This document shows, piece by piece, positions 1 through 32,225 of a stretch of DNA of 32,225 nucleotides (the first letter of the stretch is position 1; each line of letters starts with the position of its first letter). The position numbers and the translations under genes were made by a program. The stretch is from positions 1 to 32,225 of IMG/VR virus record IMGVR_UViG_3300013253_000003; one strand, 5' to 3'. Under the pieces are notes generated by a model that saw nothing but the letters and a program-made list of their open reading frames with translations, had not been told where the DNA came from and did no database searches. The stretch comes from a virus.

Positions 1-435
1 ATCACCGAGTGCTACAGGCACTGCATCAATATAGCGTACTTGTTTCGTTGTATTATTATGACTTGATAAGATAGAAAGAGTGATATCAGCATAAGTAGGT
101 GGGTTCTGCATAGCATTACCAGTTCTTTGTGTACTGTTCACTCGATAGTCAATGTCTGTGTCAAGCAATCTACGAATCCACTGAAACATCTCATCGTAGC
201 CCTGCATGTTCTCATCAAGTATGATATTACAACTTAATTCGTTAAACGTAAGTTTGTCACCAGGGAATGGTACACCAGCGACCTTACGGAATGGCATCTC
301 TACCGCAGACATCAACATACCAGGATGTGTAACTGATTGACAGAAGAACTCCAAGTTTGGATAGTTCCGTCTGTCGATAGTCAGCTTAAAACTGGTAGGC
401 TGAAGATAATTAAAGTTGTCTGTTAAAGTTGCCAT
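1..435 (-). CDS. T4-type tail-tube-fold structural protein (3' end outside window)
   Basis: An open frame reads leftward from an ATG at 435 through at least 145 codons with no stop before the window edge. The N-terminus starts MATLTDNFNYLQPTSFKL and later has a stretch GDKLTFNELSCNIILDE followed by a Trp-containing amphipathic segment. That layout, a beta hairpin and then a 'predicted position' strand and helix, is typical of T4 gp19-like tube-fold proteins, including the tube domain of gp54. It lies downstream of the major capsid gene behind its own terminator and late promoter, so it is a separate transcription unit. There is no Shine-Dalgarno sequence, and the TATAAATA box ends only five bases before the ATG. 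In T4 the gene after gp23 is gp24; this is not gp24-like. The tube-fold assignment is by pattern only. Confidence 0.6.
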   Translation of the reverse strand, partial: MATLTDNFNYLQPTSFKLTIDRRNYPNLEFFCQSVTHPGMLMSAVEMPFRKVAGVPFPGDKLTFNELSCNIILDENMQGYDEMFQWIRRLLDTDIDYRVNSTQRTGNAMQNPPTYADITLSILSSHNNTTKQVRYIDAVPVALGD

Positions 436-440
436 GGTTC

Positions 441-448
441 TATTTATA
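441..448 (-). promoter_or_regulatory. T4-type late promoter box TATAAATA
   Basis: The minus strand reads TATAAATA here, an exact match to the T4 late promoter -10 box. It lies between the gp23 terminator and the tail-tube-fold gene starting at 435. With the T4 spacing the transcript would begin at about 435, on the start codon itself. Confidence 0.7.
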
Positions 449-460
449 ACAAAAACGAGT

Positions 461-489
461 TAAAAAAAGAGGCAGCCGAAGCTGCCTCT
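461..489 (-). terminator. Intrinsic terminator after gp23
   Basis: On the minus strand a perfect 9-bp stem (AGAGGCAGC / GCTGCCTCT, positions 489-481 and 476-468) closes a TTCG tetraloop and runs directly into seven T residues. A UUCG loop, GC-rich stem and U-tract make a textbook rho-independent terminator. It sits 23 bases past the gp23 stop and separates the head operon from the next late gene. Confidence 0.93.
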
Positions 490-511
490 CTTGTTTATTT
501 TATAAGCTACC

Positions 512-1855
512 TTATGCGCCGAGGATGTTATCCACGCGGAAGATACGGTAGTACTGATTTTGCTTAACTGTTGAAGCTAAGCTGTCCTGTGGAGAGGATG
601 TTACGAATGGGTTTGGTACCATGCCGTAACGAGTCTTGAAGCCAATCTTTGGCTGGAAGGTATCCTCACCAACCGCACGAACCATTGTTAGTGGTACGTA
701 TGGGCAGTAGAAGAGGCCAGCATCGTATGGGTTTGTGCCCTTATAGCCGATGTTGACATAGTCAGCCACAGCATATGGGTCAATGTATACGCGCATACGA
801 CCGTTCAAAGTACCAGCAAATGTGTTGCCAGTGTCGTCAACGTTCAGAGCAGTGTTCATTGCTGGAGCGTAGTCGAGCATACCTGAAGCGGCAAGTGCTG
901 AAGCTACGTCAGATGAACATACCATGAAGTTACCTTTACCGCGACGTGTTTCTTTCGCGATTGTGTTAGCTTCACGCTCGATCTGTACGATCAGACCTTT
1001 GAACTTTTCAACTGACCAACGACCGTCTGCATCTGTCTGCAGGTCGAAGATACCGTTAACAGCTGTATTTGCTGTAGCGGCGCCAGTCTTAGCTTGTGAG
1101 TTGATTGAACGAACAACTTCACGGTTGATTTCAGCCATGATTTCTGTTGACAGAATGTTGGCCAACTCAGTTTCGGCATCCAGACCATGGATTGCTTTCA
1201 GGTCTTGTGCCAATTCCAAGCTGTATTCTGCTTTTAGGGCGCGTGACTTTGCAGTCACAGTAGCTTTATCGATTGTGAAGCCCATTTCTGCAAACTGCTC
1301 GCCGCCTGTTGCACCAAGTGCTTCAGCTTCTGCAGTTGTGTATGGGTCGATCAGGCTGGCTGGATCAGTACGCTGATCGTCAACTGTTGAGTCAGCGTTA
1401 GTGTCTGAAATGCCGTCGAAGCCTGATGGGCCGCCTGCTGGGTATGAAGCTGTTGATGAATCACCTGAGAAGTTAGCAAGTGCTTCGCCGAACAGTGCTT
1501 CGTCACCATTAGTGGCACCAGCTTTTGTTGTCTTATAGCGTGACTTCATTGCGAAGATCAGACCAGTTGGACCAGACATTGGCTGAACACCACACATGTC
1601 GTATGCCATCAAGTTAGGCATTGCACGACGTACAAGCGCGATCAGTACTGGGTTCCAGTTCTGTACGTTTGCAGTGTTATTGGTTGGTGTTTCTGCAAGC
1701 ATTTGACCTTCTTCGATCAGTGCCTGCTCTTGGTTTTCCAGAACAGCTGCTGTTACAGCTTTTCTGTGATGATCTTGAATTGTGCCCGCTGACTCAGAGT
1801 TCAGTACTGGGGACCACTTCTCGATCAGCTTATCGTAAGATACCATATTTTGCAT
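512..1855 (-). CDS. 23: Major capsid protein (gp23)
   Basis: A 447-residue homologue of T4 gp23 (521 aa in T4), the HK97-fold protein that forms the hexameric capsomers. Family signatures include the N-terminal propeptide followed by a segment with NNTANVQNWNPVLIALVRR, and C-terminal stretches NPYDAGLFYCPYVP and PKIGFKTRYGMVPNPF. A gp21-type cleavage motif, LAE at residues 53-55, lies just before that conserved segment, so the mature protein probably starts at Thr56 (T4 cleaves after residue 65). The ATG at 1855 follows a GGGAG ribosome-binding site with suitable spacing. It is last in the head operon, after scaffold gp22 and before a strong terminator, as expected for the most abundant product. 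Confidence 0.97.
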   Translation of the reverse strand: MQNMVSYDKLIEKWSPVLNSESAGTIQDHHRKAVTAAVLENQEQALIEEGQMLAETPTNNTANVQNWNPVLIALVRRAMPNLMAYDMCGVQPMSGPTGLIFAMKSRYKTTKAGATNGDEALFGEALANFSGDSSTASYPAGGPSGFDGISDTNADSTVDDQRTDPASLIDPYTTAEAEALGATGGEQFAEMGFTIDKATVTAKSRALKAEYSLELAQDLKAIHGLDAETELANILSTEIMAEINREVVRSINSQAKTGAATANTAVNGIFDLQTDADGRWSVEKFKGLIVQIEREANTIAKETRRGKGNFMVCSSDVASALAASGMLDYAPAMNTALNVDDTGNTFAGTLNGRMRVYIDPYAVADYVNIGYKGTNPYDAGLFYCPYVPLTMVRAVGEDTFQPKIGFKTRYGMVPNPFVTSSPQDSLASTVKQNQYYRIFRVDNILGA

Positions 1856-1869
1856 TTTGGACTCCCAAA

Positions 1870-2943
1870 TTATTTCTTAGTTTTTTCGATTGCTGAAAGA
1901 TACTGAGCCATAGATCCGACAGACTCAACCATAGGTGCATCACCTTCGGTTGCATCTTCTTCAATATCAGCGGACTCAGATGCTTTTTTGGTAAAGTATG
2001 ATTCTTTGACAGTGTTCACTTTCTCAGCGAAAGCTTCTTCTGATTCAAATTCCATATCAGCTACCAAAGTCTTGAGTTTTTCGACTTGCGTCTCTGCAAG
2101 GCCAGTTGAGTGTTCACGAATTACAGCGTCACGCTTATAGGCGTCAAGCTCTTCAGCCATAGCCATGTTCTTTGTGATCGCTTCGTTGTGCGCTGTTTCC
2201 AGCTCTTCAACTTCTGCAGCTAGCTCATCGACTAGGTCAACTTTAGACTCAGGAACTTCGATGTATGATTCTGTGAACAGATCTTTCAGAGAGTTCATGA
2301 ACTTCTCAGCAATTTCTGTACGCAGACCAGTTTCGATAGCTACCTTGTTGTCTTCCATCCAGGACTCAACTACGTAGTTAAGATAGTTGTCGACCTTTTC
2401 AACGAGTTCTGACTTAGTAGTTTCAACTTCTTCAGCCAGTTCTTCGTTGTACTTTTCTTCGAGACGATCAATCTCTTGAGTCAGCTTTGATTTGATAGCT
2501 GCTTCAAAGATTGTTGCCGCTTTGTCTTTGAAACCGTCTGAGAGTGTGGCTTCTTCAGAGATCAGAGCATTCAGATCTTCTGAGAAATCAACTGCTACTT
2601 CGATTTCTTCTTGTTCAGCGATTGCTTCACCTTCAAAAGCTTCAGGTGCAGTACCTGCGGTCAATGTAGCGAGTACGCCTGAAAGCTTTTCTTTCGACAT
2701 ACCTTGCATTGCACCAACTGCAGCTGACATCATGCCAGCCTTAGTCTTAGGCATTGGATCCTGTTTGGTGTTGTCACCTTTACGGGCTGGTGCCTTCTTG
2801 GTTACTTCACCTGCTTTATCTGTTGCAGCAACTGACTGAGCTTCGGCGTTTTTAGGATCATGAGTTCCTTCTTCCACAACTTCGTCTGTTACTTCGTCAT
2901 GGAGTTCAACTTCCTGATCTTCGATTTGATTTTCATCAGTCAT
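1870..2943 (-). CDS. 22: Prohead core scaffolding protein (gp22)
   Basis: A 357-residue, strongly acidic protein with long Glu/Lys-rich segments that should be helical and coiled-coil (about residues 120-310). This is the usual look of the T4 gp22 scaffold, which fills the prohead and is degraded by gp21. Its identity rests on position between the protease gene and the major capsid gene and on composition. Several (L/I)xE tripeptides, including IAE near residue 107, fit the known gp21 cleavage preference. The N-terminal 90 residues are Glu/Thr/Lys-rich and low in complexity. The start at 2943 has a GGGAG Shine-Dalgarno 8 bases upstream, overlapping the end region of the protease gene. Confidence 0.92.
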   Translation of the reverse strand: MTDENQIEDQEVELHDEVTDEVVEEGTHDPKNAEAQSVAATDKAGEVTKKAPARKGDNTKQDPMPKTKAGMMSAAVGAMQGMSKEKLSGVLATLTAGTAPEAFEGEAIAEQEEIEVAVDFSEDLNALISEEATLSDGFKDKAATIFEAAIKSKLTQEIDRLEEKYNEELAEEVETTKSELVEKVDNYLNYVVESWMEDNKVAIETGLRTEIAEKFMNSLKDLFTESYIEVPESKVDLVDELAAEVEELETAHNEAITKNMAMAEELDAYKRDAVIREHSTGLAETQVEKLKTLVADMEFESEEAFAEKVNTVKESYFTKKASESADIEEDATEGDAPMVESVGSMAQYLSAIEKTKK

Positions 2944-2955
2944 AAGATTGACTCC

Positions 2956-3615
2956 CTATATTTTAGTTTTGAGTAACGAGAGGAAATTCTTAAACTCACG
3001 AACCTGTGTCTCATAGAGGTCGGCACGTGGAGCTCTTTTAATTTCAGTCTCCATTTGTTCAATATGTCTAGCTTCGATAATACCGTTGTTCCAAACCCAT
3101 TCAACACCTTCCATAACCCCATTAACAAAAGCGCTAGGTGCAGATGGATCCTGAACGATATCTACTGCGTTGAGTAGAAAATCGTCTTTGACGATCATCG
3201 CGTTATTACCTCGTTCTAAACTTCCCATACCACGAGTCGAGACGCCTAAGTTGACACCGCCATCGAGCAAACCTTGTACGATCTTACCCATTGGAGTTTC
3301 CAAAATAGTCGCCTTACCCACAACATCGTTGCCCTTCCATTCGAGCTTTTCGATCTTGTGAGAAACTTTGTCAAGATTAACGGTCGGTCCTTCAGGGTGA
3401 TTTAACTCACCTACGGCTCTGCCTTTGTCTACTTGCTCTGTATTGTATTTGTTTAGAGCTTTCTCCATCACAGCCTTTGGATATATGCGACCGTTACGAT
3501 TCTTTTGTTCTGCTTGCATAAAGATACCTTCAATGGCATATTTCTTACCACCATCTTTAGTAGCCTCAGTTAAGACTTCAAGATTTTGTTCGGTATATTC
3601 TGCAATCAGCTTCAT
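2956..3615 (-). CDS. 21: Prohead core maturation protease (gp21)
   Basis: A 219-residue serine protease of the T4 gp21 family (herpesvirus assemblin-like fold), which cleaves scaffold and capsid proteins at (L/I)xE sites inside the prohead. Conserved blocks are NRNGRIYPKAVME (residues 39-51), GELNHPEGPTVNLDKVSH (69-86) with the probable catalytic His73, and GVSTRGMGSL (124-133) with the probable nucleophile Ser126. The acidic DIVQDPSAPSAFV segment (152-164) follows. Its length matches the family (212 aa in T4). The start at 3615 overlaps the end of the upstream small gene by 4 bases, so translation is coupled. Order relative to gp22 and gp23 is as in T4. Confidence 0.95.
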   Translation of the reverse strand: MKLIAEYTEQNLEVLTEATKDGGKKYAIEGIFMQAEQKNRNGRIYPKAVMEKALNKYNTEQVDKGRAVGELNHPEGPTVNLDKVSHKIEKLEWKGNDVVGKATILETPMGKIVQGLLDGGVNLGVSTRGMGSLERGNNAMIVKDDFLLNAVDIVQDPSAPSAFVNGVMEGVEWVWNNGIIEARHIEQMETEIKRAPRADLYETQVREFKNFLSLLKTKI

Positions 3616-3824
3616 TTTTTTAGTACCTTCACGAATTCAGTAGCGGCTTTTTCTGCTTCTGCCTTCGATCTATATTTGTCTAGTCTATCGCCGTCAATAT
3701 ACGCAACGAATCCTGTCCGCTCTTTGTATACCATTATCTGGATTCTACCTAGTTTTTTATTAAGAACTAATTGTCCTTCAGGTTTTCTTCCAGTTAATTC
3801 ACGAATTTGACTAAATTGTTTCAT
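3612..3824 (-). CDS. Small prohead-core-position protein (gp68-like by position)
   Basis: A 70-residue basic protein with a strand-rich central segment (VLNKKLGRIQIMVYKE, then GFVAYIDGDRLDKYRS) and a C-terminal helix rich in Ala and Lys. It occupies the place of T4 gene 68, between gp67 and gp21, but is half the length of T4 gp68 (141 aa). It may be a minor prohead core protein; that function is inferred from position only. The stop overlaps the gp21 start by 4 bases. Upstream there is an exact late promoter box and no Shine-Dalgarno. The transcript from that box would have a leader of only about 2 bases. Confidence 0.7.
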   Translation of the reverse strand: MKQFSQIRELTGRKPEGQLVLNKKLGRIQIMVYKERTGFVAYIDGDRLDKYRSKAEAEKAATEFVKVLKK

Positions 3825-3831
3825 TTTAGTT

Positions 3832-3839
3832 TATTTATA
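3832..3839 (-). promoter_or_regulatory. T4-type late promoter box TATAAATA
   Basis: An exact TATAAATA on the minus strand in the 37-base gap between the acidic gp67-like gene and the 70-aa gene. It would give the protease-scaffold-capsid genes their own late transcript. The box ends 7 bases before the ATG at 3824. Confidence 0.65.
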
Positions 3840-3861
3840 CTTTTTTTATTTTTGACTGAGA

Positions 3862-4227
3862 TCAAGATTCTTCAGAACCCTCGTCTCCTTCAGTATCGTC
3901 TTCCCATTCGAGTCCTTCATCCTCGTCGGTGTCATCTTCATCACCCACTGACTCTTCATCATCAGTATCGGGCTCTTGTAACTCTTCTTCCTCCACGGCA
4001 TCTTCGTCCTCGTCAGTATCAAGCATTGCTTCTACTTCTTCATCAGAGATATCATCGATATCATCTTCTTGTTCGATGCCGTTATAGATCTGATCAGCTA
4101 GTCGAATCTTTTCCTGATCGAGGAGATCATTCATCTTAATAGTCATGATTTCGCCAAAGGCTTTGTTGGCATTATTATAATCCTGATCCAATGCCATCTG
4201 AATCAGGTTTTTTGTAGCTTCACTCAT
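3862..4227 (-). CDS. 67: Acidic prohead core protein (gp67-like)
   Basis: A 121-residue protein with a helical N-terminal half (about residues 1-50: MSEATKNLIQMALDQDYNN onward) and a C-terminal half made almost entirely of Glu, Asp, Ser and Gly. T4 gp67 (80 aa) is a small acidic prohead core protein between portal gene 20 and gene 68, and this gene has the same place and the same N-terminal helix plus acidic character. Here the acidic tail is longer. The ATG overlaps the portal stop by 4 bases, and a GTAGGAGATG Shine-Dalgarno lies inside the portal gene, so it is co-translated with the portal. The gene symbol is assigned on synteny and composition, not clear sequence identity. Confidence 0.75.
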   Translation of the reverse strand: MSEATKNLIQMALDQDYNNANKAFGEIMTIKMNDLLDQEKIRLADQIYNGIEQEDDIDDISDEEVEAMLDTDEDEDAVEEEELQEPDTDDEESVGDEDDTDEDEGLEWEDDTEGDEGSEES

Positions 4228-5777
4228 TTATCATCTCCTACAGGCTTGAGTTCAAACTTTTGTGCCGGTGCTTCTTGCTCTGGCTCTTCATCTTCTCTAT
4301 CGGCCTCTTCACCGCTCATCTCTTTGTCTATCTGTGCGATATCCTCATCTGAAAGCATAAGTACATTCTTTTGTACCCATTCTTTTGAGAAGTATTCGCC
4401 AACATAGTTCTGTACTTGGTCGAGAGTTTGTAGTCTCTCGCGTAGCATCTCTGCATCACGTAGTTCTGCAAAGTGATTATCACGTACATAGTCAATCGTG
4501 ATATCATTCTTCCACTCTTGCCAATCTTCTTCGGTAATGATACCTTTCATGATTAGTTGTGTTTTCAGGATGCCATAGAATAAGTGTGCAAATCGATTTC
4601 TCAGACGGTCAATGAACTTTTGGAACTTCAACTCGTCACGATTTACCTCGGTCGAACGACCTAAACTAAACTGCGCTTCTTGCTCTAAACGATTGATCGG
4701 CACGTTCAGTGCACGATACACCTTCTTTTGGAAATAGATGATGTCATCGATTTGTCCTAAGTTCTCACCACCTGGTAATGTAGTGATCTCAGTACCTTTA
4801 CCACCTTCACGACGTGGTAACCAAAAGTCTTCGAGCAATGACTGATGCTTACGATCGTCTCTGATCTCGCCAGTCTTCGCATCATATACAAGCTTATTAC
4901 GATACTTAGTCATGATTGACTTGAGATATTCTTCTGACTTACCACGTGGCATGTTTCCAACGTCGATATAGAAGATACGTCTTTCGGGTGCACGAGCAAG
5001 ACGATAGATGACCAACGAGTCTTCCATCATACGTAGCTGGTTAATTGGCTTCAAGCCCTTATGCAAGTGAGATACAATCTTCTTACGATCTTCACTTAAC
5101 AAACCAGAAGTAACGTATGACACAGAATCTACTGTCATCTTGATGCCTGAGTTTGATTGACCTGGTTTTTCTTGGAATATGAAGAACTCTTCGGTCTTAT
5201 CAACTAACTTAGCACCAGTTAGTTCATCTTTCTTATACTTTACTTTTTTGACCTTGCGCATCTTAGCTGCATCGATTGGTCGAATCTCTTGGATACCATC
5301 TTTAGGATTATTCTCATCAACTACAAGATGGTGATATAAACGGCCGTCAACGTACCAACGACGAAAGATGTCGTAGCCTATCTCTTTGAAGTTCAACATA
5401 CCGTATATGGTGTCGAACTCTTCTTTAATTACTTTTTTGATTCTATCAGGAGCCTTGACATCATCGAGGTTGATGTCCATATTTTGCGTTAGCTCTGATC
5501 CACTAATTGCCTCATTGACGATATCTTCGATAGCAGCATCAACTTCAGGATGCATCGCGTTACCACGATACTTCATGATAAGCTGATAGTTATCTTTTGA
5601 GTCGTCGCCGTCGAGGTTTAAGTATTGTCCATAATGTGTACCAGACGCAGTAGCATAACTTCCACCTTCGTCGTCCCGTGGAGGCACGATAGATGGTAGC
5701 TTCTGATCTTCTTTCTTTTTAGCCTTTTTGATTTCAAAACCAAATAAGGTTAAACCTTTGCCTGCTTCTTCTGCCAT
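4224..5777 (-). CDS. 20: Portal vertex protein (gp20)
   Basis: A 517-residue homologue of the T4 portal protein (524 aa), the dodecameric ring at the unique vertex through which DNA is packaged and to which the neck attaches. Recognisable family segments include YRGNAMHPEVDAAIEDIVNE (residues ~68-87), APERRIFYIDVGNMPRGKSEEYL (~264-286), the LEDFWLPRREGGKGTEITTLPGG block (~317-339) and FSLGRSTEVNRDELKF (~373-388). The C-terminal ~30 residues are acidic and then Pro/Gln-rich. No clear Shine-Dalgarno precedes the ATG; the leader instead contains a 9-bp hairpin. Position after tail tube and before core proteins matches T4. Confidence 0.97.
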   Translation of the reverse strand: MAEEAGKGLTLFGFEIKKAKKKEDQKLPSIVPPRDDEGGSYATASGTHYGQYLNLDGDDSKDNYQLIMKYRGNAMHPEVDAAIEDIVNEAISGSELTQNMDINLDDVKAPDRIKKVIKEEFDTIYGMLNFKEIGYDIFRRWYVDGRLYHHLVVDENNPKDGIQEIRPIDAAKMRKVKKVKYKKDELTGAKLVDKTEEFFIFQEKPGQSNSGIKMTVDSVSYVTSGLLSEDRKKIVSHLHKGLKPINQLRMMEDSLVIYRLARAPERRIFYIDVGNMPRGKSEEYLKSIMTKYRNKLVYDAKTGEIRDDRKHQSLLEDFWLPRREGGKGTEITTLPGGENLGQIDDIIYFQKKVYRALNVPINRLEQEAQFSLGRSTEVNRDELKFQKFIDRLRNRFAHLFYGILKTQLIMKGIITEEDWQEWKNDITIDYVRDNHFAELRDAEMLRERLQTLDQVQNYVGEYFSKEWVQKNVLMLSDEDIAQIDKEMSGEEADREDEEPEQEAPAQKFELKPVGDDK

Positions 5778-5796
5778 ATCATTTCACTCAAGTATT

Positions 5797-5822
5797 GGAG
5801 AGGCACATGATTATGCCTCTCC
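5797..5822 (-). other. Leader hairpin between gp19 and gp20
   Basis: A perfect 9-bp inverted repeat (GGAGAGGCA / TGCCTCTCC, 5797-5805 and 5814-5822) with an 8-base loop fills most of the gp19-gp20 gap. On the minus strand it is followed by AATACTTGAG, with no U-tract, so it is not a convincing leftward terminator. It could be a weak terminator, an RNA-processing stop or a 5'-end stabilising stem of the portal mRNA. Confidence 0.6.
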
Positions 5823-5826
5823 ATTC

Positions 5827-5834
5827 TATTTATT
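5827..5834 (-). promoter_or_regulatory. Possible late promoter variant AATAAATA
   Basis: The minus strand reads AATAAATA, one mismatch from the TATAAATA late box. It overlaps the gp19 stop region and lies 50 bases upstream of the portal start. Initiation would fall at about 5821, so the leader hairpin would sit at the extreme 5' end. This is weak evidence, from similarity and position only. Confidence 0.35.
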
Positions 5835-6360
5835 ATGTTGTTGTATCAGTGTCGTAGTACTGATAAGCGAAGGTTACCTGGAACCTTTCGATCTCATCGT
5901 TCGAGCTATAAGCCAAATCGATTGGAGACATCTCTTGAGGGAATGCACCTCTAAAGGTGTATGTCTTTAAGATGTCACCTGAACGATCGAGTTGTTCTAC
6001 CTTCAGGTCTGCTTCGTATGCAATCGGTGAAGTGAGACCAGTATTTGCGCTGTGTGCGTTCATACCGTTCATCCAACGTTCCATTGAGTTACGGATTGCA
6101 AAGTCTGTATCATTGATGATGGTAACTGTCCACACATCAAATGTACGATCACCTGCAATCTTCAACTGACGACCACGGAAAGGAACAACGATTTGTCCTA
6201 CAGTGGAGCCTGGAAGTTGTGCTGTCTCACAAAGGAATGATGTCAATTCTGCATCACCATTTGCATAGCCAGGAAAGTTAATCGTAGCCTTAAAGAGGTT
6301 AGGACGTGCGCCACCGCCTCTGAGCTTCGACTTAAAGTCATCTACGCCGAGAATAGCCAT
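5833..6360 (-). CDS. 19: Tail tube protein (gp19)
   Basis: A 175-residue homologue of T4 gp19 (163 aa), which stacks as hexameric rings to form the inner tail tube. Family hallmarks are the start MAILGVDDFKSKLRGGGARPNLFKATINFP, seen here in shorter blocks, the FLCETAQLPGSTVG segment (residues ~42-55), FRGRQLKIAGDRTFDVWTV (~62-80) and the C-terminal FQVTFAYQYYD strand. It directly follows the sheath gene with a 11-base gap and a perfect AAGGAGG Shine-Dalgarno that starts within the sheath stop codon region, fitting high-level coordinated synthesis of sheath and tube. Confidence 0.97.
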   Translation of the reverse strand: MAILGVDDFKSKLRGGGARPNLFKATINFPGYANGDAELTSFLCETAQLPGSTVGQIVVPFRGRQLKIAGDRTFDVWTVTIINDTDFAIRNSMERWMNGMNAHSANTGLTSPIAYEADLKVEQLDRSGDILKTYTFRGAFPQEMSPIDLAYSSNDEIERFQVTFAYQYYDTDTTT

Positions 6361-6371
6361 ATCTTACCTCC

Positions 6372-8141
6372 TTAAACTGTGCCAACTACTTCTTCAAAGT
6401 CAACACCGGAGCGAACAGCTACAAAGTTTAGCGTGATGTAGTTGATCGAGCGGGCTGGTTTGATGAAGATATTAGCGATGAACTCATTGCGGTCAACGAC
6501 TGCAGGAGTGTTGTTTGTCTCATCACAGACTACACGGAAGTCAGTGATACCACGCCGACCTTTTACTTCCCGAAGGACAGGCTCGACGATGTTAACAAAC
6601 TCTGCTCTTGTAAATTCGTCGTTGAATTCGAAGAGTGCTTGTTCAGCTGCTCTACCGATCGCGCGCTCTAGTACCAAGAACAAGCGACGTACATTGATAC
6701 GATCGAATGCTGATGGACGACCAAGTTTTGTCTTATCGCCGAAGAGCAATGAGCCTTGACCTGGAATGTTTGCGACTGGATTTACACCTGCTTTATACAG
6801 TGTATCTCTCTGACCCTTAGTTGGGGTCCAGCTCAATGCAGTAATACCAAGGTATTGACCACGACGTGAGCCTGCTGGAGAGAACCATGGTGCACGATTG
6901 ATATCGGTAGCAGCCATGATACCTGCAGTAGATGAAGCAGCTGGGATTTGAATGTATTGATCATTAAACTTATCATACACTTTCAGGAAGTTGCCGTCCA
7001 TGACGAGGTATGATGAGTTAGTAAATGCGTTTGCTGTAGCAACGATGTTATCTGTAATCGTTGAAGCATTTGTTAGACCAATAACGTCGTCACGTGCAGG
7101 TGATGCAGCAACAACACAGTCTTTGCGAAGTGACTGAGCTGTAGTGATCAAGTCGTTTACGATAGTGGTTTGGTCTGTTGAGTTTTGCATAGACGGTGAA
7201 ATCAAGAAGTCAACTTCTACGATATCACGATCTTCGTATAAGTCATAGCCATTCAAGAACTCTGCAGTTCCTAGAGCACCAGAATTTACACCGCTATCAA
7301 AGTTATGAGTCTTGATAGCTCTTACACCTGCATTTAGGATGTAATCATCTCCTGAGTCAAGCACATCGCCAGCTTGTTCGCCTGGCGCATTCAGATAATC
7401 TGAATCGTGATTAACCATATAGATGTAATCTGAACGAGCATTGATTACGTCGATGACGTAATTAGTGCTACCATCAGCTAGTTTGGCGTCTGGTGCAACA
7501 GACACGAATGGATACGTTTCGAGGATTTCTCCCTTTGTACCTGTCAGTTTACCGTTACGATCAATCACAACCAGATGCAATTCGTCGTTTGAACCCTTGC
7601 GATCTGATGCATATGATGATGTTTGCGGTGCTGCGTCGAATTCGTCTTTGTAATCCCAATTCGTAAAGATCGTAGAGTTTCCAGAATCAGCAGGACAGAT
7701 TTGAACTTCAAGGCTATTACCTAATTCACCTGCAAACTTAGCGATGAATGTATGACCTGTGTTGTTCAGCGTACCATACTGAGCATCGAAATCGTCTTCG
7801 TTCTTTATAAGAGGTGCATTGGCACTATCAGCCGCAGACTGTAGTGTCAATGAATAAGCATTTTTAGCATCAGATGTAGCTTCTCTCGTTACGAAAGCAG
7901 AGCTTGAATAACGGAGGAAGTAATTAGCTGAATGCCAATCGATGGTGTTATCAGAGTCTGGAGTAGCAAACGTATTCACTAGTTCGGCTTCGTTTGCAAT
8001 AGCTACTCGCTCTCCGATAGGACCCCATCTAAAGTTGCCAACAATTGCGCCAGTAGTCGACTGTACGTTAGGAACGCCACCAGTCAGATCTATCTCTTTG
8101 ACGACAACCGCTGGACTTGCAGACGGTGTTGAGAGTGCCAT
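6372..8141 (-). CDS. 18: Contractile tail sheath protein (gp18)
   Basis: A 589-residue homologue of T4 gp18 (659 aa). The N-terminus (SPAVVVKEIDLTGGVPNV) and the conserved C-terminal domain are typical of the sheath. In the latter, FDRINVRRLFLVLERAI, ALFEFNDEFTRAEFVN and FRVVCDETNNTPAVVD are clear (residues ~475-560). These C-terminal strands form the inter-subunit mesh that transmits contraction. The variable middle (residues ~90-330) contains several Asp-Ser pairs. The ATG at 8141 has an AGGAAG Shine-Dalgarno and lies 58 bases downstream of an exact late promoter box, so this gene begins a strong late transcript. Confidence 0.97.
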   Translation of the reverse strand: MALSTPSASPAVVVKEIDLTGGVPNVQSTTGAIVGNFRWGPIGERVAIANEAELVNTFATPDSDNTIDWHSANYFLRYSSSAFVTREATSDAKNAYSLTLQSAADSANAPLIKNEDDFDAQYGTLNNTGHTFIAKFAGELGNSLEVQICPADSGNSTIFTNWDYKDEFDAAPQTSSYASDRKGSNDELHLVVIDRNGKLTGTKGEILETYPFVSVAPDAKLADGSTNYVIDVINARSDYIYMVNHDSDYLNAPGEQAGDVLDSGDDYILNAGVRAIKTHNFDSGVNSGALGTAEFLNGYDLYEDRDIVEVDFLISPSMQNSTDQTTIVNDLITTAQSLRKDCVVAASPARDDVIGLTNASTITDNIVATANAFTNSSYLVMDGNFLKVYDKFNDQYIQIPAASSTAGIMAATDINRAPWFSPAGSRRGQYLGITALSWTPTKGQRDTLYKAGVNPVANIPGQGSLLFGDKTKLGRPSAFDRINVRRLFLVLERAIGRAAEQALFEFNDEFTRAEFVNIVEPVLREVKGRRGITDFRVVCDETNNTPAVVDRNEFIANIFIKPARSINYITLNFVAVRSGVDFEEVVGTV

Positions 8142-8198
8142 TTTATCTTCCTTCTAAAAAAATTATATGTTCCATAATACGATTAGTCAACTTGCTAT

Positions 8199-8206
8199 TA
8201 TTTATA
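8199..8206 (-). promoter_or_regulatory. T4-type late promoter box TATAAATA
   Basis: An exact TATAAATA on the minus strand in the 68-base gp17-gp18 gap, overlapping nothing else. The predicted start near 8193 leaves a ~52-base AT-rich leader before the sheath ATG, ending with a good Shine-Dalgarno. T4 also uses a late promoter ahead of gene 18. Confidence 0.8.
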
Positions 8207-8209
8207 CAA

Positions 8210-9817
8210 TTACAAATTTGGATCATATTCGATGGCCCAACCCTTGGCTAGTCTGTCTTCTTCAGTTTCAATGGCTGCGATCGCATCTGCACCGTCATCG
8301 ATAAAACCAAATGGAACGATATCATCTTCTAGTTCTTTAATCCTGTTTTCGAAAAGTAGTTTCTTCATGTTAATGTCTGTCATGTCCATAAAGTAACTAC
8401 CAGTCGTAAAGTAACCAAACAACACAAGGTTCATGACTAAGTCGTCGTGATTACCGTCTGACGCCTCGAACGACTGTCCTTTCGCTTCGAACGTAGAGAT
8501 CTCGAGTATCGTATTCTCATCTACCACCTTTAGTTTATTATTCTCAAGTATGTCTTTGAATGCAGAACAACCGAGTCTTTTAGTCTTACGATTGATCTCA
8601 ATGCCAAGAGCATTTGCCTTTGTCAGCGATTCTGCATGCATGTTCTCATACTCAAGATCATGCCATAAACCATTACAAACGAGAGAACCTTGATCATTTG
8701 ATTCAATAACAACATATGCGTTATTGTAGACTTTCGCATATTTATAGATAATGTTTGGGAAGAGTATTGGAGAGATAGTGTTATTGCGATATACAGCAAC
8801 CTGTTCAAACGGGGTAACGCTAATATCGATCAAATTAAATGTAGAATAATCCTGTCCTCTTCCCTTACTCACATCAACAGTCATTACGTAATCGTGATTC
8901 TTTTCCGGTTCCTTATAAATGTTGAGTAAACCGCCTTCCATCACTCGTTTTGGTGGATTTGCTCTTAAACCCATTAAACACTCAGCGTTAATGAGTGTAT
9001 CACCGGTGCCGAAAAATGTATTACCAAATTCTTGATCGAACTGTAATTGACTGGTATTTGAAATTGTTTGGGCTTTCCAAGCCTCGTCACGACCAGGAAC
9101 ATCGTACCAATCTACCCTAAACGATTGAAACTCGTTTACTCCTTGTACAGCTCCTTCCCAAATTTTATGAAACTGGTTGCCAATACCGTTAGCTGTCGAT
9201 GTAATGATAACCTTTGTATCTTTACCTGCCGAAACAACAGGATATGTTGATGTATAAAACTCTGCGGCTCGTTCTACGAAGGCAAACTCATCAAGATAAA
9301 GAAGATTAACTGACATACCACGAATAGAGCTACCAGAAGTAGCAGAAGCAATAATGCGGGAATTATTACTAAACTCCAAAGAGCCTTTATTGAGGGCTTT
9401 ATTACCTGGCTGTAAAAAGAACGGGATATTCTCAAGCATGAGCGTGATGCGAGATAGCATCTCACGCGCAGTAGCGCCTTTGTTCGCAAGTACAGCGATC
9501 GTCTTTTCTGGATTGAAGAGCGCAAACCAGAGTAAGTATGCGCATGCAGAGATTGACTTGCCAGATTGACGACATGCGAGAACGACATTGAAACGATTTT
9601 CCTGAAAGTGTTTGAACATCCTTTTTTGATAAGGATATAGTTCAAAGTTTACCAAGCCTTTGTCAAGAGATATAACTTTAACGTACTTCTCTGCAAAGTA
9701 TACAGGGTCATGCATACACTTCTTGTATTCTGTGATGAGCTCTGGAGTCCATGATTGTTGAACCCCATCCCTTTTAACATTAGGATTCCCCAGATAACTT
9801 TGTAGTTGGCTCAACAT
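8210..9817 (-). CDS. 17: Terminase large subunit (gp17)
   Basis: A 535-residue packaging motor ATPase and nuclease (T4 gp17 is 610 aa). ATPase domain: Walker A variant CRQSGKS at residues 82-88, Walker B LLYLDEF at 172-178 with the catalytic Glu after Asp, and coupling motif TSTANG at 206-211. RNase H-like nuclease domain: first acidic residue in TVDVSKG (Asp315), Glu372 in VVIESND and the NHDD pair at 457-459. These are the expected metal-binding acids. The start at 9817 lies inside gp16, overlapping by 38 bases, with GAGGATG as Shine-Dalgarno. The same gp16/gp17 arrangement is seen in T4. No Asp-Ser dipeptide was found in it, unlike the tail proteins. Confidence 0.97.
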   Translation of the reverse strand: MLSQLQSYLGNPNVKRDGVQQSWTPELITEYKKCMHDPVYFAEKYVKVISLDKGLVNFELYPYQKRMFKHFQENRFNVVLACRQSGKSISACAYLLWFALFNPEKTIAVLANKGATAREMLSRITLMLENIPFFLQPGNKALNKGSLEFSNNSRIIASATSGSSIRGMSVNLLYLDEFAFVERAAEFYTSTYPVVSAGKDTKVIITSTANGIGNQFHKIWEGAVQGVNEFQSFRVDWYDVPGRDEAWKAQTISNTSQLQFDQEFGNTFFGTGDTLINAECLMGLRANPPKRVMEGGLLNIYKEPEKNHDYVMTVDVSKGRGQDYSTFNLIDISVTPFEQVAVYRNNTISPILFPNIIYKYAKVYNNAYVVIESNDQGSLVCNGLWHDLEYENMHAESLTKANALGIEINRKTKRLGCSAFKDILENNKLKVVDENTILEISTFEAKGQSFEASDGNHDDLVMNLVLFGYFTTGSYFMDMTDINMKKLLFENRIKELEDDIVPFGFIDDGADAIAAIETEEDRLAKGWAIEYDPNL

Positions 9818-10139
9818 CTATAATATCATCCTCTCGTAGCAACTTCTGCAGATCAGCTGTAGAACTCAAGAACACGTTATTTGTTTGGTTCTCGATTTGT
9901 TTTGGTTGTTCATCCATATCTAATTGCTTTTGCTTTTTATTCAAATCCATCAGACGATCATTCACGTCAGATACGTTCTTGATCATGCCTGATAATACTT
10001 CATAGGCACGAGGATGCTCGCTTTCACGAGCAACCTCTATCATCATCTCTAATGCGTCTTTGCCTTTTTCTATAAGTTCATAATATGTTTCACGCGAATA
10101 ATCGTAATCATTCGATACATTATCTTTTTCTTTGCTCAT
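9780..10139 (-). CDS. 16: Terminase small subunit (gp16)
   Basis: A 119-residue, mostly helical protein with a central coiled-coil segment (about residues 55-85: EVLSGMIKNVSDVNDRLMDL). T4 gp16 (164 aa) forms an oligomeric ring through such a coiled coil and regulates gp17. The EHPRAYEVLSGM motif is typical of T4-type small terminases from marine phages. It overlaps the start of gp17. There is one base between the upstream stop and its ATG and little Shine-Dalgarno, so expression probably depends on coupling. An exact TATAAATA inside the upstream gene (10232-10239) could also supply it. Confidence 0.9.
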   Translation of the reverse strand: MSKEKDNVSNDYDYSRETYYELIEKGKDALEMMIEVARESEHPRAYEVLSGMIKNVSDVNDRLMDLNKKQKQLDMDEQPKQIENQTNNVFLSSTADLQKLLREDDIIDVEPTTKLSGES

Positions 10140-10140
10140 C

Positions 10141-11445
10141 TTAGTGTGCCTTAAATGTATAACCTCTACCGCTTGTTGGTGGAGTGTAAGTTACATCAGT
10201 ACCAGTCTTGATAGTCAAGTCTAAATCACAGTATTTATAGGTACCACCTGCTGTAGCTTGACCCGCATAATTGATAACACCAGACTTACCAAGTCCCTGT
10301 CTAACTGAAGAGTCAGTCCACATTGGTCCTAAATAGATGTAGTATGGATCTTCAGTAGCTTCCATCGGAATACCAGGCCGTAGAGCATCACTCAGATTCA
10401 TAGCGTCATCTGCAGGATCAAATGTAGTATGAGAAGCGATAACACCGTAATTTACATCATCTGAGTCAGCCTTCGCCCATACTCCGTTTACTCCCCAGAA
10501 TAAGCGGTTTTCACCTATTGAGTCTGCAACCTGATCGATGGCGATCATGATAATATCACCTGACTGAGTCAAGTTGGCAACATCTGTATCACTATCAGGA
10601 GATACGTTAGTCCTCCATTCTTCAAAATGTGTGAACCCACTTAAATCAATTGTCATGTCAGCTAGATCAGTACCACTACCAGTACGATCTTGACCATGGC
10701 CTCCTAATAGACCTTTAGTGATGAGATTCAAGTTAAACGAACGACCGTTTCCTAAATTAGAGCCAGCATATTGAAACCAGTTTTCTGGAGCAATAGTCAA
10801 TTGAACTCCTCCAGAAAAATGATCACTGCCAGCACCACCATTTTTCCCTCTACCAATACGAGTGATAGGAGGAGCATAACCATTTGAGTCTTGCAGCTGT
10901 GCTTTTGTAACTTCAATCTCAAAGTATATACGTTCATCCTGTTTAATTGGTTGTGAAACGATAGCTTCACCACCCAAACCAATAGCACCAGGCGGTGGTG
11001 TGAAACCATAATCTAGGTATGATACACCACCAAAAAGATCATCAGAATCAGCGGCACTGCGATCATCCCAACCTCTTGCAACAAAGGTGTGTTTAACATT
11101 ACCGTTGTTGTTATAACTGTTAGGCTCTCTAAAATGAACTGGTTTACCGGATCCACCGAAGAATGGTCCTTGTGTCGTAGTTCCACTAAATCCTTTGAAG
11201 ATCGTACCAATGCCCAATCCAATTGGATTAAAGTTGATTTGACGTGAAACACCAGGATATGATTGTTGCAAAGATCTCAACAATGCACGATTTGAGAATG
11301 TAATCAAATCTGTCTGATAAAAATTCTTAATGAATTCTTCACCATCAGTTGGATCAGCTGAATTAGCAATCAGCTTAGCCATCCAAGAACCAAGAGATAC
11401 CCTGACGTCTTTACTTTTGTAACTGTCTCTTACCCAAAATGCCAT
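10141..11445 (-). CDS. Putative virion structural protein, SPRY-like C-terminal half
   Basis: A 434-residue protein inserted between gp15 and gp16; T4 has no gene here. The first ~70 residues (MAFWVRDSYKSKDVRVSLGS onward) look like an attachment region. From about residue 175 (YFEIEVTKAQL) there is a pattern resembling SPRY/B30.2 lectin-like domains: a FEIEV strand, then GDIIMIAIDQ (~300), LFWGVNGVW (~318-326) and a final YYIYLGPMW strand. Gly-rich loops and Asp-Ser pairs match the other tail proteins here. A perfect AGGAGG Shine-Dalgarno precedes the ATG. It is probably a neck or tail-exposed decoration or binding protein; the SPRY reading is tentative. Confidence 0.6.
   Translation of the reverse strand: MAFWVRDSYKSKDVRVSLGSWMAKLIANSADPTDGEEFIKNFYQTDLITFSNRALLRSLQQSYPGVSRQINFNPIGLGIGTIFKGFSGTTTQGPFFGGSGKPVHFREPNSYNNNGNVKHTFVARGWDDRSAADSDDLFGGVSYLDYGFTPPPGAIGLGGEAIVSQPIKQDERIYFEIEVTKAQLQDSNGYAPPITRIGRGKNGGAGSDHFSGGVQLTIAPENWFQYAGSNLGNGRSFNLNLITKGLLGGHGQDRTGSGTDLADMTIDLSGFTHFEEWRTNVSPDSDTDVANLTQSGDIIMIAIDQVADSIGENRLFWGVNGVWAKADSDDVNYGVIASHTTFDPADDAMNLSDALRPGIPMEATEDPYYIYLGPMWTDSSVRQGLGKSGVINYAGQATAGGTYKYCDLDLTIKTGTDVTYTPPTSGRGYTFKAH
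10232..10239 (-). promoter_or_regulatory. Possible intragenic late promoter for gp16-gp17
   Basis: An exact TATAAATA on the minus strand, 93 bases upstream of the gp16 start and inside the preceding gene, where it encodes part of a Tyr-Lys-Tyr run. The position suits a terminase promoter, but the codons alone can explain the match. Confidence 0.3.
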
Positions 11446-11455
11446 TTATTCCTCC

Positions 11456-11911
11456 TTACCGCCAAGTCGTGATGATTAGATCATGACCACTGTCCATGGA
11501 AAGGGTCATCGTTACAGTATTTTTTCCTGTGAGTGTAAAGTCATACAACTCATTTTGTAAGATACCGTTTTTATAAACCATGATATTACTAGAATCAAAT
11601 AGTAGTACATTGCCTTGTAAATCACTGTCTGTAAATACAGTATCACCCGAATCGGCTTCATAAAAGTATTTGTACATCGTAAGACCAGTAGCATACTGCG
11701 AGATGTAGCTTGAATCTACAAGATCTTTGATGTAGTTTGAATCGGCTTGACCCTTGATATAGTTTGAGTCGATTAAAGCCAAAGTCTTTGCAGAGTCTAA
11801 TGTGGTTGCACTTTGTAGAGTAGTTACTCGACCATCTAGATCGGTGAAGTTGCCGTCTAGTTCAGCATGAGTAAGTTCCACTCCTTTCGTGCTTCTTAAT
11901 GTGATTGTCAT
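11456..11911 (-). CDS. Small tail protein with one copy of the fibre beta-repeat
   Basis: A 151-residue protein. Residues 1-30 (MTITLRSTKGVELTHAELDG...) match a short N-terminal tag common on marine phage fibre proteins. Residues ~40-75 carry three 'DSNYIK'-type repeats. Residues ~80-151 form one copy of the beta domain that is repeated six times in the 1749-aa fibre (YFYEADSGDTVFTDSDLQG ... VYKNGILQNELYDFTLTGK). It looks like a minimal one-repeat relative of the giant fibre, placed between gp15 and gp16. The Shine-Dalgarno is TAGGAGA. It is likely a tail or neck appendage; partner unknown. Confidence 0.7.
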   Translation of the reverse strand: MTITLRSTKGVELTHAELDGNFTDLDGRVTTLQSATTLDSAKTLALIDSNYIKGQADSNYIKDLVDSSYISQYATGLTMYKYFYEADSGDTVFTDSDLQGNVLLFDSSNIMVYKNGILQNELYDFTLTGKNTVTMTLSMDSGHDLIITTWR

Positions 11912-11927
11912 GTTTTTCTCCTAAACG

Positions 11928-12737
11928 TTAACTACTATCAATCGTAGGTGTGATACGAGTAATATAACCGTAAGCGCCAGCACTATCGGCACTTACACCA
12001 CCACCCGTGCCATCAGAGTCAGCGCGAGTTGTGATTGTTTGAACTGATATATCTGAATCTTGCAAACCAGCATCCATGAAGAACATCTCTGTGTTAACCT
12101 CAGTAATGATTGCAGATTCTCTATCAACAGGTCCATAATATGAAAGTTTCATATCAAAAGAAAGTGTATAGATGATCGTACGACGTTGAGCTAATTGCCC
12201 ATCAAAATCATCTTGAAAGTCTGTACCAGTGATTATGACTGGAATATCTTCTACAAAGTCAGGGAACAGATCAGAAAATGGTTTAATCGTCATCGTATAT
12301 TGAGGATTAAACGTTGGTAGTATCTGCTCAACTACTTGTAAGCAATCATCATGTGATTTAGCATATATGTTCAACTGAAAGCTAATAGTATAAGGCACAG
12401 GAGAATACATCTTCGTGCGCTTCAATACACTGCTAGTTGGTTGACTCAATGAACTGAGTTTCGTTAATTGCCTTGAAGTATCATATGTAATAGCTGATAT
12501 CTCGAAAGACATACGAGGCAATTTAATAGCTAGCTTTTCTCCACCATCTTGTAAATCAGGGTTTTCACGAATACGGTCTAAATACTTTTCCTTAGGTGCA
12601 TATGATAAAGGCACTTTAATCTGGTTAATAGTTTGGCCTGCACTGTTATGCCGCATGACATACAAGTTATTAAACAGTCGACCAAAGAGAGCAACTGCCT
12701 TTCTTGTCTTCTCATGATAAAAATATGTGCCAAACAT
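11928..12737 (-). CDS. 15: Tail completion / sheath stabiliser protein (gp15)
   Basis: A 269-residue homologue of T4 gp15 (272 aa), which caps the tail tube and sheath and joins the tail to the neck. The start MFGTYFYHEKTRKAVALFGRL and the following NLYVMRHNS segment are diagnostic, as are the central PVPYTISFQLNIYAKS (~132-147) and QILPTFNPQYTMTIKPF (~157-173) blocks. The C-terminal ~40 residues are Asp/Ser/Gly-rich and less conserved. Its ATG overlaps the gp14 stop (TAATG), with a GGAGG Shine-Dalgarno inside gp14, so the two neck proteins are co-translated. Confidence 0.96.
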   Translation of the reverse strand: MFGTYFYHEKTRKAVALFGRLFNNLYVMRHNSAGQTINQIKVPLSYAPKEKYLDRIRENPDLQDGGEKLAIKLPRMSFEISAITYDTSRQLTKLSSLSQPTSSVLKRTKMYSPVPYTISFQLNIYAKSHDDCLQVVEQILPTFNPQYTMTIKPFSDLFPDFVEDIPVIITGTDFQDDFDGQLAQRRTIIYTLSFDMKLSYYGPVDRESAIITEVNTEMFFMDAGLQDSDISVQTITTRADSDGTGGGVSADSAGAYGYITRITPTIDSS

Positions 12738-13948
12738 TATTGATCCTCCGGATCACCAAATGGGTTAGTTTCTGAGAAGTCTAAGAAGTCATCAGATACA
12801 GTGCTAAAGTCATCGTTTTGTTCGTTCTCAGATACTCTATTTAATTCTACTACATTCTCAACTGTTAAGCCTAATACACCTAAACCGCGTGATGTATTTA
12901 TTATCTGTGTACCAATACTATCACCGCTTACAAAGTTGCTGAACTTACCGTTCTCAGCACCTACATGTGTCAGGAACAACCTACGACATGAATCGCCAGC
13001 TGAATCCAACTTGTATCTAACTACTTCACCTTTCAGTTTAGTGCCATTCGGCAATAACTGATAGACATCATCTCCAATACGATAATCACTATCGACAGTA
13101 CTGCCACCACGGAATGTGATAGTTGGTACTGACTTGTATCCACTACCAGAATCAGTAAGCGTGATAGAAGTAATTCCACCACCAGATACACCACCTACCG
13201 TAGCCGCTGCACTATCAGTTGCATATCCATTAAACGTCACAGTCGGTATATTATTAAAGTAAGTGCCTGAATCCAATATAGTCAAGCTTATTATAGTACC
13301 AGAATCTTGAGCAACATAACCATTTAATACGTAATTCGAATCAACATAATTAGTTCCTAACACAACTTGAACAGTTGGTTGCTTTGGCGCTTTTAGACAC
13401 AATTCATATTGATAAGTGCCAGTAATCTCAATACCATCAATATCAACTACACCCGTATCCATGTCTTCGCCAGTATATTCGAACAACTGACAACGTAGTT
13501 TATAAGTTGGTATATCTTCAATTTGATAGAAAGGCTGTTCATGCTCCACATGCATGATTTGGAACATCTTCTTCGTCAAAGGCAAGTATATCACATCACC
13601 TTCAACTGGTCTTTCTGCCAATAGTTCGTTATCATATCTCGCTACTTGTGCATCCCACCGTCGGCGTGATACGATAAAGGTAGCTTCATCCCGAATCTCA
13701 ACTCCAAAACGAGTGAAGAGGTCACCCTCTCCATCGAAACCTTCTACGTTTTCAATGTACATCTCGATCTTATAAGCCGAGTTGAAGCTCGACTCAGGGT
13801 CAGCACCGAAGACAGTATCATAGTTGACAAGGTCCCGCGGTAAATAATACACGTCTTGTCCATAGATCTGTAGAGCCTCAATAACGAGGTCCTCATACAG
13901 TTCCATTTCAGATCTGACTTTGGGTGAAAAGTAGAAGTTTCTCGCCAT
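12737..13948 (-). CDS. 14: Neck protein (gp14), enlarged by a beta-module insertion
   Basis: A 403-residue relative of T4 gp14 (256 aa), which with gp13 forms the neck joining head and tail. Conserved ends: MARNFYFSPKVRSEMELYED at the start, FIVSRRRWDAQVARY (~91-105), KMFQIMHVEHEQPFYQ (~127-142), and a C-terminal DFLDFSETNPFGDPED block. Between about residues 190 and 290 lies extra sequence with two copies of a 'DSG.Y...P.vTF.G' unit (LDSGTYFNNIPTVTFNG and TDSGSGYKSVPTITFRG) separated by a Gly-rich linker. This is a module frequent in phage tail and decoration proteins. The insertion accounts for most of the excess length and is probably displayed at the neck. Confidence 0.95.
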   Translation of the reverse strand: MARNFYFSPKVRSEMELYEDLVIEALQIYGQDVYYLPRDLVNYDTVFGADPESSFNSAYKIEMYIENVEGFDGEGDLFTRFGVEIRDEATFIVSRRRWDAQVARYDNELLAERPVEGDVIYLPLTKKMFQIMHVEHEQPFYQIEDIPTYKLRCQLFEYTGEDMDTGVVDIDGIEITGTYQYELCLKAPKQPTVQVVLGTNYVDSNYVLNGYVAQDSGTIISLTILDSGTYFNNIPTVTFNGYATDSAAATVGGVSGGGITSITLTDSGSGYKSVPTITFRGGSTVDSDYRIGDDVYQLLPNGTKLKGEVVRYKLDSAGDSCRRLFLTHVGAENGKFSNFVSGDSIGTQIINTSRGLGVLGLTVENVVELNRVSENEQNDDFSTVSDDFLDFSETNPFGDPEDQ

Positions 13949-13949
13949 A

Positions 13950-14702
13950 TTATCCTACCATGAGAGGTGGAGGGAATGAGAAATCTTCGTGGATCCTTTC
14001 TTTCAGTCGCTCTATCTCTGCTGTCGCATCATCATACATTTGTCTGCCATTGAACGTCACGCCACCAGGTAGCTGAACGCCTTCAAATTTAATTAAGTTT
14101 GTACCCCATTGTTGTTTAATCAATTGGGTAGAATATTCTTTTAACCACCAATCGTTCCATACTGACGTATTGGTTGTGTCTACTAGCTGATAAACGTCAA
14201 GCACAATGTATTCGCCGACGTTGATGTCTCCGTCTTGGAAATCGCCGTGTACGTACAACCTATCTTCATGCCGCGACCATTGAATTTGTGGTAGACCGTT
14301 TAGCTTCATGTCAAGCAACGACAGATACTGCTGCATCTGCTCGTAGTAAGCGAGGTCACCTGCAAAGTTTTGTAGGTCTGCGATGTCGTTCAGCATCATC
14401 TGATATTTAATATCAAAGAAGTTAGCCGATGAGCCAAACGCTGATGAGATAGGGAACATCTTATTGACAAACAAGATGTTCGTTGGGATTGGGATATATT
14501 CGTTAGTGATATCTGTCTGCGTTACTTGATGTTTATAGAAAGTACGCACAGTCGCATCGAAGTGATACTCTTGCCAGTATTGCAGAGCTTCGTCGATGCG
14601 ATCTTCTATTTGGTCTTCATCGACATTGATCTCGAGAACTGGATCCCCGAGTTTCCTCTTACAATAATCAATGAGATCTTGTCTACTAGCCGGAACTGCC
14701 AT
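13950..14702 (-). CDS. 13: Neck protein (gp13)
   Basis: A 250-residue homologue of T4 gp13 (309 aa), the connector protein bound to the portal after DNA packaging. The N-terminal SRQDLIDYCKRKLGDPVLEINVD blocks (residues 5-28) and DRIDEALQYWQEYHFDA are characteristic of T4-type gp13, as is the C-terminal NGRQMYDDATAEIERLKERI (~214-233) helix. The ATG has a GGAGA ribosome-binding site and an exact late promoter box 33 bases upstream. This is the first gene of the conserved neck-to-capsid run and follows directly after the adhesin-type genes. Confidence 0.95.
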   Translation of the reverse strand: MAVPASRQDLIDYCKRKLGDPVLEINVDEDQIEDRIDEALQYWQEYHFDATVRTFYKHQVTQTDITNEYIPIPTNILFVNKMFPISSAFGSSANFFDIKYQMMLNDIADLQNFAGDLAYYEQMQQYLSLLDMKLNGLPQIQWSRHEDRLYVHGDFQDGDINVGEYIVLDVYQLVDTTNTSVWNDWWLKEYSTQLIKQQWGTNLIKFEGVQLPGGVTFNGRQMYDDATAEIERLKERIHEDFSFPPPLMVG

Positions 14703-14734
14703 GTATAGTCTCCGATGTTAAAATTATCTGAGAC

Positions 14735-14742
14735 TATTTATA
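14735..14742 (-). promoter_or_regulatory. T4-type late promoter box TATAAATA
   Basis: An exact TATAAATA on the minus strand in the 45-base gap between the LamG gene and gp13. The predicted start near 14729 gives a 27-base leader with GGAGA before the ATG. It separates expression of the neck/packaging block from the fibre operon. Confidence 0.8.
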
Positions 14743-14747
14743 TGTTT

Positions 14748-17279
14748 TTATAATTCAAACTCTGCTGTGGGTGGAGTAAAGTTGCCAGCATATCTACCAT
14801 ATCCTTTAGTGATTCTAACATCTTGAACATAACCCTGTAGACCACTAAAGAAATCTCGTGATGTATAATTATTGGTTAGGTCTGCGCCATCACTAAATGT
14901 TGAATTTTCGTTATATGTTGTTAATGTTTGACTAGTGCCATTAACAAAGATAGCTATTGTACCATTTCTTCTTTGTACCGCAAGATGAGTCCAAGTATTT
15001 TGAGCTGGCCAAACATTATTAGCATATTTACCTACAATGAATGACCCCCACTGACCATAACTAAATGTTATTCCATTAAAACCTTGATATGTATTCGTAC
15101 TAAATCCCCATGTCACACCTGAACCACTAGTTTCTGGATTTATGAAATGTTGTATTGCGCTATTAAGATTTTCAGTTGGATATAACCAAAATTCAAATGT
15201 GAAATCACTTGTTCCAAAACTAAAACCATCATCTACAGTGATATAGTCTCCAGTTCCATCAAAGTACATAGAGGATGATGTAGTAAATTTCCTTTGAGTA
15301 GTAGAAGATATTGTATTACCGGTTAATTTTAATGGATAACTACTGGATGCATCATAGATATTTGCATCTGATTTGTTATTCATTAACAATACTGTATTCG
15401 AGTCATGAGATAAAGGAGCAGTCGGTGCTGTAAACTCGGCTGTATATCGAGCAGATGTTGATATTCTAAAGTCTGCAATGCTTCCAGCAAACTCATAGTT
15501 ACCACCACCATCACCATTTATGGTCAAACCGTTTCCTGCGTTTTGAATCACATTAGTAGTGCTACTTAGTCTTTCTTTACCGTTAACATAAACTTTTTGA
15601 TTTGTACCATCCCAAACAGCAGCTAAGTGATACCACTCATTAGCATACATGTCGAAGGTGGTACTGTTAGTTAAGTATAACCCACCTCTCTGTTGTAGCC
15701 TGAGAGGAGCAGTGGAAGCTGCCGTCATAAGTTGTGCATATCCATTAGTAGCTTCATCATTTAATGACCACAAAATATAAGTTGCAGTATTTGGGTCTGT
15801 ATCAAATCGATACCAACCTTCAATAGTCCAGTTACCGGCAGATAAATCAGGCAATGAGGCAAGTTCTAAACGATCATCTGTTCCATCAAAGTATACAGAA
15901 CCACCATCATCTGAGATCCATGGTGAATAATCATATGGCCCAAATGGTACAGTGTGAGCGTTACCATTGACTGTGGTTGTGCGATTGTTTGTACTACCGT
16001 CACCGAAATACGGAAGATGACATGTTAACAATTGTGTGTTTGTGATAGCAGTTAAAGGTTCTGTTGGTGGAGTAAAGTTTCCTCCATATACTGCAGAACC
16101 TTTTACAAATCGAAGATCACGCAACCAACCATAAAACGGTAAAGAGTTATTTGCTGCTTGTCCAATGTGTAGATCAGATGTACCACTATAATCTTGAGTG
16201 ACAGTTCCAGAAACAACTGATTGTCCATTGATATAAATTGTTTGTGTGTTACCAGATCTTTCTATTGCGCAATGATTCCATGTATTAGTTTCAAAGTGTC
16301 CACCTGCTGCAGTTTGCTGAGTTATTGTGTTCCCATAATATATCATCACCCCGCCTGCAGACGGATAATTTAATGCGACAGCAAATCCAGCACTACCATC
16401 ATAACAAGAGAATGGATCTTCTCGTGAAGTTTGCCATGTGTTAAACCAAAATTCTAGAGTAAAATCTCCTGCTTCTGGAACTAGAGATTCGTTTGAATTA
16501 TCAAAGACTAAATAATCACCAGAACCATCAAAATAGGTGCTGTATCCAGCAGAACGATATGGGCTGAATGTGCTTGCTTGAGGAGTACCTGCTTCCGTGA
16601 ATCCTGTTGATACATCACTTGAATTTTGATATGTGATAGCAGCATTAGTTGCATTGTTACCAGTTGCTTTCATTAACAACATAATTTCTGCAGATGAATC
16701 AACAATGCTAGTAAATGATAAACTAAAATTCAAATTTTCGTTATCGACAGCTATACCGTCAGTAGCTTTGAAAGTAAGGGTAAAGTTACCAGCTACTCCA
16801 GATCCACCTGCAGAGTCTGCAGTGATTGTAAACACAGATGAATCTTGTGATATGGTAGTACCTGTTGCTGCCATATTACCATCAGACTCGACACTAAATG
16901 AAATCATAGCATCGTTGTCATCAGAATCTGAGGCAGATGCGGTAACAGTAACAGTTAAATTGCTTGGATTTAATTGAATAGTACCACTTTGATCTAAAGT
17001 CAAAGTTGGAGAGGCATTCACAAGTGCTACATTATACCAACCAGATCCATTGCTAATGTATAAACGACCAGATGATTCAACCCATGCTTGTTGACCAGAT
17101 GTCAGTCCAGTAGAAGGTAGAGAATCAAGAGTTGTGAACTTTTGTAATCCTACATTTTGAACTTGAGCAGAGTCAAGTCCACCGGCGGCTTGGCTCGATG
17201 TATTTAGCAAAGTCAAGTTAGAGGTGTTATCTACCTCCGTCTTTGACAACATGATCGATATGTCTCTTGCTCTACTCAT
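14748..17279 (-). CDS. Tail adhesin with three LamG-like domains
   Basis: An 843-residue protein, last of four consecutive genes sharing an N-terminal module (here residues ~33-85: GGLDSAQVQ ... YISNGSGWYN). Next comes a cadherin-like beta domain (~88-195; SASDSDDNDAMISF, ESDGNMAATG, FKATDGIAVDN). Then there are three concanavalin/LamG_3-type domains (~247-430, 461-640, 670-843). Each has a start strand YFDGxxD, a FEFW or EGWY strand, a W(N/Y/T)H(C/L)A strand, a YxNG hairpin and a final Y..(N/E)FTxPT signature. LamG folds commonly bind glycans, so it is a good receptor-binding candidate; no proof here. An AAAGGAAAAGG Shine-Dalgarno and a late-box variant precede the ATG. Confidence 0.85.
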   Translation of the reverse strand: MSRARDISIMLSKTEVDNTSNLTLLNTSSQAAGGLDSAQVQNVGLQKFTTLDSLPSTGLTSGQQAWVESSGRLYISNGSGWYNVALVNASPTLTLDQSGTIQLNPSNLTVTVTASASDSDDNDAMISFSVESDGNMAATGTTISQDSSVFTITADSAGGSGVAGNFTLTFKATDGIAVDNENLNFSLSFTSIVDSSAEIMLLMKATGNNATNAAITYQNSSDVSTGFTEAGTPQASTFSPYRSAGYSTYFDGSGDYLVFDNSNESLVPEAGDFTLEFWFNTWQTSREDPFSCYDGSAGFAVALNYPSAGGVMIYYGNTITQQTAAGGHFETNTWNHCAIERSGNTQTIYINGQSVVSGTVTQDYSGTSDLHIGQAANNSLPFYGWLRDLRFVKGSAVYGGNFTPPTEPLTAITNTQLLTCHLPYFGDGSTNNRTTTVNGNAHTVPFGPYDYSPWISDDGGSVYFDGTDDRLELASLPDLSAGNWTIEGWYRFDTDPNTATYILWSLNDEATNGYAQLMTAASTAPLRLQQRGGLYLTNSTTFDMYANEWYHLAAVWDGTNQKVYVNGKERLSSTTNVIQNAGNGLTINGDGGGNYEFAGSIADFRISTSARYTAEFTAPTAPLSHDSNTVLLMNNKSDANIYDASSSYPLKLTGNTISSTTQRKFTTSSSMYFDGTGDYITVDDGFSFGTSDFTFEFWLYPTENLNSAIQHFINPETSGSGVTWGFSTNTYQGFNGITFSYGQWGSFIVGKYANNVWPAQNTWTHLAVQRRNGTIAIFVNGTSQTLTTYNENSTFSDGADLTNNYTSRDFFSGLQGYVQDVRITKGYGRYAGNFTPPTAEFEL

Positions 17280-17297
17280 TACCTTTTCCTTTATCCC

Positions 17298-17305
17298 TAT
17301 TTATT
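17298..17305 (-). promoter_or_regulatory. Possible late promoter variant AATAAATA
   Basis: The minus strand reads TATAATAAATA across the stop codon of the 411-aa gene. The AATAAATA part differs from the late box at one base and lies 19 bases before the LamG gene ATG. It could be used as a late or a sigma70-like -10 element. Confidence 0.35.
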
Positions 17306-18539
17306 ATATCAGCACTGAAGCTTCCCAGATTAAATTACTTGTGTTCGCTGTTTCGGCATACAATCGTACGACCTGAAAATCAGGAGCTGTAGCTTGATCA
17401 GAGGCACCATTACCAGCCGTACCTACGCGCGCGTAAAACGTTTGATTACCTGTACCTGGATTAAACGTGTTTGATGTTCCATTCGTCACATACCTTGATG
17501 TTCCTGTATTAAAACGAATAGTTACTAGATTAGAGTCTACTGTTAGTGCACTTTCAGGGTTTACAGATGAACCAGAATAGTTATGATAATGCTGACCAGC
17601 ATAAAAAGTCCCAGTACCATCATCGACTGGAACTGTCGATCTACTAGCACCATTAAGACCGACTGTATTATTATATGTGAAACTACCAAATTGTATAACG
17701 TTTTCTGTTAGCATAGCTACGTATACACACTCAGTTGCTGAACCATTTGTACCGCTATCCCACAAAGTTAAATATACAGGATTTGGATAGTTACCGTCTG
17801 CATAAGTATAACTTGCACCATTAGTTATGGCACTATCAAGTGCTTGATGCAGTGCTTCTACATGAGACCAATTTGCACTTTGATCAAATTCAATTGTAGG
17901 TCTTGAACCAGCTGGAGCGTTTGATGGTTCTGTCCAAATATGATATGTGCTAAATGTTACTAGCTCATCTGGTACTGGAGGTGGAGGTGCATAAATCACG
18001 TTGAAATCTTTAGTGACTGTATCAATGTTGACTCCATCAGAAACAGTAAAAGTGATACTAAATGAATTTGCGCTGGCACTGTCTGCGTTCATCGCAACAT
18101 TAAATACGTTCGACTTTGCAGAATCATGAGTAATTACAACGTCTCCTGAATCGACTCCTGCACTTAGTGTATGATCATATGTGAATATAGCTGGATTATC
18201 ATCTGAGTCTGTAGCAAAGATCGTTATATCAAAGCTATCAGCGGTTCCTGAATACGTATCAACATCTGGTGCAGAATCATAGCCACCTACAGAATCGATC
18301 GTTACAGATAAGTTGACTGTTTGTGCATTATACCAACCATTATTATTTCGAATATATAATCGGTTATTCGAAGCTAAGTATGCTTTACGTCCAGTTTCAC
18401 CAGTATAAGGCATAGAATCAAGAGCCGAGTAATAATCAAATCCTTTAGTTTGACCAACAGCTATGACTTCGGCGGAATCAAGTCCTGTCCCGCCGTATAT
18501 TCCCTCTTGTATCCTTCTTAGACTACTCAGTAAAGTCAT
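17304..18539 (-). CDS. Tail adhesin-family protein, shared N-terminal module, unknown C-terminus
   Basis: A 411-residue protein. Residues ~1-75 (LLSSLRRIQEGIYGGTGLDS ... LYIRNNNGWYNA) are the module shared with the three neighbouring genes. Residues ~76-190 are a cadherin-like beta domain (FATDSDDNPAIFTYDH, FTVSDGVNIDT). A proline hinge PPPPVPDE (~193) then leads to a ~215-residue Ser/Thr/Asn-rich C-terminal domain that I do not recognise. It is beta-rich with several His and aromatic residues (GQHYHNYSGSS). The start overlaps the upstream stop (TAATG). It is likely a fibre-tip or accessory adhesin; the binding target is unknown. Confidence 0.75.
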   Translation of the reverse strand: MTLLSSLRRIQEGIYGGTGLDSAEVIAVGQTKGFDYYSALDSMPYTGETGRKAYLASNNRLYIRNNNGWYNAQTVNLSVTIDSVGGYDSAPDVDTYSGTADSFDITIFATDSDDNPAIFTYDHTLSAGVDSGDVVITHDSAKSNVFNVAMNADSASANSFSITFTVSDGVNIDTVTKDFNVIYAPPPPVPDELVTFSTYHIWTEPSNAPAGSRPTIEFDQSANWSHVEALHQALDSAITNGASYTYADGNYPNPVYLTLWDSGTNGSATECVYVAMLTENVIQFGSFTYNNTVGLNGASRSTVPVDDGTGTFYAGQHYHNYSGSSVNPESALTVDSNLVTIRFNTGTSRYVTNGTSNTFNPGTGNQTFYARVGTAGNGASDQATAPDFQVVRLYAETANTSNLIWEASVLI

Positions 18540-20788
18540 TATGATATTTGTCCTCTATACTTATCTTTATCTAAGACGACTATACTACCTCTCATAGCAC
18601 TATGAATTTGACAGTTATAATAATATGTGCCGGCAAATTTAGGATTCCACGTGATGACACCGTCTTCAGCACCATTATTTACGACATCATTTATAGTACT
18701 ACCACTGCCTATAGATTGGGTAGTCTTAATCCATAACGGATGACCTGAAGCATTAACGGTCAAACGTAGTAAGTCTCCTGTATTCATGTATATAGTTGGA
18801 TTATCAGCTAAAGGATCCGTGTTCTGATAATTAACAGAGTTAGATACTCTATGTTTGCCAGTAAAGTTATAAGACGCATTACCACTATTGGTTGCTGTCA
18901 GATTGATATTTGCTTTATCATACGCGTGTGGTCTGAATAAGTGTATATCACCACGATTTAGTTCAGTTCCTGTGCCACCATAAGTCTGATCAGAATCGGC
19001 ATATCTAGCGCCAATAGCAACTATTTTCCCGTCACGATTCGTTTTGATACCATTACCAAATGATATAGTAGTACCAGCTTCAAAACCTGTCGGTGTACGA
19101 CCTATGTTATTTATTTTTTCGAAGCTGTTACCTCTTCTGTTCAATACTACTACACCCTCTTGCATCCGAGTTCCTGCATTTCCATAATCAGAGTCAAATC
19201 CGTCAGTAGTAAATAGAGTATTACCATCACGGCTTAACGACATAGTTTGACCAAATCGAATATTAGCAGTGGCTGGTAAGTTTCCATATCCTTCAATGCG
19301 CTCAGCTAATTCCCAAGAATCAGCTCCATCATACTTAAATACGAATATGGCTCCGTTTGGACTATCATTATCATTTGTATATCGATTGGCTCCAATGCAA
19401 ATCGTATTAAAATCTGAATCTACAACAAGACTAGTGCCATAACTAGTTATCTCGTTATCATCTATTGCTTTTGTAATGATTTCTGAAGGTATAGGAACCC
19501 TCGACTGGAATGTCCATGTTTCTTTACTTGGATCTCTTTCCCAAACTTGGTATTCTAGTGCACGACTAGCAAACCAACCAGGTGGTTCTGTCCAATCATC
19601 ACCTCCATGCAAGTATCCTACACTATCACCTTCAAATATTGCTTTTGTTCCTAATCTGTTCATAGCTTTGATTACAGAGCTATTATCAGGAGTCGAGATC
19701 TCTCGTTGTTTAGTCCACGTAGTACCAGATCGAGTGTATACAGATAAATCACCTGAATCTGCATCAGTAGCTGTACCAATCATGTAATCAAAAGGACCAC
19801 TGTTAATAGTAATACTACCTGGTATAGCTTTACCAGCTACAGTACCTCGGAGCTCTTGTCTTTTTATCCATTCTCCACCAGTAGAATCTCTGTCAAAATA
19901 CCAAAAGCGACCTACATCTGTTTGAGTGTGATCAAAGCTGGTTTCAGTAGCTACCATCTTTAATCCATCGTCACTGACACTAAAGCCTGCACCAAATGCC
20001 CATGTGGTATTAGTAGTAGTCCACATATTGTGTATTAAATCAGCATGGCCAGTACTATCGTTTATTTTCCATGTCAATAAACCACCAGGCGCGATAAACA
20101 TATTAGTAGCTCTACGAACATAGAAAGTTACAAGCCAATCTGCGTCAGGACCCATTGCGAGTAATAGGCCTAATTCGTCATTTGCATCATGATCTGGCCC
20201 TCTATTCAAATTCAGTTGATTAAAACCACCGAGCCAATTATTACTATCATTATAATATGAGAAGTTTATCTTTTCATTGAGAGTGGCAAAACTAATACCA
20301 TCAGAAACCTTAAACGTAACTAATGAAGAGTCTACTGATATAAGCGAGCTATCAATTGGTGTAAAGGTAAACACGCTTGAGTCTTGAGTAAATGTAGCTA
20401 AGTTGCTTAAGTTGCCATCTGATTCAAGAGTGTATTGTAATGGATTCGAATCAGTGTCAGTAGCAACAAGTTTTATTACTAGTCCTGTTCTATCTTTTGA
20501 TAAAAGAGTATTACGGCCGACAGCAGTTTCAATACCACTGAGAGAGCTAGCAACAGGAGCAGTACGAGTCAAAGTAGTCGAATACCAATTAGATCCATTG
20601 TATATGTGCCATTTGTTACTATCAAGCGTATATGCCTGTGCTCCAGAATCTACATTATTAGGTAAAGCTCCTGTGCTGTCATATGTATTAAGACCAATTT
20701 CATTTGATATGGAAATTATGGTAGCAGAATCTAGTCCATTACCATTATACACTTCTGCAGCCGTATATCTCATAGAACTTAGCTTCAT
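18539..20788 (-). CDS. Tail adhesin with FG-GAP-like propeller and C-terminal cupredoxin-like domain
   Basis: A 749-residue protein. Residues ~1-75 are the shared module (NGLDSATII ... WHIYNGSNWYS). Residues ~80-190 are a cadherin-like domain (ATDTDSNPLQYTLESDGNL, FKVSDGISF). Residues ~195-630 contain repeats like the FG-GAP/integrin-type propeller: FGAGFSVSDDGLKMVATE, YGTSLVVDSDFNTICIGANRY, FGQTMSLSRDGNTLFTTD and FGNGIKTNRDGKIVAIGARY, each followed by a W/F-containing strand. The final ~105 residues resemble a cupredoxin with potential copper ligands His683, Cys726, His729 and Met732. Start and stop overlap the neighbouring genes (ATGA and TAATG), so the set is co-translated. Confidence 0.8.
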   Translation of the reverse strand: MKLSSMRYTAAEVYNGNGLDSATIISISNEIGLNTYDSTGALPNNVDSGAQAYTLDSNKWHIYNGSNWYSTTLTRTAPVASSLSGIETAVGRNTLLSKDRTGLVIKLVATDTDSNPLQYTLESDGNLSNLATFTQDSSVFTFTPIDSSLISVDSSLVTFKVSDGISFATLNEKINFSYYNDSNNWLGGFNQLNLNRGPDHDANDELGLLLAMGPDADWLVTFYVRRATNMFIAPGGLLTWKINDSTGHADLIHNMWTTTNTTWAFGAGFSVSDDGLKMVATETSFDHTQTDVGRFWYFDRDSTGGEWIKRQELRGTVAGKAIPGSITINSGPFDYMIGTATDADSGDLSVYTRSGTTWTKQREISTPDNSSVIKAMNRLGTKAIFEGDSVGYLHGGDDWTEPPGWFASRALEYQVWERDPSKETWTFQSRVPIPSEIITKAIDDNEITSYGTSLVVDSDFNTICIGANRYTNDNDSPNGAIFVFKYDGADSWELAERIEGYGNLPATANIRFGQTMSLSRDGNTLFTTDGFDSDYGNAGTRMQEGVVVLNRRGNSFEKINNIGRTPTGFEAGTTISFGNGIKTNRDGKIVAIGARYADSDQTYGGTGTELNRGDIHLFRPHAYDKANINLTATNSGNASYNFTGKHRVSNSVNYQNTDPLADNPTIYMNTGDLLRLTVNASGHPLWIKTTQSIGSGSTINDVVNNGAEDGVITWNPKFAGTYYYNCQIHSAMRGSIVVLDKDKYRGQIS
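18554..18856 (-). other. Cupredoxin-like domain of the 749-aa tail protein
   Basis: Residues ~645-745. A 'P.IYMNTGDLLRLTVNASGHPLWI' type strand pair is followed 43 residues later by TYYYNCQIHSAMRGSIVVL. This is the layout of plastocyanin-like folds: an N-terminal His, then Cys-x2-His-x2-Met on the last loop. All four type-1 copper ligands appear present (His683, Cys726, His729, Met732). Copper binding itself is inferred. Confidence 0.65.
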
Positions 20789-21510
20789 GTGAGGACTCTT
20801 TCAGTATAGACTAATGTATTTCCAGGAACTCCACTATAAAAACGAATCCTATCGTAAATAAAATCCCATGATCCTGTATGAGCGACGTCTAAGTTTCCAA
20901 TGTCGACCACTGCATTTCGTGAATTGTATACAGCTGACCAAGATCCAGAAGAACCAGCTTCGGTGTTACTGACACCTCCGCTTGGAGTACCAGTTTGACC
21001 CCAATCTAGTGTAGCCACAACTGCACTATCTCTTTCGAACTCTATCGATCTCCAGCTTCCAGTAGAGCTAGCACTTTGAATAGCAGATACCAACCAGAGA
21101 GTGTGATATTGGGTATAAGGATCTGTTAAGGCCCCAGTATAACGATCACATGCGAATATTACATAGCCATAGTTTGGTGTATGCACTGTGTTCCAAGATG
21201 CTGCGGCAGTAGGACTAGTCTTCATAGCCCACATATTCCACTCATTAGTACCAGCTAAAGCTTCTTGAGCTACACTAGATCCCATCGTTATTTGATACCA
21301 TCCAGTTCCGTTTGAGACATAATATCGATTCGTACTATTTACATAAGCTTCGGTACCAGCAACTAGGTTCGTAACTGGAAGAGCACCAATTGAATCGTAT
21401 AGGGTGATAAGACGATCGTCATCCAATATGTCAATAACGTCAGCAGAGTCAAAGCCTTTGCCTCCGTATCTACTTTCTTGTATTTCTCTGAGTCTGCTGA
21501 GCAATGGCAT
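20785..21510 (-). CDS. Short tail adhesin-family protein, shared N-terminal module
   Basis: A 241-residue protein, first of the four-member family. Residues ~1-80 (LLSRLREIQESRYGGKGFDS ... YYVSNGTGWYQI) match the module of the next three genes, and LLS(R/S)LR(E/R)IQE is especially close to the 411-aa protein. It lacks the cadherin-like second domain. The remaining ~155 residues are Trp/Ser/Thr-rich (WNMWAMKTSPTAAASW, TGSWRSIEFERDS, GSWDFIYDRIRFYSG) and beta-like, with no family I recognise. It begins 5 bases after the 1749-aa gene stop and overlaps the next gene by 4 bases. Confidence 0.75.
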   Translation of the reverse strand: MPLLSRLREIQESRYGGKGFDSADVIDILDDDRLITLYDSIGALPVTNLVAGTEAYVNSTNRYYVSNGTGWYQITMGSSVAQEALAGTNEWNMWAMKTSPTAAASWNTVHTPNYGYVIFACDRYTGALTDPYTQYHTLWLVSAIQSASSTGSWRSIEFERDSAVVATLDWGQTGTPSGGVSNTEAGSSGSWSAVYNSRNAVVDIGNLDVAHTGSWDFIYDRIRFYSGVPGNTLVYTERVLT

Positions 21511-21514
21511 GACA

Positions 21515-24500
21515 TTAGTTCTCTATCAATCGCCAACCACGTAGGGAGTTGAAATATACTAATCCAACACCTGCTTCATCAATATCGATGATAAGATCAG
21601 AGTCTGCTCCCATTATCCTTTCGCCATTTCTGCCAATTGTGATGTTATTGCTTGATGCATTTCCAATTCCATCAATTACTCGAACTTCAGTGCCAAAGCT
21701 AGGACCAGGAGGAAGAGTTAATGTTACTGCACCTCCAGTCACATCCACGATATTCTTTGAATTAGAGTCTACTGCTACTGTACCAGGACCGTTTACTAAT
21801 GTCCACGTAACAGCTTGTGTTTGTCTTGCTTGGATGTAATCAGAATCGATAATCGCAAATACACCAGCTGAATCGACTGTGCCACCACCACCATTGTTGA
21901 TGATGTAGTCTTCATCAATTAACGCGAATATAGTTGATGAATCAACCCCGATATTATTACCAGTGTATTTTAGAACTGTTAAGACGTCACCTGAATCTGC
22001 AGCTTCTGTTAATACAACACTTGTACCATTCGTTGCAGCAAAGTCAGATTGCTGCATTAGAATACCGTTTAAGTATACGTTAACTCTATTTGCACTATAA
22101 CTAAGGGTTTGAGCATTATCATCAAGACCAGTAAAGGTAGTTTGTCCTGAATCAGCTGTAAATTCGAAGCTTTGAACTCTGAGAGGCGTAGCGACTTTCG
22201 ATAGATCAGCAGGAACATATGACAATATCTTGATATCATCGTTTGCTGCTGCAGCGGTGGTCAACGTTACTTCATAACCGTTAGTTGCAGTATAGTCATC
22301 ACTGTCTTGTAAAGCAATACCGTTTACATACACCACGGTAACCGCATTTGATGCGTAAGTAAGAGTGTCACCTCTACGATCTTCTCCACTAAATGTAGTT
22401 TGACCAGAATCAGCTAAGAACTGATACTGCACTGTCTTTAGGTCTTTAGCTCCGCTGAACTGCTGAATCAAGAAGACGTCAGTTAATATAGCAGCCGAAG
22501 TTAGATTAATGTTGGTACCGTCAGTTGCAGTGTAATCAGTTGTTTCTTCTAGTAAATCACCGTTCTTGAATACCTGAATGCTTCCAGCCGTATAACTAAA
22601 TCCAGCTTTGTTCAAGGTTGTTCCAGTGGTGTCAGTAATCTTCGTAACACCAATGTTCAAGCCGCTAACGAGTGCACCTTTCGTATTAACTACCGACAAG
22701 AGATCTGCTGAATCAGCAGCTGAAGTCAAAGTGATTGTATTAGCTTCACGAGTAAAGTCGTTCAGCGGTGATAGTAAGATACCGTTTAGATATACTTCAA
22801 CTACACCTGATGAAAGATCCATCGTTAGGCTTTCATCGTCTGTTCCTGAGAAGACTGTTTGGCCAGAGTCTGCTGTAAACTGATATGTAGTTTGAGCAAG
22901 TGTAGTCTTCTTAATTACTCGACCTACAGTCTCGATTACTGATACAGAATATCCACTATCGAGTGCTTCAGTGAATGTAACGTTCGAGTCAACGATCGTA
23001 TAGTCAGTGGTCAACTCTTGCAAGACACCATTGATGTACACTTCTGTATTATCAGGGTCAACTAAGAAGGTATTACCAAACTTATCAGCTCCGCTGAATA
23101 CAGTATCTCCTTGATCAGCTTCGAAGAAGTACTTATTGACTTCGAGAGTGCCACGAGCGAGTACACTTTGTCTTGCTTGAATATAATCTGAGTCTACTTC
23201 TTGTTGGATCAGAGTGATAGTTGCTGCAGAGTCTACGCCTTCGGCTGAGGCCTCAGGAGGAGTAAACTTAATGATTGTGATATTGTCGCCAAGAGCTGAA
23301 GAGTCGATAAGAGTAATAGTTGAACTATCTGTCTTCGTGAAGTCGTCAGAATCGACAAGTAAGACACCATTCAAGTAAACGTTAATATCAACTCCAGCTT
23401 TATTATATGATAAGACCTGACCGTTATCATCAGAGTCTGTGAAGGTGATTTGACCCGAATCAGCAGTAAACGTATACTTTTTCAGTGTCAAGCCATCGGC
23501 TACACCACCGCCGCCTCCACCAGTTGAGTTGATGGTGACTGTCTTTGTGGCTGCATCTGTAGCAAGTGTGATATTAGCACCAGCTTCAAATGTCAAGGTA
23601 TCTGTAGCAGTGGCTGCAACGATATCATCTTGACCACTAACTGTGATGGTCTTAAATGCTACATTAGCACCGCCAGCTGAGACAGCTTCTCTCGCTTGGA
23701 TATATGCTGAATCGATAATGGCAAAGATAGCATCAGAGTCGAGACCTCCCGCGCCTGTGCCTGTGCCTGATTCACGAGCAGCAATATAAGCTGAGTCTAT
23801 CAACTGCGTTACAAGAGCTGAATCGATCAACTTTGGTACACCAGTTAAACTTGACCATGCATAGTTTTGTCTTAGTGCCACGTATGCTGAGTCTACATGT
23901 GATGTTACTCTTGCATCTGTATAATAGAGATTTGAAGAACCTTCACTGAGATCATCTGTATCAAACCCTGTCAGGTTACGAGTTTGAACAAAGATGGCAT
24001 TGCCCATATATCCATGATTGGTACACTGATAATGCAATACTGAAGGAGTATTATCATCTATCATTATCTCTACGTATGCGTTTGCTTGACCTGCAATACC
24101 AGATGTAGTGACACCACTCGTATATTGAGTTGTCTTAGCAGCATCATAGTAGAATGCTAGTGGGTGACCGGCATTTGTGCCGTTCGACATATCAAAACGA
24201 TAAATGTTTCCTGGTACAAGTTGGAAGAAAGGAGATTCAACGCCGCGTATAACGTAGCCGTTAGCTGAACCAGTACCATGGTAACGATGAGCAGTAGTCT
24301 TAGTACCAACTTCTACTGTAAAAGTAGTATAGTTAGAATCGTGTACAAACTCAATACTCTCTACTCCTCTTAAACCTTCTGTAGTTAAGTTATCAGCAAA
24401 GATGTTTGTAACTTCAGATGAGTCTAAGACATTTGGAGTATTAGTAAAATTCTGATAGTTAAGGTAGTAAGTACCTTGTTGACCGTCGAGAGTGTCAGCA

Positions 24501-26764
24501 TCGATATTAAGAGCATCGATAGTGGTTTTATCAACGGTAGGTATAGTTGGTGTATTCGTAAAGTTATTATAATCGAGATAATATGTACTATCGTTTCCAC
24601 CGAGAGTATCAGCATCGATAACTAAATTATTAATAAACGTTGCATCAACATGACTATCGATGATGGCAACAACTGTGCTCGAATCTGTTCCTACGCCTGC
24701 TCTTGCTGTTACGTATGCAGAATCAACGATATTAGTTACAAATCCTGAATCTCTTTGTAGATCTACTTGTCTAGCTTGGACATAAGCAGAATCGATCAAC
24801 GCGATGACAGTCGCTGAATCAGTTCCAGCTTCTACGCGCGCGTTAATATAGGCAGAATCAATAACTGATACAAGATCTATCGCAACTGAATAATTGGAAT
24901 CATTACCATAGAATATTTGACCAGCATTCAGATTTGGTGTAGCATTCGTACGACCTGCACCGCCGACACGAATAATACCATTTGATGCGACTCTAACGAT
25001 TTGACCAATATTTTGAATTAAGGACGATGTACCAGATGGTTTATCATTAGTAAATTGACCAGGAGTTGTACTCACATAAACTGTTTGGCCAAGAGTATAC
25101 CCTGTAGTATTCACTCCTTGTAGAGCACCAAACGTGACGATCTCAACGTTAGCCTGATCATTTGCAGCAACTGCGACGATACCAAATGCTGGCATCTTAT
25201 TAGCATCATCAGCATCAGCACGATCTACAGTTGGTGTATTACCATCAACACCTTTAATGTAAACAACTTCACCTACATTTAGTGTACTGCCAGCATCATT
25301 CTTTGCTCTAAATGTGACTGGAGCTTGTACAGTGTTAAAGATAACATCGTCTGTCGTATTTAGCGATTGGTCATATACTGTACTGATATATGCAGAATCA
25401 ACTCTTGCTTGTACATAAGCACTATCAACTAAAGCTATAACTTCTGCGGAATCTAAAAGTTCATCAAAATTTAATTGGCGTGCTCGTATATATGCAGAAT
25501 CAATCAGAGCAATCGCATTTGCAGAATCAAGGAAAGGCGCCTCATTTACTCTAGCCAAAACATAGGCAGAATCAACCTTATCCTCAATAAAATTGTTAAT
25601 TGTAACATTTACTGTGTTATTTGAGTCATCAAATGCCGATGCAATATCAGAATCAACTCTGGCTTTGGTATAATAAAGGTTAGTACCTTCAGCGACATCA
25701 GTAGTTGTCTTAGTAGCTAGTCGAACATCAAAATCACTATCAGCGCGAGCAGTTGTATAATAAAGGTTTGTGCCTTCACTAAGATCTGAAGTAGACTTGA
25801 GAGCAAAATCAGCATCGAATCCTAACCAGTCACCTTCGAATGATTTATTAAATACAAATTTATCACCAGTCGCTGAATATTGTAAAGTTGCATTAGCGCC
25901 AGCGATAGTGATACCAGCTCCGTCTGCAGCTGCAGCATTAGCTGCACTATCAGCTAAAATAATATTTTTATCGTTAATGCTTACTGTGGTGGAATTGATA
26001 GTTGTGGTTGTACCTTCAACTTGAAGATTACCAAGAATTTGTACCGTACCAGAATCTGTACCGACCCTTGCTGGATCGATAATCATATTAGTAGGTCCTG
26101 CGATATACCCACCGACTGTTAAATTTGAATCAATTGTCAGACTACCGACCATTGAGTCTGACTGATCACTGCGTAAGAACTGTGTACTATTTAAGTTGTC
26201 GAGCGTATCAGCATCAACATTCAACGCATCTACAAATGCTTTGTCAACATCGTTTACTATGATGTTAGACACATCAACGTTATCAAGTATAAGAGGCTTA
26301 TTTGTTAAATTATTATAGTCACGGTAATAAGAACCTTCTTGACCGTCAAGAGTGTCAGCATCTATACCCGTTACTGTTTTGATATAATCAGAGTCAGCAA
26401 TCCCTTTGATATACGCAGAATCTATGAGAGCTGTTGCAGTAGCAGAATCAATTGGGAATCGCATGATTTCCCAGTTACCAGAGGCATTAGGTAATTCACC
26501 AGTATTACTATCGCGAGATTCTCCGGGCAGTACTTGATAACGATAGTACTTGTCTGCTTCATAACCATCATGCGCAGTTTTAACGTAGATGAGCATCCCA
26601 TCTTGTAGTCTCTGTCCTGTAATATCAGAAACTTTATCACCTGAGTCACCACTTACGTATCGTAAACCACCTCGTATCTCGGTGTCAAGTACGATAGGAT
26701 GATTAGCATTTGGGCTCCAGGTTCCTGGCCATTGATTTCTTGTAAGTCCGTTATAATTTGCCAT
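21515..26764 (-). CDS. Giant modular tail fibre protein with six beta-repeats and a cupredoxin-like domain
   Basis: A 1749-residue protein. Modules in order: N-terminal attachment region (1-~115); DADTLDGQxGxYY...NxTNxP units; a LQVEGTTTTINSTTVSIND block (~245-265) shared with the 1011-aa fibre; DLSEGTNLYYTxAR units (~325-370); many 'ALIDSAYVQAR' units; a ~150-residue beta domain (~475-630); a cupredoxin-like domain (~808-925, His867, Cys914, His917, Met920); six copies of a ~70-80-residue beta repeat (~1095-1600); and a C-terminal domain ending VYFNSLRGWRLIEN. Asp-Ser occurs 54 times by hand count, far above chance. It begins at a TAATG overlap with the 1011-aa gene. It is likely a long, trimeric host-contact fibre; the role is inferred from length, repeats and position. 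Confidence 0.88.
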   Translation of the reverse strand: MANYNGLTRNQWPGTWSPNANHPIVLDTEIRGGLRYVSGDSGDKVSDITGQRLQDGMLIYVKTAHDGYEADKYYRYQVLPGESRDSNTGELPNASGNWEIMRFPIDSATATALIDSAYIKGIADSDYIKTVTGIDADTLDGQEGSYYRDYNNLTNKPLILDNVDVSNIIVNDVDKAFVDALNVDADTLDNLNSTQFLRSDQSDSMVGSLTIDSNLTVGGYIAGPTNMIIDPARVGTDSGTVQILGNLQVEGTTTTINSTTVSINDKNIILADSAANAAAADGAGITIAGANATLQYSATGDKFVFNKSFEGDWLGFDADFALKSTSDLSEGTNLYYTTARADSDFDVRLATKTTTDVAEGTNLYYTKARVDSDIASAFDDSNNTVNVTINNFIEDKVDSAYVLARVNEAPFLDSANAIALIDSAYIRARQLNFDELLDSAEVIALVDSAYVQARVDSAYISTVYDQSLNTTDDVIFNTVQAPVTFRAKNDAGSTLNVGEVVYIKGVDGNTPTVDRADADDANKMPAFGIVAVAANDQANVEIVTFGALQGVNTTGYTLGQTVYVSTTPGQFTNDKPSGTSSLIQNIGQIVRVASNGIIRVGGAGRTNATPNLNAGQIFYGNDSNYSVAIDLVSVIDSAYINARVEAGTDSATVIALIDSAYVQARQVDLQRDSGFVTNIVDSAYVTARAGVGTDSSTVVAIIDSHVDATFINNLVIDADTLGGNDSTYYLDYNNFTNTPTIPTVDKTTIDALNIDADTLDGQQGTYYLNYQNFTNTPNVLDSSEVTNIFADNLTTEGLRGVESIEFVHDSNYTTFTVEVGTKTTAHRYHGTGSANGYVIRGVESPFFQLVPGNIYRFDMSNGTNAGHPLAFYYDAAKTTQYTSGVTTSGIAGQANAYVEIMIDDNTPSVLHYQCTNHGYMGNAIFVQTRNLTGFDTDDLSEGSSNLYYTDARVTSHVDSAYVALRQNYAWSSLTGVPKLIDSALVTQLIDSAYIAARESGTGTGAGGLDSDAIFAIIDSAYIQAREAVSAGGANVAFKTITVSGQDDIVAATATDTLTFEAGANITLATDAATKTVTINSTGGGGGGVADGLTLKKYTFTADSGQITFTDSDDNGQVLSYNKAGVDINVYLNGVLLVDSDDFTKTDSSTITLIDSSALGDNITIIKFTPPEASAEGVDSAATITLIQQEVDSDYIQARQSVLARGTLEVNKYFFEADQGDTVFSGADKFGNTFLVDPDNTEVYINGVLQELTTDYTIVDSNVTFTEALDSGYSVSVIETVGRVIKKTTLAQTTYQFTADSGQTVFSGTDDESLTMDLSSGVVEVYLNGILLSPLNDFTREANTITLTSAADSADLLSVVNTKGALVSGLNIGVTKITDTTGTTLNKAGFSYTAGSIQVFKNGDLLEETTDYTATDGTNINLTSAAILTDVFLIQQFSGAKDLKTVQYQFLADSGQTTFSGEDRRGDTLTYASNAVTVVYVNGIALQDSDDYTATNGYEVTLTTAAAANDDIKILSYVPADLSKVATPLRVQSFEFTADSGQTTFTGLDDNAQTLSYSANRVNVYLNGILMQQSDFAATNGTSVVLTEAADSGDVLTVLKYTGNNIGVDSSTIFALIDEDYIINNGGGGTVDSAGVFAIIDSDYIQARQTQAVTWTLVNGPGTVAVDSNSKNIVDVTGGAVTLTLPPGPSFGTEVRVIDGIGNASSNNITIGRNGERIMGADSDLIIDIDEAGVGLVYFNSLRGWRLIEN
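21960..23480 (-). repeat. Six diverged ~70-80-residue beta-repeats in the giant fibre
   Basis: Six units share the pattern 'Y.F.ADSGQT.FSG.D..G..L.Y....V.VY.NG.LL....DYT...G...L..A....D...I..Y'. Starts are KKYTFTADSGQITFTDSD, NKYFFEADQGDTVFSGAD, TTYQFTADSGQTVFSGTD, a degenerate copy from VTKITDTTG, VQYQFLADSGQTTFSGED and QSFEFTADSGQTTFTGLD. A seventh single copy is in the 151-aa protein at 11456-11911. This type of repeat is common in marine phage fibres. Confidence 0.85.
23990..24340 (-). other. Cupredoxin-like domain of the 1749-aa fibre
   Basis: Residues ~808-925. The sequence has VPGNIYRFDMSNGTNAGHPL followed 47 residues after that His by VLHYQCTNHGYMGNAIF. His867, Cys914, His917 and Met920 match the order and final-loop spacing of the 749-aa protein domain and of type-1 copper sites in general. 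It sits between DSAYV-type linker repeats, as an internal bead on the fibre. Confidence 0.6.
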
Positions 26765-29700
26765 TAGCTAATACTCACATATGTGTTGCCAGGCTGCAGT
26801 GTTATACCGTATAAGTTATACGATTCTGCTACGTATCCTGAGGGTGGGGCATCTGGTTCTAAATTTAGTGTACCAGTTGTTACAGTTACATCACTAAGTA
26901 ATGATGAACTTGCACCAGTCTGGAATGTGGTTGGTTGTGATGCTGCGCTCCTTACCATAAACCAAAAACATTTTGGTACTGAATCTGAGTTATTCACTGT
27001 TCCAGTAAAGGTTTTCGTCTGATTCGATAATTCAGTAACAGCAGATTCAAACTGATCTACGTTTACTACATCAGCCTGTGTTGGTGGAGTACCACTACCA
27101 GCAGTGAATATTGTTAAACTTGGATAAGTGAAGCTAGCAGAGAGTGTTGTATCAGATGCAGTATCTGTTACAGCGTATGCAGTTGTAGCTACTCCTGCTG
27201 GTCTACGAAGTTCTGTACTCAATGCTAGTGTCCTTCCTCCTCCATTATCTTTATGAATAGGAGTTGTAAAAGTAAATGTGCCTGATCCAGCCGTATTAGA
27301 TACTGAACCACCTGTTGGGGTAACTGTATGAGTATAATTAGATGCTGAGCTCATACCTGTTACAGTAACCGTATAAGACGTAGATGAGTAAGTTTCAAGG
27401 AATTGATTGCCAGAAAGGTTACTCATGCTAATACCTACATTTGGTGTTCTCCAAGTAGTAGTGAATGATGCTGTGGTGCCAAAATCTGCACCTTGATCGT
27501 CAGCAAATGTAATTTCTCCTATAGAAGTTCCACCAGCTATCGTAGTGCTATTGTCTCTTACTGCTGCACCAGATGCAGAGTCAAATGTAAATGTTTGTGT
27601 CCAATCTACTCCACCTGCAGGAGTTTGACTCTTAGAACCTGCGTTATAGTTTGCTAGTGTAGTACCAACATATGCATCTGTTTCTGCAATTGATGATACA
27701 CTGTTAATATATCTTGTAGTAAAATCTGTTGGGTTATCAACAGATACAGAGAACTGTGTAGCTTTTTGGTCGAAGTTTAGATTTGTTTGTCCAGTCGCTG
27801 TTAATACTGGACTGAACTGTGCAACTTCAATGCGTAGCTTGCCACTAGTAAATAACATCTCGCGTATGGTATATTCTTCTAAGTCCGAATCGATGAAGTT
27901 AGTAGCTGTTCTATACTGGTCTGTGGCTCCACCAACTGTCCATGTAATACCAGCTTTGTTACCATCATTATTCAGAATATTCGCATCATATAATCTTGTA
28001 GTAAATGAACCACCATCAGCAGTGTTGATTGTATAATCACCAGTGCTTGAATCAATCGATGTACCAGAAACTCCAGCTACTGTCACTACACCAGCTGAGT
28101 CGAGTTGACCTTGAGAATTTACCGTGAAGACTGGAACTTGAGATGCAGATCCATACGTGCCTGCTGTTACACCAGTATTAGTGATATTGATAGTATTATT
28201 ACTTGCATCATATGTGATACCAGTACCACTCGCAAGTGCTTCGTCTAAATCTGAATCAAAGTTTGCTTTTGTGTATACTTGTTCTACATCAAACTGGAAA
28301 ACACCAGTTGCTGGATCGTATGATAAATCACCTGCTGCACTTACTGCATGTCTAGCTGCGCTATCTGCTCTCGCATCTGTATAGTATAAATTGGTCGAAC
28401 CTTCAGGTAAACCATCAGTAGTTGCTGCTGCTAAATCAGAATCAAAGTTTGCTTTTGTATATTCTGTTTCAACATCAATACTGAAGACACCAGTAGCAGA
28501 ATCAAAAGATAAATCTCCTTGAGCTGCAAAGTGGGATCGTACTTCTGTGGCACTTGGTCCTGTGTAAGTGAATTTACCAGTAGCAGAGTCATAGGTAAAT
28601 GATCCGTCTCCACCAGCGTCTACGCCGACAAGTGCGCTACGTGCTGCTAAGTCGGCACGAGCTGCTGTATAATAAAGATTACTGCCTTCGCTGAGATCAC
28701 TAGTTGATTTAGCAGTAAACGCAGAATCGAATCTAGCTTGAGTATAATATAGGTTATCGCCTTCACTGAGATCTGTAGTTGACTTTGCATTAAAGTCAGA
28801 GTCAAAGCCTTCGTATTGACCAATGATTTGGCCGCTGACAGTTACACTACCGACTACATCGATGTTTGGAGCTTTGACGTCTTTATTAAAGTTCCATGTG
28901 TCGGTTGGCGCATCATAGAAGATCTTCGCCATTGCACCATCAACTGTGATACCAGCTGAATCAGCAGCTGCAGCATTTGCAGCTCCATCAGCAAGTACGA
29001 TATTCTTATCATTGATAGTAAGAGTTGTAGAATTAACAGTAGTCGTAGTACCTTCAACTTGCAGATCACCTTGGATAACAACCTTACCTGCAGCTCCTAC
29101 AGGAGTTGGATCAAGTACGAGGTCACCGCTACGAGTTGAGATGGTATTACCATTGATGTCAATATCATCGACATTCAAAGATGCCAATTTTTGTACATCA
29201 CTATCGAGGTGTAACTTAACTGTGACTGGGCCAACAGGGAATGGACCAGTAACACTTGTATTTAAGTTGAATCCACCACCGAATGTTAAGTTGTCTGCAT
29301 TATCAAATACGTTAAACTCAGCACCACCAACATCGCCAGTGATGTTAGCAGTTTGAGATTGAAGCCATCTCTTATTAACAGCATCTTGATCTTGCGTTGG
29401 ATCAGCAACGTTTATAACACGATTATTCGATACGTCAATAGTATCGTTAAACCCGTCTAGTGTAAGTGAACCAGAAGTTGATGTGATATTGTTACCGTCG
29501 ATGGTGATATCGTCAACATTTAAGAGATTAATCTTATTATTTGCATCAGTGATGATAGCACTCAGCGGCACAACATTGCCACGTGGGTGATCCATCATAT
29601 TGGTATAATAAGGACCTCCAAGAATAGCTGTTCCAGTACTGATTTGTCCCGCAGTACCAGTTCCTATGAATATCCTTTGCCCGCCGTCTGAATCACCAGC

Positions 29701-29799
29701 CGCGTTTGTATACGCTACTTCCCCAGTATAGAGGAAATCATCAGGCATAGTAGGAGTAGTATTACTATATAGAATAGAAATTCTATTATTAGCAGACAT
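26764..29799 (-). CDS. Modular tail fibre protein, 1011 aa
   Basis: A 1011-residue protein. Residues 1-~60 are an attachment region (MSANNRISILYSNTTPTMPD ... GQRIFIGTG) of a kind frequent at the N-terminus of T4-like marine fibres. Next come NVDDITIDGNNI/DIDINGNTI strand repeats; the LQVEGTTTTVNSTTLTIND block (~240-260) also found in the 1749-aa fibre; TTDLSEGDNLYYTQAR-type units (~335-375 and ~460); and tandem 'TGVF.(I/F)DVE..YTKANFDSDL' units. The C-terminal ~400 residues are Ser/Thr-rich and beta-like, ending in a CFWFMVRSAA ... LQPGNTYVSIS domain. It begins at a TAATG overlap with the 72-aa gene. It is likely a tail fibre; which T4 fibre it replaces is not clear. Confidence 0.85.
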   Translation of the reverse strand: MSANNRISILYSNTTPTMPDDFLYTGEVAYTNAAGDSDGGQRIFIGTGTAGQISTGTAILGGPYYTNMMDHPRGNVVPLSAIITDANNKINLLNVDDITIDGNNITSTSGSLTLDGFNDTIDVSNNRVINVADPTQDQDAVNKRWLQSQTANITGDVGGAEFNVFDNADNLTFGGGFNLNTSVTGPFPVGPVTVKLHLDSDVQKLASLNVDDIDINGNTISTRSGDLVLDPTPVGAAGKVVIQGDLQVEGTTTTVNSTTLTINDKNIVLADGAANAAAADSAGITVDGAMAKIFYDAPTDTWNFNKDVKAPNIDVVGSVTVSGQIIGQYEGFDSDFNAKSTTDLSEGDNLYYTQARFDSAFTAKSTSDLSEGSNLYYTAARADLAARSALVGVDAGGDGSFTYDSATGKFTYTGPSATEVRSHFAAQGDLSFDSATGVFSIDVETEYTKANFDSDLAAATTDGLPEGSTNLYYTDARADSAARHAVSAAGDLSYDPATGVFQFDVEQVYTKANFDSDLDEALASGTGITYDASNNTINITNTGVTAGTYGSASQVPVFTVNSQGQLDSAGVVTVAGVSGTSIDSSTGDYTINTADGGSFTTRLYDANILNNDGNKAGITWTVGGATDQYRTATNFIDSDLEEYTIREMLFTSGKLRIEVAQFSPVLTATGQTNLNFDQKATQFSVSVDNPTDFTTRYINSVSSIAETDAYVGTTLANYNAGSKSQTPAGGVDWTQTFTFDSASGAAVRDNSTTIAGGTSIGEITFADDQGADFGTTASFTTTWRTPNVGISMSNLSGNQFLETYSSTSYTVTVTGMSSASNYTHTVTPTGGSVSNTAGSGTFTFTTPIHKDNGGGRTLALSTELRRPAGVATTAYAVTDTASDTTLSASFTYPSLTIFTAGSGTPPTQADVVNVDQFESAVTELSNQTKTFTGTVNNSDSVPKCFWFMVRSAASQPTTFQTGASSSLLSDVTVTTGTLNLEPDAPPSGYVAESYNLYGITLQPGNTYVSIS
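28235..28527 (-). repeat. Internal duplicated ~65-residue unit in the 1011-aa fibre
   Basis: Two closely similar units encode 'GDLS(F/Y)D.ATGVF.(I/F)DVE..YTKANFDSDL' (about 28235-28342 and 28430-28527), separated by a LYYTDARADSAAR segment. A third diverged start lies at about 28565-28612 (TYDSATGKFTY). The nucleotide match is strong around the TTTGCTTTTGT/TCAAAG blocks, which suggests recent duplication. Confidence 0.7.
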
Positions 29800-30017
29800 T
29801 AGAATGTACCTCCACTGACTATGATGCCATTAGGCTGAAGTGTACTTTCCCACTTACCTGTTGTTAAGTTATATTGTAAGAGATGATTCTGATCAACACC
29901 TGATATATTGACGTCTGTTAGGTCATTAATTCCCTGAGCTTGAGCTCCAGTGACCTTACGAATAGGTGTCCCGATAATAACTCGGGCTATCTGGGTTCTA
30001 GCGGTATCTTCAGCCAT
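29799..30017 (-). CDS. Small structural protein of the fibre operon
   Basis: A 72-residue protein: MAEDTARTQIARVIIGTPIR, then a Gly-rich turn, a INDLTDVNISGVDQNHLLQY segment and a short C-terminal GGTF. The DLTDVN...LL.Y...TGKWES pattern resembles the N-terminal tags of phage fibre proteins ('L.DV..s...dg.vL.yn...g.W'). It is therefore plausibly a fibre-associated or trimerisation-adaptor subunit that became a separate gene. The Shine-Dalgarno TAGGA overlaps the stop codon of the upstream gene, and its own stop overlaps the next start (TAATG). Confidence 0.65.
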   Translation of the reverse strand: MAEDTARTQIARVIIGTPIRKVTGAQAQGINDLTDVNISGVDQNHLLQYNLTTGKWESTLQPNGIIVSGGTF

Positions 30018-30025
30018 GTGTTATC

Positions 30026-30379
30026 CTATGTGGTCACGGCTGGTGCAACTACTATCTTTCCCTCTAAAATCCGTTCAATGATGTCATTGTCATTACTATC
30101 TGTATATTGGATTTCGGCATCAAATACGTACCTTCCTGAGCGCAGCGCATCAGTCTGAACATTAGTCAATGAGAGTGTAATAATTCCATCAGCAGGTGGA
30201 GTGTTAATAGCAAATGCGAAGGAGGTAGTATCATCACTGTCACTATTGTAATTCCGTTTCATAGTGGCAGCGCCGGTGTAACCGTCTAGATTTTTTGGGT
30301 TCCCTGATGCATCGACAAGATGAAGCTCTATGGCAACATCAGAACCCTGATCTATTGTAAACTGTTCGTATTGGGCCAT
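30026..30379 (-). CDS. Baseplate/fibre adaptor-like protein (BppU N-terminal-like)
   Basis: A 117-residue beta-sandwich candidate. The sequence runs FTIDQGSDVAIELHLVDASG, NLDGYTGAATMKR, ADGIITLSLTNVQTDALRSG, RYVFDAEIQYTDSND and ILEGKIVVAP. The order of G.d..i.l.l.D..G.p.dL.Gy, dG.i.l.l....T..l..G.Y.yD and l.G...v is that of the N-terminal domain of siphophage BppU-type baseplate proteins and of related small proteins in T4-like marine phages. It starts the structural block 40 bases downstream of a late promoter, with a GAGGGA Shine-Dalgarno. It could dock the fibres; this is inferred. Confidence 0.65.
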   Translation of the reverse strand: MAQYEQFTIDQGSDVAIELHLVDASGNPKNLDGYTGAATMKRNYNSDSDDTTSFAFAINTPPADGIITLSLTNVQTDALRSGRYVFDAEIQYTDSNDNDIIERILEGKIVVAPAVTT

Positions 30380-30419
30380 CTAAATCCCTCAATCGCTCTA
30401 TGCTATGGTTATTTTAGGT

Positions 30420-30427
30420 TATTTATA
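30420..30427 (-). promoter_or_regulatory. T4-type late promoter box TATAAATA for the fibre operon
   Basis: An exact TATAAATA on the minus strand, 40 bases upstream of the first fibre-operon ATG. The predicted start near 30414 gives a ~35-base leader ending in GAGGGA. It lies back to back with the rightward sigma70-like promoter. Confidence 0.78.
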
Positions 30428-30436
30428 ATAAATAGG

Positions 30437-30465
30437 TTTACAAGACGATCGAAATATGGTATAAT
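30437..30465 (+). promoter_or_regulatory. Sigma70-type promoter with extended -10
   Basis: TTTACA (30437-30442), a 17-base spacer, then TATAAT (30460-30465) preceded by TG one base upstream (TGGTATAAT). That is one mismatch from the -35 consensus, a perfect -10 and an extended -10 element. It reads into the SET-domain gene with a ~27-base leader carrying AGAGG. No TATAAATA was seen on the plus strand, so these genes are probably early or middle, not late. Confidence 0.82.
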
Positions 30466-30498
30466 ATATAGTATTAGTTAGAGGGGACAGAGGTACCC

Positions 30499-30849
30499 AT
30501 GAAATTTGATATTCGTGATGTAAAAATAAAAGGCAAAGGTATGATAGCTACGGCTGATATTCAAGCAGCCGAAACGATTTGTACATGTACGGCAATTCGT
30601 TTAACTAGCTTTCAATCAGAAGAGCTGAGATATACTTCCTTATTCAAATATCTTTTCATGAAAGATGAGGCATATCACCTTGCTTTAGGTGATGTCTCTC
30701 TTGTTAATCACTCATTTGAGCCCAATTCAAAAGTTCTTTGGGAAGAAGATAAGATACATCTGATAGCTACTAAAGATATCTCAATCGGTGAAGAGATAAC
30801 TCATACATATAGTAACATAGATGACTATGATATTAGTGGATGGATTTAA
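30499..30849 (+). CDS. Compact SET-domain protein (putative protein lysine methyltransferase)
   Basis: A 116-residue protein that is essentially a bare SET domain. Motifs in order: KGKGMIAT (residues 11-18, the G-x-G S-adenosylmethionine loop), LVNHSFEPNSKV (68-79, the NHxxxPN pseudoknot motif) and DISIGEEITHTYS (93-105, the GEExxxxY motif with the probable catalytic Tyr104). Size is close to the ~119-aa viral SET protein of chlorella virus PBCV-1. SET enzymes methylate lysines in proteins; no substrate can be read from the sequence. Candidates are host or virion proteins. It has an AGAGG Shine-Dalgarno 5 bases from the ATG and is first behind the sigma70-like promoter. The stop overlaps the next start (TAATG). 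Confidence 0.82.
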   Translation: MKFDIRDVKIKGKGMIATADIQAAETICTCTAIRLTSFQSEELRYTSLFKYLFMKDEAYHLALGDVSLVNHSFEPNSKVLWEEDKIHLIATKDISIGEEITHTYSNIDDYDISGWI

Positions 30850-31496
30850 TGGATAAAATTATTGATTTAGATGAATATCGTTTATGGATATTTGATTATG
30901 AAAATGAATACTTTGAAAAAGTTCGTGCAAAGGCTTTAGAAGAAGATGGTTGGTTGAAAGATAATTATCAACCAGAAAAGTTTACTGTATCTGACCACGT
31001 GGTCATCGGTATATTATACGATAATGTAACTAATGAACCCATTGGTTTTGGTGGCTTGAAAGAATTTACACCTGATGTGGTTAGTATGATGCATCGTTTT
31101 TACTTATTCCCAGAGTTGAGAGCAGATAAGAATCCAATGAATCATAAGAACGGTAAAATTTTCGTTGAAACTCTCAAAGCTATGCAATGGTTTGTCGAGA
31201 CTCAAACATCGTACAAGCTCGGTGTCATACACATGCAACAAAGGTCAGCTAAGAAAGCTGGCCAGCAAATTTGGTGGAAGTTGATGTGTAAGATCGTCAA
31301 ATCTGCAGATGAAAGATGGACAAACTATAAAGATGGTTTAGTTCAAACATATCCAGGTGAAGCAACTAGCTGTTACCAAAATTTACTTTATCTAGAATTA
31401 GATGATTATACGATCGAAGATTGGAATCCTAAAACAATGTCGTATGATCAACACGCATTAAGGATGGAACATGAACAGCTATCTACTGCCAATTAA
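30849..31496 (+). CDS. Unrecognised cytoplasmic protein of the SET/oxygenase cassette
   Basis: A 215-residue soluble protein of unknown function. The ATG at 30849 is preferred because it overlaps the SET gene stop as TAATG; an in-frame ATG nine bases earlier is possible. The middle (~45-115) has a strand-turn-strand GILYDNVTNEPIGFGGLKEF, then MMHRFYLFPELRA and a helix FVETLKAMQWFVETQ. This order loosely recalls GNAT acyltransferases, but no clear acetyl-CoA loop (Q/RxxGxG/A) was identified. There is no signal peptide or membrane segment. It overlaps the next gene by 26 bases, so it belongs to the same transcript and probably the same pathway. Confidence 0.75.
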   Translation: MDKIIDLDEYRLWIFDYENEYFEKVRAKALEEDGWLKDNYQPEKFTVSDHVVIGILYDNVTNEPIGFGGLKEFTPDVVSMMHRFYLFPELRADKNPMNHKNGKIFVETLKAMQWFVETQTSYKLGVIHMQQRSAKKAGQQIWWKLMCKIVKSADERWTNYKDGLVQTYPGEATSCYQNLLYLELDDYTIEDWNPKTMSYDQHALRMEHEQLSTAN

Positions 31497-31956
31497 CTAT
31501 CTCTTCAATACTGCGGCTCTTCTCAAAGAAGCAAAAGAGAAAGAATATGAGCATTATGACGATCCGAGATATGGTAAGTCTGTTGGCGCACATATCTTAA
31601 AAAAAGATATTCCTGAAGCTGAGATTCAAGCAAAGGAATTTTGTGATTTTTATGGTTTAGAGCAGGGATCCCCGAGATATTATAAGCTTGAAGCTGATCA
31701 CTATCTCTTACCTCATGTAGACTACAATACCACCTGTTCGGTCAATCACATCTTGAGTAATGACTCTGCACCAGTAACTATACTTGGTGAAGACTACCAC
31801 TATAAAACCGCTTTGCTCAATACTTCGGTTCAACACGGAGTAAATAACATTGGAAAGGAAGAAAGATTATTATTTAAGATATCTTTCTTTGAAAGTACGT
31901 ATGAAGAAATTAGAGAACAGATACGATCACGAGAAGCTACTTTCAGCATTGCGTAG
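31471..31956 (+). CDS. Fe(II)/2-oxoglutarate-dependent oxygenase, Asp/Asn hydroxylase type
   Basis: A 161-residue protein with the facial triad pattern of 2-oxoglutarate oxygenases: HVD at residues 82-84 (YLLPHVDYNT), a distal His122 in SVQHGVNN, and Arg132 in the following KEERLLFKISFF strand, where 2-oxoglutarate is usually bound. The final 'NtsvqHgv.N....R...ki' strand pair is typical of the small aspartyl/asparaginyl hydroxylase-like group common in marine phages. The preceding FYGLEQGSPRYYKLEADHYL segment is the expected pre-motif strand. It probably hydroxylates a protein or small metabolite; substrate unknown. An AAGGATGGA ribosome-binding site lies within the upstream gene. It overlaps both neighbours. 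Confidence 0.78.
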   Translation: MNSYLLPINYLFNTAALLKEAKEKEYEHYDDPRYGKSVGAHILKKDIPEAEIQAKEFCDFYGLEQGSPRYYKLEADHYLLPHVDYNTTCSVNHILSNDSAPVTILGEDYHYKTALLNTSVQHGVNNIGKEERLLFKISFFESTYEEIREQIRSREATFSIA

Positions 31957-32225
31957 TACTAATATTGTTGCTCCTCAAGTGCATGTAACTTCTCCTACTG
32001 GTAAAGATTATGTTTACTCAACAGGTGATCTATCAAAATTTGGTTTAGAACAAAATGCTTTTACTGTAATGAACGAAGCTTTTATAGGAACTTACGTAGA
32101 AGAGGTTTACAACGATATAGCAAAAGACTATGATATTTGCCGTGGTCGTTTCATGTCTCTGACACCAGAAAACCGTGCATATACATATCATTATGATATG
32201 TCAAAAAGATTACATATACCATTAG
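31901..32225 (+). CDS. Second 2-oxoglutarate oxygenase-like protein (3' end outside window)
   Basis: An open frame starting at ATG 31901, overlapping the end of the previous oxygenase by 56 bases, with 108 codons before the window edge. Residues ~80-108 read CRGRFMSLTPENRAYTYHYD, then MSKRLHIPL. This is the first half of the Asp/Asn hydroxylase signature, with HxD at 97-99 and the R-x-H-x-P-L strand that follows it in that family. The distal His and Arg would lie beyond the window. It is a diverged tandem relative of the preceding gene, not a copy. The start is the first in-frame ATG; a second at 32069 would remove most of the N-terminal domain. Confidence 0.65.
   Translation, partial: MKKLENRYDHEKLLSALRSTNIVAPQVHVTSPTGKDYVYSTGDLSKFGLEQNAFTVMNEAFIGTYVEEVYNDIAKDYDICRGRFMSLTPENRAYTYHYDMSKRLHIPL

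Follow-up and report, generated by a model that had tools for sequence, protein, structure and literature searches.

Background

Among the described systems closest to the locus reported here is the 'host recognition cluster' of pelagimyophages, a variable island in the structural region that carries fibres, glycosyltransferases and radical SAM cassettes and that, in the available part of its description, is proposed to serve surface alteration; the same part lists an Asp/Asn beta-hydroxylase among the pelagimyophage core proteins (PMC7029224). The island described below also lies in a T4-like structural region beside fibre genes. The pelagimyophage cluster, however, belongs to SAR11 phages and runs from VrlC to gp14, the likeness is one of fibre/baseplate position and, in relatives of the present phage, of glycosyltransferase-like and radical SAM genes, and the set of three oxygenases considered here (O1, O2 and O3) is not described for it in the available part of that source (PMC7029224).

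A second parallel is offered by the S-SSM6a-type cluster of jumbo cyanophages, a predicted phage-borne biosynthesis with several 2OG (2-oxoglutarate) and cupin-like oxygenases; clusters of 2OG enzymes in these phages have been interpreted as capsule decoration or metabolite production (PMC7824862). That cluster is centred on carbamoyltransferases and a halogenase (PMC7824862), whereas none of these was seen at the type of island analysed here. More widely, numerous 2OG-FeII oxygenase proteins have been found in 14 of 16 cyanophages (PMC3037559), and the 141-kb pelagiphage genome Mosig (MT647606.1) gave nine 2OG-FeII_Oxy_3 matches, which fall into several clusters.

Two solved proteins provide further points of comparison. 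Cpz10 (PDB 7v4f), the solved protein that best matches gene 4 of the locus, is a beta-hydroxylase acting on an intermediate of the nucleoside antibiotic caprazamycin; unlike the phage oxygenase, it operates in a Streptomyces antibiotic cluster (PMC9814697). The first gene resembles vSET of PBCV-1 (1n3j), a small stand-alone viral SET domain, in keeping the GxG and NHS motifs and the C-terminal tyrosines. The PBCV-1 protein, however, methylates histone H3 and comes from a virus that infects algae, whereas the present gene sits in a phage.

Here we analyse the 32,225-bp window IMGVR_UViG_3300013253_000003, which is the entire virus contig. An earlier note on this DNA had read four overlapping genes at its end as a compact protein-modification cassette. 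Our preferred reading, to which we assign a probability of about one half, is that these genes stand first in an operon for tailoring a glycan or small molecule, and that the SET gene among them is optional.

Results

Layout of the locus

The minus strand of the window encodes portal, sheath, terminase, connector and fibre genes, the structural region of an uncultivated T4-like myovirus; a megablast search with 10 kb of the window gave no match among phage records. Since the window is the whole contig, the plus-strand gene run is cut off by the contig end. The features considered are:

30026-30379, minus strand: first gene of the fibre operon, 117 aa, fibre-assembly-like (phrog_1084, 9.5e-23; phrog_3304, 'L-shaped tail fiber protein assembly', 3.4e-17)
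30437-30465, plus strand: extended -10 sigma70-type promoter, TTTACA-17-TATAAT, with TG ahead of the -10 (11/12 matches)
30499-30849, plus strand: SET gene, 116 aa
30840-31496, plus strand: gene 2, GNAT-like, 218 aa (215 aa if begun at the second ATG, 30849)
31471-31956, plus strand: gene 3, oxygenase family O1, 161 aa
31901-32225, plus strand: gene 4, oxygenase family O2, 108 aa, incomplete, ended by the contig

Each of the four plus-strand frames overlaps its successor, and the ATG of gene 2 at 30849 forms TAATG with the SET stop. For gene 4 we adopted a start at 31901, as against the TTG at 31850 in the mechanical ORF list. The 117-aa minus-strand gene begins at 30379, 119 bp from the SET gene and divergent from it. 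The promoter hexamers, their 17-bp spacing and the ribosome-binding site recur in two relatives, L001 and L140. Thus the basic geometry given in the earlier note was correct: the frames overlap from 30499 to the contig end, one sigma70-like promoter precedes them with 11 of 12 matches and is conserved in both relatives, and the run diverges from the fibre operon.

Comparison of the window with L001 gave dN/dS values of 0.07 to 0.10 for genes 2-4 (0.07 for gene 2), which argues that these are real genes. Over the same pair, dS was 0.18 for the 117-aa fibre-side gene (30026-30379 vs 4500-4853) and 0.55-1.20 for genes 2-4; this faster divergence of the island suggests that a recombination boundary may separate the two.

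The SET gene

The assignment of the first gene to the SET family, made earlier from motifs, held up: its product matches Pfam PF00856 (E 4.1e-15, 56.5 bits, cut-off 22.4), its best PDB match is PBCV-1 vSET, with which it could be aligned, and the translation contains GKG at 12, NHS at 70, GEE at 97 and tyrosines Y104 and Y110. The protein is a putative lysine methyltransferase.

At the equivalent site in L001 and L140 the SET gene is missing, with the promoter and ribosome-binding site intact, and no SET match was found anywhere on the 51.6-kb contig that holds L001 (G001). SET is an optional member of the operon and stands directly behind a promoter and ribosome-binding site that the relatives share. 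Because neither L001 nor the relative on contig G038 has it, gain in the lineage of the window is the simplest reading.

The wider survey gave a similar picture. SET genes were present on two of 40 O1 contigs (G066 and G067), which represent one lineage, and an O1, O2, O3 or GNAT-like gene lay near SET in none of 41 SET loci, a set that includes the same contigs more than once. An 18-row O1 profile (A7) found no matches on 18 SET contigs.

Three further observations concern SET genes. A terminator-like hairpin lies at 30672-30695 within the SET frame of the window, and the region has three such sites against 0.8 expected from shuffles. Tandem pairs of SET-domain genes occur in L017 (9908-10866) and L018 (9923-10849). 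Finally, in three loci of other phages (L010, L012 and L013) only a few genes separate SET from downstream genes that, by eye, are baseplate wedge-like and of the gp25/gp6 type.

Gene 2

The second gene, previously left as an unknown, has a GNAT-like fold as judged from an AF2 model of low to moderate confidence (mean pLDDT 47). No family match was found for its sequence. Nearly all of the listed Foldseek and VIA-align matches of the model, including the best in Foldseek, are GNAT/MYST acetyltransferases; the VIA-align Z scores reach 9.9, with RimL and HAT1 among the matches. The acetyl-CoA-binding Q/RxxGxG/A motif was not found in the expected stretch of the protein (LFPELRADKNPMNHKNGK), and for this reason we call the gene GNAT-like only. 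A tblastn search with gene 2 gave no significant match in phage records. Its identification as rhaM was rejected, the Pfam hit being weak and below the cut-off.

Gene 4, an Asp/Asn beta-hydroxylase-like protein

The earlier note had called both oxygenases Asp/Asn-hydroxylase-type. For gene 4 the call stands by way of a homologue: the incomplete window copy alone has no PF05118 hit, and its full-length counterpart in L001, 85% identical to it, scores 26.6 bits against a cut-off of 22.6. Of the expected residues, the window copy shows the HxD motif; the contig stops short of the distal His and Arg, which are visible in the homologues only. The L001 protein matches Cpz10, and with a profile Cpz10 is the best-matching solved structure for gene 4 and its homologues (E 8.5e-24). 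Gene 4 is thus probably Asp/Asn beta-hydroxylase-like, a prediction made through its full-length relative. PF05118 also includes enzymes that modify protein residues, e.g. AspH.

Gene 3 and the O1 family

Gene 3, by contrast, was not placed in PF05118. Its product has no match of note in Pfam (PF05118 included), PHROG or NCBIfam; its likeness to that family shows in a profile comparison. A motif scan of viral contigs for O1 returned 54 stretches, 47 of them with a family member, counts which are lower bounds because the pattern demands one motif and which are partly redundant (L098 and L100 are near-copies). The family comprises more than 40 phage proteins, and tblastn with three of its members found no match among 50,697 phage records.

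Across 17 aligned rows of the family, the residues of H82-x-D84 and also H122 and R132 do not vary. The 18-row profile contained one row with a PF05118 match, and the comparison was redone without that row; the resulting 17-row profile aligned with the PF05118 group at the HxD, the H and the R (E 2.3e-5, probability 76%). Single-sequence hhalign of O1 against the Mosig oxygenases and O2 gave nothing, the signal coming only from the 17- and 18-row profiles. An AlphaFold model of gene 3, built from two sequences, had a pLDDT of 30 and was set aside; the fold was assigned from motifs and profiles instead. On these, O1 is predicted to be 2OG-Fe(II)-oxygenase-like, with an HxD...H iron site and a distal Arg for 2OG.

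The oxygenase set O1-O2-O3

O1, O2 and O3 are neighbours in many uncultivated phages. Of 47 O1 loci, 11 have an O2-type gene and nine an O3-type gene no more than 1.5 kb from O1, with frequent overlaps, and O1 and O3 are fused as a single protein in two lineages (L088 and L098/L100). PF05118 matches were found on 17 of 40 O1 contigs vs one of 36 SET contigs. O3 is a candidate oxygenase, since it has an HxD-type motif, is found fused to O1 and gives a weak Pfam hit; tblastn with O3 and two further O1-containing proteins gave no significant match in phage records. The three families form a conserved core, and their partnership is well supported by gene neighbourhood and fusion. The tight coupling earlier claimed for all four genes therefore applies to the oxygenases, but not to SET, which L001 and L140 lack and which has no such neighbour in the SET loci surveyed.

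Neighbours at other O1 loci included nine Radical_SAM and four FA_desaturase proteins. Among these neighbours, the radical SAM protein at 330-1490 of L085 carries an HMPTM zinc ribbon, and one other neighbour matches that zinc-ribbon family too.

Continuation of the operon in relatives

L001, on contig G001, keeps the promoter, the ribosome-binding site and genes 2-4, and the 57-kb contig G038 (L096/L140) has the same arrangement, likewise free of SET. Thus the neighbourhood that the earlier note had proposed to look for in related phages is conserved for genes 2-4, but not for the SET gene, and the GNAT-like gene appears to belong to the operon of the close relatives.

What had been described as a compact four-gene cassette is longer in both relatives, where the operon goes on for ~9 genes past gene 4. 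These include O3, a P-loop kinase-like gene, two genes of unknown function, and glycosyltransferase-like, aminotransferase (PLP), radical SAM/SPASM and methyltransferase-like genes. The glycosyltransferase-like calls are uneven, one protein having a PHROG match and two others resembling that protein. G001 and G038 share 13 genes in the same order, 48-88% identical. Family searches for PF13302 and PF13640 in G000 and G001 found nothing. The window ends within gene 4, and it is by analogy with the relatives that the operon of this phage is expected to go on in the same way.

Beyond the island, G001 carries the baseplate wedge genes gp25 and gp6, and connector genes lie downstream of the fibres; the island sits between the fibre and baseplate operons.

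The island of a second lineage

The island of contig G066 (L139) encodes an O1-O3 fusion, O2, a second PF05118 protein and one more 2OG oxygenase, together with radical SAM proteins, a sulfotransferase-like protein and a QueC match. Its SET gene, of 89 aa, lies ~7 kb from O1, and a 154-aa protein is GNAT-like by eye. The stretch from 1673 to 12479 of this locus (G066:C1:5000-22000) is a dense one-strand tailoring island that includes a desaturase-like gene. Because SET recurs in the O1 island of G066 and G067, a functional link between SET and the oxygenases should not be dismissed; it is possible, though not general.

Discussion

We propose that a plus-strand tailoring operon of ~13 genes begins with these four, which lie nearest its promoter. 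The oxygenases would most likely add hydroxyl groups to a single small building block, such as a glycan, an amino-sugar or a lipid, at one position after another, and the remaining genes would make that building block and transfer it. The purpose would probably be a change of the host surface that hinders competing phages, or else decoration of the virion.

The earlier note had instead assigned the SET protein and the oxygenases a joint role on one protein target, of the host or the phage's own fibres. With the GNAT-like protein added, such a cassette would methylate, acylate and hydroxylate a single protein, the adjacent fibre or one of the host's. Both the SET and GNAT families include protein modifiers, the fold predicted for gene 2 matches RimL and HAT1, the locus adjoins fibre genes, and the independent G066 island combines SET with many oxygenases and, by eye, a possible GNAT-like gene. 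A joint role for SET and the oxygenases is nevertheless not borne out, as both close relatives and most O1 islands are without SET. Nor is a protein target supported: the relatives' operon goes on with aminotransferase, kinase-like and glycosyltransferase-like genes, and the best-matching characterised relative of O2 uses a small molecule. Oxygenase homologues with small-molecule substrates had been named as evidence that would count against the cassette, and Cpz10, the best solved relative of gene 4, is one, although it leaves room for protein modification. Because the Cpz10 substrate is small and the neighbours are glycosyltransferase-like, aminotransferase, kinase-like and radical SAM genes, a tailoring pathway fits better, and we regard the protein cassette as unlikely.

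The genes might also be unlinked accessories with separate targets, gathered at the fibre hot-spots of marine T4-like phages. The wealth of 2OG oxygenases in such phages makes chance neighbours more likely (the nine Mosig matches are spread over several sites, and 14/16 cyanophages carry these proteins; PMC3037559), and the SET gene is a separate optional insert. Random accumulation, however, does not predict that O1, O2 and O3 stay together despite rearrangement and fusion, nor a 13-gene order that is the same in G001 and G038, and we hold this account, too, to be improbable. An operon of the proposed kind whose product is a secondary metabolite or a modified nucleobase, not a surface glycan, seems to us a distinctly unlikely variant. 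It draws on the metabolite reading of the jumbo cyanophage 2OG clusters, for which capsule decoration was the other option (PMC7824862), on the role of the O2 relative Cpz10 as a nucleoside-antibiotic enzyme and on the QueC match within the G066 island; weighing slightly against it, no carrier protein, transporter or TET/JBP-type enzyme is among the annotated cluster genes.

Returning to the tailoring operon, we suggest, as a speculation that is rather unlikely to hold in full, that O1, O2 and O3 make up a so far undescribed team of phage oxygenases for serial multi-position oxidation of one substrate, with the GNAT-like, SET, desaturase and sulfotransferase genes as interchangeable add-ons. 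If so, SET and the GNAT-like protein would act on this product as well, and the product might be a carrier protein or the adjacent fibre. Accessory islands near phage fibre genes are known, and their chemistry is mostly unread; the conserved and partly fused oxygenase set would provide a concrete pathway in uncultivated phages, distinct from the optional SET gene.
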